Assembly (NCBI GenBank): GCA_944324175.1
Contig: CALUVH010000004.1
Coordinates: 1-64,000, forward strand
From: Candidatus Gastranaerophilales bacterium
GTDB taxonomy: Bacteria > Cyanobacteriota > Vampirovibrionia > Gastranaerophilales > Gastranaerophilaceae
Reading direction: 5' to 3'
Length of the DNA stretch: 64,000 nucleotides
Made by a program: the position numbers and the translations under genes. Within the stretch, counting starts at the first letter, position 1. Each line of letters starts with the position of its first letter. Below the pieces are notes generated by a model. That model was not told the DNA's origin. It did not search any database and worked only from the letters and a program-made list of their open reading frames with translations. This document shows positions 1-64,000 of the stretch, in pieces.

Positions 1-969
1 GTAGCAGCACTGACGATACCAAGCATGATAGAGAACCATAACAACAAAGCTTGGAAAACTGCAAAAGACCTGTGGGATAAGAAACTTGTGGAAGCAACCC
101 GTCAAATGAACATTGACGGCGTGATGACAGGAGTGGCAAGTACTACAGAAGATTACATGAATTATTTTAAGAAGTATGTAAAAGTAATCAAAACCTGTGA
201 AAACGATAAACTAGAAAACTGCTACGCCACAAAATTTGTGCAAACAGGCGATAAAGAAACAGAAGTAGAAGTAAGCAGCTTAACAACCGCAAGCAAACTC
301 GGTCAAAAGAATTGGAATACAAATACAATGGGATTTGTAATAGCAGATGGCACAACAGTGGTTATGGCATACAATCCGAATTGCAGTAGCGTAGACCCAT
401 TCAGTAAAGAAGGTCAAAGCGGTCAAGTAGGTTGCATGAGTATGTTGATAGATGTAAATGGAAAGAAAGGACCGAATAGAGTAGGAGATGATATAGATTT
501 AAAGAATGCCGCAATCTCCACTTGTGATATGAAATTCCAAGACAAATGTATAGCAGCAAGCGATTTTATTCCTAATAGTTCTATAAACACTTGTGAAGGA
601 AGTCCCGACAGAGATTATGATGACCGTGCAATGTCAACTGGATATTGTTCAAATAACCATTGGGCAGGCGCAAAGAAGACCTGCGCGGCGAATGGAATGC
701 GCTTACCAACGATGCAAGAACTGGCAGACGTAGCGACATACATATACAAACAAGACACCCCAATTGGAATACTAGAAAACAGAAGAAACATGACTCCAGA
801 TTCAGAGCGAGCATCAGAACTCAATTGGTCTACTATTGGCTGGGACTATAACTCGAGTGAGCCGGACGGTACCATCAGCGCATATAGCCGCAACTTCGGC
901 TCTTCTAACAGTTTCTGGATCAGCAGCGGCGTACACAACATTAGCAGCCGCGCTAGGTGTTTTAAATAG
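1..969 (+). CDS. Prepilin-like protein with hypervariable C-type-lectin-like C-terminus (5' partial)
   Basis: The frame is open from base 1, so the start is outside the window; 322 residues are visible. They match the complete paralogue at 7686..8753 from its residue 32 on, so the missing part should be a prepilin leader and hydrophobic helix. The C-terminal part has WAGAKKTC, GMRLPT and ELNWST, then Trp/Ser-rich sequence ending ARCF, the style of formylglycine-generating-enzyme / C-type-lectin folds used as DGR target proteins. The last 123 bases (841..963) differ from the paralogue mostly at first and second codon positions. Likely a surface or pilus-associated binding protein; the fold and role are inferred. 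A hairpin (1037..1062) follows the stop. Confidence 0.75.
   Translation, partial: VAALTIPSMIENHNNKAWKTAKDLWDKKLVEATRQMNIDGVMTGVASTTEDYMNYFKKYVKVIKTCENDKLENCYATKFVQTGDKETEVEVSSLTTASKLGQKNWNTNTMGFVIADGTTVVMAYNPNCSSVDPFSKEGQSGQVGCMSMLIDVNGKKGPNRVGDDIDLKNAAISTCDMKFQDKCIAASDFIPNSSINTCEGSPDRDYDDRAMSTGYCSNNHWAGAKKTCAANGMRLPTMQELADVATYIYKQDTPIGILENRRNMTPDSERASELNWSTIGWDYNSSEPDGTISAYSRNFGSSNSFWISSGVHNISSRARCFK
841..963 (+). other. Putative DGR variable repeat, copy 1
   Basis: Aligned without gaps to 8622..8744, this block shows 35 differences in 123 bases, only 6 of them at third codon positions. Changed codons are mostly NNC (GAC/TTC, ATC/GGC, AGC/TAC, CAC/GGC), as expected if both derive from AAC codons of a template mutated at adenines. 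The final 15 bases (codons CGC GCT AGG TGT TTT) are identical and could be the initiation-of-mutagenic-homing region. Seen directly: the substitution pattern. Inferred: DGR origin. Confidence 0.7.
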
Positions 970-1036
970 ACGCGATGATGCGCTTATGCAATGTACATAA
1001 TGCAAATGAATATATTGAAATAACATTAACAACATG

Positions 1037-1062
1037 CAGGTGCCTAATTCTAAAGGCACCTG
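1037..1062 (+). terminator. Hairpin after the first variable gene
   Basis: CAGGTGCC and GGCACCTG form an 8-bp stem with a 10-base loop, followed by a weakly T-rich stretch. The same stem occurs after the paralogue (8810..8832) and again at 9129..9151. It may be a terminator, or the cruciform that lies next to DGR variable repeats. Confidence 0.55.
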
Positions 1063-1129
1063 TTGGTTATTTATTCCTATATCGTTCTAAATTTATAATA
1101 TATATTTGAAAATAATTTAATTTTGCCTA

Positions 1130-1158
1130 TTGCGTATTTTTGAAAAATATGTTACAAT
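1130..1158 (+). promoter_or_regulatory. Probable sigma70-type promoter of the zinc-ribbon gene
   Basis: TTGCGT and TACAAT boxes with a 17-base spacer, about 65 bases before the ATG at 1224. Prediction from box match only. Confidence 0.5.
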
Positions 1159-1223
1159 TAAGCGAATAGAAGGAATTTTGTAATAGATTTCTTAATTCAC
1201 ATGTACAAATTAGGAGAAAGACA

Positions 1224-1502
1224 ATGTACGAAGACGAAAAACTGGTATGTGAAGATTGTGGCGCAGAATTTATCTTTACTGCCGGAGAACAGGAATTTTA
1301 TGCAGAAAAAGGGCTTGTAAACAAACCGAAAAGATGCCCTGAGTGCAGAAAAAAGCGCAGACAAAACAACCGTAGAAGAAGAAGGATGTATGATGCTGTA
1401 TGTACAAAATGCGGTGCTCAAACTCAAGTTCCTTTCAAACCTATCCCTGGTAAAGAAGTCTATTGCAAAGATTGTTTCGCTCAAGAAAACGCTCAATCGT
1501 AA
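1224..1502 (+). CDS. Small double zinc-ribbon protein (CxxC-x17-CxxC type)
   Basis: This 92-residue protein has two zinc-binding modules. The first has CEDC near residue 9 and CPEC near residue 38, separated by sequence typical of the 'probable zinc-ribbon' family. A strongly basic linker (KKRRQNNRRRRR) follows, then CTKC and CKDC separated by exactly 17 residues, the CxxC-x17-CxxC signature. The basic linker suggests nucleic-acid contact, but no specific role is known to me. It is a single gene with its own promoter-like boxes, an AGGAGAAAG ribosome site and a strong terminator downstream. Confidence 0.85.
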   Translation: MYEDEKLVCEDCGAEFIFTAGEQEFYAEKGLVNKPKRCPECRKKRRQNNRRRRRMYDAVCTKCGAQTQVPFKPIPGKEVYCKDCFAQENAQS

Positions 1503-1526
1503 TTTGATATGCTTTATTAGAGTAAT

Positions 1527-1558
1527 AAAAAAGACAGAATTTATATTCTGTCTTTTTT
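1527..1558. terminator. Bidirectional terminator
   Basis: A 14-bp perfect stem (AAAAAAGACAGAAT / ATTCTGTCTTTTTT) with a 4-base loop lies between two convergent genes. A-run and T-run flanks allow use from both strands. Confidence 0.85.
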
Positions 1559-1562
1559 ATTG

Positions 1563-1928
1563 TTATGCACTGATACAACTGTTTAGATAGTCGATCATAC
1601 TTATTTTTTCTTCGTAGAGATATTTTATGAAATTTAAATATGCAGGATCATGTGATGTAATCACAAGGTTTATTTCAAACCCATCTGTGCAAAACGGTTC
1701 ATAATCGTATACAACATAGCTGTTATACTTACTTTTCCATTCTTTTTTTTCGATTCTGCTGTTGTTTTCTTCGACTATATCTTCTAGCCAAGATACTATA
1801 TTTTTATTCACATTTTTTATCTCCAGTCGATTGTATTTGCTACAATCCTGATAGTCATTTCCCATTAACATGTCAATATACTCCATACATTGCGCTATAC
1901 AAAAATTGTAAATGTTTTTACATCTCAA
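1563..1928 (-). CDS. Hypothetical protein, 121 aa
   Basis: No family recognised. The protein is soluble, rich in Asn, Tyr and acidic residues, with Cys at several positions and no membrane segment or signal peptide. A ribosome site (AAAGGGGA) lies about 10 bases before the ATG on the minus strand, and the gene ends at the shared terminator with the convergent zinc-ribbon gene. These signals support a real gene. Confidence 0.6.
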   Translation of the reverse strand: MRCKNIYNFCIAQCMEYIDMLMGNDYQDCSKYNRLEIKNVNKNIVSWLEDIVEENNSRIEKKEWKSKYNSYVVYDYEPFCTDGFEINLVITSHDPAYLNFIKYLYEEKISMIDYLNSCISA

Positions 1929-1993
1929 ATAATCCCCTTTAGGTATAAGTTGTTATAAGTATATTCGGTAATTTATTTTTATTTTTTAAGACT

Positions 1994-2022
1994 TTGCATT
2001 GTAAAGTTTATTATGCTATAAT
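1994..2022 (+). promoter_or_regulatory. Strong promoter of the MotA/ZorA-like operon
   Basis: TTGCAT and a consensus TATAAT with a 17-base spacer, about 40 bases before the ATG at 2063. It would drive the four-gene run 2063..5419. Confidence 0.65.
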
Positions 2023-2062
2023 TTGGGTAGCTCGGTTTTAATAATTTGGAGAAAAAGATATT

Positions 2063-2974
2063 ATGAATATGTTAATGCACATTCTAAAAGACCCACCAAT
2101 TTTGATAGTTATTTTTACGTTTATATTTTCCAGTATTTTTTGTTTTAAAAAGTATAGTTATGTAAAAAAAGAATTGTTAAATTTTTTTGATTTTATAAAA
2201 GAGTTTAAAAAGACTGACTTGAATTTCAGATTTAAAGAATTGGATGAGTGGATGTGTAATAACCCGTATGTGTCTGCGAGCTGGTTAGAATTCAAAAATA
2301 CTCTTGTATTTTCAGAATCAGTGGCGTTAAAAACAAAAGACAATGATCTGACATATAAGGAAGTTTCAGCGACAGTGCAAAATATTCAGACAACTGTTGA
2401 TCCGCTTTATTTTTTCAATGCAGAGAGTTTAATTATTTCAAAGTTTAACTTTAAATTTTTACAGACTGTACCAACAATTTTGACAGGTTTTGGTCCTTTG
2501 TTTACATTTATGAACATCGCTGTTGCGTTTGGTAAAATCGACTTTTCATCACAAGAAAGGACAATCTCATCAGTAGCAGAATTGATGAGTTCCATGCAGG
2601 TTGCAGCTTTGGTATCAGTATTCGCGGTTGCATCTTCTTTGATATTTATGTCGTTTGAAAAATTATTGTATAACAAATTTTGTCAGTTGCCACTTGCAAA
2701 ATGTCAGGATAAAATGGCAAAATTGTTTGATAATATATCTTCTGAAAAATTCTTACTCGAGTTGTTGAGAGAAACGAAAATCCAGAATAATTCTGTTTCA
2801 AATCTAATAGGTGTATTACCGGATAACTTTAAAGTTGCATTAAATGCAGGTATTGCAAGTAACCTAGTTCCATACTTGGAAAACCTTATATATGGTGTAA
2901 ATCAGTTAAATAAACAAATGAAAGAAACAGCTAAGGCTGCTGGTAAATCTGATGATGTGGATGATTTATTCTAG
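2063..2974 (+). CDS. MotA/TolQ/ExbB-family (ZorA-like) membrane protein
   Basis: 303 residues with a membrane segment near 12-28 and two more near 135-157 (PTILTGFGPLFTF) and 178-198, then a C-terminal helical tail. The Pro-Thr-rich second helix and following AALVSVFAVASSL helix fit the proton-channel family that includes MotA, ExbB and the Zorya defence protein ZorA. A MotB/OmpA-like partner lies 20 bases downstream, as in motA-motB and zorA-zorB. It probably forms a proton-driven inner-membrane channel. No flagellar genes and no zorC, zorD or zorE are nearby, so the task is unknown. It is much shorter than the ZorA proteins I recall. Confidence 0.75.
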   Translation: MNMLMHILKDPPILIVIFTFIFSSIFCFKKYSYVKKELLNFFDFIKEFKKTDLNFRFKELDEWMCNNPYVSASWLEFKNTLVFSESVALKTKDNDLTYKEVSATVQNIQTTVDPLYFFNAESLIISKFNFKFLQTVPTILTGFGPLFTFMNIAVAFGKIDFSSQERTISSVAELMSSMQVAALVSVFAVASSLIFMSFEKLLYNKFCQLPLAKCQDKMAKLFDNISSEKFLLELLRETKIQNNSVSNLIGVLPDNFKVALNAGIASNLVPYLENLIYGVNQLNKQMKETAKAAGKSDDVDDLF

Positions 2975-2994
2975 AAGTATGAGGGTGTAAGCTT

Positions 2995-3678
2995 ATGTCA
3001 ATGATGATGAAAAAACATTCAGACGAAGGTGAAGAGGGTAATATATTTTGGGTAACCATGTCCGACTTGATGTTGGGGTTAGCCTGCGTATTTATGACGC
3101 TTTTCGTACTTGCGATGACCGGTTTTACTCAAGAGAGTGTCACTCAAAAACAAAATCAGATGAAGGCTGTCGAGGAGCTTGCTGATAAGTTAAAGGATGC
3201 CGATATAGATGCTGAAGTTGATAAAATGACAGGCGATATAAAAATTTCTGATTTGGAGTTGTTTGAGGTAAATAGTTGGACGCTGTCACCTCGGGGAAAA
3301 CAATATTTGGATAAGCTTGTTCCAATATATGTAAATACAATATTTACTCGTCCTGAGCTCAATCAGAATATAACAAACATTATTGTACAGGGACATACAG
3401 ACTCGCAATCATTTGCTGGACTTTCGACTAAAGATGAACAGTTTGTAAGAAATATGGAATTGAGCTTGAAACGTGCAAATTCTGTAGCGGAGTACATGTT
3501 TAAAACTAAATTTGACAAGTCGCATAGTGCTGATTTGCGAAAAAAACTTGTTGTGGAAGGCAAGAGTTTTAGCGAACCAATATTGGTTAATGGCAAAGAG
3601 GATTTTGCTAAAAGTCGTCGTGTAGAATTGAAATTAAAAGTTAACACTTTTGATATAAAAAATATGTTAGGGTTCTAA
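2995..3678 (+). CDS. MotB/OmpA-family (ZorB-like) protein
   Basis: 227 residues: short cytoplasmic N-terminus, one membrane helix starting near residue 20, then a periplasmic OmpA-like peptidoglycan-binding domain ([37 protein letters not shown]). Asp24 in TMSDLMLGL sits at the head of the helix, where MotB and ZorB carry the proton-accepting Asp. The lack of a long linker fits ZorB better than flagellar MotB. It pairs with the channel gene just upstream and is followed after 2 bases by the DUF711 gene, so translation is probably coupled. Confidence 0.8.
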
Positions 3679-3680
3679 AT

Positions 3681-5042
3681 ATGATTAATCAGGATAATAT
3701 ACTCGAAACTATAAATATGATAAAGCTGCATAATCTCGATATACGGACAACAACGATGGCAATAAGTTTGAGAGATTGTGCTGATGTAGATTGTGATTGT
3801 GTATGTGAAAAAATTTATAACAAGATTAAAAAATATGCTAAAAATCTTGTCGAATATGCAAATGAATTAGAAAATGATTATTCAATCCCGATAATAAACA
3901 AAAGAATTGCACTGACACCAATTTCGATAGTAGGTGAGAGTTGTAAAAATCCTGATTATGTAAAAATAGCAAAAACACTTGATAAAGTGGCTATGGAAGT
4001 CGGTGTGAATTTTGTTGGTGGATTTTCAGCGCTTGTTGAGAAAGGATTTACTCGAGGCGATGAATTGCTTATGGAAAGTATTCCAGAGGCGCTTGCCAAC
4101 ACCGAAAGATTATGTTCATCAATAAATTTGGCATCCTCAAAGGCCGGTATTAATATGGATGCTGTACTAAAAATGGCTGATGTTGTGAAAAAGTCGGCTG
4201 AGCTTACCAAGGATAGGGATTGTATAGGTGCCGCAAAATTGGTATGTTTTTGTAATTCAGCTAGTGATAATCCTTTCATGGCGGGGGCTTTTTGCGGCTA
4301 TGGGGAGCCTGAGTGTGCATTGAATGTCGGTGTATCCGGTCCGGGGGTTGTAAGGGCAGCTATTGAAGATTTACCAAAAGATGCTGATATGAGCATGTTA
4401 GCAAATAAAATTAAGCAGATTGCATATAAAATTACGACGACAGGTGAGCTTGTTGGAAGGAAGTTAGCAAAGCGTTTGGATATTCCATTTGGGGTGATAG
4501 ACTTATCGCTTGCTCCTACGCCAGCTGAAGGTGACAGCGTTGCGGGAATTTTTCAGGCTATGGGGTTAGAGCATGCTGGGGCTCATGGTACAACTGCTGC
4601 ATTAGCAATGCTTAATGACGCTGTCAAAAAAGGTGGTATAATGGCAAGTTCCCATGTTGGTGGACTTTCTGGTGCATTTATTCCAGTCTCAGAAGATGCG
4701 GGTATGATTGATGCCGCGACGAGGGGATATTTAACGTTTGATAAGTTAGAGGCTATGACATCAGTATGTTCTGTTGGACTTGATATGATAGCAATTCCAG
4801 GTGATACACCTGTTGACACTATAGCAGGTATGATTGCTGATGAAATGGCTATTGGTATGATTAATAAAAAGACAACTGCTGTTAGGGTAATACCTGTAAT
4901 CGGTAAAACTATAGGAGACAAAATATATTATGGCGGCTTGCTTGGAGAAGCTCCGATTATGCCTGTAAATACGCTGTCTTCTACAAAATTTGTCCGTCGC
5001 GGCGGAAGAATTCCGGCACCAATACATAGTTTGAATAACTAA
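3681..5042 (+). CDS. DUF711 / UPF0210 (PFL family) protein
   Basis: 453 residues, the usual length of the UPF0210 family. Recognisable stretches are [16 protein letters not shown] near the start, [46 protein letters not shown] and the Gly-rich C-terminal [11 protein letters not shown]. Members share structural likeness with glycyl-radical enzymes, but to my knowledge no reaction is established. It starts 2 bases after the ZorB-like gene, giving an unusual operon. In many bacteria this gene follows a small ACT-domain gene, which is absent here. Confidence 0.85.
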
Positions 5043-5056
5043 AGGAAGGCAGATTA

Positions 5057-5419
5057 TTGGCTAAAACTTTAAATGAACTTACAATTGAATTGAAAGATTT
5101 TATATTGGATTGTATGAACGATCCTCGTTCAAAAGTTAGGGTTAAACGTTATGAATTTAACGCTTTGGATATAACTATGGATGCAGATAGAGAAAGTACT
5201 CCACATATAATTGTTGCTATGGGAATATCTCAAGCGGTGTTTAGTATTGAAACAGGTAAAAAAATAAGTGGTGGTATGGGACCTGTCGAAAGATATATTC
5301 TTAAATGGTTAGAAAAAGGTTTAACGTTGCAAAAACTGCGAGAAACATGGATGACAGCAGAAAAATTACAAAAGGTCAAAGTTAAAAAAGAAGAGAAAAA
5401 AGATCCTAAGTTCCGTTAA
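5057..5419 (+). CDS. Hypothetical protein, 120 aa
   Basis: No family recognised. The start is TTG at 5057, preceded by AAAGGAAGG. The protein is soluble, with a mixed alpha/beta N-terminal part (RYEFNALDITMDAD, PHIIVAMGISQAVF) and a very basic Lys-rich tail (KVKVKKEEKKDPKFR). It is the last gene of the channel-DUF711 operon and overlaps the convergent uvrC end by 14 bases. Confidence 0.6.
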   Translation: MAKTLNELTIELKDFILDCMNDPRSKVRVKRYEFNALDITMDADRESTPHIIVAMGISQAVFSIETGKKISGGMGPVERYILKWLEKGLTLQKLRETWMTAEKLQKVKVKKEEKKDPKFR

Positions 5420-7079
5420 TCTTGTTGGTCATTGATTTTGAACGTAATTTTCTATGATAAGTTATTGCGAATCTATGCGCTTCATCCCGTATCCTTTGGA
5501 ATAAGAAAAGTGCACTTGAATTTCTTGGCAAAATTACGGGATCTGATTTTTCAGGTAAGAATACTTCTTCATTTCTTTTAGCGAGAGAGACGACGTCAAT
5601 ATCATTAACTCCGAGTTGATGTATAATTTCCATAACACTTGATAATTGACCTTTTCCACCGTCAATAATCATTAAATCCGGCTTGTCCCAATTTTTTTCA
5701 CCCAAGTGCTCAAGACGTCGTGTCAGCACTTCTTTCATAGATAAAAAATCATCGGGCTTTCCTTCTGTTGTCTTAATTTTGAATTTTTTATATTCAGATT
5801 TTTTGCTTAAGCCATTTATGAATGTTACCATTGAAGCAACCGTGTTTGTCCCTTGGATGTGAGAAATGTCGTAGCATTCTATTCTGTGTGGGAAGTTTTT
5901 AAGTTGAAGTTTTTCAGCGAGATAAGATCCTATTTCGTTAAAATCATCACGGATTTTAGACATTTTGGTAAGTTTTGCATTGTCAAGTACCACTTTAGCG
6001 TTTTTATCTGCAAGTGCTTGTAATTCTTTTCCTTGAGCAGATTTACCGTAGGATATTCTAACCTTTTTTTGAGCAAGGATTTCAAGCCATTCTTCGTAGA
6101 GCGGTTTTTCTCCGATAGCTTCGAGTTCATTTGAGACAATTCTATCTGGGTAGCCCAAAGTTAGTGTGGAGTAGTATTCTTTGAAAAATGTTGCGAAAAA
6201 CTCTTTTCTATCTTCATTTTCTACTTCATAAACAAAATCTTTTTTATCAATTAAACGTCCCTCTCTAATCATTAAAATTACAATCGCAAAAATCCCATCA
6301 TCAGCTAATAATGAAATGATATCTTCATTAAGTTTAGTATTTTCATAGACAACCTTTTGTTTTTCGAGGGTCTTTTTTAAATCAAGGTAGCTGTCGCGAA
6401 GTTTTGCTGCTTTTTCGAATTGCTCGGATTCAGAGTACTTTTGCATTTGCTCTTGTAGTTGTTTCATAAGCTCAGACTGTTTCCCTGATAAAAACAGTTC
6501 AGCTTGAGCGACAATAGCCTTGTATTCTTCACTTGTGACGAGCTTTTGACACGGTGCGAGGCATCTGCCTATGTGGTAATACAGGCATGGACGATCTTTA
6601 AATTTTGGTGATTTACATTGCTTGAGCGGAAAGATTTTTTTCAAAAAATCCAAAGTGGCATGCATAGCTCGGATATCGGTGTAAGGTCCGTAGTACTTTC
6701 CTTTTTCAGGGTTCATGTTTTTTTTGCGAACAATGGAAATTCTTGGGAAGTCCTCATCTGTGATGAGAAAGTATGGGTATTTTTTATCGTCTTTTAGTAG
6801 TATGTTATAGCGAGGTTTGTGCTTTTTAATTAAGTGACTTTCTAAAATGAGTGCTTCGACTTCGGTGTTAGTGATGATATACTCGAGCCTTTCAATTTGA
6901 GATACAAGCACTTGAACTTTTACGCTGTCGTGGTGCTTGCGGTTAAAATAGCTCAAAACGCGTCGTTTTAGTACCTTAGCTTTTCCGACGTAGATTACTT
7001 CACCTTCTTTGTTGTAGTAGATGTAACACCCTGGGAGGGAAGGTAAGAGTTTTAGAGTTTGCTTAAGTTGATCGTTCAT
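5406..7079 (-). CDS. uvrC: Excinuclease ABC subunit C, lacking the C-terminal HhH domain
   Basis: UvrC makes both incisions in nucleotide excision repair with UvrAB. The 557 residues carry the GIY-YIG domain (LPGCYIYYNKEGEVIYVGKA, about 14-33), the Cys cluster (CKSPKFKDRPCLYYHIGRCLAPC split over about 156-178), the UVR domain (about 200-240) and the RNase H-like 5'-incision domain (CYDISHIQGTNTV, MIIDGGKGQL, RIRDEAHRFA). The protein stops at MTNKINGT, where homologues enter the tandem helix-hairpin-helix DNA-binding domain. No shifted frame restores it, because the downstream sequence is the end of the convergent gene. Confidence 0.95.
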   Translation of the reverse strand: MNDQLKQTLKLLPSLPGCYIYYNKEGEVIYVGKAKVLKRRVLSYFNRKHHDSVKVQVLVSQIERLEYIITNTEVEALILESHLIKKHKPRYNILLKDDKKYPYFLITDEDFPRISIVRKKNMNPEKGKYYGPYTDIRAMHATLDFLKKIFPLKQCKSPKFKDRPCLYYHIGRCLAPCQKLVTSEEYKAIVAQAELFLSGKQSELMKQLQEQMQKYSESEQFEKAAKLRDSYLDLKKTLEKQKVVYENTKLNEDIISLLADDGIFAIVILMIREGRLIDKKDFVYEVENEDRKEFFATFFKEYYSTLTLGYPDRIVSNELEAIGEKPLYEEWLEILAQKKVRISYGKSAQGKELQALADKNAKVVLDNAKLTKMSKIRDDFNEIGSYLAEKLQLKNFPHRIECYDISHIQGTNTVASMVTFINGLSKKSEYKKFKIKTTEGKPDDFLSMKEVLTRRLEHLGEKNWDKPDLMIIDGGKGQLSSVMEIIHQLGVNDIDVVSLAKRNEEVFLPEKSDPVILPRNSSALFLFQRIRDEAHRFAITYHRKLRSKSMTNKINGT

Positions 7080-7086
7080 TATCTGT

Positions 7087-7092
7087 ATTATA
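7087..7092 (-). promoter_or_regulatory. uvrC -10 box (extended)
   Basis: On the minus strand TGC-TATAAT forms an extended -10 element just before the uvrC start. No good -35 box was seen. Confidence 0.4.
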
Positions 7093-7215
7093 GCATAATT
7101 TTGCGAAAGGGGGTTGATTTTTTTGTATTTTTAATGTTAAATTATTTATGCGGTTTGAGTAAGTAGTCTTGACCGAAATTGATATTTAAAATAATTTGTG
7201 CAGAATAGTAATTCT

Positions 7216-7287
<72 letters not shown>

Positions 7288-7386
7288 TTTTTTGTGCGTT
7301 TTTTATTTGTAACAAAATGCGAAGCCTTGCAGTGTTGAGAAGCGATACTTTTTCTCATGTGGACGGATGAAATTTTCATTCCCCCC

Positions 7387-7415
7387 TTGCGGAGCAGCGA
7401 AAAATACGTTATAAT
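7387..7415 (+). promoter_or_regulatory. Promoter upstream of the poly-G ORF and variable gene
   Basis: TTGCGG and TATAAT with a 17-base spacer. The -10 box ends 6 bases before the ATG at 7422, so transcription would start at about that ATG, suggesting a leaderless message or a long untranslated leader for the gene at 7686. Confidence 0.5.
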
Positions 7416-7421
7416 CAGAAT

Positions 7422-7623
7422 ATGAGGAACAATTTTATAAATAGAGTAGCAAAAGAAAAAGACGCAGGCATGGAGTTAATGCCTGAAAAGCCTTGTGACA
7501 TAGGTTTTCACGGGGGGGGGGGCAACTTCTAAAGGCTCAGCAAAAGCGTTTCACGCGGATGATAAAAAGACACAAGTTAGTGAACTTGTGTTGATGTGTA
7601 TAAAAAGCAATAAATCAACTTAA
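7422..7623 (+). CDS. Small ORF interrupted at an 11-G tract (possible slippage)
   Basis: From ATG 7422 the frame runs through MPEKPCDIGFHGGGG and stops at 7532 after 36 residues. The Gly run is encoded by 11 consecutive G (7512..7522). With one G fewer, the frame continues as GATSKGSAKAFHADDKKTQ to a stop at 7621..7623, giving about 66 residues. Either the tract is a base-calling or assembly error, or it is a phase-variable homopolymer. It sits between a promoter and the hypervariable prepilin gene, and could instead be only leader RNA. No known family. Confidence 0.4.
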
Positions 7624-7685
7624 AAGGTAGAATTATTTAATAAAAGGAATTAATGGTCAGATTAATAAAAATAAAGGAGGTATAA

Positions 7686-8753
7686 ATGACCCAATTTAGG
7701 AAAAAGCTTGATTTGAACAAGAGTGAAACTGCATTTACCTTGGCAGAGGTTTTAATCACCCTGAGTATCATCGGCATAGTCGCAGCATTGACAATTCCAA
7801 GCATGATAGAGAACCACAACAACAAAGCATGGAAAACAGCAAAAGACCTGTGGGACAAGAAACTTGTCGAAGCTACCCGTCAAATGAATATCGACGGCGT
7901 GATGACAGGAGTAGCAAGTACTACAGAAGATTATATGAACTATTTTAAGAAGTATGTAAAAGTAATCAAAACTTGTGATAACAGTAAACTAGAAAACTGC
8001 TACGCAACAAAATTTGTGCAAACAGGCGATAAAGAAACAGAAGTAGAAGTAAGCAGTCTAACAACAGCAAGTAAACTCGGTCAAAAGAATTGGAATACAA
8101 ATACAATGGGATTTGTAATAGCAGATGGCACAACGGTAGTAATGGCATACAACCCGAATTGCAGTAGCGTCGACCCATTCAGCTCAGAAGGTCAGAATGG
8201 TCAAGTGGGTTGCATGAGTATGTTGATAGATGTGAATGGAAAGAAAGGTCCAAATAGAGTAGGCAATGATATCCAATTAAAGAATGCAACAATCTCAACT
8301 TGTGATATGAAATTCCAAGACAAATGCATAGCGGCAAGCGACATCTATCCAATAACCCCAATAAACACGTGCGATGGCAGTGGAAACGAAGAATGGGATG
8401 ACCGAGGTACAGATCAATATAATTATTGTTCCACAAACCATTGGGCAGGAGCAAAGAAAGCGTGCGCAGACAATGGAATGAGATTACCAACGTCGCAGGA
8501 ATTAGCAGATGTAGCGACATACATCTACGAACAGGAGAACCCAATCGGAGCACAGGAAGGCCGATACGACATAACTCCAGATCCAGACCGAGCAGCTGAA
8601 CTCAACTGGTCCACTACTGACTGGTTCTATTGGTCGAGTGAGCCCATCGGTAGCGGCTACGCGTACTGCCGCTACTTCTACTCTTCCCGCAGTACCTGGA
8701 ACGGCAGCTACGTTGGCTACTCTAGCAACCGCGCTAGGTGTTTTGGTAACTAG
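7686..8753 (+). CDS. Prepilin-like protein with hypervariable C-type-lectin-like C-terminus
   Basis: 355 residues. A prepilin/pseudopilin N-terminus (AFTLAEVLITLSIIGIVAAL, residues 16-35) has Glu at +5 after a likely Ala-Phe cleavage site, then the membrane helix. A conserved Cys-containing middle region follows. The C-terminal part (WAGAKKAC, GMRLPT, ELNWST) resembles lectin-like DGR target domains and ends in the variable block 8622..8744 (WSSEP ... SSNRARCF). The start follows AAGGAGG at normal spacing. It is near-identical to the gene at 1..969 outside the variable block. Likely displayed through a type IV pilus or type II-like secretion machine; that and ligand binding are inferred. Confidence 0.85.
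   Translation: MTQFRKKLDLNKSETAFTLAEVLITLSIIGIVAALTIPSMIENHNNKAWKTAKDLWDKKLVEATRQMNIDGVMTGVASTTEDYMNYFKKYVKVIKTCDNSKLENCYATKFVQTGDKETEVEVSSLTTASKLGQKNWNTNTMGFVIADGTTVVMAYNPNCSSVDPFSSEGQNGQVGCMSMLIDVNGKKGPNRVGNDIQLKNATISTCDMKFQDKCIAASDIYPITPINTCDGSGNEEWDDRGTDQYNYCSTNHWAGAKKACADNGMRLPTSQELADVATYIYEQENPIGAQEGRYDITPDPDRAAELNWSTTDWFYWSSEPIGSGYAYCRYFYSSRSTWNGSYVGYSSNRARCFGN
8622..8744 (+). other. Putative DGR variable repeat, copy 2
   Basis: Counterpart of 841..963. Variable codons are mainly NNC and encode Tyr, Ser, Gly, Asn, Phe, Ile, Cys, Arg and Trp at the sites that differ, whereas the frame codons (TGG, TCG AGT GAG, CGC, TTC, AGT) are constant. The block ends in the same invariant 15 bases. 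The inferred template would be rich in AAC. No such template was found elsewhere in the window on either strand by eye. Confidence 0.7.
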
Positions 8754-8809
8754 TGACGATGAGCTTGTACAATGTGCATAATGCAAATAATGTTCAGAAA
8801 TATCAACAC

Positions 8810-8832
8810 ACAGGTGCCTAATTGGCACCTGT
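8810..8832 (+). terminator. Hairpin after the second variable gene
   Basis: ACAGGTGCC / GGCACCTGT, a 9-bp stem with a 5-base loop, followed by TTTC. Same stem as at 1037..1062. Sequence between the stop codons and these hairpins is also similar in both copies. Confidence 0.6.
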
Positions 8833-8890
8833 TTCATCTTATGCATTAAAACCTTTAAAATGCGGTAATGACGCTTAAAAATATTTTGTT

Positions 8891-8949
8891 TTAAATGTTT
8901 TTATTAAATTGTTTTTTTGCTTTTCGAGGTAACTTTTGTTTGTTTTTAG
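8891..8949 (-). pseudogene. 3' remnant of a paralogue of the 9265..9984 gene
   Basis: On the minus strand this reads KNKQKLPRKAKKQFNKNI then stop, the same tail as the gene at 9265..9984 (one residue differs, other changes are silent). The match ends abruptly at 8949, exactly where the 31-base repeat begins. It looks like what is left of a tandem copy after deletion. Confidence 0.65.
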
Positions 8950-8979
8950 TTACTGTAGGTCGGATTTACCAATCCGACA
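8949..8979. repeat. 31-base palindromic repeat, copy 1
   Basis: Identical to 9046..9076. Its core is the inverted repeat GTCGGATT-TACC-AATCCGAC, REP-like in style. The two copies start 97 bases apart. Confidence 0.8.
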
Positions 8980-9029
8980 ATAAAAAATATGATAATAAAC
9001 TCGATAAGTCTGATAAAGGTATTTTTTAG

Positions 9030-9042
9030 AGCCTTCGGCTCA
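9030..9042. repeat. Small hairpin between the two repeats
   Basis: GAGCC-TTC-GGCTC, a 5-bp GC stem preceded by a T run. It could be a minus-strand-oriented or remnant terminator. Confidence 0.35.
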
Positions 9043-9045
9043 GCT

Positions 9046-9076
9046 GTTACTGTAGGTCGGATTTACCAATCCGACA
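9046..9076. repeat. 31-base palindromic repeat, copy 2
   Basis: Second identical copy of the REP-like palindrome; see 8949..8979. Confidence 0.8.
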
Positions 9077-9128
9077 GTAAAAAGAACTATAAAATAGGAT
9101 TGCATGTGACAAAAAACAATTCCAACAA

Positions 9129-9151
9129 ACAGGTGCCTATTAGGCACCTGT
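9129..9151. repeat. Third copy of the ACAGGTGCC palindrome
   Basis: ACAGGTGCCTA and TAGGCACCTGT form a perfect 11-bp inverted repeat around one base. It has the same core as the hairpins after both variable genes but no gene precedes it, so it may mark the end of a lost third target. The rest of 9152..9264 is strongly pyrimidine-rich on the plus strand with no gene seen. Confidence 0.6.
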
Positions 9152-9264
9152 ATTGATTTTAATTTATCCGTTTTCCCCTTTGTTTGTTGTCTTCCGCTTT
9201 TTCGTTGCATCCTACACCTCTTTCCTCTTCTCCCCCCCTTTTCAACAATTGCCTTTCCCTTATT

Positions 9265-9984
9265 TTAAATATTTTTATTAAATTGTTTTTTTGTTTTTCG
9301 AGGTAATTTTTGTTTGTTTTTAGGCTGTAATTTTTCTGCTTTTTCAGACAAATTAAGCATTTTATTTAGATTTTCGAATGGTTTTTGTGTATGTGCAATA
9401 ATTTTTAATCTTGCTTTTTCAATCCTGCGTGGGTTAAGAATGATTTCAGGGTGTTTTTCGCGTCTACTGATTTTAGGGAGTTCTCTTATGCTAACTTTTA
9501 TTTGTTGTGTTTCTTCAAGTTGTTTTTGCAGGAGTTTATCTACTTCGTACTCAGCTCTGTCCAGTATGTCGAATAAGTCTGATTTTCCGTATAACTTGGG
9601 ATCAAGACTTTGTCTGTAATGTTTATATAGATCGTTTGTTGGAAAAATATCGTTATGATTACCTTCTATAGGTAATGGATTTACTTCATATTTGCTAATC
9701 AGGTAGCCTTTTTTATCAATAGTTTTAATAGATAAGAGTTGTTTTGCTTTATCCGCAAGGTCAATAATTATATTGTTGGGGTTGTTCTGCTGCCTTTTTA
9801 TAATTAATTCTGAAAGTACAGACCAAAGCGGACGCTTGTGACCTTCGGGAATATTGGTATTTATAAACTCTGCATTGGAGGCTTTTACTGCTCTGTCTGC
9901 TTTTCTCAATAGTTTATGTGCTTCATTGGATACTATATATATTTGCCCAAAATTTGTTGTAGTTATTCTGTTTTCTATCTTCAT
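9265..9984 (-). CDS. Hypothetical protein, 239 aa
   Basis: No family recognised. The protein is soluble and basic, with an N-terminal beta-rich start (MKIENRITTTNFGQIYIVSN), a helical middle (LFDILDRAEYEVDKLLQKQLEE) and a very Lys-rich C-terminus (KNKQKLPRKTKKQFNKNI). It is a single minus-strand gene beside the repeat cluster, and a decayed copy of its 3' end lies at 8891..8949, so it belongs to a duplicating family. It shows no reverse-transcriptase motifs and does not look like a DGR accessory protein to me. Confidence 0.65.
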   Translation of the reverse strand: MKIENRITTTNFGQIYIVSNEAHKLLRKADRAVKASNAEFINTNIPEGHKRPLWSVLSELIIKRQQNNPNNIIIDLADKAKQLLSIKTIDKKGYLISKYEVNPLPIEGNHNDIFPTNDLYKHYRQSLDPKLYGKSDLFDILDRAEYEVDKLLQKQLEETQQIKVSIRELPKISRREKHPEIILNPRRIEKARLKIIAHTQKPFENLNKMLNLSEKAEKLQPKNKQKLPRKTKKQFNKNI

Positions 9985-10143
9985 ATCAGACCTCTGTTAT
10001 ATCTTTAACAGCCCTGAAAATTTTTTTTGCGTATTTACTCGATAAATCTATTTATATATTAAGTTTATGTAAAGTTGCTGGCAATAATTTATTTACTGGG
10101 TATAATTATTTCGTTACAGCTATTACGGTGGAAAAGAAAACTT

Positions 10144-10935
10144 ATGCAAAATACATTGGAAAGAAAAAGTATTAAAAATATTGATTTTAACTGTGATCTT
10201 GCACAGAGTTTCGGAATATATAAAAACAATTCAGAATTTAATTTACTGGATTATGTCAGTTCAGTGAATATCTCTTGCGGGTTTCACGCTGGCGATCCTT
10301 TGACAATAAAAAATGCGCTTTTAAAAGCAAAAGAAAAAAATGTTGTAGTTGGTGCGCATATTGGTTTTGATGATATTCAAGGGTTCGGATATCGTCCTAT
10401 TTCTTTGGATGAGGATGAATTGGAAGCTCTTGTTATATATCAGGTGGGTGCGCTGATGACTTTTGCAAAAAGTTTTAAGTTGGAAATTGAGCATGTAAGA
10501 CCTCATGGTGCGATGTATAAGCAGGCTGGAGAAGACTTTAATTTTGCTTGTACCATAGCTAAGGCTGTTAAGAAATGTTCTCAGTGGCTAGTCTATTATG
10601 GTGCTTCAGGTGATGTTACAGCTAAGGTTGGTGAATATCTTAATATACCGGTGGCACAGGAAATTTCTTTAAACAAGATATATAATATTGATGGTTCGGT
10701 TGATTATTCAACCAAAGATATTGAGAATACTGACACATCAGTTTCTCGATTAAAACTTTTATTATCAAATTCACAAGTGTACAACAATGAGGGTGGAAAA
10801 ACTGTTGTTGAAGCTGATACAATTCATTTTACGAACAGAATAGTGAATGCTCAAGAACTTGTGGTAAGAGCCAGAGAAATAGTCTCTCCTCTTCCTGTTA
10901 ATTATAAAAATGTTTGTGAGTCTGGCTGGGTATAA
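10144..10935 (+). CDS. pxpA: LamB/YcsF family, 5-oxoprolinase subunit A-like
   Basis: PxpA works with PxpBC in ATP-dependent cleavage of 5-oxoproline to glutamate. The 263 residues show the family signatures DFNCDLAQSFG, ISCGFHAGDP, VGAHIGFDDIQGFGYR and HVRPHGAMYKQ. The ATG at 10144, after a GGTGGA, gives the usual length of about 250. A longer frame from TTG at 10075 adds a hydrophobic stretch and is less likely. pxpB and pxpC are not adjacent; the next gene is yvcK, 14 bases on. The start of the motif reads DLAQS where DLGES is usual. Confidence 0.85.
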   Translation: MQNTLERKSIKNIDFNCDLAQSFGIYKNNSEFNLLDYVSSVNISCGFHAGDPLTIKNALLKAKEKNVVVGAHIGFDDIQGFGYRPISLDEDELEALVIYQVGALMTFAKSFKLEIEHVRPHGAMYKQAGEDFNFACTIAKAVKKCSQWLVYYGASGDVTAKVGEYLNIPVAQEISLNKIYNIDGSVDYSTKDIENTDTSVSRLKLLLSNSQVYNNEGGKTVVEADTIHFTNRIVNAQELVVRAREIVSPLPVNYKNVCESGWV

Positions 10936-10949
10936 GGTAAAAGATAGGA

Positions 10950-12305
10950 ATGATGATGAAATTAAGAAATAATGTAAAAATTCCGCAGGATGCAAGATGG
11001 TTAATTCCGGGGTTGCAAGTTAAAAGATGGTTTATGCTGATATTTCTGGGAGCAGCGATGATTACTCTTGGAATATTGATTTTGATAGATATTAAGCCAA
11101 TATTTTATACGATGGAATTTATTAGAAAACTTGCTGAGCATGCATCTACTGAATGGTTGGCTTTTTCAATTATCACTCTTGGCGGTGCAATATTTTTCAA
11201 GGGTTGGGAAAAGACAAACTTGTCAATTTTAGATGGCAAAGATAACCAGACTCTTTTGGAAGCACTTTATAGAAGAAGAAAGTTAAACCGAGGTCCTAAA
11301 ATTGTTGCTGTTGGCGGTGGAACAGGGCTTTCAATGCTTTTGAGAGGGATTAAACATGTCACAAATAACGTAACCGCAGTTGTTACAGTGGGGGACGACG
11401 GCGGTAGTTCAGGGCGTTTGCGCGAAGAAATGGGAATGTTGCCTCCTGGTGATATAAGAAACTGTATTGCAGCTTTAGCTGATGATGAAGATTTGATTAC
11501 AAAGTTATTCCAATATCGTTTCAAATCAGGAGAAGGTCTTGAGGGGCACAGTTTCGGGAATTTATTCCTTACTGCACTTTGCTCAATCACTGGTGATATG
11601 GTTCGTGCAGTAAAAGAATCATCAAATGTATTGTCAATACGTGGTCGTGTCTTGCCATCTACTCTTGATGATATGAAACTTGTTGCAGAAATGGAAGATG
11701 GAAGGATCATCCATGGGGAATCTAATATCCCTGAAGCTCATGGCAGAATTAAAAGACTTTACACCGATCCTGAAAATTGTAAGGCCTTGTCTGATGTTAT
11801 TTCAGCAATTAAAGACGCAGAATTGATTATTTTAGGACCTGGAAGTCTATATACTAGTGTTATACCAAATCTTTTGATAAAAGAAATTTCAGAAGAAATC
11901 GCAAAATCGACTGCGAAAAAAATCTATGTGTGTAACATAATGACACAACCCGGAGAGACTGATGGATATGCTGTATCAGACCATTTAAAAGCTCTTATCG
12001 GTCATGCTGGTGATGAAAAAATTGTTGAAGCTGTATTAGTTAATGATTATTTACCTAATAATCTTGCTCAAAAGTATCAGCAGTCCGGCTCTTTCCCTGT
12101 AAAAGTTGATGTGGAAAATATTAAAAAACTCGGGATTAAATTGTATTCTAAAAAATTGATAGAAGATAGTAAAGAAGGACTTGTAAGACACAGTTCTAAT
12201 CGTGTTGCTAGAGCTATTTATGCTTGGTATAAAAAAGAGCATAAGCATGATAAAACGTTATTTTTTACTGCAAAAGAAGTAGAAAAACAGGACTGTAAAT
12301 TATAA
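10950..12305 (+). CDS. YvcK/CofD-like protein with two N-terminal membrane helices
   Basis: 451 residues. Two hydrophobic segments (about 28-46 and 68-87) precede a CofD-like Rossmann domain with VAVGGGTGLSMLLRGIK, TVGDDGGSSGRLREEMG and LPPGDIRNCIAAL. Family members (gluconeogenesis factor YvcK/YbhK) bind UDP-sugars and influence cell-wall precursor supply. The membrane extension resembles cyanobacterial versions as I recall them. The stop overlaps the panB start (TAATG), so it is co-transcribed with the pantothenate genes. Confidence 0.9.
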   Translation: MMMKLRNNVKIPQDARWLIPGLQVKRWFMLIFLGAAMITLGILILIDIKPIFYTMEFIRKLAEHASTEWLAFSIITLGGAIFFKGWEKTNLSILDGKDNQTLLEALYRRRKLNRGPKIVAVGGGTGLSMLLRGIKHVTNNVTAVVTVGDDGGSSGRLREEMGMLPPGDIRNCIAALADDEDLITKLFQYRFKSGEGLEGHSFGNLFLTALCSITGDMVRAVKESSNVLSIRGRVLPSTLDDMKLVAEMEDGRIIHGESNIPEAHGRIKRLYTDPENCKALSDVISAIKDAELIILGPGSLYTSVIPNLLIKEISEEIAKSTAKKIYVCNIMTQPGETDGYAVSDHLKALIGHAGDEKIVEAVLVNDYLPNNLAQKYQQSGSFPVKVDVENIKKLGIKLYSKKLIEDSKEGLVRHSSNRVARAIYAWYKKEHKHDKTLFFTAKEVEKQDCKL

Positions 12306-13180
12306 TGGTAAAAAAAATTACAACAACTACAATTCAAAAAATTAAAGACAATAATCAGAGATTTTCTATGCTTACTGCGTATGATTATTCAACAGCAAAA
12401 TACATAGATGAAGCCGGTATTGATGTGATTTTAGTAGGCGATAGTTTGGCAATGACTGCACTTGGTTACGAGACTACACATTCAGTCGGTGTTGAAGAGA
12501 TGAAAATTTTTACAAAGGCAGTAGCAAAAGGTGTAAAGCATGCAATGGTTGTAACGGATATGCCTTTTATGAGCTATCATATTGATATTGCTGACGCAGT
12601 TAAAAATTGTGGTGAGATGATTAAAATTGGTGCAAATGCTGTGAAAATTGAGGGCGCAAATGATTATATTTTTACTTTAATAAGGCGTTTGGTAGGTTCA
12701 GGAATACCGGTTATGGGGCATGTTGGTTTCACTCCTCAGTTTTTAAATACAATAGGTGGATATAATATTCAGGGAAAAAATTTTGAAAATACCGAAAAAA
12801 TTCTTGCTCAAGCAGTTGAACTTGAAAAAGCTGGTGTATTTGCTATTGTTTTGGAAATGGTTCCAGAAGAAAGCGCAAAGTATATTGGTGATAATTTGAA
12901 AGTCCCCGTAATTTCTTGCGGTGCGGGAAGATATTGTACGGGGCAGGTTATGGTATGTGATGATCTATTTGGAAAATTTTCCGAATTTAAACCAAAATTT
13001 GCACGACGTTACGGTGATATGAAATCATTAATTTTAGAGTGTGCAAGTAAATTTAATGAAGATGTTAAATCTGGTAATTATCCAAATGATGATGAAGTTT
13101 TTAATTTAAGTGGAGATGAGTTGGAAAAGTTTTTGAGTGAAACTAAATTCACTAAAACTTCGGGAGATAAATTATGTTAG
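12305..13180 (+). CDS. panB: 3-methyl-2-oxobutanoate hydroxymethyltransferase
   Basis: First committed step of pantothenate synthesis: 5,10-methylenetetrahydrofolate plus ketoisovalerate gives ketopantoate. 291 residues, slightly long for the family. Signatures: MLTAYDYSTAKYIDEAG, VILVGDSLAMTALGYETTHS with the metal-binding Asp, VKIEGAND, GHVGFTPQ, and IVLEMVPEESAKYI with the catalytic Glu. The gene overlaps yvcK by 1 base and panC by 7 bases, a tight operon. Confidence 0.97.
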   Translation: MVKKITTTTIQKIKDNNQRFSMLTAYDYSTAKYIDEAGIDVILVGDSLAMTALGYETTHSVGVEEMKIFTKAVAKGVKHAMVVTDMPFMSYHIDIADAVKNCGEMIKIGANAVKIEGANDYIFTLIRRLVGSGIPVMGHVGFTPQFLNTIGGYNIQGKNFENTEKILAQAVELEKAGVFAIVLEMVPEESAKYIGDNLKVPVISCGAGRYCTGQVMVCDDLFGKFSEFKPKFARRYGDMKSLILECASKFNEDVKSGNYPNDDEVFNLSGDELEKFLSETKFTKTSGDKLC

Positions 13181-14028
13181 TCCATACGATAAATGAAGTG
13201 AGAGAATGTATAAAAAAATGGAAAAAAGAAGGACTTACAGTTGGACTTGTTCCTACTATGGGTGCCTTACACAACGGACATTTAAGTCTAATTAAAAAAA
13301 GTGTAGAAAAGTGTGACAAGACGGTGGTCTCAGTTTTTGTTAATCCTATCCAATTTTGTCCCGGTGAGGATCTTGATAAGTATCCAAGAACGCTAGAGGC
13401 TGATGAAAAACTCTGTCAAAATGCAGGGGTAGATATTGTGTTTGCACCCTCTCCAAAGGAGATGTATGGCGAAGGTCATATTTTGTCAAATGACTTTTTA
13501 ACTTACGTGGTCCCTCCTTTCTTTTATGTAGACAAACTTTGCGGAAAGTCCCGTGTTGGTCATTTTGATGGGGTATGTACTGTTGTTAATAAATTATTCA
13601 ATATAGTTCAACCTGATTATGCGTTTTTTGGACAAAAAGATGCTCAGCAGCTTATCATAATTAAAAAAATGGTAAAAGATTTGAATATACCGGTAGAAAT
13701 CATTCCTTGTCCGATTGTTAGAGAAGAAAGTGGCCTTGCATTGAGCTCTAGGAATAAGTATTTGTCAGAAACTGATAAAAAAGAAGCATTAGCGTTAAGT
13801 AAAATTTTATTCAATATTAAAGCTTGCTATGATAAAGGAATAAAAGATGTGGATGCATTGTCTGAGACAGCATACGGCTTTTTGAATGAACATCATTCAC
13901 TAGAGTATTTAGAATTTAGGGATAAAGAAAATCTTGAACAGAAAACTCTAGCTGATGATAATACGCAAGTCTTTATTGCTTTGAGGATAGGAAGTGTAAG
14001 ACTGATTGATAATATTTTGTTAGGTTAA
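13174..14028 (+). CDS. panC: Pantoate-beta-alanine ligase
   Basis: Joins pantoate and beta-alanine with ATP to make pantothenate. 284 residues, normal length. The HIGH-like motif is PTMGALHNGHLSLI (about 28-41), followed by SVFVNPIQF, FFGQKDAQQL and the KMSKS-like SSRNKYLS. Start ATG at 13174 lies inside the end of panB, suggesting coupled translation. The beta-alanine supplier panD is in this window at 51.5 kb. Confidence 0.97.
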   Translation: MLVHTINEVRECIKKWKKEGLTVGLVPTMGALHNGHLSLIKKSVEKCDKTVVSVFVNPIQFCPGEDLDKYPRTLEADEKLCQNAGVDIVFAPSPKEMYGEGHILSNDFLTYVVPPFFYVDKLCGKSRVGHFDGVCTVVNKLFNIVQPDYAFFGQKDAQQLIIIKKMVKDLNIPVEIIPCPIVREESGLALSSRNKYLSETDKKEALALSKILFNIKACYDKGIKDVDALSETAYGFLNEHHSLEYLEFRDKENLEQKTLADDNTQVFIALRIGSVRLIDNILLG

Positions 14029-14041
14029 TGAGGTTTTAAAC

Positions 14042-14962
14042 ATGTTGAATTTTTACTATGCACAAAAGAAAATGTGGCAAATTTTGATACATTTGGTGTT
14101 TATAATCCAGATTTTTTTGTTCGGTGTAATTCTTTTGGTTACATTACATTGGTTTTTGGAGCTTGTAAATCAACAGTTTTTACAATTTGTACAGCCGATG
14201 TCAGATTTTGTGTCAGGGCTTATTAAAATATTTTACAAGCGTATGATTGAAATCGGTGGAGTAAAATTAGATGGGTCCATCTTATTATTTGATATAATTG
14301 CGATTCTTTTGATTTTTGGTGGAGCTCAATTACGTGACTTTTTTCAAAAACAGATTACTAAAATTGATATCATCATAGACAAAGTTGCGAGAGATCAGGA
14401 GGAACTTTTTAATAAAAAATTACAAGAGGATTATGAAAAACAACTATTGAAAAATTCTAATATCGGAATTTTGATTACTTATAGCCTAAAAAATGTTTTA
14501 GGAAATGCCTTTTGGTCTGAGCCGAGTAACGATTTGGTTGGAAATAAGCAAAAAGAAGTTGATAAACAAATTTATTATGCACTTTCAAAATTAAATGGTT
14601 GTAAGGTCGCAAAAACCGGTTCGCAGTTTTTGATATTGTGTTCAGATTTTGAAAAAATTGACTTTATATTGGATTATTTGAAAAAGTTGTTAGCTAAAAT
14701 TGATGAATATGTGTTAAAAAGTCAGATGACGCTCACTACTTATGTTGCACTTGAACCGTATGATAACAAGACTAATATGAAAAAAGTCTTTACCATACTG
14801 AATAAAATGCTTTCTTTGAAGATGCCCGATGAAATTATTTGCCTTGGAAATTTCCAGCTGCGCTATGAGTTTTTGAAAAAGCAGAACTATCATTTTGTAC
14901 TAAAAGGTACATATTCTATTGAAGATAATGACAAGGTTTGGGCATTGGTTAAGAAAAATTAA
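14042..14962 (+). CDS. Hypothetical membrane protein, 306 aa
   Basis: Family not recognised. Two hydrophobic segments lie near 14-40 and 80-98, followed by a charged helical linker (about 105-140) and a cytosolic alpha/beta domain containing CKVAKTGSQFLILCSDFEK. That stretch weakly recalls nucleotide-cyclase-like folds (TG-x-x-F-L-I), but no catalytic residues are evident, so this is a hint only. It follows panC by 13 bases and is probably the last gene of that operon. Confidence 0.65.
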   Translation: MLNFYYAQKKMWQILIHLVFIIQIFLFGVILLVTLHWFLELVNQQFLQFVQPMSDFVSGLIKIFYKRMIEIGGVKLDGSILLFDIIAILLIFGGAQLRDFFQKQITKIDIIIDKVARDQEELFNKKLQEDYEKQLLKNSNIGILITYSLKNVLGNAFWSEPSNDLVGNKQKEVDKQIYYALSKLNGCKVAKTGSQFLILCSDFEKIDFILDYLKKLLAKIDEYVLKSQMTLTTYVALEPYDNKTNMKKVFTILNKMLSLKMPDEIICLGNFQLRYEFLKKQNYHFVLKGTYSIEDNDKVWALVKKN

Positions 14963-14970
14963 TATATCTA

Positions 14971-14999
14971 TTGATTTTTATTTTTTTTATTGATACTAT
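14971..14999 (+). promoter_or_regulatory. Promoter of rplJ-rplL
   Basis: TTGATT and TACTAT with a 17-base spacer, directly before the L10 leader. Prediction from box match. Confidence 0.5.
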
Positions 15000-15008
15000 T
15001 AGAGTATG

Positions 15009-15100
15009 ACCGCAGACAGTAAGCGGAGTGGTGCGGAAATTCAGTAAGAATGATTTGAATAAATAGTGCGCTCCTTAATATATCAGCTTACCGAGGTTAC
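15009..15100 (+). ncRNA. Ribosomal protein L10 leader
   Basis: This stretch has the hallmarks of the L10 leader: GACAGTAAGC pairs through GTAAGC (15019..15024) with GCTTAC (15086..15091), and contains the conserved CTCCTTAATAT...ACCGAGG element. In other bacteria the L10(L12)4 complex binds this leader to repress its own synthesis. A second, A/T-rich folded part with a T run (about 15105..15175) could be a linked attenuator. Confidence 0.8.
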
Positions 15101-15213
15101 ACAAAAGTCGAAATATATTGCTGTGTAAGATTTTGCGGTTTAGGTACATATTGCAAAGTCTTTTTTGTATGTGTGCAAAAAATAGGTCGATAATATAAAA
15201 AAGGAGCTTAAAA

Positions 15214-15735
15214 ATGGCAACAAAAGCATTTAAATCAGAAAAAATAGATGCAATAAAGTCAAAAGTTGAAAAAGCCCAAGTCGCTATCTTAACAGAATAC
15301 AAAGGTTATAGTGTAGAAGAAATTACCAAATTGAGACGTGCTATCCAAAAAGATGGCGGTGATTATATGGTAACCAAAAACACTTTAGCTAAATTGGCTG
15401 TTAAGGGCACAGAGTATGAAGTTCTTGCTGATCTTTTAAAAGGACCTGTAGCTATTGCTTTTGGTTTTGAAGATCAAGTTAGCCCTGCAAAGGCAGTTGC
15501 TAAATTTATCAAAGAATCAAAAAAAGGTGCTATTTTAGGTGGAGCTTTGGATGGCAAATTATTGTCAGCTAAAGAGGCAGAAGATTTATCAAAATTGCCT
15601 TCAAAAGAAGAACTTTATGCAAAAATTCTTGGTTCAATCAACTCTCCAGCGTCTGGTATTGCAAACTCTATCAACGCAGTTATGGCACAACTTACACGTG
15701 CTATGGCAGCTGTTAGAGATCAAAAAACAGCGTAG
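15214..15735 (+). CDS. rplJ: 50S ribosomal protein L10
   Basis: L10 anchors the L7/L12 stalk on the large ribosomal subunit. 173 residues, normal length, with KAQVAILTEYKGYSVEEITKLR split across the N-terminal domain, KNTLAKLAVKGTEYEVL and the Gly-rich KKGAILGGALDGKLL. Start ATG follows AAGGAGC. Here rplJ-rplL form a two-gene unit with its own leader, about 9 kb from rplK-rplA. Confidence 0.98.
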   Translation: MATKAFKSEKIDAIKSKVEKAQVAILTEYKGYSVEEITKLRRAIQKDGGDYMVTKNTLAKLAVKGTEYEVLADLLKGPVAIAFGFEDQVSPAKAVAKFIKESKKGAILGGALDGKLLSAKEAEDLSKLPSKEELYAKILGSINSPASGIANSINAVMAQLTRAMAAVRDQKTA

Positions 15736-15852
15736 TTGGATTATTGCATAGAAGCTAATTTGTAATACAAAGTTTGGACTCACTTTGTAAAAGAAAAAAG
15801 AGTTCACAAAACTTACGAAATTACACAAAATAAAATTATAAGGAGAAAAACA

Positions 15853-16227
15853 ATGAGTAATGTAGAAACAATTTTAGAATCAATTGAAAAATTAACTTTG
15901 TTGGAAGCAGCAGAATTAGTTAAAGCTATGGAAGAAAAATTCGGTGTATCAGCAGCAGCACCTGTAGCAGTAGCAGCAGCTCCTGCAGCAGCTGGTGAAG
16001 CAGCTGCAGAAGAAGCATCTGAAGTTAACGTTATCTTGGCTTCAGCTGGTGCTAACAAAATTGCTGTATTGAAAGAAGTTCGTGCTATCACAGGTCTTGG
16101 CTTGAAAGAAGCTAAAGATTTAGTTGACGGTGCTCCTAAAGCTGTTAAAGAAGGCATCAAAAAAGAAGATGCTGAAGCTATCAAAAAACAACTTGAAGCA
16201 GCTGGTGCTACTGTTGAAATCAAGTAG
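15853..16227 (+). CDS. rplL: 50S ribosomal protein L7/L12
   Basis: Stalk protein that recruits translation factors. 124 residues: N-terminal dimer domain, Ala-rich hinge (about 35-57) and the C-terminal domain with [19 protein letters not shown] and [16 protein letters not shown]. Start follows AAGGAG. A 28-base perfect palindrome with a T run ends the unit. Confidence 0.98.
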
Positions 16228-16252
16228 TCGATTTCTCAAAGATAAATTCTTT

Positions 16253-16283
16253 AAAGGGTCTTCAAATTTGAAGACCCTTTTTT
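16253..16283. terminator. Bidirectional terminator after rplL
   Basis: AAAGGGTCTTCAAA / TTTGAAGACCCTTT is a perfect inverted repeat followed by T's. It serves rplL and probably the convergent nuclease gene, whose stop is at 16282. Confidence 0.9.
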
Positions 16284-16917
16284 AATAACAAATTTTTCTA
16301 TATTCACAAAAATCACATTTTTTTGTATGCGTAATTTCTTCAGGAGGGATGAGTTTCGAGATTTTATTACATGCTGTAATTATTGCTATTTCGTATAATT
16401 TTTCTAATTCATCGTTAAAATCTACAACGTGATTTTGATTGTTTTTGAGGTCGATATATACAAATTTTAAATTTTTAACATCGGGATATAGTTTAGATAC
16501 GCAGAGTAAGTATATCATAGTTTGAAAATCTTGTTTCGGTTTTTGAGGGATTGCTCCTGTTTTGTAGTCGAGGATGTATAATGAATCATCATCATGCATT
16601 AGTGCATCTAGTCTTCCGCCAATCCAATAATCCCCAATTTTACAAGATAGGTTATATTCTGAGTTTACATAATGTTTTTGAAAATATATGTTAGATTTTA
16701 AGGTATTCCATATCTTTCTTTCAACCTCACCTAGTGCAGGTTCAAGTTTTTCGATATTGTCGCCTCTTAGGTAGTAGTGAGCTAAAGCATGAACTTTTTT
16801 CCCCCTTTCAAACCAGCCGGATTTTTGTGGGGGTGAAATTTTTTCTACATATCTAAAAATGTATTTTTGTGGACAATCCAAAAATGTTTTTAGCATGTTA
16901 GGTGAAAAAATTAACAT
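16282..16917 (-). CDS. RecB/Cas4-type PD-(D/E)XK nuclease
   Basis: 211 residues. Motifs: FSPNMLKTFLDCPQKYIFRY near the start (first cluster Cys), RGKKVHALAHYYL (motif with His), WIGGRLDALM (metal Asp), LYILDYKTG (catalytic D-x-K) and QTMIYLL. The C-terminal CDFCEYRKIC completes a four-Cys iron-sulfur cluster as in AddB and Cas4. It overlaps the giant helicase gene by 7 bases, so the two probably form one helicase-nuclease for double-strand break processing. Confidence 0.85.
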   Translation of the reverse strand: MLIFSPNMLKTFLDCPQKYIFRYVEKISPPQKSGWFERGKKVHALAHYYLRGDNIEKLEPALGEVERKIWNTLKSNIYFQKHYVNSEYNLSCKIGDYWIGGRLDALMHDDDSLYILDYKTGAIPQKPKQDFQTMIYLLCVSKLYPDVKNLKFVYIDLKNNQNHVVDFNDELEKLYEIAIITACNKISKLIPPEEITHTKKCDFCEYRKICY

Positions 16918-19900
16918 CGTGTACCTACGCTTTCATTAATTATTTCGGTAAAAACTAAACTTGGTTGCTGGGTGGTTTCTTTGCCGAATGATTTTACTTT
17001 TTCGCTTACTGTGCAGTATAGATATTTTTTGGCTCTTGTAATTGCGACGTATAAAAGTCTTAAGTTTTCAGCCAAAAGTTCTTGCTTAAGCTCAATTTCC
17101 GTTTTAGCCTTGTAGTTAGGGTTCAATCTTTTAAGGTTTTCCATGAAATCCGAAGATTTTAATTTTATTTGAGAAATATCAAGAGTTAAGTTTTTCTCAG
17201 CCATCTCAGGTAAGAATACATAATCAAATTCATCTCCTTTTGATTTATGGAGTGTCATAATTTGGACTTTCCCTGCCAGAAACTCTTTATCACTTTCATC
17301 TTCTTCTGAGAAAAAGTTAAAACCGCTTAATCTAGGTTTTTTAGCAAGTTCTCCGAGTCTTTCAATTATAGTTACAAAGTCTTTGGTGTTTGCACCAATT
17401 CGCTTAATAAGAGTCGAAATGAGGTAGACATTTGACTTCTCAATATCCGAAGAGTAGTAGTGCAACCCGATTTTAATAGCGAGTTCATCTGCGGTTAAGT
17501 GAGGGAATGATAGCCAGTAATTAAGATCCCAGTAAAATTGAGCAAGACTCATTTTATTAATATCATCACAATTTACATTTATGAAAGGGGTTTTTAAATT
17601 ACGGATTTCAGTTCCGAGACGCTGCTCATAAAAGCCCAATTCTGCCAGAATTTCATAGCTATCGGCTATTGTATTATTATCAAAAGGTGTCTTTATCATA
17701 TTGAGAACTGAGTAGATAGTTCTGAATATTGATTTTTGTTCCAAACATTCACTTCTTGTAATGCTTTTCAGACCGCTGTCATTAATGAAACTCATCCATT
17801 GAGCGACTTGATAGTTATTACGGAGTAGAATTCCGACAGTTGCTTTCGGATCCTTTTTGAAAGCTGATTTTATTTCTTTCAAAATATAATTGCGTTCTTC
17901 TAGTCCGCTTCCAAAAATTGCGGTTTTTATGGCATTTTCACTGACAGGATTTCTACCTTCGACAGGGTGCATAAAAATTTTGTAAAATGCATTTTGGCAC
18001 TCATCTTTGGAGTCTGCCCATACAATTAAATCATTTGCGAGTTTCCATACGTCCTGTGTGCACCGTTGAGAACAATCCATGCTAACGTTTGTGCTTTCTT
18101 TAATGAATTTTCTAAAACCTTCTACATCCGCGTTGGAAAAAGTTGTGGTAATCGCTTGATTTATATCTCCACATCGGATGAGGTTTTTATGTTTTGCACT
18201 TAAAAGTTTAATAAGACGTTGTTGAATAGCGGAAGAGTCTTGTGCCTCATCTTCAATAATGTAGTGACAAATATTTTGATAGTAATTCAGTATGTCTTGG
18301 TTTTCTTCGAGTAACCTGACTGATGAAATTAACATGTCATCATAATCTATTAAGTTAGATTCTTTTAAAATATTTTGGTAGTTATCAAAAAAAGTCGCAA
18401 ATTTTTGTAATTTAGCATCTGTGAGCACTTTAGGGAAAATTCCTCCGCTCATTTTGAATACAGATACAGCTCTGTCAAATTCTTCGGATTCTGTTTTTTT
18501 CAATTTAAGCGAGTTTGAAATTTCTCTTACAATCCTTGAGCGCTGAGTATCGTCGCAAATTTCAAAATCAGAATTAAGTCCTAGGCGCTCAAAATTTCCG
18601 TTTTCCTTTAGAATTCTCAATGCGAGTCCATGAATAGTGCTGATATTTGGTAATTGTGTGGAATTTTGTCTTATATTTTTAATTCTTTCTCTGAAATTTC
18701 TTGCTGCACTTTCCATGTAAGTCATAACAAAAATATTTTCCGGATTTGCTCCCATATCCATAAGTTTTATGATGAGTAAAAGCAAAATAGTTGTTTTCCC
18801 TGCACCTGGTACAGCTGATATTGCCATTTGACCTTTTTTATATTCTAAGACAGGTCGTTGATCATCTCGAGGTGATATTTTTACAGATTTATTTTCCTGT
18901 AGTTTGTTTTCAGGCTCAGATAGTATTATGAAATTCTCTATTCCTCCGAAATTCTCAACGCCATTACCATCAAATAAGCTTGAAAGTGCAAAGATTTCTT
19001 TTTGTGCACAAAGTGTTAATTTCCTTAGAATTCTGGCGGTTTTTTCTTTGCTTAGTTCAATATTATCATCGATGGTGTATTCATCTTTACTCCAGCCTTG
19101 TTGAAAGACCCAAGCATTGTATAGTGGACCTGTATCACTTTTAATCCATTCATCACTTGAGATATCTAGCCAGAATTGATATTTTGTTTTAATTTGATTG
19201 TCAATAATTTTTTGTGGAGTACCGATTACAAGATCATTTTCTTTAATTTCTAATGTGGAATAAGGGTTTTCTGCAATTATTGAATTCTCAATTTGTGTTA
19301 TAATTTCAGTTTTTCTTGTGTCAAAATCTTCCCCAAAGATATTTTCGAAATCTTGTAGTTGTTTTATGAAAAAATTGAATTTTGTAATTTCATAAGGGTT
19401 GATAGAGGTAAATTCAGCAAGCTCGTCATATATTTCATAGACCTGATCGGATAGTTTATCTTGTGAGTTTTCTAATTTTGAAAGCAATTTAATAAATTTA
19501 TTGTATTTTTCCGAATATTCATCGAGTAGAAAATCTTGTGTGATAAATTTTTTTTCAAGGTCAAAAGTTTTTAAGATTTTTTCGCAATATTTTACAGGTA
19601 TACCTAAAAAGTCCGAGAGTATCGGGCGAATATCAAATTCGGATAATTTTTCTTTTAATGTTGTATTTAGTTTCAATATTGTAAGTACAGACAGTACGAG
19701 TCTGTTTTGTATAATTTTTTCACTTCCTGATAAAAATATCGGGTTTATAGTTTTTCTCAGAGATTCTTTAAGTGTAAATTTAAGCATTTCATCAATAACG
19801 GGCGTAATGATGGAAATTTCGCTAGGTAAAACATTTTTACTTGTTAAATCGTTAATTTTTCTAATTGCAATATCGAGCATACTGGCTCTTTTGGATGGAG

Positions 19901-20786
19901 ATTGCAGTGAAAAGTGTCTGAGGGGAATGCAGTTACATTGTGTTATGTTTTGAAAAATATTTTCTGCATCTTCAGAGGTTTCTGTTGTGGAAGGTAATTC
20001 AATGGTTTCGGCTTTGAAGATTTTTTCAAATTCCCATACGGCAAGTCTATTTGCACTCAGATAGCCGGCGCGACTGGCGCCTTTTTTATCGAATGCTATA
20101 AATGCATCTATTAGTTGAGGCGCGATGTATTTTATAAAGTCAAAGCAGACAGGTGTAATTTCATCTCCATCATCTACAATTAGATATTTTACTTTTTTGA
20201 AATAGTCTGTGTTTTTATAAATATAGTTAAATACAAGTGTTTGTCGTAAATAATCGAAATCTCTTAAAAATAACGTTTTTGCAAGGAATTTTTTCAATGC
20301 ACTTTTAGCATCATCTGCAAAACTTTCATTTAAAATATTTGAGCGCAGCTGTACATCTGCATCAGAAAGATTGTTTTGTACAATTAACGAGTAACGTCTA
20401 AACAGTTGATGAAGTAATGATTTTTTTGAATTATATCCCTTGAATTGGACTGATTTAATTATATCTTTGAGGATAAATTGTGATACTTCAAGTCCGGCAA
20501 GGTTTGGTAAAATTGTTGGATTATTGTATGGATTTCCGTTTTCAATTAATGCCCAATTATCACATATGGCATTGTACACAAGTGAGAAAAAAGAATGTAC
20601 TTGCAATTTTTCACTGATATCAATAGTTAGACCTTGTAAAGTTTGCTCTATAAATTTATTTTTCAGGGTGGAATTTTGCACTAAAACAAGAATTTCAGAA
20701 GAACTTATGCCTTTGTTCAAAAGCTCTGTATATTTCTCTATTAACAACTCAGTTTTTTTAGATGAAATATTCCCTTCAATTAGCAA
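16911..20786 (-). CDS. Tandem UvrD/PcrA-type helicase, N-terminal half degenerate (AddAB-like)
   Basis: 1291 residues. The C-terminal half is a full SF1 helicase: Walker A SAVPGAGKTT near 655-664, IIEDEAQDSSAIQQRL near 845, TLHKSKGDEFDYVFLP near 1180 and LLYVAITRAKKYLY near 1245. The N-terminal half begins like a second P-loop (LIEGNISSKKTELL) where the GK of Walker A reads KK, and has YLIVDDGDEIT near 205 in place of the DExQ box, so it looks like an inactivated helicase as in AddB. A PD-(D/E)XK nuclease gene overlaps its 3' end. Likely role: recombinational repair; not proven. Confidence 0.85.
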   Translation of the reverse strand: MLIEGNISSKKTELLIEKYTELLNKGISSSEILVLVQNSTLKNKFIEQTLQGLTIDISEKLQVHSFFSLVYNAICDNWALIENGNPYNNPTILPNLAGLEVSQFILKDIIKSVQFKGYNSKKSLLHQLFRRYSLIVQNNLSDADVQLRSNILNESFADDAKSALKKFLAKTLFLRDFDYLRQTLVFNYIYKNTDYFKKVKYLIVDDGDEITPVCFDFIKYIAPQLIDAFIAFDKKGASRAGYLSANRLAVWEFEKIFKAETIELPSTTETSEDAENIFQNITQCNCIPLRHFSLQSPSKRASMLDIAIRKINDLTSKNVLPSEISIITPVIDEMLKFTLKESLRKTINPIFLSGSEKIIQNRLVLSVLTILKLNTTLKEKLSEFDIRPILSDFLGIPVKYCEKILKTFDLEKKFITQDFLLDEYSEKYNKFIKLLSKLENSQDKLSDQVYEIYDELAEFTSINPYEITKFNFFIKQLQDFENIFGEDFDTRKTEIITQIENSIIAENPYSTLEIKENDLVIGTPQKIIDNQIKTKYQFWLDISSDEWIKSDTGPLYNAWVFQQGWSKDEYTIDDNIELSKEKTARILRKLTLCAQKEIFALSSLFDGNGVENFGGIENFIILSEPENKLQENKSVKISPRDDQRPVLEYKKGQMAISAVPGAGKTTILLLLIIKLMDMGANPENIFVMTYMESAARNFRERIKNIRQNSTQLPNISTIHGLALRILKENGNFERLGLNSDFEICDDTQRSRIVREISNSLKLKKTESEEFDRAVSVFKMSGGIFPKVLTDAKLQKFATFFDNYQNILKESNLIDYDDMLISSVRLLEENQDILNYYQNICHYIIEDEAQDSSAIQQRLIKLLSAKHKNLIRCGDINQAITTTFSNADVEGFRKFIKESTNVSMDCSQRCTQDVWKLANDLIVWADSKDECQNAFYKIFMHPVEGRNPVSENAIKTAIFGSGLEERNYILKEIKSAFKKDPKATVGILLRNNYQVAQWMSFINDSGLKSITRSECLEQKSIFRTIYSVLNMIKTPFDNNTIADSYEILAELGFYEQRLGTEIRNLKTPFINVNCDDINKMSLAQFYWDLNYWLSFPHLTADELAIKIGLHYYSSDIEKSNVYLISTLIKRIGANTKDFVTIIERLGELAKKPRLSGFNFFSEEDESDKEFLAGKVQIMTLHKSKGDEFDYVFLPEMAEKNLTLDISQIKLKSSDFMENLKRLNPNYKAKTEIELKQELLAENLRLLYVAITRAKKYLYCTVSEKVKSFGKETTQQPSLVFTEIINESVGTRC

Positions 20787-20941
20787 ATCAATACTCCTCC
20801 TGTAGTAAATTATACCATAAATTAGTTTAAAATTTACTTTAAACTAATACTATTATACTATTGCCTTTTTTAGAAAATTGGACTAATATAATTATTGTAA
20901 ACGGAGACGTTAGTAGAAAAAGAAATCGCATGGAGGTTAAC

Positions 20942-21151
20942 ATGATGCAAGAATTACAAGAACAAATCGGATTTTCAGCAGGTCAAATCTATGATTACTT
21001 GAACAACAATGGTGAAACAACTTTCGCTAAAATGAAAAAAGAATTAGATTTAAAAGGAAACTTTGCAGATTTAGGTCTTGGTTGGTTAGCTAGAGAAGAT
21101 AAAGTTGAAATTTCTAAAAAAGGTTCTTCAGTTAACGTAAGACTTAAATAG
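20942..21151 (+). CDS. Small winged-helix domain protein
   Basis: 69 residues from ATG 20942, which follows GGAGG at good spacing; an upstream in-frame extension to 20861 lacks support. The sequence (IGFSAGQIYDYLNNNGETTF, WLAREDKVEISKKGSSVNV) fits the small winged-helix family PF10771. It probably binds DNA or acts as an adaptor; targets unknown. A single gene with a strong terminator. Confidence 0.8.
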   Translation: MMQELQEQIGFSAGQIYDYLNNNGETTFAKMKKELDLKGNFADLGLGWLAREDKVEISKKGSSVNVRLK

Positions 21152-21175
21152 TTTTATCGGTTTTATTTAATTATT

Positions 21176-21210
21176 AAAAAAGCACTCCGATGTTTATGGG
21201 GTGCTTTTTT
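21176..21210 (+). terminator. Terminator after the winged-helix gene
   Basis: AAAAAAGCACTCC pairs with GGGGTGCTTTTTT across an 8-9 base loop and ends in six T's. A weaker hairpin (AGCCTCAACATTGTTGAAGCT, 21 bases split) follows at about 21222..21243. Confidence 0.85.
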
Positions 21211-21267
21211 GAGCAATAAAAAAGCCTCAACATTGTTGAAGCTGTAATCTTTTTCTTTAATTCTCGT

Positions 21268-21297
21268 GTAGTAGTAAGTAGTAGAAGGTAGTAGTTT
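21268..21297. repeat. Three GTAGTAG repeats at 10-base period
   Basis: GTAGTAG occurs at 21268, 21278 and 21288, each followed by three variable bases. A 10-base period puts the copies on one face of the helix, as for a cooperative protein-binding site. It lies about 150 bases upstream of coaD. No known operator recognised. Confidence 0.5.
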
Positions 21298-21354
21298 ATA
21301 AAAGTCTTTTTAAATCGTCCTCGTATATATATAAAGTATTTTTTACATATAAAA

Positions 21355-21382
21355 TTGACATATTAAATTGATTTGTTACAAA
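21355..21382 (+). promoter_or_regulatory. Promoter of coaD
   Basis: Consensus TTGACA, 16-base spacer, TACAAA. About 65 bases before the ATG at 21446. Confidence 0.45.
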
Positions 21383-21445
21383 ACTTAATAAATCTATGGC
21401 GATATTTGAATTATAATTATTGAGATAAAATGCAAGAGGAAAAAT

Positions 21446-21925
21446 ATGAAAATAGCGATATACCCAGGGAGTTTTGATCCCATAACAAAGGGACATTTAG
21501 ATGTTCTTCATACTGGAACTGAAATTTTTGATAAAGTAATAATTGCAGTTGCTAAAAATTCTGAAAAAAAGGGATTTTTAACAGTAGATGAGCGCGTTGA
21601 ACTGATCAAAAAAAGTGTTGGTCATTTGGAAAATGTTGAAGTGGATTGTTTTGAAGGACTTACAATAGAGTATGCCAAGCAAAAAGGTGCACAAATTTTA
21701 TTGAGGGGATTGCGTGCTGTTTCTGATTTTGAGTACGAAATGCAACTTTCTCAAGCTAATAGTGCTCTTTCAAGTGATATAAAAACAGTTTTTTTGATTA
21801 CAAAACCAAAATATAACTTTATTTCTTCAAGTACGATAAAAGAAATTTTTTTAAATGGCGGAGATATTTCGAAATTTGTACCAGAGGCAGTAGATTCTTA
21901 TTTAAAAACGCGCAATAAATTGTAA
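21446..21925 (+). CDS. coaD: Phosphopantetheine adenylyltransferase
   Basis: Transfers AMP to 4'-phosphopantetheine, the penultimate step to coenzyme A. 159 residues, normal length. Key motifs: AIYPGSFDPITKGHLDVL with the T/HxGH nucleotide site (about 4-21), LLRGLRAVSDFEYE, and the ISSSTIKEI signature. Start follows AAGAGGAAA. It extends the CoA pathway begun by panB, panC and panD in the same window. Confidence 0.97.
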   Translation: MKIAIYPGSFDPITKGHLDVLHTGTEIFDKVIIAVAKNSEKKGFLTVDERVELIKKSVGHLENVEVDCFEGLTIEYAKQKGAQILLRGLRAVSDFEYEMQLSQANSALSSDIKTVFLITKPKYNFISSSTIKEIFLNGGDISKFVPEAVDSYLKTRNKL

Positions 21926-22002
21926 TATATGCACTTTTTCTAGCCTTAATTATTTGACAATTTATTTTTGCTTTTGTAGAATGTAATTATTGAAAGGGAT
22001 AT

Positions 22003-22611
22003 GTGATAACAATGCAACAAAACGGTGTATATGATTTATTAAAAATGTTAGAAATTTCTTTGGAGGAAGGTTTTCCGATAATACCTAGAAAGTTTACAGT
22101 AGTAAAAACCAAAGAAATCGAAACTCTAATTGATAGGATTTATGCTTCATTACCGGTAGAAGTACAAGAAGCAAGAGCGTTTTTAAGGCGCAGAGAAGAA
22201 TTACAAATAGAAGCACAGCAAAAAGCTGAAAAGATAATCAGTGATGCTCAAATGGAAGCAGATAGAAAGTTGAGTGAAGCAGATTTTATAAAGGCTTTAG
22301 AACGTGAAGGAATAAGAATTAGAACTCAGGTTCAACAAGAGTGCGAAGAAATAAAAAGAAAAGCTGCCGAGGAAGCAGAGAATATTAGATTGCAGGCAAC
22401 AGAAGATGCAATGAAGACTCGTGAAGGTGCTGAGTTGTATGCTGAGCAGGTATTGACTAATTTAGAACAAGACTTGACTCAATTACAACAAGTCGTCAAA
22501 AATGGTCAGATTTATATGGAAAAATTGAGATCAGAATCTTTAGGCGCAGGTCTTGAAGGTGGTTATTCTGACCGTGGAAAAAATCGCGCAGGTGATTTTG
22601 TCATCAGATAG
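22003..22611 (+). CDS. Coiled-coil protein (ATP-synthase-b-like / DivIVA-like)
   Basis: 202 residues. The N-terminal about 60 residues are compact (YDLLKMLEISLEEGFPIIP), followed by a long coiled coil from about 65 to 165 rich in Glu, Gln, Ala and Lys (EAQQKAEKIISDAQMEADRK). No membrane segment. Such proteins are often annotated as ATP synthase subunit b, but the missing anchor argues against that. GTG at 22003 is 3-4 bases after AAAGGGA, ATG at 22012 about 12 after, so the start is uncertain. It sits just after coaD. Confidence 0.7.
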   Translation: MITMQQNGVYDLLKMLEISLEEGFPIIPRKFTVVKTKEIETLIDRIYASLPVEVQEARAFLRRREELQIEAQQKAEKIISDAQMEADRKLSEADFIKALEREGIRIRTQVQQECEEIKRKAAEEAENIRLQATEDAMKTREGAELYAEQVLTNLEQDLTQLQQVVKNGQIYMEKLRSESLGAGLEGGYSDRGKNRAGDFVIR

Positions 22612-22630
22612 TCGTTTTAAAAATTAACCA

Positions 22631-22662
22631 AAAAGAATGCTCTGTTTATTGAGCATTCTTTT
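22631..22662 (+). terminator. Terminator after the coiled-coil gene
   Basis: AAAAGAATGCTC / GAGCATTCTTTT stem with an 8-base loop and T run. Confidence 0.85.
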
Positions 22663-22734
22663 CTGTATAGAAAGTTTACAAAATGTTTGCATTTTATTTT
22701 GTTTGATTTAATATATAAGTATAAGCCGAAAAAG

Positions 22735-22764
22735 GAGAATGTGAAAGAGAACACATTCTCTTTT
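22735..22764 (+). terminator. Hairpin in the rpmG leader (possible attenuator)
   Basis: GAGAATGTG / CACATTCTC, a 9-bp stem with an 8-base loop and TTTT, lies about 60 bases before the rpmG start and after the preceding gene's own terminator. It may control entry into the rpmG-secE-nusG-rplKA run. Confidence 0.5.
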
Positions 22765-22825
22765 AAAAAGCCACAAGGCAAGTGTAAAGTAAAAAGTTAC
22801 TATAATAAATATAAAGGAATAGAAA

Positions 22826-22993
22826 ATGGGTATCAAAGGAAAAAATGACAGAATGGTAGTTCTAGCATGTGAAGATTGCAAAGAAAGAAACTACACAACA
22901 GTAAAAAATAAGAAAAATATTAAAGAAAGATTAGAGTTGAGCAAATATTGCCCAACTTGTAAAAAACATACCAACCACAAGGAAACAAAATAA
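22826..22993 (+). CDS. rpmG: 50S ribosomal protein L33
   Basis: 55 residues: [20 protein letters not shown] at the start, [19 protein letters not shown], and two CxxC pairs (CEDC, CPTC) marking the zinc-binding form of L33. Start follows AAAGGAA. It heads the conserved order rpmG, tRNA-Trp, secE, nusG, rplK, rplA. Confidence 0.97.
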
Positions 22994-23035
22994 GTCTATA
23001 TTAAAAAGTGGCAGTATTCAGCTGTCACTTGATGA

Positions 23036-23108
23036 GCGTCCTTAGTTCAGTTGGTAGAACGTCGGTCTCCAAAACCGGATGTCGAGGGTTCGAGTCCTTC
23101 AGGGCGCG
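23036..23108 (+). tRNA. tRNA-Trp (CCA anticodon)
   Basis: 73-base cloverleaf: acceptor GCGTCCT / AGGGCGC with one T-G pair, D stem GTTC/GAAC, anticodon loop CTCCAAA, T loop TTCGAGT, discriminator G; CCA not encoded. Its place between rpmG and secE is common in bacteria. Confidence 0.95.
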
Positions 23109-23133
23109 ATTTTATAAGATAAAGGATATAACT

Positions 23134-23325
23134 ATGAATGAAACAGTTAATGCGATACAGACATATTTAAAAGGTGTAAGGGCAGAATGGGGTAAAATAA
23201 TTTGGCCGGAAAGACGTCAAGTCGTGGCAGAGACCATTTTTGTAATAGCGATTGTGTTTGTATTTACTGTTGCGGTTTATCTTATGGACTTAATATTCAA
23301 AGGCTTGTTTGGTTTAATAAAATAA
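23134..23325 (+). CDS. secE: Preprotein translocase subunit SecE
   Basis: 63 residues with the family signature VRAEWGKIIWPERRQVV then one membrane helix (about 33-58). SecE stabilises SecY in the Sec channel. The ATG at 23134 follows AAAGGA; the open frame upstream runs through the tRNA and is not coding. nusG follows after 43 bases. Confidence 0.96.
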   Translation: MNETVNAIQTYLKGVRAEWGKIIWPERRQVVAETIFVIAIVFVFTVAVYLMDLIFKGLFGLIK

Positions 23326-23368
23326 TTGTTGCCGAGAAAATCGGAATTAATAAAGATATAGGTGGCTT

Positions 23369-23995
23369 ATGACAAAAAAAGAAAAATCAATGGCAGAACA
23401 GTTGAATGAAGAAAAAGCACTAGAAGCAGCGCAGGCTCAAGCTGAAGAAGATGAAAAAAAAGCTAAAAAAGCCCAAAAACGCTGGTATATAGTTCATACA
23501 TATTCAGGTTACGAGAACAAGGTTAAGGTAAACTTAGAAAAACGTATTGAGTATATGAATATGGGCGATAAAATTTTCAGGATTGAAGTGCCTCAAAAAA
23601 CTGTGACCCAAATGAAGGGTGGTAAAAAACAAGAAAGAGAAGAAAAAATATTCCCTGGCTATGTTCTTGTTGAGATGATAATGGATGAAGATAGCTGGTA
23701 TGTTGTAAGACACACTTCAGGCGTTACAAAGTTTGTTGGCTCAGCAAAACGTCCAATACCTGCTCGAGACAGCGAAATTAAAAAGATTATTAACCGTTCA
23801 TCTTCTCAAGTCCAAAAAATTGAATTGGATGTTAAAGCAGGTGATAAAGTTAGAATTATTTCAGGTCCTTTTGCAGACTTTATTGCAGATATTATTGAAG
23901 TATATCCTGATAAATCAAAGCTCAGAGCAAATGTTTCAATATTTGGTCGTGAAACGCCTGTCGAGTTAGAATATAAACAAATTAACAAATTATAA
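23369..23995 (+). CDS. nusG: Transcription termination/antitermination protein NusG
   Basis: 208 residues. An acidic/Lys-rich N-terminal extension of about 37 residues (KALEAAQAQAEEDEKKAKKA) precedes the NGN domain (RWYIVHTYSGYENKVKVNL, IFPGYVLVEM) and the KOW domain (AGDKVRIISGPFADF). NusG couples RNA polymerase to the ribosome and to Rho. The extension is longer than in E. coli. Confidence 0.97.
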   Translation: MTKKEKSMAEQLNEEKALEAAQAQAEEDEKKAKKAQKRWYIVHTYSGYENKVKVNLEKRIEYMNMGDKIFRIEVPQKTVTQMKGGKKQEREEKIFPGYVLVEMIMDEDSWYVVRHTSGVTKFVGSAKRPIPARDSEIKKIINRSSSQVQKIELDVKAGDKVRIISGPFADFIADIIEVYPDKSKLRANVSIFGRETPVELEYKQINKL

Positions 23996-24094
23996 TTTTA
24001 AAAACACTAAAGTTAAAAAGTGCGCGTAAGCGCGAAGGTAAAACAAAGTAATGTGGAAGGGACGCCCCCGCTATAACCACAAAAGGAGAAAAAA

Positions 24095-24523
24095 ATGGCA
24101 AAAAAAGTAGTAGGAAAAATTAAGCTTCAAATAGAAGCAGGAAAAGCAAATCCGTCACCTCCGGTTGGTCCGGCATTGGGTCAGCATGGTGTGAACATTA
24201 TGGATTTTTGTAAGCAGTTCAATGCTAAAACAGAATCACAAGCAGGATATATTATCCCTGTTGTAATTGATGTGTATGAAGATAGAAGTTTTTCTTTTAT
24301 CGTAAAATCACCACCTGCACCGGTTTTGATTAAAAAAGCGTTGAATTTACCAAAAGGTTCAGCTGTTCCTAATAAGGATAAAGTTGGCGAAATTACTCAA
24401 GCTCAGTTAGAAGAAATTGCAAAAATCAAAATGAATGACTTGAATGCTACAAGCTTGGAAGCAGCAGTCAATATGATTAAAGGTTCTTGCAGAGCTATGG
24501 GTGTTACGGTAAAGGCAGAATAA
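24095..24523 (+). CDS. rplK: 50S ribosomal protein L11
   Basis: 142 residues, normal length, with [35 protein letters not shown] and the C-terminal RNA-binding part ending [11 protein letters not shown]. Start follows AAAGGAG. The 99-base gap after nusG contains a short GC hairpin (GTGCGCGTAAGCGC region near 24020). Confidence 0.98.
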
Positions 24524-24587
24524 TTAAGGATGGAAGGATATTTATCGGTTAGATAAATTCCGTTACTACCATGAAAGGAAAAAACAA

Positions 24588-25313
24588 ATGGCAAAATTAA
24601 CTAAAAAACAACAAAAAATGCAGCAAATGCTTGAAGGGTTTGTGCAACCTGCTAGTGCTGTAGATACAATTAAAAAATTAAAAGAAATTTCTAAAGAAGT
24701 TTCAAAGTTCAATGAAACAGTTGAATGTCACATGAGATTAGGTATTGACGTTAGACAAGCTGATCAACAAATTCGTTCAACCGTTGTGTTACCGGCAGGT
24801 CTTGGTAAAACAGTCAGAGTTTGTGTTATTGCAAAAGGTCCAAAGGTAAATGAAGCAAAAGAAGCTGGAGCTGATTTTGCTGGTGCTGAAGAAATTATTG
24901 ACAAGATTTCTGATGGCTGGTTTGAATTTGATACCTTAATTGCGACTCCTGATTGTATGGGTATGTTAGGTAAATTAGGTCGTGTATTGGGACCTAAAGG
25001 TTTGATGCCAAACCCTAAGACAGGTACAGTTACAATGGATATTGCCAAAGCTGTTAAAGATGCTAAGGCTGGTAAAGTTGAGTTCAGAGCTGATAAGCAG
25101 GGGATGATTCACTGTCCAATCGGAAAAGTTGAATTTTCAGAAGAAGACCTTGTAAAAAACTATGCAACTTTAGCTGATGCAATTTTGAGAGCAAAACCTG
25201 CTTCAGCTAAAGGTACATTTGTAAAATCAGTTTACCTTGCAACAACTATGGGACCTGGTTTGAAATTGGATCCTAAGACTTTTGCTGCAGAGGTAAAAGA
25301 ACTTGTTTCATAG
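24588..25313 (+). CDS. rplA: 50S ribosomal protein L1
   Basis: 241 residues with the L1 signature [20 protein letters not shown] (about 126-145) and [21 protein letters not shown]1 forms the tRNA-exit stalk and often represses its own mRNA. A strong terminator follows directly, so rplJL are not in this transcript. Confidence 0.98.
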
Positions 25314-25327
25314 GAATTAAAATATTT

Positions 25328-25360
25328 GAGGCGTGAGGATTTATCCCACGCCTCTTTTTT
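25328..25360 (+). terminator. Terminator after rplA
   Basis: GAGGCGTG / CACGCCTC stem with an 11-base loop and six T's. Confidence 0.9.
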
Positions 25361-25387
25361 AATAATGGAGAGAATGAGGGCTTCACT

Positions 25388-26002
25388 TTGGTTAAAAGAG
25401 GTATGTTTATAACATTTGAAGGTGCTGATGGTTGTGGTAAGACAACTCAACTTGTGCTATTGTATGAATATTTTAAAGCTAAAGGGATTGATGTTTTGAA
25501 GACCAGAGAACCTGGAGCACAAGGACTTGGAGAAAAAATTAGAGAAATTTTATTGAATTACGATGGTGAAGTCTCTGACAGGTGTGAATCTTTTTTATTT
25601 TTGGCAGATAGAGCTCAACATATCGACAAAATTGTAAATCCAGCTGTGGCATCAGGAAAAATAGTATTATGCGATCGTCATATCGACAGCACAGTTGCAT
25701 ATCAAGGTTATGGTAGAGGGCTTGATATTCCAAGAATAAAAATGCTAAATTCTATAGCCACGAACAATATACGTCCAGACCTTACTTTTGTATTTGATAT
25801 AGATGTAAAGACTTCAATGCAGCGAGTAGGACAAGAAAAGGACAGAATGGAAAGTGCAGGTTTTGACTTTTTTAATAGAGTTCGTATGGGGTATCTTGAA
25901 ATAGCAGAGCAAGAGCCTAATAGAATTAAGGTAATAGATGCAACAAAATCTATAGAAGAAATCCAGAAGGAAGTTGTAAAAATAGTCTCTGAGCTTATTT
26001 AG
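25388..26002 (+). CDS. tmk: Thymidylate kinase
   Basis: Phosphorylates dTMP to dTDP. 204 residues: P-loop FITFEGADGCGKTTQ (about 7-21), DR motif TREPGAQGLGEKIR, LCDRHIDSTVAYQGYGRG and the LID region. The proposed start is TTG at 25388, 7 bases after GAGGG; an ATG at 25403 is the alternative and would leave a very short N-terminus. Confidence 0.96.
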   Translation: MVKRGMFITFEGADGCGKTTQLVLLYEYFKAKGIDVLKTREPGAQGLGEKIREILLNYDGEVSDRCESFLFLADRAQHIDKIVNPAVASGKIVLCDRHIDSTVAYQGYGRGLDIPRIKMLNSIATNNIRPDLTFVFDIDVKTSMQRVGQEKDRMESAGFDFFNRVRMGYLEIAEQEPNRIKVIDATKSIEEIQKEVVKIVSELI

Positions 26003-26047
26003 CTGTAATGATCTGTGTTTTTTAATTTCAAATATTTGTAAAATGGA

Positions 26048-26674
26048 TTATATATTAGCTAAGTTTTTTATAGGTTGTTTAATATCTATCACATTCAAGT
26101 TTTTAAATGAAGATATTATTTTTATGTTTTTAGGATTTGTGACCGTTTCTTTTGCCAGTAATGCACCAACAATCGCTTCCAACTGTGACATGGGCATCAT
26201 ATTTGCAGGCAATTCAAGTCCCCATTCGTACTTTAAAGCCTGTTGTAAAAACTTACAATCAGCTGGCGATCTTTCTTTATAACATGAGTTTAGATGCATA
26301 CTCTGCCTTGTTAAGTATAATTCAAAACGATCAATTTCTATACCTTTTTCAACAAGAGATTTAAAATATTCTGCACCTCTGGTTGTGTAGCGTTGAGTCC
26401 AATTGTCTTGGTTGGGTATGTTTGGATTTGTCGCAACAAGCTGATAAGGTTTTGATAAAATTCTCCATTTGCCCTCAAGCATTGTCCTGTCCCATGCTAA
26501 TGAAATGCAAAGTTTTGAATCTTTTAATGAAGAGTAGTTATCAAAAAAATGGATTATGTCATTGACCTTATAAAGCTTATCGACAAGAATAAGAGTATTG
26601 CTATCATCAAGAATGGCAAGTCCTGAATCCATGCTTGAGCCTGAGGCTAACGATAATCCTACGTAATACTTCAT
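26048..26674 (-). CDS. Putative RNase H-like fold protein (DUF429-like)
   Basis: 208 residues. The start YYVGLSLASGSSMDSGLAIL resembles the first strands of DUF429 and other RNase H-like proteins, and ISLAWDRTM and MSQLEAIVGALLAKE fit the later acidic strand and helix. Function unknown; assignment is from motif style only. It is downstream of map on the minus strand, 30 bases away, probably the end of the gyrB-adk-map run. Confidence 0.55.
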   Translation of the reverse strand: MKYYVGLSLASGSSMDSGLAILDDSNTLILVDKLYKVNDIIHFFDNYSSLKDSKLCISLAWDRTMLEGKWRILSKPYQLVATNPNIPNQDNWTQRYTTRGAEYFKSLVEKGIEIDRFELYLTRQSMHLNSCYKERSPADCKFLQQALKYEWGLELPANMMPMSQLEAIVGALLAKETVTNPKNIKIISSFKNLNVIDIKQPIKNLANI

Positions 26675-26704
26675 AATTTCTCCATTTTGTTTATGCGTAA
26701 AATT

Positions 26705-27457
26705 TTATTGCAAAATTTGAGTGATGATTAATGGTTCATCTTCTGTTGCAAGTACGGTATGTTCAAAGTGAGCTGACGGTTTTTTATCAACGGTACTTAC
26801 TGTCCATTCATCATCAGCGACTTCAACTGCATCACCGCCTAGGTTAAGCATAGGCTCTATTGCAATTACATAACCGTGTTTAATCAGTGTATGATCACCC
26901 ACTTTGTAGTTAAACAAAAACGGATCTTCATGCATGTTATGTCCGACACCATGACCACCATATTGTCTTACAATACCAAGTTTTTCACGGTTCGCTACGG
27001 CTTCTATAGCACTGGAAATATCATCCAGTACATTTCCGTCACGCATCTGTGCAATACCGGCAAACAAAGATTCTTCGGTTGTTTTCAATAGCCTTTTAAT
27101 TTCGTCAGTGACGTTACCTACGGGATATGTCCAAGCTCCGTCGCCTACCATACCGCCATATGTTGCCCCAACGTCAATACTTATTATATCACCTTCTTTT
27201 ACAATTCGGTCTTTTGAAGGTATTCCATGGACGACTTCTTCATTGATAGAAGCGCAGATTGATCCGGGAAAACCATTGTAGCCTAAAAATGTAGGTATTG
27301 CGCGGTTTTCTTTAATTATTTTCGTGGCTATGCTATCGAGTTCAAGTGTGCTAATTCCCGGTTCAATGACCTCTTTCATTTTTTTGTGCACTAATGCAAC
27401 TATGTGACCAGCATGGCGCATTCTTTTAATTTCATCTCTGGATTTTCTATGAATCAT
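26705..27457 (-). CDS. map: Methionine aminopeptidase, type I
   Basis: Removes the initiator Met. 250 residues with the five metal ligands in context: ISIDVGATYGGMVGDGAWTY (two Asp), GHGVGHNMHEDP (His), AIEPMLNLGG (Glu) and FEHTVLATEDEP (Glu). Adjacent to adk as in many bacteria, though the usual secY is absent. Confidence 0.97.
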   Translation of the reverse strand: MIHRKSRDEIKRMRHAGHIVALVHKKMKEVIEPGISTLELDSIATKIIKENRAIPTFLGYNGFPGSICASINEEVVHGIPSKDRIVKEGDIISIDVGATYGGMVGDGAWTYPVGNVTDEIKRLLKTTEESLFAGIAQMRDGNVLDDISSAIEAVANREKLGIVRQYGGHGVGHNMHEDPFLFNYKVGDHTLIKHGYVIAIEPMLNLGGDAVEVADDEWTVSTVDKKPSAHFEHTVLATEDEPLIITQILQ

Positions 27458-27540
27458 ATTATTGCCTCACGGTGTTTCAATATCAAATATTAGTTACTTT
27501 AGTTAGGTAAAAATTTGATAATTTGAATTTGTTGCCTTCT

Positions 27541-28200
27541 TTATTTAATTACTTCCAGTAATCTTTCCCAAACTTCATCAATTGTTCCGTTCGCATCAAT
27601 TGATTTTAAAACGCCTTTATTTTTGTAGTAGTCTATCAGTGGCGCTGTTTCATGAAAATAGGTGTCAAATCTTGCTTGAGCAACTTCTTTTGTATCATCT
27701 TTTCTTTGAGTTAGTTCAGCACCATCATTGTCACAATGTCCTGCAACTTTAGGCGGTTTAAATTCAAGGTTATAAATTTCACCACATACAGGGCAAGAAC
27801 GGCGATTAACTATTCTTTCTACCAAAATATTTGTATCTATGTCGAAGTAAATTGCTCTAAAGTCTACTTTTTCATCTTTATTAATTTCGTTATTGATAGC
27901 TTCCAACAAATCAGCTTGTTCAACGCTTCTAGGGTAACCATCTAAGATATATCCTTTTTGACAATCACTTTGTGCTAATCTGTTTTTAATGATTTTGGCT
28001 ACCAAATTTGCAGGTACTAAATTACCCTTATCTATGAATGATTTCGCTATAATACCATCCTCTGTTCCCTCTGATATTTCGTGGCGAAGGAGCGAACCTG
28101 TATCCACGTGAGGAAAGTGTAAATATTTCGCTAATTTTTCGGTTTGTGTACCTTTACCACATGCCGGTGGTCCTAAAAAAATAAGTTCTTTTTTTGTCAT
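27541..28200 (-). CDS. adk: Adenylate kinase with zinc-binding LID
   Basis: Balances ATP, ADP and AMP. 219 residues: P-loop FLGPPACGKGTQTEKLAKYL, DGYPRSVEQAD, and a LID with CPVCGEIYN and a later C-x2-D (HCDND), the zinc-structural type. The position 4-6 Gly motif reads GPPACGKGT. Start ATG follows AAGAGTT on the minus strand. Confidence 0.97.
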   Translation of the reverse strand: MTKKELIFLGPPACGKGTQTEKLAKYLHFPHVDTGSLLRHEISEGTEDGIIAKSFIDKGNLVPANLVAKIIKNRLAQSDCQKGYILDGYPRSVEQADLLEAINNEINKDEKVDFRAIYFDIDTNILVERIVNRRSCPVCGEIYNLEFKPPKVAGHCDNDGAELTQRKDDTKEVAQARFDTYFHETAPLIDYYKNKGVLKSIDANGTIDEVWERLLEVIK

Positions 28201-28236
28201 TTTAACTCTTCTTTCTTATTATTTTTCATTAAGTTA

Positions 28237-28257
28237 GCGCCGTATTTTCAACGGCGC
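28237..28257 (-). other. Intercistronic GC hairpin between gyrB and adk
   Basis: GCGCCGT / ACGGCGC with a 7-base loop. There is no T run on the minus strand side, so it may be an mRNA-processing or stability element rather than a terminator. Confidence 0.45.
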
Positions 28258-28268
28258 ATCTCTTATTA

Positions 28269-30860
<2,592 letters not shown>

Positions 30861-30976
30861 TTAGCATATTATATTATTTTGCAATTCTTTTAAATAATCG
30901 TTTTAATTATTAGTTCAGTGAATATTTTTTCAAAGAATTTTTATTAAAATACTCTTCAAGTAAGGAGGAATTTTTT

Positions 30977-31270
30977 ATGTCAAAAAAACTTTTAAAAACT
31001 ATAGATAAAATAATTGATTCTAGTGGATCAAATAAAATTACGGTGTTTACAAGTCATTTAAAAATTGACGGTATTGTATTCAAAGCGGAGGGGCGCTGTG
31101 AGGAGTGCAACGATGATTACTTAACTTTAGAAAATGCATTAATTTGTAGATTAAATGATTATTGTGCTTGTGATGATGATGGTTGTGAATGTGATGATTA
31201 TATTTGTTTTAGGTATGACTGGTTGAATATAAATATTGAAGATATCGTAGCGTTTAGTATTGTCCAATAA
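30977..31270 (+). CDS. Hypothetical acidic Cys-rich protein, 97 aa
   Basis: No family recognised. Nine Cys are spread in RCEECNDDY, ICRLNDYCACDDDGCECDDY and ICF, mixed with many Asp, which suggests metal binding. Start follows AAGGAGG at good spacing, and a convergent-type terminator follows, so it is very likely a real gene. Confidence 0.7.
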   Translation: MSKKLLKTIDKIIDSSGSNKITVFTSHLKIDGIVFKAEGRCEECNDDYLTLENALICRLNDYCACDDDGCECDDYICFRYDWLNINIEDIVAFSIVQ

Positions 31271-31273
31271 ATT

Positions 31274-31303
31274 AAAAAGGTGAGTTTTTTAAACTCACCT
31301 TTA
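31274..31303. terminator. Bidirectional terminator
   Basis: AAAGGTGAGTTT / AAACTCACCTTT stem between the Cys-rich gene and the convergent HD-GYP-like gene. Confidence 0.85.
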
Positions 31304-31306
31304 GTG

Positions 31307-32572
31307 TTATATGATATGGGTCAGGGCTTGTACGACATCAGGGTCCCACAAGATTCCTGCCTCTTTTTGTATTATTTCTAGAGCTTGTGTTTTTTCCATT
31401 GCTTTTCGGTACGGTCTGTCTGAGGTCATAGCAGAGAATGCATCTGCTACAGCTATCACTCTAGAGCCAAGCGGAATTGATTGACCTTTTAGCCCCTCTG
31501 GTGTGCCAGAACCGTCATAGCGTTCTGTTTGATAAGTTATGTAAGGTACAACTTCGGAAAGAAAGTTAATATTCATAAGGAAGTGTACTCCTATATTAGA
31601 ATGATTTTTAATTCTTTTTAAGTCTTCCTGTGAAAGTTTACCGTTACTTGTGAACATTTTTTCAGGTATTGCGATTTTACCAATATTTAATAACAGTCCT
31701 GCGTAGTAAATCAGGTCGGTTGTTTTTTCATTAAGTCCCAGTTCGCGACAGATTTTTCTGGCAAGCTCTGCTGTGTTTTTAGAATGTGAAACTTTATACT
31801 GAACTTTTGCATCGACGGCATTAGCAAGGCGTTCTACAAAAATTTGTTGATAATCACAAAGATCTCCTATTAATGCTGTCAATTCAGCTCTTATGTGTTG
31901 TAAATCTCCCACTGTAGAATTTTCATCTGCAATAAGTTTATTTGTTATGTCAACTTCGCTTTGTAGTGTTGTTGAAGTTGCAAATAACGTTGCTATACTC
32001 TCAATCAATTCTATATATTCTTTAGGAATTTCTTTTTCGGTAAATAATGTGATTACACCTGCTGTTTTCAAATGGCTGTCCATAGGAACTGCTACAAAAT
32101 TATTTCTTATTATTAATTCTTTTTGATTGAATGTTTCAAGCGCGATGTCGTAACTTTCAGGATGCTCCACTCCTGCGACTCCTGCTAACGATAGTTGTCT
32201 GTCACCACTTTCAATTCCTTTTGCAATATCTTTATTAAGGTAGATTTGGCAATTCCCAATATCCAACATTTGAGCTATTGATTGAGCAATTGATGTATAT
32301 ATCGCATAATCTTCCTTTGAATTGAAACTTAATACACAAAGTGTATTTTGCATAGAGTAAATTGAAATCAATTCGGATAATTGATTTTTCAATCCCTGTT
32401 TTTTATCTTTCACATTGGTACTTATTTTACGTGCCAAATCTTCAGATATTAAATGTTCTGAGATAAAATCACCAAGATTTAGTGCAAAAATTTCTTCTAT
32501 AGGATCCTGTCCCATAAGATATTCAGATTGTCCGAATAAGGATACACCATTTTGCAAATCTTTATTGTCCAT
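31307..32572 (-). CDS. GAF-like plus degenerate HD-GYP protein
   Basis: 421 residues. The middle (about 55-205) looks like a GAF sensor; the C-terminal part is HD-GYP-like, with HSKNTAELARKI, HSNIG, DGSGTPEGLKGQSIPLGSR, VADAFSAMTSDRPYRKA. HD-GYP enzymes degrade cyclic di-GMP, but here the HD pair of HDIGK reads LN (LLLNIGKIAIP), the HHE motif reads QTE and GYP reads GTP. Most metal ligands are lost, so it is probably a binding or scaffold protein. Located downstream of ftsL. Confidence 0.85.
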   Translation of the reverse strand: MDNKDLQNGVSLFGQSEYLMGQDPIEEIFALNLGDFISEHLISEDLARKISTNVKDKKQGLKNQLSELISIYSMQNTLCVLSFNSKEDYAIYTSIAQSIAQMLDIGNCQIYLNKDIAKGIESGDRQLSLAGVAGVEHPESYDIALETFNQKELIIRNNFVAVPMDSHLKTAGVITLFTEKEIPKEYIELIESIATLFATSTTLQSEVDITNKLIADENSTVGDLQHIRAELTALIGDLCDYQQIFVERLANAVDAKVQYKVSHSKNTAELARKICRELGLNEKTTDLIYYAGLLLNIGKIAIPEKMFTSNGKLSQEDLKRIKNHSNIGVHFLMNINFLSEVVPYITYQTERYDGSGTPEGLKGQSIPLGSRVIAVADAFSAMTSDRPYRKAMEKTQALEIIQKEAGILWDPDVVQALTHII

Positions 32573-32747
32573 GAAATTTCATTCCTTATCTACTACATGC
32601 CTTTGTCATTTTATACGGCATGTCTTGATTAAAACTTTAATACTTTTTACAAAATTTCATACTTTAGATGGACAAAAATTATTAATATTTAAAACAAAAT
32701 ACCACTGACTGACAGATAAAAACAGGTTTTTTAAGTTAACAACGGCT

Positions 32748-33233
32748 TTAATAACCGATTAACCAGTTAAAAGGTACTGATTTTGCTGCCTGCTTACTAA
32801 CTGTCACCATAGACTGAACTGCTGGAACCTCGATTACTTTTTCTGCTTTTTGTAAAAGATTTTGTTGCATCATTTTTGTATCGACGTTATTAAACGATTT
32901 TAATTTATCAAGATTGCTTTGCAATTCTGCATTTTCATCATTAAGAGTTGTAATTTGGCGTGATAGTGTATTTAGAGTAAGCTCACAACTCATTGCAAAG
33001 TAGTAACTTACGAAAGCAACTAAAACGAGTATACCTAACAAGCCACATAATGTTTTGTTAACTTTTCTTATAGCCATAGCTTTAACCGAATCTTCTTGTT
33101 GAAAATATCCTTCAATAACCGGTGCATTTTGCTTTACAGGTTCATTTACATGTTGTCTTTGATATCTGTATGCATATGCATCTTCTGTTCTTACCCTTGC
33201 TGTGTTCAAAATTCCTACCCCAATTTTGTTCAA
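32748..33233 (-). CDS. ftsL: Cell division protein FtsL-like
   Basis: 161 residues: cytosolic N-terminus of about 60 residues, one membrane helix (LCGLLGILVLVAFVSYYF), then a short coiled coil (LSRQITTLNDENAELQSNLDKL split over about 94-115). Sequence similarity is weak, as usual for FtsL; the call rests on topology and on its place 24 bases after rsmH, the normal ftsL position. ftsI does not follow. Confidence 0.7.
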   Translation of the reverse strand: MNKIGVGILNTARVRTEDAYAYRYQRQHVNEPVKQNAPVIEGYFQQEDSVKAMAIRKVNKTLCGLLGILVLVAFVSYYFAMSCELTLNTLSRQITTLNDENAELQSNLDKLKSFNNVDTKMMQQNLLQKAEKVIEVPAVQSMVTVSKQAAKSVPFNWLIGY

Positions 33234-33257
33234 AAGTTCAACTATTAAATTTTTCAG

Positions 33258-34202
33258 TTACCGTCTTATGCACTTTGCTATCCTTAGTTTTGCGCTTCTT
33301 GAAGGCGGATTTTCTTTTATCTCCTCATCAGTCGCAATTATTGGTTTTTTGTTAACTATCTCCAATATTGGTGGCGGACAGTGACAAATCATTTGAGTTT
33401 TATCACAATGGCACCTTTGCGAATGGTACTTGAATAAGTTTTTCACCAACCTATCCTCTAGTGAATGAAAACTTATCACACTTATTATAGCACCAAAGTC
33501 CAGTAAATCCAACACATCATTCAAGGTATTTTTTACATTTGTTAACTCTTGATTTACTTCAATCCTAATAGCCTGAAATACTCTTGTAGCGGGGTGAATG
33601 GAAGATTTTACATGTGGAGTACAATTTAGTATTAAATTCGCTAATTCACAAGTGGTTTCAAGCTTTTTGACCTTTCTCGTCTCAATAATTTTTTTTGCAA
33701 TTCTTTTTGAAAATCTTTCTTCTCCATACTCAGAGAATATTCTGACGAGTTCATTTTCTGAATAAGAATTAACGACATCATAGGCAGAAAAATCAGCATC
33801 TTGATTAAAGCGCATGTCAAGCGGGGCTTGCTTTGAGAAGGAAAAACCACGCTCAGCTTTGTTAAATTGGTGGTAAGATGCTCCAAGATCAAAAAGTACT
33901 CCGCCTGTAATTTTTTCTATTCCGAGATTATGTAAAACTTTTTTAATATTTGAGTAGGAATCTTTTACTATTGTTAAGTTTTTGTAATCTTTTAATCTTT
34001 CTTGAGAAGCTTTTATCGCATCTTCATCAACATCAAAAGCAATTAGTTTACCGTCAGGCTGTATTCTACTCAAAATAAGACCGCTGTGCCCACCTCCACC
34101 GAGTGTACAATCAACATATATTTTGCCGTTTTCGCAATTTAATGCATCCACTGCTTCTTGTTTCATAACTGTATAATGTTTAAATTCTTCCATATTACAC
34201 AC
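33258..34202 (-). CDS. rsmH: 16S rRNA (cytosine1402-N4)-methyltransferase
   Basis: Methylates C1402 in the ribosomal P site. 314 residues: SAM site YVDCTLGGGGHSGLILSR, LFDLGASYHQFN, PLDMRFNQ, and SFHSLEDRLVKNLF near the end. The start may be the first ATG or the ATG three codons later (MEEFKHYTVMKQE). Followed by ftsL as in dcw clusters; mraZ is not upstream. Confidence 0.97.
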   Translation of the reverse strand: MCNMEEFKHYTVMKQEAVDALNCENGKIYVDCTLGGGGHSGLILSRIQPDGKLIAFDVDEDAIKASQERLKDYKNLTIVKDSYSNIKKVLHNLGIEKITGGVLFDLGASYHQFNKAERGFSFSKQAPLDMRFNQDADFSAYDVVNSYSENELVRIFSEYGEERFSKRIAKKIIETRKVKKLETTCELANLILNCTPHVKSSIHPATRVFQAIRIEVNQELTNVKNTLNDVLDLLDFGAIISVISFHSLEDRLVKNLFKYHSQRCHCDKTQMICHCPPPILEIVNKKPIIATDEEIKENPPSRSAKLRIAKCIRR

Positions 34203-34217
34203 TTTATCATGAAAAAA

Positions 34218-34463
34218 TTAATTAACAAAACCTGAAAAACCTTTATTGTCAAATATTTCAATAAATTTACTACAACTATACAATTTTTCAATATTGTTAC
34301 TTGTAGAATCAATAATTTTAACGACTTCGTTAATTTCTTCTAATCGGTTTTCGGATATTCTTTTTAAAACAACGTCAAAGTCCTCGTTAGTTTGTTGGAA
34401 TTTAATTGCGCTGTCGTCAATGCATTGCATCAGTATTAATAGTATATTGTTCCTAAATCCCAT
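34218..34463 (-). CDS. Hypothetical protein, 81 aa
   Basis: No family recognised. A small, mostly helical acidic protein with two Cys and no membrane segment. It lies 15 bases upstream of rsmH on the same strand and may be co-transcribed. Moderate confidence that it is expressed. Confidence 0.5.
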   Translation of the reverse strand: MGFRNNILLILMQCIDDSAIKFQQTNEDFDVVLKRISENRLEEINEVVKIIDSTSNNIEKLYSCSKFIEIFDNKGFSGFVN

Positions 34464-34524
34464 TTTCTTAATATCCTCAAAAGACCAATAGAGTTAACAC
34501 AGATTTCCTAGTTTCATATACGAC

Positions 34525-34559
34525 AAAACCTCAGAAAAATTTAATTTACCTGAGGTTTT
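34525..34559 (-). terminator. Terminator after gltX
   Basis: AAAACCTCA / TGAGGTTTT stem with a 17-base A/T-rich loop, just past the gltX stop. Confidence 0.7.
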
Positions 34560-34584
34560 GTTAAGAAAAATTTACAAAATGTTT

Positions 34585-36048
34585 TTATTTTATGGCTTTT
34601 CTAACGCGTTTTAGGACTTTTTCTTTACCTAAAATAGCGAGTATTGCGGTCATGTCAGCTCCGCGAGTTCTACCCGTAACAGCAGCCCTGACAGCCCACA
34701 TTGTGACTTTTGGTTTAATTCCCTGAGCTTTGAATTGAGCACGGAATTCTTCTAGTTTTTCATGAAGACTTTCTTCACTAAAATCCCAATCCTGAGCTTG
34801 TTTTTCGAATTCTTTCAAAACATTTTGCGAAATTTCGGTATCTAATACTTCAGTTTGCACTTCCGGCTCTATTTCAACGTCTTCACCGAAGAAATAAGTA
34901 ACCGCATCTGTAATATCTGAAAGTATAGTAAGTGGTTCTCTTGTCACTTCTACCATTCTTGTATATTGAGCGTCAGTAAGTTCAGATAGGTCGTACTTAG
35001 TTAGATATGGCTTCAGTCTTTCCTTCAAATCTTCAATATCAAGCATTTTTATATAGTGACCATTCATCCAGTTCAATTTATCATATTCAAAAATTGAATT
35101 AGAAGATGAAATTTCATTAATTCTAAAATCTTGAGCTATTTCATCGACTGTTTTAATTTCTTGTCCATCAGATGGTGACCAGCCCAGTAATGCAACAAAA
35201 TTGATTAAGGCGTCTGTGAGATAACCTTTTTCAACGAATTCAGATACAGCAGTTGCCCCATGACGTTTTGAAAGTTTGCTTCTGTCAGGTGCCAAAATCA
35301 TTCCTAAATGACCAAATTTAGGTACTTCTGCGCCGAGTGCTTCGTATATCAAAATTTGTTTAAATGTGTTGGAGATATGATCTTCTCCTCTGATTATATG
35401 TGAGATTTTCATAAGCATATCATCAATTACTACTGCGAAATTGTATGTTGGAGCTCCGTTGGATTTCATGATGACGAAATCTCCCAACAAATCTGTATCC
35501 ATATGCAACTCACCTTTAACCATATCATCAAACTTTAAAATAGATGAATCATGAAATGCTTTTTGAGCTTTTGCAATATTAAATCTCAACGCCGGTTTTC
35601 TACCTTCAGCGCGTAATTTTTTTTTCTGTTCTTCAGTTAAGTTTTCGCATTTTTTTGTATAAACGTAAGGTTTTTTATTTTTTGTAGCTTCTTCTTTTTC
35701 GGCTTCAAGTTCTTCTGGGGTGCAAAAACACTCATAAGCAAAACCATTTTCCAGTAATTTTTGAGCGTATTTTGGGTAGATATCAAATCTTTCGGATTGT
35801 GTATATGGTCCATATTCTCCACCTACATCAGGACCTTCATCCCAGTTAAGTCCAAGGGCTTTTAAACTGTCAAATATGTTGTCAATATAAGCCTGACTTG
35901 TTCTTTCGGCATCGGTATCCTCAATACGTAATACAAATTTACCGTTGTTTTTCTTTGCAAAAAGATAATTAAACAAGGCTGTTCTAGCTGTACCTACATG
36001 TAAATTACCGCTTGGTGACGGTGCTATTCTAACTCTAACTTCTGACAT
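34585..36048 (-). CDS. gltX: Glutamyl-tRNA synthetase
   Basis: 487 residues, class I. HIGH motif is PSPSGNLHVGTARTALFN (about 10-27), KMSKS motif is DRSKLSKRHGATA; the C-terminal anticodon-binding part contains WAVRAAVTGRTRGADM. A Cys pair lies in YECFCTPEEL. No glutaminyl-tRNA synthetase is seen here, so it may be non-discriminating, which cannot be told from sequence alone. Confidence 0.97.
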   Translation of the reverse strand: MSEVRVRIAPSPSGNLHVGTARTALFNYLFAKKNNGKFVLRIEDTDAERTSQAYIDNIFDSLKALGLNWDEGPDVGGEYGPYTQSERFDIYPKYAQKLLENGFAYECFCTPEELEAEKEEATKNKKPYVYTKKCENLTEEQKKKLRAEGRKPALRFNIAKAQKAFHDSSILKFDDMVKGELHMDTDLLGDFVIMKSNGAPTYNFAVVIDDMLMKISHIIRGEDHISNTFKQILIYEALGAEVPKFGHLGMILAPDRSKLSKRHGATAVSEFVEKGYLTDALINFVALLGWSPSDGQEIKTVDEIAQDFRINEISSSNSIFEYDKLNWMNGHYIKMLDIEDLKERLKPYLTKYDLSELTDAQYTRMVEVTREPLTILSDITDAVTYFFGEDVEIEPEVQTEVLDTEISQNVLKEFEKQAQDWDFSEESLHEKLEEFRAQFKAQGIKPKVTMWAVRAAVTGRTRGADMTAILAILGKEKVLKRVRKAIK

Positions 36049-36201
36049 AATATCCTTCTTTCCTTAAAAATTTGGCGTTAGTGCAACAAAAAAGATATCA
36101 CGGGCATGGATTATTTTCAAGTGATTTTTAAAAAGCATAAATATTTTGTTATTTAAAGATTGAAAATTTCAAATTGTGCACTAAAGTCCGTGGAAATTCT
36201 T

Positions 36202-36597
36202 TTATGATCCTTTTTTTAAAGCTTCATCTAAAGCTTTTTCCAATACTTGGATTTTGTTTTCAAGAACTTCTATTTTAGATACGCTTGAGCTGTTTGCAAC
36301 AGAGCCTTTTTCTAATTCTCTTCGGTAGGCTTTTGTCTTTTCTTGCATTGAATTATATAATGGGAGCAGGTAACAGATTCCTGCGATTTCTCCGAGCGCA
36401 AATAATACGACATACAACACAGGAGTTTTTATGTAAAAAGCACTGACAGGTATGGTGATGTGAAGTTTTTCCGCCAAGAATGCTGCCCCTTGTGTGCTTA
36501 CTATATCGACATGGGTAACACCTGTGATATTCATGGCTGCGAGTAGAATTATTGCTATCCAAGCCGTATAAGAAAGTAGTTTATAGATTAAATTCAT
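36202..36597 (-). CDS. Hypothetical membrane protein, 131 aa
   Basis: Two hydrophobic segments (about 7-27 and 58-82) and a C-terminal coiled coil (SKIEVLENKIQVLEKALDEA). No family recognised. Its ATG overlaps the stop of the upstream pseudouridine synthase gene by 1 base, so the two are probably co-transcribed. Confidence 0.65.
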   Translation of the reverse strand: MNLIYKLLSYTAWIAIILLAAMNITGVTHVDIVSTQGAAFLAEKLHITIPVSAFYIKTPVLYVVLFALGEIAGICYLLPLYNSMQEKTKAYRRELEKGSVANSSSVSKIEVLENKIQVLEKALDEALKKGS

Positions 36598-37508
36598 TAT
36601 GTCCTCCTGTTTTTGTAATAATTAAGAACTTTTTTGATTTTTTCATCCGGTTCAATTTCCAATGTTATTATCTCATCTTCAAATGGTTTTGTAAACTCAA
36701 GATAAAAAGACTGTAATACTTGTTCTTGAGTTTTAACTTTTCCTGAGCCTGCGCCATACATTGTGTCATTATAAATTGGGTGATTTTTATGACTCAGATG
36801 AACTCTTATTTGGTGTGTTCTTCCCGTGATTAGGGTAAGTTCGAGGTATGTCGCTTCATTATTGAACCTTTCAAGTACTTTAACTTTTGTGATGCTCTCT
36901 TTTCCTGTCTGAGAGATAAACATTTTGTTAGGTTGTTTTGGATTCCTTGCTATTGGTAGAGTTATTTCATCTTCGTCTTTTTCATAATTTCCTTTTACGA
37001 TAGCTCGATATTTTTTTGTGATGGTACGATTTTTTATTTGATTTGCTAGAAAATTATGAGCGTCGTTATTTTTAGCAACCATTAAAAGTCCGGAGGTATT
37101 TCTGTCAAGTCGGTGTAAAATTCCAGGGCGCGTAATCCCGTTTATGTCAGAAAGATTATTTTTGTATTTATATAAAAGAGCGTTTACAAGAGTGTTTTCT
37201 TTTTCCGTACTTGTTGGATGGGTGAGCATCCCTGAAGGTTTGTTTACGACCAGCATATTTTCATCTTCATATATAATATCAAGTGGTATGTTTTGGGGAA
37301 AAATTTCTATTTTCTCCTCTTCACTTAGCTCAAATTCTATTTTGTCATTTTCTTTTAACATGTAGGATGGCTTTTTACAGCTATTGTTAACTTTTATATT
37401 ACCGTTTTTTATTTCCGATTGAATTTTTGAGCGTGAAATTTTTAAAATTCCAGTCAGATAATTGTCTATTCTTTGATTTTCTTCGCTTTCGTCAATATAA
37501 ATTATCAT
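36597..37508 (-). CDS. RluA-family 23S rRNA pseudouridine synthase (RluD-like)
   Basis: 303 residues: N-terminal S4 RNA-binding domain (RIDNYLTGILKISRSKIQSE) and catalytic domain with LHRLDRNTSGLLMVAKN, where the Asp of HRLD is the nucleophile, and LTLITGRTHQIRVHLSH. Which uridine it modifies is not clear. 18 bases separate it from lspA upstream. Confidence 0.93.
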   Translation of the reverse strand: MIIYIDESEENQRIDNYLTGILKISRSKIQSEIKNGNIKVNNSCKKPSYMLKENDKIEFELSEEEKIEIFPQNIPLDIIYEDENMLVVNKPSGMLTHPTSTEKENTLVNALLYKYKNNLSDINGITRPGILHRLDRNTSGLLMVAKNNDAHNFLANQIKNRTITKKYRAIVKGNYEKDEDEITLPIARNPKQPNKMFISQTGKESITKVKVLERFNNEATYLELTLITGRTHQIRVHLSHKNHPIYNDTMYGAGSGKVKTQEQVLQSFYLEFTKPFEDEIITLEIEPDEKIKKVLNYYKNRRT

Positions 37509-37526
37509 ACCAAATGCCGTATTTTG

Positions 37527-37994
37527 TTACTTTGTCTTTTTAAGTAAGATTAATATTATTAGGACAATTACGCCTATATTTATGAAAATATCAGAAACAT
37601 TAAATACAGGGAAATTGTTTATAAAACTAAGTTCAAAAAAATCTCGTACATAGCCAAGAGTAATTCTTTCATGTAAATTGCCCGCGATACCTGCTGATAG
37701 TAGAGCAATAAAAAATAGGCTTTTCATGGAGATAGATTTTATATGTTTTATAGCGTACAAAAAAAGTAGTACAAGTGCAATTACAGACAAAATAATCAAA
37801 ATTTCTCTTGAGTCTTTTAGCAAGCTGAATGCGGCACCTGTGTTTTTTACGTAGTGAAGTGAAATAAAATCACTTGTAAATTTATATCCGTGTTTTATGT
37901 TGTAAACAACGAAGTTAGATAGTGATAAATTTGCATATATTAAAAATACATAACAGGTAATGAAATATATGAGATTACTTATCTTTTTGTTCAT
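37527..37994 (-). CDS. lspA: Lipoprotein signal peptidase
   Basis: 155 residues with four membrane helices. LspA cleaves lipoprotein signal peptides after lipidation. Conserved parts: SLHYVKNTGAAFSLL, GNLHERITLGYVRDFFEL and PVFNVSDIFINIG. The catalytic Asp pair (VRD and VSD) is present. The usually invariant NxxDR motif reads NLHER, Asp to Glu. The start overlaps the preceding NTF2-like gene by 20 bases. Confidence 0.93.
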   Translation of the reverse strand: MNKKISNLIYFITCYVFLIYANLSLSNFVVYNIKHGYKFTSDFISLHYVKNTGAAFSLLKDSREILIILSVIALVLLFLYAIKHIKSISMKSLFFIALLSAGIAGNLHERITLGYVRDFFELSFINNFPVFNVSDIFINIGVIVLIILILLKKTK

Positions 37995-38898
37995 CGTTAA
38001 CCTCTGGTTTTACAAATTTATTTACAGGTATGACATTTACTCTTGACATAACAAATGCTATTCCGCTCATATAGACTTTAATACTTTGAGGGTCAGATTC
38101 ATCCGGTATTTCAGCTCTTGTAATTCCAACCGATGCTATATTATACTCATTTGTGTTGTCTGAGTTTGCTTTAAAAATTCTTTCGAGTGTATTGTTTTCC
38201 GGTAATTTTCTGTATACTTCATCAGAGCGACTTTGCGGATAGGTTATTTTTTCTTTTCCAATAGAGGCTACAACGACTGAATCATAAGGTGCTTCTACCG
38301 TTAGATTAGAAGTGTATTCTTTACCAGCTCCGACAAGTTCAGGTGCGTTAAGGTTTATTTGTAAATATCTCGCATCTCCATAGCTTAAGATAGTCTTCTC
38401 TTCAATCACGTTTTCTGAGGTGATTTTCCAATTTTGGCCTATTTTCTCCAAGTAGTATACAGAATGAGCAAACCCATGTAGCTCACCGATAATTTCTATT
38501 TCACCGAGGGTTTCTTTTGATGTTGCAATAGCTTGTTCATAGGTCTCTACTGTTGCATAATTATTAGTTATGTTAATTGATTTTATCTCAGTAGTATAAG
38601 TTATATCAGGATAGCTTTTCCAAGTGTCTTTTATTAACTTGAAGTATACATCTTTTGAAAATCCGTCATTGTTGATGAAATCTTCTTTATACAAGGAGGA
38701 TAGTCCCTCAAAATCTTTTTTGTTACAAAAAAGATTTTGCTTAGCAAGCAAATTTCTAATAGCTTTGAATTTTGTATTAATTTCTCGTGATTGTGATATT
38801 GTAGCTCGTGTCGCATCAAAAATTCCAGCTTCTGATGGTGGAGTTATAAATGAAAATAGAATTGTAATTGTGAGTAATAATAATAAATTTTTCTTCAT
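37975..38898 (-). CDS. Exported NTF2-like domain protein
   Basis: 307 residues from the ATG at 38898, which places a signal peptide at the start (MKKNLLLLLTITILFSFITP). A longer open frame to 39075 overlaps leuS and is unlikely. The first half (FEGLSSLYKEDFINNDGFSK, WKITSENVIEEKT) looks like an NTF2/SnoaL-like fold; the second half is beta-rich with no recognised family. Exported, possibly a lipoprotein-independent envelope protein. Overlaps lspA by 20 bases. Confidence 0.7.
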   Translation of the reverse strand: MKKNLLLLLTITILFSFITPPSEAGIFDATRATISQSREINTKFKAIRNLLAKQNLFCNKKDFEGLSSLYKEDFINNDGFSKDVYFKLIKDTWKSYPDITYTTEIKSINITNNYATVETYEQAIATSKETLGEIEIIGELHGFAHSVYYLEKIGQNWKITSENVIEEKTILSYGDARYLQINLNAPELVGAGKEYTSNLTVEAPYDSVVVASIGKEKITYPQSRSDEVYRKLPENNTLERIFKANSDNTNEYNIASVGITRAEIPDESDPQSIKVYMSGIAFVMSRVNVIPVNKFVKPEVNDEQKDK

Positions 38899-39030
38899 AA
38901 TGTAGTTAATTATACACAAAAAAACGGATTGCGTAATAGTATAAATAAAGTAGTTTATGGTAAAAAATACAGAATTGTTCATTTTTTTTATTTGTGCTAA
39001 CATTTTTTTACGATACAGAGGGAGAAAAAG

Positions 39031-41517
39031 ATGAAAGAAGCATATTTTCCACAAGAGATAGAAAAAAAATGGCAAAAGATATGGGAAGATTCAAACGCTT
39101 TTAAAACGTTTGATGATAGTGATAAGCCAAAATATTACGCGCTTTCAATGTTTCCATATCCATCAGGCAAATTACACATGGGTCATGTAAGAAATTACAC
39201 TATTACCGATGTAATTGCTCGTTTTAAAAAGGCTCAGGGCTATAATGTTTTGCATCCGATGGGATGGGATAGCTTCGGATTGCCAGCTGAAAATGCGGCT
39301 ATGAAGCACGGTGCAGATCCTGCAAAGTGGACTGATGAAAATATTGCCTATATGACAAAGCAATTAAAGATGCTAGGACTTTCTTATGATTGGGATAGAG
39401 AGGTTGCGACTTGCAAACCTGAATATTATAAGTGGACCCAGTGGCTTTTTTTGCAGTTGTACAAAAAAGGCTTAGCTTATAAAAAAGAAGCAGCCGTAAA
39501 TTGGTGTGATAAATGTGCGACGGTACTCGCAAATGAGCAGGTAATTGATGGTAAATGCTGGCGCTGTGATAGTGTTGTGGAAAAGAAATATCTTTCTCAG
39601 TGGTTTTTGAAAATTACTGATTATGCAGAAGTATTATTGAAAGATTTGGATAAACTCACTGGCTGGGGCGATAATGTAAAAACTATGCAGGCGAATTGGA
39701 TAGGAAAATCTCAAGGGGCAATTTTCAGATTCCCTGTGGTTGATGCTCCAAGTGGTGAAAAAATAGAAGTGCCAGTCTATACGACAAGACCTGATACTGT
39801 GCATGGTATAACTTATCTTGTCGTTGCACCTGAGTATAAAGATATTGAAAAATTAACTACCTCAGAAAATAAAGAAGCGGTAGAGGCTTATCGTGCTAAT
39901 GCTCGAAAAATGACAGAAATCGAAAGACTTTCTACAGAAAGGGTCAAGACAGGTGTGCCTCTAGGTACTCATTGTATAAATCCTTTTACTGGTGAAAAAT
40001 TTCCGCTTTGGACGGCAGATTATGCTTTAGTCGAATACGGTACCGGTGCGGTTATGGCTGTTCCGACTCATGATACAAGAGATTTTGATTTCGCAAAAAA
40101 ATATAATCTTCCAATGAAGGTAGTGATTCAAAATCCTGAAAATCCTTCAGATTGCAAAGATGCTGCTTATACTGAGCCTGGGGTTTTAGTCAATTCAAAC
40201 GAATTTAGTGGAATGAAAAATGAAGAGGCTAAAAAGGCGATTACAGAAAAGGCAGTAAAAGGTGGATTTGGTGAATTTAAAACTCAATATAGACTTCGTG
40301 ACTGGTTAATTTCTCGTCAAAGGTATTGGGGTGCACCAATTCCTGTTGTTTACTGTGAAAAATGCGGTATACAGCCTGTTCCTGAAGATCAATTGCCTGT
40401 TATGTTACCAAAGGATGTTGATTTTAGTGTTGTTGGAAAGTCTCCGATTTTAACTTCTCCTACATTTTTGGAGACAACTTGTCCTATTTGCGGAGGAAAG
40501 GCAAGACGTGAGACTGATACAATGGATACTTTTATTTGCTCAAGCTGGTATTACTTACGTTATGCTGATGCAAAAAATTCTCAAAAACCTTTTGATAAGG
40601 ATTTGGTAAATAAATGGCTCCCTGTTGATCAATACGTTGGTGGCATTGAGCATGCAATTTTACATTTGTTGTATTCAAGATTTTTTACCAAGGCTTTGAA
40701 GGATTTAGGTTTGTTAGATTTTGATGAACCATTTAAAAATCTTTTGACTCAGGGAATGGTGTTAAAAGATGGATCTAAAATGTCAAAGTCAAAGGGTAAT
40801 ACGGTAGATCCTGATGAAATATTCGAAAATTATGGTGCTGATACAGCGAGATTATTTATTCTTTCTGATTCACCGCCTGCTCGTGATTTTGATTGGTCTG
40901 ATGCCGGTGTTGAGGGATGTTATAAATTCCTTAATAGGGTCTGGAGGCTTGTGGCATCAAATGCCGATGATATAAATCTTGATTACAAATTGGAATTTCC
41001 TTTGAAAAAAGAAAATGATGATCTAGTGAGAAATGTTCATATCGCAATTAAAGGCGTTACGAATGATATATCAAATGATTTCCAATTCAATACGGTAATT
41101 TCAAAGTATCGAGAACTTACAAATTCCATTTACGAATGGCGTCTAGCTAAAAAAGCGTTAGATGATCAAGATAAAAGTGTTATGAGTTTTTCAATTATTG
41201 CATTGTTAAAACTTATGTCCCCTGTTGCTGTTCATTTGTGTGAAGAAGCTTGGCATGAGCTCGGAGCAAACAGTTCAATCCACGATGAAAAATGGCTTGT
41301 ATGGGATGAAAACCTTGCTAAAGCGAGCTCAATTACTCTTGTTGTTCAAGTAAATGGTAAGGTCAAAGACAAAATAGAAGTCGATGAGGCTTTGAGTGAA
41401 GATGAACTTAAGGCTGTTGCTTTGGACAGCCCTAAGGTCAGAGAGTTAACTGAGGGTAAGACTATTGTTAAAACAATTGTTGTACCTAAAAAACTTGTTA
41501 ACGTTGTTGTAAAATAG
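39031..41517 (+). CDS. leuS: Leucyl-tRNA synthetase
   Basis: 828 residues, class I. HIGH motif PYPSGKLHMGHVRNY (about 44-58), zinc-type Cys groups (CDKCATV, CWRC; CPICGGKA), editing domain with TTRPDTVHG, and KMSKS motif DGSKMSKSKGNTVDP. Transcribed divergently from the NTF2-like gene. Start follows GGGAGAAA. Confidence 0.98.
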   Translation: MKEAYFPQEIEKKWQKIWEDSNAFKTFDDSDKPKYYALSMFPYPSGKLHMGHVRNYTITDVIARFKKAQGYNVLHPMGWDSFGLPAENAAMKHGADPAKWTDENIAYMTKQLKMLGLSYDWDREVATCKPEYYKWTQWLFLQLYKKGLAYKKEAAVNWCDKCATVLANEQVIDGKCWRCDSVVEKKYLSQWFLKITDYAEVLLKDLDKLTGWGDNVKTMQANWIGKSQGAIFRFPVVDAPSGEKIEVPVYTTRPDTVHGITYLVVAPEYKDIEKLTTSENKEAVEAYRANARKMTEIERLSTERVKTGVPLGTHCINPFTGEKFPLWTADYALVEYGTGAVMAVPTHDTRDFDFAKKYNLPMKVVIQNPENPSDCKDAAYTEPGVLVNSNEFSGMKNEEAKKAITEKAVKGGFGEFKTQYRLRDWLISRQRYWGAPIPVVYCEKCGIQPVPEDQLPVMLPKDVDFSVVGKSPILTSPTFLETTCPICGGKARRETDTMDTFICSSWYYLRYADAKNSQKPFDKDLVNKWLPVDQYVGGIEHAILHLLYSRFFTKALKDLGLLDFDEPFKNLLTQGMVLKDGSKMSKSKGNTVDPDEIFENYGADTARLFILSDSPPARDFDWSDAGVEGCYKFLNRVWRLVASNADDINLDYKLEFPLKKENDDLVRNVHIAIKGVTNDISNDFQFNTVISKYRELTNSIYEWRLAKKALDDQDKSVMSFSIIALLKLMSPVAVHLCEEAWHELGANSSIHDEKWLVWDENLAKASSITLVVQVNGKVKDKIEVDEALSEDELKAVALDSPKVRELTEGKTIVKTIVVPKKLVNVVVK

Positions 41518-41543
41518 TTTTAAGTAACTTTGATAAAACTGGG

Positions 41544-41577
41544 AATAAAGGTTCTTTTTATTAAAAGAACCTTTATT
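41544..41577. terminator. Bidirectional terminator after leuS
   Basis: AATAAAGGTTCTTTT / AAAAGAACCTTTATT stem with T's on both strands; it also covers the stop of the convergent gene. Confidence 0.9.
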
Positions 41578-42172
41578 TTTTGTGTAAAAATTCTATAATC
41601 TTTTGAAAAAATGTTTTGTTCGCTATTTTTTTGTCTTTTTCAGGTTGTATAATGTTTATATTTTTAAGCTCTTTGGGTATGTAATACATTGAAATTTCCG
41701 GAGTTTCCAAATCTTCCAGAGTTATTTTTTCGGCAATAAAATCGTCTACTTGTTTTATTTCAAGCTCATAGAGCGATTCCATTCCAAATTTTCGATACGC
41801 TACATGCGGAGGTACTTTACCTTCTTGTGTGTAACAGTCGTTTGCATAAAGATGAAAACGACCTTCACAACCGGATTTTTGGCTTTCAATCTTTATAAAG
41901 TTTAACATCTTTTGAGCAAAGTTATGTTTATGCGATTCAATATAGTATATGTAAACCGATTGAAATTTTTTAAATCCGGGGAAAAAAGGGCTTTTCGAAA
42001 ATGGTGAAATTGTCTCAATTCCTGTTTGAATTTCTCCAATGATTTTCCCTTGTTTGTCCCATATTTTGTATTCATTATAACAAGAACCGTTGGGTAGTTT
42101 ATAAGTTTTTTTATAGAAAAATTCTTCAGGTAATTTTAAAGGGGTGTTTTTTATGGGTGGAAATTTAAGCAT
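41573..42172 (-). CDS. GNAT-like protein, 199 aa
   Basis: The middle part (SVYIYYIESHKHNFAQKMLN, SGCEGRFHLYAND, PPHVAYRKFGMES) has the order of a GNAT acetyltransferase: a strand, an acetyl-CoA-type helix and a C-terminal Y-x-K-x-G-M segment. The usual R/Q-x-x-G-x-G/A loop is not clear, so activity is uncertain. Soluble, basic C-terminus. Single minus-strand gene. Confidence 0.55.
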   Translation of the reverse strand: MLKFPPIKNTPLKLPEEFFYKKTYKLPNGSCYNEYKIWDKQGKIIGEIQTGIETISPFSKSPFFPGFKKFQSVYIYYIESHKHNFAQKMLNFIKIESQKSGCEGRFHLYANDCYTQEGKVPPHVAYRKFGMESLYELEIKQVDDFIAEKITLEDLETPEISMYYIPKELKNINIIQPEKDKKIANKTFFQKIIEFLHKK

Positions 42173-42257
42173 ATTGTCTTAAAAATCGTAAATAAAAAAA
42201 TTGCTACAAAATGTGTATTAATATTTTTAAAATTAAGTCACCTATGTTTTTCTGTAT

Positions 42258-42263
42258 TATAAT
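42258..42263 (+). promoter_or_regulatory. -10 box of the murC operon
   Basis: Consensus TATAAT about 40 bases before the TTG start of murC. No clear -35 box. Confidence 0.4.
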
Positions 42264-42302
42264 AGAATTGTAGAAAATAGATAATTTTATAGGGATATTG
42301 TT

Positions 42303-43685
42303 TTGATAAAGAAAAAATATTATTTCATCGCAATAGGCGGTGTTGGGATGAGCGGATTAGCAAAATATTTATTAGAAAACGGATGTGAGGTCTCAGGATC
42401 TGATATCTGCGATAGTAAGTATGTTGATAAATTAAGAAAGTTGGGGGCTGTTGTTCATATAGGACATGATGCTAAAAATGTGCCAAACGACGCTATTGTT
42501 GTAGCTAGTACGGCAATAAGAGACGATAATCCAGAGATTATCAGGGCAAAAGAACTGGGATTGAATATATATCATCGTTCTGATATTTTGGCTGAAATTT
42601 CCCGTTGGGGAAAATTTTTCTTGGGCTTTTCCGGTACACATGGTAAGACTACTACAAGCGGATTGTGTTCCTATGTGCTAGAAAAAGCAGGATATAAGCC
42701 TTCTTTTGTTGTCGGTGGAATTATTCCTGAACTTGGTGTGAATGCTCAATGCGTAGATGGAAAATATTTCGCTGCGGAACTTGATGAAAGTGACGGTACT
42801 ATAGTTAAATATGCACCTAATATTTGTGTTGTAAATAACTTAGAGCCTGACCATTTGGATTTTTATAAAGATGGCTTGAAATCAATTTTGGAAACTTTTG
42901 AAAAATTTGTCTCAAATATGGACGATGATTCAATATTACTAGTTAATAATGATTGTAAAGCCTCTGCTTCTATCAAAAGTCATAAGGCTATGACTTTCGG
43001 TTTGGAAACTGAAGCGGATTACATGGCAAAAAATATTGTATTTGATTCAGAATATACCACGTTTGAGGTGTTTTTTAAGGGTGAATTTTTAACAGAATTA
43101 AAGATAATTTTGCGCGGTAGACACAATGTGTATAACGCATTATCAGTGTTGGCAAGTCTTCATCAAGCAGGTGTTGACATCGAGTCAGTAAAAGAACATT
43201 TTTCCACTTTTGCAGGTATGGGAAGGCGTTTCCAAAAGGTTGGAGAATTTAATGGAATTACTCTTTATGATGACTATGCTCATCATCCTACAGAAATTAA
43301 AGCTACATTATCTTCTACTGCGGGCATGAAAGATAAACATGTAATCGCTGTTTTTCAGCCACATAGATATACACGACTAAAGAACCTTTGGAATGAGTTT
43401 TTGTCTGCATTTACAGGTGTCGATAAAATTATAGTGACTGATGTATATGCAGCATCTGAAGACCCTATTGAGGGAATAAATTCTGAAAATTTTGTGTCTC
43501 AGCTAGCTAAAAAGTCAGATATTCCTTGTGAATATCTTTCAGGTAATATGAATGATGTTGCCAAAAAACTATTATCTGAATTAAAATCAGGAGATGTGGT
43601 AATTGGTTTGGGTGCGGGTACAATTACTAATTTGGGTAAAGAGTTGTTAGCATTAAAGGATGAGGTGCTTGACGTTGTTAGTTGA
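42303..43685 (+). CDS. murC: UDP-N-acetylmuramate-L-alanine ligase
   Basis: Adds L-Ala to UDP-MurNAc. 460 residues: nucleotide loop IGGVGMSGLAKYL, ATP loop GFSGTHGKTTTSGL (about 108-121), ELDESDGTIV, NNLEPDHLDFY and DDYAHHPTEIKATL. Start is TTG at 42303 after AGGGA. First gene of an overlapping run murC-murB-ddl-ftsQ. Confidence 0.97.
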   Translation: MIKKKYYFIAIGGVGMSGLAKYLLENGCEVSGSDICDSKYVDKLRKLGAVVHIGHDAKNVPNDAIVVASTAIRDDNPEIIRAKELGLNIYHRSDILAEISRWGKFFLGFSGTHGKTTTSGLCSYVLEKAGYKPSFVVGGIIPELGVNAQCVDGKYFAAELDESDGTIVKYAPNICVVNNLEPDHLDFYKDGLKSILETFEKFVSNMDDDSILLVNNDCKASASIKSHKAMTFGLETEADYMAKNIVFDSEYTTFEVFFKGEFLTELKIILRGRHNVYNALSVLASLHQAGVDIESVKEHFSTFAGMGRRFQKVGEFNGITLYDDYAHHPTEIKATLSSTAGMKDKHVIAVFQPHRYTRLKNLWNEFLSAFTGVDKIIVTDVYAASEDPIEGINSENFVSQLAKKSDIPCEYLSGNMNDVAKKLLSELKSGDVVIGLGAGTITNLGKELLALKDEVLDVVS

Positions 43686-44592
43686 AAATGATTTTGAAGT
43701 TAAAAAACTTACATCATTTAAAATTGGCGGTGTTGTGCGTCGTGTAATTTTCCCTGAAAGCGTTGATGAATTTATTGCGTCTTTGGAGTCTTGTCCTGAG
43801 GCTTTCGTGTTTGGTAATATGTCAAATGTTCTTGTATCTTCTGATGGTTTTGATGGAACGCTAATTCTGACTACCAAAATGAAAAATTACAATATTAAAG
43901 AAAATTTGGTTAAGGCAGAGTGTGGAATTAAAGGTCCAAAACTTTCTCAGATTGTTGCAGAAAAGGGATTAAGCGGTCTAGAGTTTATGATAGCTTTCCC
44001 AGGGTCTATCGGCGGTGAGGTGTTTATGAATGCTGGAGCACATGGACAATCAGTTCAGGATGTTTTTGTCGAGGGTGATTTTTTTGATAAAACAGCAAGG
44101 CAGGTTGTAACTTTAACCAAAAAAGATATGAATTTTTCATATCGTACATCGGTTTGTCAAAAGCAAGAGTTAATTGTCTTAAATGCAACTTTTGAGTTGG
44201 AAGAAAAAGATGTTGATTTGATAAAAGTAAAAATGCAAGAAAATTTACAGTTTCGTCATTCACATCAGCCTTCACTGGCTTTACCTAATTGTGGCAGTGT
44301 ATTTAGAAATCCTGAAGGGAATTCTGCAGGACGTCTTTTGGAGTCTGTTGGTGTAAAGTCCTTTAAAATAGGTGGAGCGAAAGTTTGGGAAGGACATGCT
44401 AATTTTATAATTAATGAAAATAAAGCAACTTCTACTGATGTATTAGAGTTAATGCTTAAAATGCAAAGTGAAGTAAGAGAAAAGTATAATATAGAACTGA
44501 TGCCTGAGGTGCGTTATCTCGGCAACAATAGTAGGAAAGAGGAAGATATATGCAAGATATTATATCAAAGTTTAAAAAAAATGCAAAAATAG
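43660..44592 (+). CDS. murB: UDP-N-acetylenolpyruvoylglucosamine reductase
   Basis: NADPH/FAD enzyme making UDP-MurNAc. 310 residues: FAD domain LTSFKIGGVVRRVIFPES, NMSNVLVSSDGF, EFMIAFPGSIGGEVFMNAGA, then FSYRTS and PNCGSVFRNPEGNSAGRL, with the catalytic Ser in the last. It overlaps murC by 26 bases and ddl by 43. Confidence 0.97.
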   Translation: MRCLTLLVENDFEVKKLTSFKIGGVVRRVIFPESVDEFIASLESCPEAFVFGNMSNVLVSSDGFDGTLILTTKMKNYNIKENLVKAECGIKGPKLSQIVAEKGLSGLEFMIAFPGSIGGEVFMNAGAHGQSVQDVFVEGDFFDKTARQVVTLTKKDMNFSYRTSVCQKQELIVLNATFELEEKDVDLIKVKMQENLQFRHSHQPSLALPNCGSVFRNPEGNSAGRLLESVGVKSFKIGGAKVWEGHANFIINENKATSTDVLELMLKMQSEVREKYNIELMPEVRYLGNNSRKEEDICKILYQSLKKMQK

Positions 44593-45500
44593 CTGTATTA
44601 AACGGTGGTATGTCATCGGAGGCCGAAATTTCAAGACGTTCAGGAAAGGGTTGTTATGAGGCTTTGAAACGCTTGGGATTTACTAATGTTGATTTAATAG
44701 AAGTTGATGAAAATATAGCAGAAAAATTAAAATCAGGTAACTATGATGTTGCATACAATGCTTTGCATGGTAAATATGGCGAGGATGGTTGTATTCAAGG
44801 CATATTAGAAATCTTAAAAATCCCATATACAGGTTGTGGGGTTATGGCTAGTGCAGTTTGTATGAACAAAGAATATACAAAAAGAATTTTATCTTCTTGT
44901 AAAGATATTCCTCTTATTAAGTCAGTTTTTATTCGCAAGGGTGATGATGTAATGGAGTTAACAAAAGAGTTAAGATATCCGCTAATCACAAAACCTGTAT
45001 GTGAAGGCTCAAGTTTTGGTATGACAAAAGTTAACTCAGCTGATGAATTGTTGGATGCCTACAATGAGGCTGCTAAATATAATAATGATGTATTAATTGA
45101 AGAGTATTTGGTTGGTGTAGGCTGTACTGTTGGAGTTTTGGAATGTAATGGAGAACCGTTTGCGACTGAAATTCTTGAATTACGACCTAAAAATGAGTGG
45201 TATGATTACGAAGCAAAATACACCAAGGGAATGACGGAGTTTATTCTTCCTGCTGAATTAAGTGAAAATATGACAAAAAGAGTAAAAGAAATCGCGGTAA
45301 AATCAGCGGAAATTTCAGGTTGTAGAGGTGTTTGTCGTGTAGACTTTTTGGTCGTTGATGATATTCCTTATGTTTTGGAAATCAATACAAGCCCAGGTAT
45401 GACAGAGACCAGTGATTTACCTGCGCAGGCTGCTGCAATGGGTATTAATTATGACGAATTGGTACTTTTAATATTGAATAGTGCAGGTTTGGATAAGTAA
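44550..45500 (+). CDS. ddl: D-alanine-D-alanine ligase
   Basis: ATP-grasp enzyme making D-Ala-D-Ala for peptidoglycan. 316 residues: VLNGGMSSEAEISRRSG, NALHGKYGEDGCIQGILE, EEYLVGVGCTVGVLE, CRVDFLVVDDIPYVLEIN and NTSPGMTETSDLPAQA. The 43-base overlap with murB is unusually long but both frames are well conserved there only at their ends. Confidence 0.97.
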   Translation: MQDIISKFKKNAKIAVLNGGMSSEAEISRRSGKGCYEALKRLGFTNVDLIEVDENIAEKLKSGNYDVAYNALHGKYGEDGCIQGILEILKIPYTGCGVMASAVCMNKEYTKRILSSCKDIPLIKSVFIRKGDDVMELTKELRYPLITKPVCEGSSFGMTKVNSADELLDAYNEAAKYNNDVLIEEYLVGVGCTVGVLECNGEPFATEILELRPKNEWYDYEAKYTKGMTEFILPAELSENMTKRVKEIAVKSAEISGCRGVCRVDFLVVDDIPYVLEINTSPGMTETSDLPAQAAAMGINYDELVLLILNSAGLDK

Positions 45501-46372
45501 TGGTAGAAAAGAAAGATAAGAAAAAAAATAATAATTTAGAAATAGTTGGTGATAGACGTTTTGTGCAGACCAAGCGACGTGAAAGAAAAGTTCGTAAAGG
45601 ACGTATGCGTCGTGAGCGTTTGCGAGTGTTTTTGAGATTTTTGTTTATTATTTTTGCGGCTTATCTTATATACTTTTTGTCTAAACTACCTCAGATGTAT
45701 TTGCCTAAAAATGCTTTTAGCATAGTAAATAGTGTGGCGGTACAAATAATAAATAATAAAATAGTACCAACACATAAAATATTAACTGTATTAAGTGGAA
45801 TACCGGTCCCTAATCGTCCTATTTATCTTGCAAAGACTGATAAAATAGAAAAAACGATTAAACAGTTACCTCCTGTAGCCGATGTCTATGTTAGACGTTA
45901 TGCTTTTCCGGCTCGTGTACAGATAATTATAAAAGAACGTATACCGGTTTTGTTGATTGCTCCTGACGTTAAAGCTTCACCTGTTGCTTATTTCACGCAA
46001 GATGGCAAGTTAATCGGTCGTGAATATCTTCCTTTAAAAACTAATGCTCATCCTTTATTGGTTTTATCTTACGGAAATAAAGGTGATGATTATAAAAATT
46101 GGGATTTGGAACGTGTAAATGATATTTTGAAAATAGCAAGATATGTGGAAATGTATTCGCATGAGAAAGTTGAATATGTTGATTGTCGAAATCCTAGTGA
46201 TATATTTGTAAAAATTTCCTCAATAACTATTCGTGTTGGAAAACCTGATGGACAGATATTTAATCGTATTGCTCGCCTTCCTTCTATATTGCCACAAGTT
46301 AAGTTGCTTGATAGTAAAATAAAATATTTGGATTTAAGTTGGGAGAAGGTTAATTACTTAAAACTTGAATAA
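45500..46372 (+). CDS. ftsQ: Cell division protein FtsQ/DivIB-like
   Basis: 290 residues: very basic cytosolic N-terminus, one membrane helix (FLRFLFIIFAAYLIYFLSKL), then a POTRA-type domain with LPPVADVYVRRYAFPARVQI and IKERIPVLL, and the FtsQ C-terminal domain. Position after ddl matches the classical ddl-ftsQ order. The start overlaps the ddl stop. Confidence 0.9.
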   Translation: MVEKKDKKKNNNLEIVGDRRFVQTKRRERKVRKGRMRRERLRVFLRFLFIIFAAYLIYFLSKLPQMYLPKNAFSIVNSVAVQIINNKIVPTHKILTVLSGIPVPNRPIYLAKTDKIEKTIKQLPPVADVYVRRYAFPARVQIIIKERIPVLLIAPDVKASPVAYFTQDGKLIGREYLPLKTNAHPLLVLSYGNKGDDYKNWDLERVNDILKIARYVEMYSHEKVEYVDCRNPSDIFVKISSITIRVGKPDGQIFNRIARLPSILPQVKLLDSKIKYLDLSWEKVNYLKLE

Positions 46373-46383
46373 GGAGAATAGAT

Positions 46384-47790
46384 ATGAAAATTACATTAGC
46401 CCAAATAAAATTAAGAATTGGAGATTTTGATTATAATTTTGATAGTGTTAGAAATGCACTGCAAAAGTCATCAGGTGATATTATCATCTTGCCTCAGTGT
46501 GATATTGAATCTATAGGTGGTAAGGATCTAATTCTTGATATGGACGTGCAACAGGCTCAGTGTGATTTTTATGAAAAAATTGCAATGACTTTCCCTCACA
46601 AAAATATATTATTAGGTGATATTTTAATAACAAATGGTGAAGTTTTAATATCAGATGACGGTTACTATTCAATAGCAGATAAGAAAATATATGTTTCTGA
46701 TACCTATGAGGAAAATGTAGAATGTGATTTGTATGTGTTGGCACATAATCGTTATTTTTCTATTAATACTTATTCTGATTTTATTGATAGTATTCAGTCA
46801 AAATCTGATCTGGTGTATATAAATGCTTTATCATTAGCTGATGAAAGTGTCTATGCCGGTGGAAGTTTTGCTAAAAATTCTAAGAACAAAATAATTCATC
46901 AATCACCTTTATGCAAAGAAGAAATTGTAGAGTTGGATTTTGCGAAAACCGTTGAATTTAATGATATTCAAATGGAAGCCCAACTGTTGGAAGTTATTAA
47001 ATTTGCGCTAAAAGAATATTGTGATTGCTCAGGTTTTAAAAAAGTAATTTTAGGTCTATCAGGTGGTATAGATAGCGCATTGACTGCTGCTTTGGCTGTT
47101 GAAGCTTTAGGAAGGGATAATGTTTTTGGAGTTTTAATGCCGAGTATGTTCTCTTCTCAAGGAAGTGTTGATGATGCTTTAGCGCTTGCCAAGAATTTAG
47201 GTATTAAAACTATGCAAGAACCGATTACAGAACTATTCAATTCTTTTATGGCTGACAGAAAAAGGATGCATGATTTGGCAGAAGAGAATTTACAGGCACG
47301 ATTACGTGGATTGATTTTAATGTTTTATTCCAATCGTGAAAACATGCTACTGCTTTCGACAGGAAATAAGTCTGAGGCAGCTATGGGATTTGGAACCTTA
47401 TATGGTGATTTGGCAGGCGGATATAACTTGATATGTGATTTGACTAAAAAAAATGTGTATAAATTAGCAAAATATATTAATCGAAATAGCGAAATTATTC
47501 CGCAAAATACCATTGATAAAGCGCCATCTGCAGAGTTACATCCAAACCAAAAGGATTCTGACAGATTGCCAGAATATGAAATTCTTGATGAAATTATCGA
47601 GATGTACCTTGAAAAAAGATGCCCGAAGTCTGAAATTTATGAAAAATTTGACAAAAAAATAGTGGATGAAGTTGTAAGAAAAATTCACCGTTTTCAGTTC
47701 AAGCGTAAACAAAGTTGCTTAGGAATACGCCTAACTGATAACTCTTTTACTTCAGGTGTTAATCTTCCTGTTGTTCAAAGATTTTTTTAG
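46384..47790 (+). CDS. nadE: NAD+ synthetase with a degenerate glutaminase domain
   Basis: Makes NAD+ from nicotinic acid adenine dinucleotide. 468 residues: a shortened nitrilase-like N-terminal domain (about 1-195) and a synthetase domain with the PP-loop LGLSGGIDSALTAAL near 221-235 and LLSTGNKSEAAMGFGTLYGD. In the N-terminal domain the expected PE of the first Glu reads LPQCDIES, the ICED Cys region reads YVSDTYEE, and the Lys is not evident. The glutaminase is probably dead, leaving free ammonia as nitrogen source. Confidence 0.9.
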   Translation: MKITLAQIKLRIGDFDYNFDSVRNALQKSSGDIIILPQCDIESIGGKDLILDMDVQQAQCDFYEKIAMTFPHKNILLGDILITNGEVLISDDGYYSIADKKIYVSDTYEENVECDLYVLAHNRYFSINTYSDFIDSIQSKSDLVYINALSLADESVYAGGSFAKNSKNKIIHQSPLCKEEIVELDFAKTVEFNDIQMEAQLLEVIKFALKEYCDCSGFKKVILGLSGGIDSALTAALAVEALGRDNVFGVLMPSMFSSQGSVDDALALAKNLGIKTMQEPITELFNSFMADRKRMHDLAEENLQARLRGLILMFYSNRENMLLLSTGNKSEAAMGFGTLYGDLAGGYNLICDLTKKNVYKLAKYINRNSEIIPQNTIDKAPSAELHPNQKDSDRLPEYEILDEIIEMYLEKRCPKSEIYEKFDKKIVDEVVRKIHRFQFKRKQSCLGIRLTDNSFTSGVNLPVVQRFF

Positions 47791-47793
47791 GCT

Positions 47794-48168
47794 TTATATA
47801 GGAAATATGCAAATGTATCTGTGAGATTCTTTTATTTCTTCTGCTATTGACATTCTTGTGTCATATGGTAAATCATGTAGCATTTGCATAGCAGTTCTTA
47901 CAGTTGAGTTGGTGTCGTACCAGCGTGTCCTTCGAGTGTCATTGTATCCAGCATATATTGAATCAAGAAGCTCATCTATGTTTTCATATTCTAAACTTAG
48001 CACCTTTTTGTTGATAATAACTTTTATTATCATCAATGCAACTTTTGTTTTTATTTCATCATTAGAGTATTCAAGTTTTGAAATAATACGAGATAGTTCA
48101 GAATCGTCATCATACCAACGTCTTGTATAATTATCTGATGCTTTTTCATAAGAATTTGGGGTAATCAT
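47794..48168 (-). CDS. Hypothetical protein with internal duplication, 124 aa
   Basis: No family recognised. Two related units are visible: RRWYDDDSELSRIISKLEYS (about 16-35) and TRWYDTNSTVRTAMQMLHDL (about 81-100), each followed by a hydrophobic helix. The protein is soluble. It is convergent with nadE, 3 bases apart. Confidence 0.6.
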   Translation of the reverse strand: MITPNSYEKASDNYTRRWYDDDSELSRIISKLEYSNDEIKTKVALMIIKVIINKKVLSLEYENIDELLDSIYAGYNDTRRTRWYDTNSTVRTAMQMLHDLPYDTRMSIAEEIKESHRYICIFPI

Positions 48169-48361
48169 AGTTGTCCTTTCTTGGTTATATTATAATCTAT
48201 GCACTTCTATTAATCCCTATAGTGTATTGTACCCATTTTGTTAAAAAAAATAACATTCCCTCATTAAAAAGCATTAACTCTTTAGGATGATGTTTTTTTT
48301 GTAAAAATAGTGTATAATACCTATAGTTATTGATCAGGACGTAGAATAGACGGGGTATTAT

Positions 48362-49138
48362 ATGCGGTTAACAGTACTGGTTGACAATAATTCTAATATT
48401 GCTCATTTTTTGTGTGCTGAACCTGCTTTGTCGTTTTGCATAGAGGATGGTTATCGAAAAATACTTTTTGATTGTGGATATAGCGATGCATTTATCAAAA
48501 ATGCATATCAGTTAGGGATAGATTTAAGCGATGTAACGGATATTGTGCTTTCTCATGGTCATGTTGATCATACTGGTGGGCTTGCTCGGTTGCAAAGTTT
48601 GTATATGAAAATATCCCGTGTCGGCTTTCCTATTTGTGTAAAAAGGGTTACTGCTCATCCTAATATTATGAAACCACTTGAAGATGACGGACTTGCAAAC
48701 AAAAATATTCCTAAGCTTTGTGATCTTTTTGAGTTGTCTTTGACTGCTTACCCTCGTTATATTACGGATAATATATTGTTTTTAGGTGAAATACCTGTGA
48801 AAGATAAAACAAGATATCGTCATAGAGATGATTCTTCTCTTGCATATGTAAGTAAAGAGGGACTTGTCTTGATTTCGGGATGTTCTCATTCAGGGCTTAT
48901 CAACATTGCTGAGTATGCCAAAAAGGTTACTAATGAAAATCGAATTGCAGCTATTATTGGCGGAATTTATATTGGTAACAATCATGAAAATGATATAAAA
49001 GCGATCGGAGAATATTTGCAAAAAGAAAAAGTACAGAATATTTATCCTTGTCACTGTTGTGATTTGGAAACTAAACTTTTACTTTCAAAATATGTGCCGG
49101 TAAAAGATGTCTATTCTGGACTGTCAATTACATTTTAA
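48362..49138 (+). CDS. Metallo-beta-lactamase-fold hydrolase
   Basis: 258 residues with the metal motif LSHGHVDHTGGL (H-x-H-x-D-H, about 61-72), SGCSHSGLINI and a C-terminal YPCHC. The architecture matches the MBL family annotated as dihydropterin-type (RFA-P synthase-like) hydrolases, whose true substrates are mostly unknown. Start ATG follows GACGGGG; a TATAAT (48313..48318) lies upstream. Confidence 0.85.
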   Translation: MRLTVLVDNNSNIAHFLCAEPALSFCIEDGYRKILFDCGYSDAFIKNAYQLGIDLSDVTDIVLSHGHVDHTGGLARLQSLYMKISRVGFPICVKRVTAHPNIMKPLEDDGLANKNIPKLCDLFELSLTAYPRYITDNILFLGEIPVKDKTRYRHRDDSSLAYVSKEGLVLISGCSHSGLINIAEYAKKVTNENRIAAIIGGIYIGNNHENDIKAIGEYLQKEKVQNIYPCHCCDLETKLLLSKYVPVKDVYSGLSITF

Positions 49139-49255
49139 GTAATCTTAACATTTGGCTTGCAAATATTTTTTGACATAGTAAAATGTTCTCGTGAGTCTTA
49201 TGGCTTTGGTATGCCTGAGGCTTGATTATTAGTTTTTTAATAAAAGGAGAACAAA

Positions 49256-49465
49256 ATGCCAAAAATGAAAACACACAAATCTGCTGCAAAACGTTATAAA
49301 GTTACTGCAACAGGTAAAATTACAAGAAGACAAGCAGGTATCGGCCACTTGCTCCAGCACAAATCTTCTTCTAGAAAACGCCGTATTTTCAAGACTGTAT
49401 CAATTTCACCTTCACATGTAAAATTGATATCAAAAGAGTTACCGTACAAGAAGTATTCTAGATAG
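49256..49465 (+). CDS. rpmI: 50S ribosomal protein L35
   Basis: 69 residues with the family start [20 protein letters not shown] and the basic [13 protein letters not shown] stretch. Start follows AAAGGAG. Paired with rplT 8 bases on. infC, usually just upstream, is absent. Confidence 0.97.
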
Positions 49466-49473
49466 GAGGAAAA

Positions 49474-49818
49474 ATGAGAGTAAAACGTGGTAATGTAAGT
49501 CGTAACAGACATAAAAAAATATTGAAACTTGCTAAAAGCTTCATCGGTGCTAGAAGCAGAATTTTTAAAGTTGCTAATATAGCTGTGATGAAATCTTTAA
49601 AATACGCATACCGTGATAGACGCACCACAAAACGTAATATGCGTCGTTTATGGATCGTAAGAATTAATGCCGCTGTAAGAGAACGTGGTATGAGCTATTC
49701 TAGATTTGTTAATGCTTGTAAAAAAGCTAACATTATTGTCAATAGAAAAATGTTAGCTGATATGGCAGTAAGAGATCCTGAAGCTTTCCAAACTGTCTTT
49801 GAAGCTGCAACAAAATAA
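49474..49818 (+). CDS. rplT: 50S ribosomal protein L20
   Basis: 114 residues: [40 protein letters not shown] and [21 protein letters not shown]20 is needed early in 50S assembly and represses this operon in some bacteria. Terminator follows at once. Confidence 0.98.
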
Positions 49819-49839
49819 GAACTTTTAAAGTTTGATTTT

Positions 49840-49874
49840 AAAGTGAGAGTCAGTACTATGACTCTCACTTTTTT
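49840..49874 (+). terminator. Terminator after rplT
   Basis: AAAGTGAGAGTCA / TGACTCTCACTTT stem with a 6-base loop and T run. Confidence 0.92.
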
Positions 49875-49972
49875 GTTACAAAACTTAATTAAAATTGGGA
49901 TAAATGTAATTTTATCTATTGAAATTACTTTATATATATGTAGGTTAGTTATAAAAATTTGGAGAATGTTTT

Positions 49973-50320
49973 ATGTATTCGGTTGGTGATGATATGTTTA
50001 ATCCTGTAATGCATCAGGATATTGGTACGATCTCAGGTGGATTTTATAATCCTATGTTAGGTATGTATCCGATGGGAACAAATCTATTAGGTGGAGTGCG
50101 AATGGCTCGTCAGCCAATGAATGACAAATATGAAACAATAGCTAAAAAAGACAATGAAGGGAAAAGTACTTTAAAATCAGTTGCTAAAGCTCTATTTTGG
50201 ATGACTTTGGGTGGTTTTATTCCTCCAGCAGCAAAGTATGTTAAAAATGCGGGTGGATTGCGTAATGTTATTACTAATGCCGCAAGTGCTGTTGGTAAGT
50301 GGTTTAAAGGCACCCCGTAA
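49973..50320 (+). CDS. Hypothetical Gly/Met-rich protein, 115 aa
   Basis: No family recognised. The N-terminal half is rich in Met, Gly and Pro (GGFYNPMLGMYPMGTNLLGG), the C-terminal half has one weakly hydrophobic stretch (ALFWMTLGGFIPPAAKYV). Start follows TTGGAGAA, terminator downstream, so expression is likely. Function unknown. Confidence 0.6.
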   Translation: MYSVGDDMFNPVMHQDIGTISGGFYNPMLGMYPMGTNLLGGVRMARQPMNDKYETIAKKDNEGKSTLKSVAKALFWMTLGGFIPPAAKYVKNAGGLRNVITNAASAVGKWFKGTP

Positions 50321-50353
50321 AAAGTTTTTAATCTCAGTAAATGTATTTTAACG

Positions 50354-50381
50354 GCAGATAGTTTTTATCTGCTTTTTTTTT
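50354..50381 (+). terminator. Terminator
   Basis: GCAGATA / TATCTGC stem with nine T's, after the 115-residue gene. Confidence 0.88.
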
Positions 50382-50410
50382 GTGTTATTATTGCCAAAAA
50401 GGGGGTAATT

Positions 50411-50911
50411 ATGGCAAAAGATTGTAGTTTTGATATTGTATCAGAATTTGACAGACAAGAACTTGTAAACGCTGTAGATCAGGTGAAAAGAGATGTTTCA
50501 TCAAGGTTTGATTTAAAGGATTCTAATTCTACGATAGAATTGGATGCGGATAAATCTATTACTATTACAACTAATGATGAAATGAAGTTAAAAAATATAA
50601 ATGATATATTGCAATCAAAATTAATTAAGCGAAACATTAGTATAAAAATATTAGATCCTCAGCCCATAGAAAACGCATTAGGTGGTAATGTGCGTCAGGT
50701 ATACAATCTAAAAAAAGGATTAACACAAGAGCTTGCAAAAAAAATAGTAGCTGATATTAAGGACATGAAAAAGAAAGTGCAACCTACAATACAAGGCGAT
50801 CAAGTTAGAGTGTCCGGTAAAGATAAGGATGAATTACAAGCTGTCATCCAAATGCTTAGAAAAAATGAGGAAAAATATGACTATCCTTTGCAGTTTACCA
50901 ATTATAGGTAG
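50411..50911 (+). CDS. YajQ family nucleotide-binding protein
   Basis: 166 residues, normal length: MAKDCSFDIVSEFDRQELVN at the start, SSRFDLKDSNSTIELD, GGNVRQVYNLKKGLTQELAK and QVRVSGKDKDELQAVI. Members bind nucleic acid or cyclic di-GMP; YajQ-type proteins act as c-di-GMP receptors in some species. Start follows GGGGG. Two hairpins follow. Confidence 0.93.
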   Translation: MAKDCSFDIVSEFDRQELVNAVDQVKRDVSSRFDLKDSNSTIELDADKSITITTNDEMKLKNINDILQSKLIKRNISIKILDPQPIENALGGNVRQVYNLKKGLTQELAKKIVADIKDMKKKVQPTIQGDQVRVSGKDKDELQAVIQMLRKNEEKYDYPLQFTNYR

Positions 50912-50940
50912 ATTGTAAATTATCGTTTGAGTAGGTGAAA

Positions 50941-50961
50941 GCACCTGAATTCCGCAGGTGC
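50941..50961 (+). terminator. Hairpin after yajQ
   Basis: GCACCTG / CAGGTGC stem with a 7-base loop. A second stem, AAAATATGA / TCATATTTT with a T run, follows at about 50970..51005 and is the better terminator. Confidence 0.7.
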
Positions 50962-51111
50962 CTTCTATAAAAATATGAGCCCCTTTCCCTTAGGTTCATA
51001 TTTTTACTTTATATTTTATTAAAATTAATTTAAAACATTAATATATATGGTATCAAATAAAGTATCTAATTATATTATATAACGTATCAATTTAATTGTC
51101 AAGATGTATAT

Positions 51112-51138
51112 AAACATTTTGTTTATTACAAAATGTTT
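51112..51138. promoter_or_regulatory. Inverted repeat, probable operator of the XRE gene
   Basis: AAACATTTTGT / ACAAAATGTTT, a perfect 11-bp inverted repeat with a 5-base spacer, directly touching the -35 box of the XRE gene. Probable self-regulation site. Three GTATC words (near 51047, 51060, 51084) lie further upstream. Confidence 0.6.
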
Positions 51139-51166
51139 TGTTTGGTTGAATAATAAATCTTATAGT
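51138..51166 (+). promoter_or_regulatory. Promoter of the XRE regulator
   Basis: TTGTTT and TATAGT with a 17-base spacer, 17 bases before the ATG at 51184. The -35 box shares its first base with the operator-like repeat. Confidence 0.55.
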
Positions 51167-51183
51167 TTATGAAGGACCAATAG

Positions 51184-51513
51184 ATGTCTGATTACAAAAA
51201 GTTATTGGGAAAAAAAATCAAACAAATTCGAAAATCAAGGAATTTAACACAAGAAAAGCTTGCGGAGCTAATTAATATAGAAATCCCAAGTATGAGTTAT
51301 ATAGAAACGGGAAAATTTGCTCCATCACTAGATACCTTACAAAAGTTATCTGAGGTTTTGGGCGTTGCACCTTGGGAGTTTTATTATTTTAACGAGTTAA
51401 CTCAAGAGGAAATGTTAACAGAACTTAGTGAGGCATTGAAAAACAACAGACAATTAACACAAGTTGTCTATCATTTCTACAAAGCTATAGTTGCAGATAT
51501 TACGAAGTTATAA
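51184..51513 (+). CDS. XRE-family transcriptional regulator
   Basis: 109 residues. A Cro/CI-type helix-turn-helix covers about 6-62 ([40 protein letters not shown]), followed by a short C-terminal helix region probably for dimer formation. The nearby perfect inverted repeat suggests it controls itself. Its 3' end overlaps convergent panD by 14 bases. Targets unknown. Confidence 0.9.
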
Positions 51514-51853
51514 TTTTGTTATTATCATCTACAATAACGATGGTCGGCTTGTGAGCTTTCACTTCTTCAGGAGTAAAGTATCCATAGGTTACAATAATGA
51601 CCTTATCGCCTGGCTGAACTTTTCTTGCAGCTGCGCCATTAAGACATATTTTACCTGAATCAGGTTCTCCTTTTATTATATATGTCTGAAACCTTTCTCC
51701 GTTGTTCACGTCCAAAATTTCAACTTTTTGCCACTCTTGCATATTAGCCGCTTTTAAAAGCGTTTCATCTATTGTGATAGAGCCAACATAATTCAAATTA
51801 GCATCAGTAACTGTTGCTCTGTGTATTTTGGAATTTAAAAATTCTACTAGCAT
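51500..51853 (-). CDS. panD: Aspartate 1-decarboxylase
   Basis: Makes beta-alanine from aspartate for pantothenate. 117 residues from ATG 51853, which places the standard [20 protein letters not shown] first; a 12-residue upstream extension is unlikely. The self-cleavage site YVGSITID is present (Gly24-Ser25), the Ser becoming the pyruvoyl group, and the C-terminal [17 protein letters not shown] follows. It completes the panBCD set, 37 kb from panBC. Confidence 0.96.
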
Positions 51854-52033
51854 AATCTTATAACCTCGTTGATATGATAAAACAAACAAAAAAAAAATAA
51901 AAGTCTGTCGTTAAATTTTAAGTAAAAATGGGAATAATAAATTTGAAATATATGCAATTTGTGTTGTATATAGCTTGACAGGACCCCTAAATATAATTTA
52001 AAATGAGTATGTTCAGTATTTGCGAGGAATCTA

Positions 52034-52735
52034 ATGGCTGCATTATCTAAAAAATCTGCTTTTAGTTTAGCTGAAACGCTGGTAACATTGGTGATTATCG
52101 GCATAATTGCAGCAATAGTTATTCCCAGTATAATGACAAGCCATAGAAAACTGGTTAATCAAGTACAGCTGCGAAAAATATATTCTGTGTTGACACAAAT
52201 TTCGCAAATGGTAATTGGTGAATATGGAGATTTGCCATATAGCGATTTCTATGATGGAAGTTCAGATAAAGTTCAAGAATGGTTTGCTTATTACATAAAA
52301 CCATATTTAAAGGTTGATAAAGTTTGTTATGATGAAGAAGGATGCTGGTCATATCCTGCAACTTATATGAATGGGACAAATATATCGAATTTATCAGCTC
52401 GTGGTATCGGGGGAAACATTGTAACCTTTACCACAATAGAAGGAATTTTATTTAATTTGGATGGTAATGTACCTACTGATTTATATGATTTGTATGGTGT
52501 AGAATCGGACAATGATGCCGTAGTTTTGCATGTCGATATAAATGGTACAAAACCGCCAAATATTTATGGAAAAGATATTTTTGTATTTGTGTTTACAAAC
52601 AGGGGGTTTGTGCCTGCAGGTAATGATAAGACAAGAGCTCAGGTAAATGCAGAGTGCTCAGAAGATGGTCGTGGTGTTTGGTGTATCTCTAAAATTGCCA
52701 GAAATAACTGGAAATTAGGTGATGAAAACTTGTAA
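52034..52735 (+). CDS. Prepilin-type N-terminal domain protein (pseudopilin)
   Basis: 233 residues. The N-terminus AFSLAETLVTLVIIGIIAAI has Glu at +5 after a short basic leader, typical of type IV pilin and type II secretion pseudopilin precursors. The rest is a secreted domain with four or more Cys and no lectin-like variable tail, unlike the proteins at 1..969 and 7686..8753. Substrate of a prepilin peptidase located elsewhere. Followed by thrS. Confidence 0.85.
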   Translation: MAALSKKSAFSLAETLVTLVIIGIIAAIVIPSIMTSHRKLVNQVQLRKIYSVLTQISQMVIGEYGDLPYSDFYDGSSDKVQEWFAYYIKPYLKVDKVCYDEEGCWSYPATYMNGTNISNLSARGIGGNIVTFTTIEGILFNLDGNVPTDLYDLYGVESDNDAVVLHVDINGTKPPNIYGKDIFVFVFTNRGFVPAGNDKTRAQVNAECSEDGRGVWCISKIARNNWKLGDENL

Positions 52736-52740
52736 TAAAA

Positions 52741-52874
52741 TCATGTGAGTGCTATAAAATTGTTTGTAGGTAGTTTGGGGGATCCACCCCTGGGTGGTAG
52801 ATGTTCTTTCGAAAGTTGTTGATTGAACGATAGTCTACTAACAAAACCCGAAAGGATAAGGAAGGAAATTCTAA
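52741..52874 (+). other. Leader region upstream of thrS
   Basis: 134 bases without an ORF. A GC-rich hairpin CCACC-CCTG-GGTGG (about 52776..52789) and a CTTTCGAAAG palindrome (near 52808) stand out in otherwise AT-rich DNA, so a folded regulatory leader is plausible. It does not match the T-box AGGGTGGNACCGCG signature. Confidence 0.4.
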
Positions 52875-54680
52875 ATGGAAAAAAACAATGAAACACTCCA
52901 TGTGTTGAGGCACTCAACATCTCATGTTATGGCGCAAGCTGTTCAAAAGCTGTTCCCTTCAGCAAAGTTAGCTATCGGACCGGCTACGGAAAACGGTTTT
53001 TACTATGATTTTGATTTGACGGATGGTCATGCTTTTACGGAAGAAGATCTTGTAAAAATTGAAGAAGAAATGAAAAATATTGTCAAACAAAATCTCACGT
53101 TCGAAAAATATGAAGTAAAAGATGTTGATGCAAAAATTGCGGAGTTCAAATCTCAGGGTGAGATTTACAAAGCGGAATTACTGGAAGAGCACAGAAATGA
53201 TAATCCGACACTGTATCTGACAAAAGATAAAGAAGGAAAAGTTTTATTTAATGATCTTTGTGCAGGTCCTCATATTCCAAATACAAGTTATATAAAAGGT
53301 AACGCATTTAAACTGCTAAAAGTGGCAGGTGCCTACTGGCGTGGTAATGAAAAAAATAAAATGCTTCAACGTATTTATGCTACAGCTTATTGGAATAAGG
53401 AAGATTTACAGGCATATCTTGACTTTTTATCTGAAGCAGAAAAAAGAGATCACAGAAAATTGGGAGCAAAGCTTGATTTATTTTCGACAAGAGAGGAACT
53501 GGGCGGCGGACTTGTTTTATGGCACCCAAATCTAGCTGTTGTTCGTGAAGAAATTGAAAACTATTGGAGAACAGAGCACAGAAAACGCGGGTATGTTATT
53601 GTCAATACTCCGCACATTGCAAAATCTAAACTATGGGAAATTTCAGGACATGCTGATCACTACAAAGAAAATATGTTCTTTATTCAAAAAGATGAGGATT
53701 CAGATGAACAATTTATTTTGAAACCAATGAATTGTCCGTTCCATATTCTGATTTACCAATCAAATAGATATTCTTACCGTTCATTACCTTTAAGAATGGC
53801 AGAGCTTGGTACCGTATACAGAAAAGAAAAATCAGGTGCTTTATCTGGACTAACGCGAGTTCAAGGATTTACCCAAGATGATGCACATATTTTCTGTACA
53901 CCGGAGCAGTTAGTTGATGAAATTAACGAAATTATTGACTTTGTCGCAGATACCATGGCTATGTTCAAGATGGATTTTGAAGTTGAGTTATCAACAAGAC
54001 CTGAAAGTTATGTCGGTGAAATTGAAAATTGGAACCGAGCAGAAGCCGGCTTAAAAGAAGCTATGGACAGACGAGGTATGAAGTATGACATTAACGAGGG
54101 TGATGGTGCTTTTTACGGTCCAAAAATTGACTTCAAAGTTAAAGATGCTATTGGCAGAACTTGGCAATGTGCAACTATTCAACTTGATTTCAACTTACCT
54201 GAAAGATTTGACATTAAATATCAAGACAAAGATGGTTCAATGAAAACTCCGGTTATGTTGCACCGCGTAATTTTTGGTTCAATGGAAAGATTCCATGGAA
54301 TATTAATTGAGCATTATGCAGGTGCGTTCCCTACTTGGCTTGCTCCAACGCAAGTTGCGATTGTTCCTATTTCTAATGAAAAACATGCTGACTATGCTGC
54401 AGAGGTATACAAAAAAATGCGCGCAGCAGGTATAAGAGCAAAACTTGATGATAGATCTGAAAGTATGAATTACAAAATTAGAGAAAGCTTACAAGATAAG
54501 AAAATACCTTATGTTGTAGTAATAGGTGATAAGGAAATTGAAGCAAATGCTCTTGCTGTTCGTGCTCGTGGTATCGGACAGGTAGGTACATTGAGTGTAG
54601 ATGAATTTATTTCGAAAGTAGAAAGTGAAATTCATTCACGGAGTGCGGATTCTTTTGCAAAAGGATTGGCAAAAGTATAG
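52875..54680 (+). CDS. thrS: Threonyl-tRNA synthetase lacking the TGS domain
   Basis: 601 residues, class II. It begins directly at the editing domain (LHVLRHSTSHVMAQAVQKLF), so the N-terminal TGS domain (about 60 residues) is missing, as in some other bacteria. The catalytic core has MNCPFHILIYQ with zinc ligand Cys, motif 2 LGTVYRKEKSGALSGLTRVQ and motif 3 HRVIFGSMERF. Start follows AAGGAAGGAAA. Terminator follows. Confidence 0.96.
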   Translation: MEKNNETLHVLRHSTSHVMAQAVQKLFPSAKLAIGPATENGFYYDFDLTDGHAFTEEDLVKIEEEMKNIVKQNLTFEKYEVKDVDAKIAEFKSQGEIYKAELLEEHRNDNPTLYLTKDKEGKVLFNDLCAGPHIPNTSYIKGNAFKLLKVAGAYWRGNEKNKMLQRIYATAYWNKEDLQAYLDFLSEAEKRDHRKLGAKLDLFSTREELGGGLVLWHPNLAVVREEIENYWRTEHRKRGYVIVNTPHIAKSKLWEISGHADHYKENMFFIQKDEDSDEQFILKPMNCPFHILIYQSNRYSYRSLPLRMAELGTVYRKEKSGALSGLTRVQGFTQDDAHIFCTPEQLVDEINEIIDFVADTMAMFKMDFEVELSTRPESYVGEIENWNRAEAGLKEAMDRRGMKYDINEGDGAFYGPKIDFKVKDAIGRTWQCATIQLDFNLPERFDIKYQDKDGSMKTPVMLHRVIFGSMERFHGILIEHYAGAFPTWLAPTQVAIVPISNEKHADYAAEVYKKMRAAGIRAKLDDRSESMNYKIRESLQDKKIPYVVVIGDKEIEANALAVRARGIGQVGTLSVDEFISKVESEIHSRSADSFAKGLAKV

Positions 54681-54700
54681 TTTATTATAAATAATCACAA

Positions 54701-54735
54701 AAACAGGCGACTATATTCATAGTTGCCTGTTTTTG
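54701..54735. terminator. Bidirectional terminator after thrS
   Basis: AAAACAGGCGACTAT / ATAGTTGCCTGTTTT stem with one G-T pair, between convergent thrS and the flavodiiron gene. Confidence 0.9.
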
Positions 54736-54752
54736 TATATGCTGTTTATATT

Positions 54753-55937
54753 TTACACAATACCCATAGATTGATGTTTTTCAAATATCTTTTGAGCCAT
54801 TTCATCCAATTTTTGATAGTCTTCTGCTTTAGGTTTTCCTTTAACTTGAAGCGGTTCTATCAGGTCAAGTTTAAGTGGTTTTAAAAGATCTCCGATAAGT
54901 CCGAATAAATTACCGCCCCATCCGTAAGAGCCTATGAGAGAGGCAAATTTTGCTTTTGGTCTTAATACAGCAGCCAGATAAGCAACATTAACAGCCATAG
55001 GATGAGGACCTGCAAGTACCATTGACGTACCCATAACTATAGTTGCAGCATCAACCAGCGACATTGCGAGATCTCCAAGATCATCATCTACAATATCAAA
55101 TTTGAATGTTTTAATGCCTTTTGATTCCAGTTTTTCACTCAAATAATCGACCATGTCTTTTGTACTTTCATACATTGACACGTATGGTAACACTACAAGA
55201 TTTTTAGGAGTGTCAGCTGTCCAGTCTTCATATAAATTTAAAATATAGTTAGGATTTTTATGTACAGGACCATGACTTGGTAATATCATATCGACGTTCA
55301 TATTCTTTAGCATTTGAGTGTATTTTTTGCACATCATTCTAAATGGCATCATTATCTCTGCGTAGTATCTTTTTGCGCTATTTTCGAGCTCTTTGCTTTC
55401 TTGAGCAAAAACGTCAGAGAAAGTGTAATGTGCGCCTAAAAAGTCACAAGTAAATATCATGTTATCTTCTTTTGCGTATGTAAACATTGTATCAGGCCAG
55501 TGAACTCCAGGTGCAAAAATGAATTTTAAGGTTTTGTCACCTAATGACAATTCTTCACCATCGGAGATGACTTTAATTTTTTCTTCAGGTACAAAAAGCA
55601 TCGATTTGATATTTTCTGCAACTTTCGGATTCGTTACAACGATTGCATTCGGATATTTTTCAAGTAGTGCTGGGATTGAGCCTGAGTGGTCTTGTTCTCC
55701 GTGGTTTGCAATTATATAGTCCACTTTTCCAACTTGATTTTCGCTTAGTCTTTTTAGATATTCTTTTGTCTTTGGTGGATACATTGTGTCTATAATTGCA
55801 GTTTTTTCACTGCCTTTAATGAGGTATGAATTGTAACTTGTACCGTGTTCAAGTGGGATAAGTTCATCAAAAATTCTTCTATCGCAGTCATTTAGACCAC
55901 AGTAGAATATGTTATTTTTAATTTCTTGAAATTTCAT
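54753..55937 (-). CDS. Flavodiiron protein (FprA/ROO-type)
   Basis: 394 residues: a metallo-beta-lactamase-like diiron domain with IANHGEQDHSGSIPAL (H-x-E-x-D-H), APGVHWPDTMF, FTCDFLGAHY and LPSHGPVH, then a C-terminal flavodoxin domain (LVVLPYVSMYESTKDMVDYL, IGSYGWGGNLFG). These enzymes reduce O2 to water and/or NO to N2O in anaerobes using rubredoxin as donor. It lies 27 bases after the rubrerythrin gene. Confidence 0.95.
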   Translation of the reverse strand: MKFQEIKNNIFYCGLNDCDRRIFDELIPLEHGTSYNSYLIKGSEKTAIIDTMYPPKTKEYLKRLSENQVGKVDYIIANHGEQDHSGSIPALLEKYPNAIVVTNPKVAENIKSMLFVPEEKIKVISDGEELSLGDKTLKFIFAPGVHWPDTMFTYAKEDNMIFTCDFLGAHYTFSDVFAQESKELENSAKRYYAEIMMPFRMMCKKYTQMLKNMNVDMILPSHGPVHKNPNYILNLYEDWTADTPKNLVVLPYVSMYESTKDMVDYLSEKLESKGIKTFKFDIVDDDLGDLAMSLVDAATIVMGTSMVLAGPHPMAVNVAYLAAVLRPKAKFASLIGSYGWGGNLFGLIGDLLKPLKLDLIEPLQVKGKPKAEDYQKLDEMAQKIFEKHQSMGIV

Positions 55938-55964
55938 TTTGTTCTCCTTTAGTATTTATAATAT

Positions 55965-56510
55965 TTATTGTTGTGGCTGTTTGTAGAAGAAAACCTCTTC
56001 TTTGAGACATAAAGGACAATAAGGAGGTTCCTCTTCTTGGACAAACATAGCTCCGCAAGTGCTACAAAGCCAATTATAAGTCCCATCATTATTTTTAGGT
56101 GCTTTATCTTCCAATTTGTATATTAATTTTCTTAATCTATCATAATGTAATTTTTCAATAGCTTCAATGTTTTGCAGAAGTCCTGCAATATGGTCAAAAC
56201 CTTCTTCTTTGGCTTTTTTTGCAAATTGTTCGTAAGTACCTTCAATTTCGTCCTTTTCCTGACTATATGCATTTTTTATGCTGTCCAATAAACTTGGCAG
56301 GTTCCCATTGCTGCTATTTAACCATTTGTACCAAAGTTTTGAATGCTCTTTTTCATGTTCTGCGAAACGTGATAGTAACAGAGCAATGTCCTTATAACCG
56401 TATTTTTGAGCAATAAGAGCATAGATATCATATTCCATTCTTCTCTTTGCTGTGATTTCGAATGCTTTTTGTAAATTTTTTGCTGTTTCTGACTCTCTAA
56501 TATCCATCAT
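55965..56510 (-). CDS. Rubrerythrin
   Basis: 181 residues: a ferritin-like four-helix diiron domain (AEHEKEHSKLWYKW, NIEAIEKLHYDRLRKL) and a C-terminal rubredoxin-like iron site (CSTCGAMF ... CPLC). Rubrerythrin reduces hydrogen peroxide in anaerobes. It forms a two-gene unit with the flavodiiron gene; a terminator separates it from the rubredoxin gene upstream. Confidence 0.93.
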   Translation of the reverse strand: MMDIRESETAKNLQKAFEITAKRRMEYDIYALIAQKYGYKDIALLLSRFAEHEKEHSKLWYKWLNSSNGNLPSLLDSIKNAYSQEKDEIEGTYEQFAKKAKEEGFDHIAGLLQNIEAIEKLHYDRLRKLIYKLEDKAPKNNDGTYNWLCSTCGAMFVQEEEPPYCPLCLKEEVFFYKQPQQ

Positions 56511-56546
56511 TTGATATCCTCTTTCACAACATTATCTTTCAAAAAA

Positions 56547-56573
56547 TCAGGTTTTGTCAAATACAAAACCTGA
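56547..56573 (-). terminator. Terminator between rubredoxin and rubrerythrin genes
   Basis: On the minus strand TCAGGTTTTGT / ACAAAACCTGA stem followed by six T's, just after the rubredoxin stop. Confidence 0.85.
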
Positions 56574-56589
56574 TATAAATTTTTTTGTG

Positions 56590-56727
56590 TTATTGTTTTT
56601 CAAACAAATCCTTACCTACATTGCAAAGTGGGCAAGTGTAATCTTCAGGTAAGTTTTCAAAAGCTACATTGTCATTTTCTTCAGGGTCATATACATAACC
56701 GCATACTGTGCATACGTATTTGTCCAT
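56590..56727 (-). CDS. Rubredoxin
   Basis: 45 residues: [20 protein letters not shown], then [19 protein letters not shown]. The two C-x2-C pairs bind one iron, and the length is just below the usual 52. It is a small electron carrier, the likely donor for rubrerythrin and the flavodiiron protein. Its start overlaps the stop of the Fur-family gene (TAATG). Confidence 0.96.
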
Positions 56728-57116
56728 TACTGTTCTCCTTTTTTTTCTCTACATTCATGGCATAGACCATGAAAAACTATATCATGTCCTTTTATTTTAA
56801 AACCGGTTTCGGTTTCAGTTTTACTTATTATATCAGGTGCAACATTAGCACTTATATCAAAAACTTTTTTACACTCGTCACATATAAAATGATAGTGCTC
56901 ATGAGTATTATGATCAAAATGTGCGCTGGATTCAAGTCCGTCAATTTTTTTAATTACTCCAGCCTCGGCTAACTGATTAAGATTTCTATAAAGCGTAGCA
57001 AGGCTTATTTTGGGGTTTTTATTTCGCAAAATTTCGTACAAGTATTCAGCAGTAGGATGAACTACATTTTCTTTTAATGTCCTTAATACTTGTTCTCTTT
57101 GCCTTGAATAATTCAT
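56727..57116 (-). CDS. Fur-family regulator, PerR-like
   Basis: 129 residues: winged helix with [20 protein letters not shown] and [19 protein letters not shown], metal-sensing [12 protein letters not shown] and two zinc CxxC pairs (CDEC, CHEC). Its partner genes are all peroxide or oxygen defence, which favours a PerR role over iron-Fur. A Fur-box-like site lies in its own promoter region, so self-control is likely. Confidence 0.9.
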
Positions 57117-57130
57117 ATTTTCACCTTAAT

Positions 57131-57145
57131 TGATAATTATTCTCA
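57131..57145. promoter_or_regulatory. Fur/PerR-box-like inverted repeat
   Basis: TGATAAT-T-ATTCTCA is a 7-1-7 inverted repeat with one mismatch, close to Fur/PerR box consensus, 15 bases upstream of the regulator's start. Confidence 0.65.
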
Positions 57146-57237
57146 TTTTTTCATAATTTATAAAAAATGTCAATAGGTATGTTTACATATCTTTATATAT
57201 TGGGCAAATTTCGGTAAATATTGGGTTTAATAATAAT

Positions 57238-57504
57238 ATGGTAGATAGTGCGGGAATAAATCTAAATAATCAAAGATTTTCAGTAGGTGTGCTTACTCCT
57301 CCTGACAAGGTTAATCATTTTGTGTTGTATTCAGATCGTGAAGCTTCTCAGAATATTAAAAATGCACAGTATGATGTATATGTGAATACCAAAAAACCGA
57401 GTTTTGAGGACAGGTTTTCAACACCAAAGTCTGTTTTTTATTCGCTCGGAGTTATGCTATTAGCCCTAGGAACATTGGTAGTAAGGGGGAGAATAAAAAA
57501 ATAA
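57238..57504 (+). CDS. Hypothetical C-tail-anchored protein, 88 aa
   Basis: No family recognised. A polar N-terminal 65 residues are followed by one hydrophobic segment (VFYSLGVMLLALGTLVV) and a short basic end (RGRIKK), suggesting a C-terminal membrane anchor. No strong ribosome site precedes the ATG. Lies between the Fur gene (divergent) and the M16 peptidase. Confidence 0.5.
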   Translation: MVDSAGINLNNQRFSVGVLTPPDKVNHFVLYSDREASQNIKNAQYDVYVNTKKPSFEDRFSTPKSVFYSLGVMLLALGTLVVRGRIKK

Positions 57505-57583
57505 CTGACAGTGCTACTTTTCAATAATAAAAATTTATAGTATCATGTGTATCAAAGGTTGATTTATATGAGAGAGGGATAAT

Positions 57584-60175
57584 ATGAAAAAAGTAATTAG
57601 TCTTTTATTATTTTTTATAGTTGGAGTGATGGCTTATGCTGCGGATTTTCAGTTGTATAAGCTTGATAATGGTCAAAGTGTTATTATTCAGCAGGTGAAG
57701 AATAACCCGATTGTGACGATTGATACTTGGATAAAAACCGGTTCAATAAACGAGAACGATAAAAATAACGGTGTATCACATTTTTTGGAACATTTATTTT
57801 TTAAAGGGACCACAAACCACGCTCCAGGGGAATTTGATAAGATATTAGAGACAAAGGGGGCGATTACTAACGCCGCTACCAGTAAAGATTTTACGCATTA
57901 TTATATAACAATTCCATCAGAGTATTTTAATCTTGCGCTGGAAATGCACGCAGATATGTTAACCAATCCTCTTATCCCAAGTAAAGAGCTGGAAAAAGAA
58001 CGTAAGGTTGTAATAGAAGAAATTGCAAAGGACCAAAATTCACCGAACACGATATGTTATGACAATTTGATTAATCTGCTATATACAAATCATCCATATA
58101 AAAGAAAGGTAATAGGCACGAAGTCAATCATAGAAAATATAACCAGAGATGAGATTTTGGGATACTATCATGATTATTATAACCCTTCTAACATGGTTAC
58201 AGTGATAGTAGGTGATGTTGATCCAACAACAGCGATACAAAAAGTTAAAGAAAATTTTAGTGCTCAATATAAAAAGCCAATAAAAAATGTTTACCCGAAA
58301 GAAAATATTTTGACGTCACAAAAAAAAGCGACGGTATATTCCCCAACACAAGCAGGGTATATGTTGATAGGTTTCCGTGGAACTAAAATAGATGCTGCAG
58401 ATTCCTATGCTTTAGATGTTTTGGCTACGGTACTGGGTGATGGCAGATCATCTGTTTTGTATCAGGATATAAAAGAACAAAAACAGTTGGTAAGTAGTAT
58501 TGCAGCAGTAAATACGGGTTTTAAAGATGATGGCATTTTCTATATTTCTGCAAATTTTAAGCCTGAACAGTTGGAAAGACTGGAAAATGCAATTTTTGAT
58601 AATATTCAAAAAATTCAAAAAAATGGTATATCACAAAAACAGCTTCAATTGGCTAAGAATATAATTGAGCGAGATACTTATTACAGTCGTGAAAGTATAT
58701 CAAATATTGCAAGTGAGATGGGGTATACTTTTGTAACAACAGATGATGTGAAATTTTATGAGAATTATTTATGCCACGTAAAAAAAGTTACGGCAGCTGA
58801 TGTAAAAAGGGTTGCAAACAAGTATTTGGGAGAAGAAAAGAGTGCTATTTCTATAGTTTTGCCTGAAAAATATAAATCTGTAAAAAAAGAAACAGAAGTA
58901 AAGATTTCGGATTTACAGCCTGCAAAATTGATTAGTGAAAATAAAAATACCCAAAAATACCAGCTTGCAAATGGTGCTACTGTTCTTATAACTCCAAATG
59001 AAGTAAATGACATAATAGCTATTAGTATTTATAATAAAGGTGGCGCTTTGGCAGAAGACAAGGCAGGTGTTGCACAAGTCACAGCTTCTGTTTTGTTGAA
59101 AGGTACAAAAAATTATTCGTCATTGGAACTCGCGCAAACTTTGGAAGACAATGGCATTAAAATACAGCCTTCTGTAAAATCTGATGCATTTATTATAAAT
59201 GTTTTGACAACAAGAAATGAGTATGAGAAAACTTTAAGTATTTTGAAAGAAATTCTCAACGACGCAACGTTAGATGATTATGAAATTGAGAAGGTAAAAG
59301 ATACTACGATGCATTCTATAAAAAGTAGCAAAGATATGCCGTTAAATTTGGCTGTTGATGGTTATAAAACCTTAATCTACGAAAAATCTCCTTATTCTGT
59401 TTCAAATTCAATATTAGAAAAAACTATTCCAACTATAACCAAAGAAGAAATTGACAGTTACTATAGTAAAATTTTTAATCCGAATGATACTGTTATTTCA
59501 GTTAATGGTAATGTCGATTCGGAAAAAACACTAAAAGCTTTTGGAGATATTTTGAAGAAAAATTCACAAGAAAAGTTTGATTATCAAACTTATTCAAATA
59601 AAATACCATATAATAAATCTGTAAAATCTGTGGAGAAGAAAGTCAAGGATTTGAAGACCGATTGGATAATAATAGGCTGGCAGACCTCAGGTGTGAATGA
59701 TTTAAAAGATTATGCTACTTTGGAGGTAATCAATACTATCTTGGGTACGGGAATGGATTCAAGATTGTTTAAAAATATTCGAGATAAAGAAGGATTGGCT
59801 TACCAAATAGGTTCAGAATTTGCACCTAATGTTCTTCGCGGAGCATTTGTAACCTATATTGGTACAAATCATGAAAATTTAGATTTTGCAACACAAAAAA
59901 TGCTTCAAGAAGTTTTTAGATTTAAAACAGAATTTGTAAGTACAAAAGAGCTTGAAGAAGCAAAAGATAAAATCATCGGACAATACATAATCGGTCAAGA
60001 AACGAATTTAGATAAGGCTGCAACTATTGGCTGGTTTGAAACTTCCGGTCGAGGGTATGAGTTCAACGAACATTATAAAAAATTAATTAACAGCGTTACG
60101 GAATCAGATATCATTGAGGTTGCAAATAAATATTTTAATAACAATTACGTCATTTCAATAGTTAAGCCCGAATAA
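57584..60175 (+). CDS. Exported M16-family zinc peptidase, two-domain
   Basis: 863 residues with a signal peptide (MKKVISLLLFFIVGVMAYA). The N-terminal M16 domain has the inverted zinc motif VSHFLEHLFFKG (H-x-x-E-H, about 65-76) and the distal Glu in RKVVIEEIAKD. A second M16 unit (about 460-863) lacks HxxEH and serves as the structural half. Pitrilysin-like peptidases degrade small peptides; the substrate here is unknown. The stop codon lies inside a hairpin. Confidence 0.93.
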   Translation: MKKVISLLLFFIVGVMAYAADFQLYKLDNGQSVIIQQVKNNPIVTIDTWIKTGSINENDKNNGVSHFLEHLFFKGTTNHAPGEFDKILETKGAITNAATSKDFTHYYITIPSEYFNLALEMHADMLTNPLIPSKELEKERKVVIEEIAKDQNSPNTICYDNLINLLYTNHPYKRKVIGTKSIIENITRDEILGYYHDYYNPSNMVTVIVGDVDPTTAIQKVKENFSAQYKKPIKNVYPKENILTSQKKATVYSPTQAGYMLIGFRGTKIDAADSYALDVLATVLGDGRSSVLYQDIKEQKQLVSSIAAVNTGFKDDGIFYISANFKPEQLERLENAIFDNIQKIQKNGISQKQLQLAKNIIERDTYYSRESISNIASEMGYTFVTTDDVKFYENYLCHVKKVTAADVKRVANKYLGEEKSAISIVLPEKYKSVKKETEVKISDLQPAKLISENKNTQKYQLANGATVLITPNEVNDIIAISIYNKGGALAEDKAGVAQVTASVLLKGTKNYSSLELAQTLEDNGIKIQPSVKSDAFIINVLTTRNEYEKTLSILKEILNDATLDDYEIEKVKDTTMHSIKSSKDMPLNLAVDGYKTLIYEKSPYSVSNSILEKTIPTITKEEIDSYYSKIFNPNDTVISVNGNVDSEKTLKAFGDILKKNSQEKFDYQTYSNKIPYNKSVKSVEKKVKDLKTDWIIIGWQTSGVNDLKDYATLEVINTILGTGMDSRLFKNIRDKEGLAYQIGSEFAPNVLRGAFVTYIGTNHENLDFATQKMLQEVFRFKTEFVSTKELEEAKDKIIGQYIIGQETNLDKAATIGWFETSGRGYEFNEHYKKLINSVTESDIIEVANKYFNNNYVISIVKPE

Positions 60176-60188
60176 TTTCGGGCTTAAC
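60161..60188 (+). terminator. Hairpin spanning the M16 peptidase stop
   Basis: GTTAAGCCCGAA / TTCGGGCTTAAC, a 12-bp stem around the TAA stop. No T run follows, so it may be a stability element or bidirectional stop. Confidence 0.65.
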
Positions 60189-60213
60189 TAATATTGGATT
60201 GAATGTGAAAAAA

Positions 60214-60813
60214 CTACCAGTTGGTACGCGTAAGAATTTGTTTTGCTTTCTGGTTAAACATTTTATCTTTGTACCATATACCTTTAAATTTACCGTCTTC
60301 TTCATAGATATATTGTACATCCTTTGAATCAACGTAAATAGCGCTAATCATTTTACCGTTGGATTTATATTGTCTTGCATAGTATGGAAATTCGGGATAG
60401 TTTTCGCTTGTTTCATCAACATATCTTAAATTCCCTAGAGCATCATAGTAGTATGTGTTTCTTAAATTATTTTTATATTGAATAGCATAAATTATTAATA
60501 CCCCACCGCGTGTGTGAAATGCAGAAATGTTATATTCACCGGTTTCTTTGAATCCCTCAGCGGCGAGCATGTAATGCTTTTTGTATTCTCGATCCTTTAA
60601 AAAATCAGCATATTTGTTTCGGAACTCTTCTTTTGTATAATTGCCTTCAAAGCCTTCAAAGACAATACTTTTATACTTATCAACAGCTTCATCTCTTTGC
60701 TGTTGTGTGATGGTCAACCAGTCAAATGTAACCCCGCCTTCGATTACTGTATCCATTGCAAAGCTTGATGATGAAAGGATTATAAAACCTAATAGTAATA
60801 AAATTTTTTTCAT
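60214..60813 (-). CDS. Hypothetical exported protein, 199 aa
   Basis: A signal peptide (MKKILLLLGFIILSSSSFAM) is followed by a helical part and a beta-rich C-terminal part with repeated Tyr motifs (NTYYYDALGNLRYVDE, DVQYIYEEDGKFKGI) that recall YD/MORN-style strands. No family assigned. Start follows GGAGGGA on the minus strand. Confidence 0.7.
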   Translation of the reverse strand: MKKILLLLGFIILSSSSFAMDTVIEGGVTFDWLTITQQQRDEAVDKYKSIVFEGFEGNYTKEEFRNKYADFLKDREYKKHYMLAAEGFKETGEYNISAFHTRGGVLIIYAIQYKNNLRNTYYYDALGNLRYVDETSENYPEFPYYARQYKSNGKMISAIYVDSKDVQYIYEEDGKFKGIWYKDKMFNQKAKQILTRTNW

Positions 60814-60969
60814 TGTTCCCTCCTAATTGCATTATATGTGAAAAATGAATATTTATTCCACTTGACAAAGAAATTCAATGATAATGCAGCTTACAAGCTG
60901 TATGAATAAAGAGTATAACAGAATGTTACAAAAATTTAACAAAACTTTTAAGGAAAATCTCATATTTTC

Positions 60970-60997
60970 TTGACTAAAAAAATTGATGTACTATCAT
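60970..60997 (+). promoter_or_regulatory. Promoter of rpoB
   Basis: TTGACT and TATCAT with a 16-base spacer, giving a leader of about 180 bases. The leader holds no ORF of note; an A/T hairpin AATTGT / ACAATT with T's (about 61127..61147) could be a weak attenuator. The remainder of 60814..60969 shows nothing clear. Confidence 0.6.
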
Positions 60998-61184
60998 AAA
61001 AGAACATGAAAAAGTAAAGTCGGGTGGAGTGTGCCCAAATTGGTACAAACTACTTGAATAATAAAAAAGTTCATTTGCCTGAAACCCAGTTGAATGAAAG
61101 GTTAACAGCCTCAAGTTAGATTTTTAAATTGTAAAAAACAATTTTTTATATAGTACGTACACCATTTATAGACGAGGTGAATTG

Positions 61185-64000
61185 ATGTCTAACACAAAAT
61201 ATGCAAACAGAGTAACTCCGATGGGTATTCCGCATACCAGATTGGATGATTTACCAGACCTTATTGAAGTGCAAAAAAAATCTTTTGAGTGGTTTTTGAA
61301 AGAAGGGTTGAAAGAAGAATTGCTTTCATTCAGTCCTATCAAAGATTACACAGGAAGATTAGAGTTGCACTTTTTGCCTAATTATACTTTTGATAATGCA
61401 AAGTATACAATAGAAGAGGCAAGGATACACGATGCAACTTATGCTAAACAGTTGCGTGTAATGGTAAGATTAGTAAACCGTGACAGCGGTGAAATTAAGG
61501 AACAAGAAGTATATATCGGAGATATTCCGACGATGACTGATAAAGGTACGTTCATTGTAAACGGTGCAGAGCGTGTAATTGTATCGCAAATCGTTCGTTC
61601 TCCTGGTGTATATTTCAAACGTGAGGTATCTCCGGCGGGTAAACGTTTATATAACGCTACAATGATTCCAAACCGTGGCGCTTGGTTGAAGATAGAAACT
61701 GATTCAAATGATTTAATCTACGTAAAGATAGATAAGAATAGAAAAATCCTTGCTACAACTTTATTAAAGGCAATGGGTATTACAGTTTCTGAAATGGAAT
61801 CTTTATTTACACACTTTGAATTTTTGAAAAAAACTTTGGACAAAGACACAGCAGAAACAACTGATGATGCTTTGATTGAAGTATATAAAAAGTTACGCCC
61901 GGGTGATCCTGCGTCACCTCAAGGTGGTCGTTCAATATTGGAAGCACGTTTCTTTGATGAAAAGAAATATGATATCGGACGTGTTGGACGTTATAAATTA
62001 AATAAAAAGTTGAACTTGAATGTTCCTGCAAGTCAAAGGACATTAACAGTACAAGATATTGTAGCTTCAATAGAATACTTGATTAATTTGACATACGATG
62101 AAGGTACTGTTGATGATATTGACCACTTAGGAAACAGAAGAATTCGTTCAGTAGGTGAGTTGTTGCAAAATCAATTTAGAGTTGGTCTTTCAAGAATAGA
62201 AAGAATAGTAAAAGAAAGAATGACTCTTCAAGATTCTGAAACTCTTACTCCATTGAATTTGTTAAATACAAAACCTTTAGTGGCTTCATTGAAAGAATTT
62301 TTCGGTTCGTCTCAATTATCACAGTTCATGGATCAGATTAATCCATTAGCTGAGTTGACACACAAAAGACGTATATCAGCTTTAGGACCTGGTGGTTTGA
62401 TGAGAGAACGCGCAGGTTTTGCTGTTCGTGATATTCACCCTTCTCACTACGGTCGTATTTGTCCGATAGAAACTCCAGAAGGTCCGAACGCAGGTTTGAT
62501 AGGTTCATTAGCAACTCATGCCAAGGTAAATGATTACGGATTTATTGAATCACCTTTCTTTGTTGTAAAAGACGGCGTAGTGACAGATGAAGTTGTTTAT
62601 ATGACAGCAGATGAAGATGAAAATTTCCGTTGTGCTCCTGCTGACGTTAAGTTAAATCCTGATCGTACATTCAAGGATGAATATGTACCAATCAGATACA
62701 GATCTGAATTTATCATGGGTGAATCTAAAAGAGTCGATTATGTTGGTATTTCACCTATTCAAATTATTTCAGTTGCGACTTCGTTGATTCCATTCATAGA
62801 GCACGATGATGCTAACCGTGCATTGATGGGATCAAACATGCAACGTCAGTCTGTACCTCTTTTGATTACTCAAAGACCAGTGGTTGGTACAGGTATGGAA
62901 AAACGTGTTGCAAAAGATTCAGGAATGGTTCTTGTATCAGATTGTGATGGCGTTGTAGAAAGAGTTGTTGGTGAAGAAATTATCATTCGTGATGACCAAG
63001 GAAAACCTCATTTACACCAATTAATGAAATATGTAAGAAGTAACCAAGATACTTGTATTAACCAAAAACCTTTGGTACATGAAGGGGATAGGGTAAATGC
63101 AGGTGATATAATTGCAGACGGTGCCTCAACTTGTTGTGGAGAACTTTCGCTTGGTAAAAACGTGTTAGTAGCGTATATGCCTTGGGAAGGATACAACTAC
63201 GAGGATGCTATTTTGCTTTCAGAAAGATGTGTGCATGATGATATATTTACATCCGTTCACATTGAAAAATTAGAAATAGATGCAAGACAGACAAAACTTG
63301 GACCGGAAGAGATTACTCGCGAAATACCTAATGTTTCAGAAGATGCTTTGAGGCATTTGGATGAACGTGGTATTGTTCGTATCGGTGCTAGGGTTTATGC
63401 CGATGATATTTTGGTAGGTAAAGTTACTCCGAAGGGTGAATCTGAGCATCCGCCTGAAGAAAAATTGTTGAGAGCAATTTTTGCAGAAAAGGCAAGAGAT
63501 GTAAAAGATAATTCTTTACGAGTTCCACACGGTGAAGGTGGTAGAGTGCTCGACGTAAAAGTGTTTGATCGTGAGAAAGGTGACGAGTTGCCACCTGGAG
63601 CAAATACTGTAATTAGAGTATACATTGCTCAAAAGCGTAAGGTTTCGGTAGGTGATAAACTTTCTGGCCGTCACGGTAATAAAGGTATCGTATCAAGAAT
63701 ATTACCAAAAGAAGATATGCCGTTTATGCCGGATGGAACGCCTGTAGATATCGTATTGAATCCACTTGGTGTACCTTCTCGTATGAACGTAGGTCAAACT
63801 TATGAATTATTACTTGGCTTGGCAGCGTATTTGACAGGTAATCACTATGAAGCTCCTTCATTTGACGAGCGATATGGTGAAAATCAGTCAGAAATTGCAA
63901 CAAGAGAAGAGTTAATAAAAGGTATAAAAGAGTCAGGATGTGACTGGGTTGAACCATCAGGTAAAGTAAGACTTATTGACGGTAGAACTGGTGAACCGTT
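61185..64000 (+). CDS. rpoB: RNA polymerase beta subunit (3' partial)
   Basis: About 938 residues are visible before the window ends in frame. It opens with [20 protein letters not shown] and contains the rifampicin region [20 protein letters not shown] and [43 protein letters not shown] and the active-site Lys region [10 protein letters not shown]. Codons for the classic rifampicin sites look wild type. The start follows GAGGTGA. rplJL, normally just upstream, are 45 kb away. Confidence 0.98.

Follow-up and report, generated by a model that had tools for sequence, protein, structure and literature searches.

The window that we analysed, a stretch of 64,000 nt from a Candidatus Gastranaerophilales bacterium, contains a gene for a protein that looks like two helicases joined end to end, followed by a gene for a small nuclease, and the question raised by this locus is which job such a set of parts could do in its host. 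The parts have the look of a DNA-end-trimming machine that has so far escaped recognition, and our best reading is that the system works like AddAB or RecBCD without being a member of either. Precisely, we consider it likely, given the predicted folds, the linkage of the genes and the joint absence of the parts, that a three-part helicase-nuclease processes double-stranded DNA ends and does the job of AddAB/RecBCD in Cyanobacteriota lacking them.

The locus and its parts

The features of the locus are collected in Table 1. The nuclease ORF and the helicase fusion ORF overlap by 7 bp, and the neighbours in the window are rplJ, rplL and coaD, with no evident defence island; among the 17 ORFs listed for positions 12000-25000, neither cas1 nor cas2 was recognised by eye.

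Table 1. Coordinates of the features of the locus (positions in the window)
Feature	Position	Strand	Basis or remark
Helicase fusion ORF, 1291 aa	16911-20786	minus	TTG start
N-half, SF1A-fold pseudo-helicase (predicted), residues 1-633	18888..20786	minus	Predicted fold, profile alignment, motif counts
Degenerate Walker A GNISSKKT, residues 5-12	20751..20774	minus	ORF translation, motif counts
Degenerate motif II DDGDE, residues 205-209	20160..20174	minus	Motif counts
Cys593 at the motif VI arginine position	19008..19010	minus	hhalign of N-half against C-half, motif counts
C-half (UvrD2), UvrD-type helicase with intact motifs, residues 634-1291	16914..18887	minus	Family matches, motifs, tree
Intact Walker A AVPGAGKT, residues 658-665	18792..18815	minus	Motif counts
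Intact motif II DEAQD, residues 846-850	18237..18251	minus	Motif counts
Motif VI Arg1251 (C-half)	17034..17036	minus	Motif counts
PD-(D/E)XK nuclease, 211 aa, invariant Cys 15/201/204/210	16282..16917	minus	PDDEXK_1 match, alignment, model
Divergent DUF2582 winged-helix ORF, upstream	20942..21151	plus	Possible candidate regulator

The locus counts are based on the best 80 of 199 confirmed relatives. The fused ORF was present in all of these 80 loci, with the nuclease adjoining it in 78 (L092 and L096 were without it). Together with the presence of the N-half in 84/85 sampled genomes of the window's family (the exception being G115), this places the fusion beyond chance.

As for the C-half, the family UvrD-helicase (PF00580) matched residues 642-897 with E 4.3e-49 and UvrD_C matched residues 1136-1262. 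Motifs were counted in 81 Gastranaerophilales sequences, that is, the window plus the best 80 of the 199 relatives' loci, and the C-half Walker A AVPGAGKT, motif II DEAQD and motif VI TRA were found in 81/81. The chain ends 40 residues past the motif VI arginine and has no C-terminal RecB-type nuclease; no PDDEXK_1 match was found inside the fusion ORF, and the AddA equivalog TIGR02785 gave 95.4 bits on the C-half, against a cut-off of 707.65. In the tree, UvrD2 formed one group of 26 rows (support 100/99) that comprised the Gastranaerophilales C-halves, the operon genes and scattered genes of other Cyanobacteriota, and the sequence from genome G035, which had fallen with PcrA in an earlier, smaller tree. 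Separate from it were a PcrA-like group (100/99) and a group of RecB and AddA (96/91), the latter with only one AddA in the tree. One other UvrD-family helicase passed the cut-off of the PF00580 scan in the window's own genome (G000), at C25, and was PcrA-like by its PF00580 scores; given this separate gene and the separate tree groups, the idea that the C-half is PcrA was rejected. A weak PF00580 match at G000:C5 (1039-aa ORF, 18.3 bits, under the cut-off) was considered as a possible AddA and rejected.

The N-half is harder to recognise. In Pfam/NCBIfam-type scans of the fusion no family had its best-scoring stretch there, and three of three stand-alone N-half proteins scanned had no Pfam or NCBIfam match, so that annotation may overlook such proteins. 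A sequence search of the PDB with the N-half profile gave no match better than E 0.018 (UvrD); the case for kinship of the N-half with helicases is therefore made by its predicted fold and by the hhalign comparison with its own partner, the C-half profile, which gave a probability of 98.1 and E 1.1e-13 over 594 columns, most of the length. The AlphaFold2 single-chain model (21 sequences; pLDDT 79.2, pTM 0.79) was compared with known structures by VIA-align and Foldseek, and SF1A-type matches ran along residues 1-626. By VIA-align, UvrD/Rep/PcrA matched with Z 20-28, AdnA/AdnB with Z 22-24, AddB residues 4-696 with Z 21-22, over 565-572 aligned residues, and RecB with Z 16-20. AddB was not singled out by the fold search, in which UvrD/Rep had the better Z scores and HelD, SLFN11 and FBH1 turned up as well.

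The motif counts describe how far this half has degenerated in each lineage. In the 81 Gastranaerophilales sequences the N-half Walker A lysine was always kept, the glycine before it was kept in two, motif II was DDxDE in all (with Asp at the position of the catalytic Glu) and the motif VI arginine was found in none. In the lineages with three scattered genes, 8/8 rows kept GK[T/S] in Walker A as well as the arginine of motif VI, with motif II lacking the glutamate. In the operon lineages, 5/5 rows had lost both the lysine of Walker A and the arginine of motif VI; the G035 row kept Walker A and not the arginine. The Gastranaerophilales N-half would thus be an SF1 helicase fold that lost catalytic residues, its inactivity being suggested by these motifs. 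In the scattered-gene N-halves, since Walker A and the arginine are kept and the motif II glutamate is missing, the domain may have retained ATP binding or slow hydrolysis. Judging from the motifs, the "dead" N-half is a lineage-specific trait.

These results bear on the first-pass annotation, which had proposed an inactive SF1 unit fused to an active UvrD unit in one 1291-residue protein, with the nuclease split off. Motifs and folds agree with a degenerate SF1 half beside a live UvrD half, and the readings SSKKT and DDGDE recur in the ORF translation. The fold predicted for the N-half is of SF1 type, as had been supposed, and the relatives, in which it had suggested looking for the same fusion, do have it (80/80 of the best 80 of 199). 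The word "inactive" fits the motif losses in Gastranaerophilales and does not extend to the scattered-gene homologues. The nuclease is indeed a separate ORF overlapping the fusion, with a cysteine layout of the Cas4/AddB type.

This nuclease matched PDDEXK_1 with E 1.5e-23 and the Cas4 equivalog TIGR00372 with 73.9 bits, above the cut-off of 65, and its NCBIfam name would be Cas4. Invariant in 27/27 nuclease rows were Cys15, Cys201, Cys204, Cys210, His43, Asp104, Asp117-x-Lys119, Gln132 and Tyr136, and the layout of the cysteines suggests an Fe-S cluster. The single-chain model (pLDDT 91.6) had its best structural matches in the nuclease domain of AdnA (Z 16.6) and in ACE1, a Cas4 protein associated with Argonaute in cyanobacteria (Z 15.9), followed by RecE (Z 13.3), AddB (Z 12.6) and CRISPR Cas4 (Z 11.8). 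In the nuclease tree the operon and scattered types joined at 100/99 and the Gastranaerophilales type joined these at 89/83, with a long-branch warning; UvrD-fused, AddB, AddB-like and second-type (L137, L139) nucleases fell outside the group of the system. In the genome of the window, a profile search gave no further PDDEXK_1 protein.

Comparison with known helicase-nucleases

The inventory of parts is that of AddAB: an SF1A motor that is active, a helicase-like part without full catalysis and a four-cysteine PD-(D/E)XK nuclease. In the model, the helicase-like part has an SF1A fold with catalytic residues missing, and this predicted fold matches AddB 4-696. The arrangement differs, since here motor and pseudo-motor form one chain and the 211-aa nuclease has a gene of its own, whereas AddB carries a helicase-like N-terminus and a C-terminal Fe-S nuclease on one chain. 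Unlike AddA, UvrD2 does not end in a RecB-type nuclease, and it does not group with the single AddA included in the tree.

With RecBCD the system shares the proposed job and a near-complementary distribution; RecC, however, was not in the genome, and here no nuclease is fused to the motor. AdnAB has a motor and a C-terminal nuclease on each chain. The system resembles it in that AdnA is the closest nuclease fold and AdnA/AdnB are close to the modelled N-half fold, but here the nuclease is separate, one motor is degenerate and the genome has a single PDDEXK_1 protein. By their defining features, then, the system is not AddAB, RecBCD or AdnAB.

It might nonetheless be a divergent AddAB by descent, in which AddB was separated from its nuclease domain, that of AddA disappeared and the remainder was fused. 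The same kinds of components and the fold match of the N-half to AddB speak for such a history. However, UvrD2 is apart from AddA/RecB in the tree (with one AddA), the nuclease does not join the one AddB and the two AddB-like nucleases of its tree (for which long branches were flagged), and the AddB signal of the N-half is no better than E 0.007, from hhalign with a single AddB sequence, so that we regard this descent as quite unlikely. A 901-aa AddB-like protein gave E 0.012, and at such values N-half and AddB may at most be suspected of a common origin. The first-pass annotation had seen in the locus the parts of AddA and AddB themselves, rearranged, and this claim is not upheld by the tree or by the weak profile match. 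It had also suggested checking for the absence of canonical addAB/recBCD, with a normal addAB elsewhere counting against it; profile searches of the window's own genome found no AddB, no RecC (PF04257) and no other PDDEXK_1 protein. That interpretation is partly supported: right on what the parts look like, too narrow on what they are.

Cas4-like proteins provide a further comparison. Solo Cas4 and ACE1 share the nuclease fold and the cysteine layout, but L137 and L139, which we take as ACE1-like, are outside the system's nuclease group. UvrD-Cas4 fusions and operons, described by Hudaiberdiev et al. 2017 (PMC5704561), likewise combine a UvrD helicase with a Cas4-like nuclease; in the fusions the two are on one chain, with no pseudo-helicase mentioned in the portion of that paper available to us, whereas here they are separate ORFs. 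The paper also reports an unfused UvrD/Cas4-like operon, mostly in Clostridiales, which may be related to the three-part system. The proteins of about 1020 aa with a PDDEXK match found in relatives (L130-L133) were considered as normal AddB and rejected: L130, the one scanned, is a single-chain UvrD plus nuclease, for which reason we liken it to those UvrD-Cas4 fusions, and these proteins, which look fusion-like, are separate from the system in the trees.

Distribution of the three parts in Cyanobacteriota

In other Cyanobacteriota the same three parts were found unfused: some lineages have them side by side with their order unchanged, others have them scattered. Where a full-length match was listed, the stand-alone N-half ORF had about 660-820 aa. 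N-half, UvrD2 and nuclease followed each other on the same strand in five contigs, of genomes G013, G021, G026, G041 and G044. A short contig of G050 repeated this order, its ends truncating the first and the last of the three genes, and in G007 and G016 the N-half and UvrD2 were adjacent and then the contig ended. Since this order exists as separate genes, we consider that genes 1 and 2 were fused in Gastranaerophilales. In five single-contig genomes (G002, G011, G022, G027 and G177), of lineages that are presumably photosynthetic, the three genes were at least 60 kb apart. The N-half tree gave the same three blocks as the UvrD2 and nuclease trees, each with support 100/100 and with long-branch warnings.

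Each of the three parts was searched for by profile in one set of 194 genomes. We considered a part as present at a threshold of 1e-20 for the N-half, 1e-65 for UvrD2 and 1e-19 for the nuclease, all set after the values had been seen. Near these thresholds, UvrD2 was taken as absent in G010 (5.2e-63) and present in G035 (2.1e-69), and the nuclease as absent in G001 (5.0e-19) and present in G160 (5.1e-20); an N-half match of 2.1e-4 in G115 was counted as an absence. Profiles A2, A4 and A5 hold rows from some of the genomes searched, and A4 includes two rows from another nuclease branch (L137, L139), so that in some genomes the best nuclease match may be of the other type. A PF00580 search in 16 chosen genomes agreed with the distribution table and was left out of the counts.

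All three parts were found in 165 genomes, none in 20 and some in nine; the system, fused or separate, is nearly phylum-wide. Wherever the N-half was absent, UvrD2 and the nuclease were absent too (20/20 genomes: 12 of family f28, three of f2, and G001, G047, G085, G115 and G151). In the incomplete sets the N-half was present without UvrD2 (G010, G029, G032, G118, G131; G118 and G131 are 99% complete) or without the nuclease (G007, G029, G051, G152, G190). Leaving out f28, which is one family, and f1, in which the genes are linked, the remaining 97 genomes had all three parts in 83 cases, none in seven and some in seven, and the absence of the N-half was again always joint (7/7). Absences in draft genomes may be gaps, as for G047 (74% complete) and possibly G115.

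This joint pattern also bears on whether the nuclease belongs to the system at all. The N-half and UvrD2 could be a helicase or translocase acting at forks, with the nuclease a mere neighbour, which would agree with its lack at 2/80 loci (best 80 of 199), with the five N-half genomes in which it did not reach the threshold and with the unlinked genes of the scattered-gene genomes. We regard this as very improbable, as the nuclease is missing in 20/20 genomes without the N-half, and in G035 nuclease and UvrD2 are neighbours though the N-half is on another contig.

The end-processing reading, which we prefer, would place the system where RecBCD and AddAB are lacking. In a PF04257 search RecC was found in 17/194 genomes, including 12/12 of f28 (probably the picocyanobacteria), all 12 without any of the three parts; f28 being one family, these may represent one event. 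AddB was strong in four of the 194 genomes, all of f3, none passing the curated AddB cut-off. G001, which has none of the three parts, has an AddB-like gene beside an AddA-like gene, this pair and the RecB/RecC of G189 being below the NCBIfam cut-offs. Among the 21 genomes with RecC or AddB, 13 had none of the three parts, four had some and four had all (G004, G018 and G053 with RecC, G016 with AddB); among the 173 genomes without either, 161 had all three, five some and seven none. RecC/AddB and the three-part system are therefore near-complementary in the phylum, and, as seven of the 20 genomes without the system also lack RecC and AddB, some genomes do without all of these.

Proposed function and literature

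In the mechanism that we propose, UvrD2 alone would supply the motor activity in Gastranaerophilales, moving 3'-5' from a DNA end. The N-half joined to it would be a fixed clamp with a channel guiding the single strands, and the separate PD-(D/E)XK nuclease would dock on the helicase pair and cut the emerging strand, leaving a tail onto which RecA could be loaded. AddAB has two nucleases; with a single one, strand control would be nearer to RecBCD. The N-half could also scan the sequence, the way AddB and RecC do. According to PMC4824097, the inactivated helicase domains of these two recognise Chi, and the N-terminus of RecC is described there as an inactivated helicase. The activity and polarity, the assembly into a complex, the strand that is cut, any Chi-like signal and the role in repair are all part of what we infer. 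Counted against this reading are the position of UvrD2 outside AddA/RecB, the nine incomplete sets, the four genomes with a complete set plus RecC or AddB, and the main text of PMC7125226, which makes no mention of UvrD or helicase.

According to PMC5101192, marine Prochlorococcus and Synechococcus have recBCD and well-studied models are without recB, recC or recD, and PMC1193525 suspects unknown presynaptic mechanisms. By titles and abstract starts, no description of the three-part system was recognised in the open-licence literature; one may exist in a subscription journal. A transposon screen in Synechococcus elongatus (PMC10653904) reports that loss of ago, cas4, uvrD, recJcy, rpoD2 or locus 0992 improves RSF1010 conjugation or maintenance, and the same losses are said to benefit transformation. 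There, locus 0992 is a PD-(D/E)XK hypothetical protein and uvrD is distinct from PcrA, which is also present. This uvrD may correspond to UvrD2, and we take uvrD and 0992 as leads to parts of the system.

By tying UvrD, Cas4-like and PD-(D/E)XK proteins to foreign-DNA intake, the screen also suggests that the main job may be to degrade incoming DNA (plasmids, phage, transforming DNA), with little chromosome repair. UvrD-Cas4 fusions, themselves distinct from this system, are proposed as defence parts in PMC5704561, and GajB (Gabija) models match the C-half with E 1.8e-49. We consider this reading unlikely: the GajB matches are expected of any UvrD-type helicase, the neighbours in the window form no evident defence island, the system is nearly phylum-wide, and RecC or an AddAB-like pair is present in 13/20 genomes without it. 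Moreover, the screen fits both readings, because RecBCD also degrades foreign DNA.

If the end-processing reading is true, one presynaptic mechanism has three genes and can be tested immediately in transformable cyanobacteria. It may then explain part of the published screen (PMC10653904) and would provide a RecBCD-like partner to test in the Argonaute work in S. elongatus.

A wider reading, for which we see even chances, is that the three parts form a class of DNA-end-processing machine beside RecBCD, AddAB and AdnAB. The class would be old in Cyanobacteriota, made of three genes, and the missing presynaptic enzyme of the model cyanobacteria; RecBCD would have taken its place in f28, and AddAB in part of f3. 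Its second motor would be dying in stages, with Walker A and the arginine kept in the scattered-gene lineages, partly lost in Gastranaerophilales and gone in the operon lineages, which would provide a natural series of an SF1 motor turning into a scaffold.

AddAB-like and AddB-like proteins in other Cyanobacteriota

An AddAB-like pair, in which a protein with a C-terminal PDDEXK_1 domain is followed by a UvrD helicase, was found in one genome of genus g13 (G140), where it comes in addition to the fusion of the helicase-like N-half with UvrD2; a PDDEXK_1 ORF of length near 860 aa was listed in five further genomes of this genus. Some of the genomes with scattered genes encode an AddB-like protein with a C-terminal nuclease, and at the two loci considered AddA was not evident in adjoining position. 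In G002, an AddB-like protein lies ~13 kb from UvrD2.

Features in the window and at relatives' loci
Feature	Location	Strand	Remarks
AddAB-like pair	L134:4465-9507 (G140)		860-aa protein, then 819-aa helicase
AddB-like protein	L135:5094-7799		900-940 aa
AddB-like protein	L136:6431-9256		900-940 aa
Nuclease	window 16282-16917	-
DUF2582 winged-helix ORF	window 20942-21151	+	69 aa

In family f3 (G001, G007, G016, G029 and G050), AddB was strong in four of the five genomes, though under the curated cut-off, and the three-gene set (N-half, UvrD2 and nuclease) was complete, partial or absent depending on the genome. This lineage is perhaps exchanging the three-gene set and the AddB system, one for the other.

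Incomplete loci and single-chain UvrD-nucleases

At two loci resembling each other (L092 and L096) the fusion was present, and no nuclease ORF was detected beside it. The fusion was missing from only one of the 85 genomes of its family, G115, either by deletion or by an assembly gap; this genome has a ~1020-aa UvrD-nuclease (L131). Such a single-chain UvrD-PDDEXK protein, similar to the UvrD-Cas4 fusions described in PMC5704561, is an extra gene in several Gastranaerophilales relatives (L130, L131, L132 and L133), and a search of the window's own genome did not find it. Close to this gene, at L130-L132, there is an ORF with a common ..KPRYSRxSDIL.. start, which by eye looks like a WYL-type regulator.

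Nuclease naming and the divergent ORF

The window nuclease scores above the cut-off of the NCBIfam Cas4 model, so annotation may label it a CRISPR protein. The DUF2582 ORF, a possible regulator, is located upstream of where the helicase gene starts and is divergent to it, an arrangement kept in 78 of the 80 relatives considered (the best 80 of 199).
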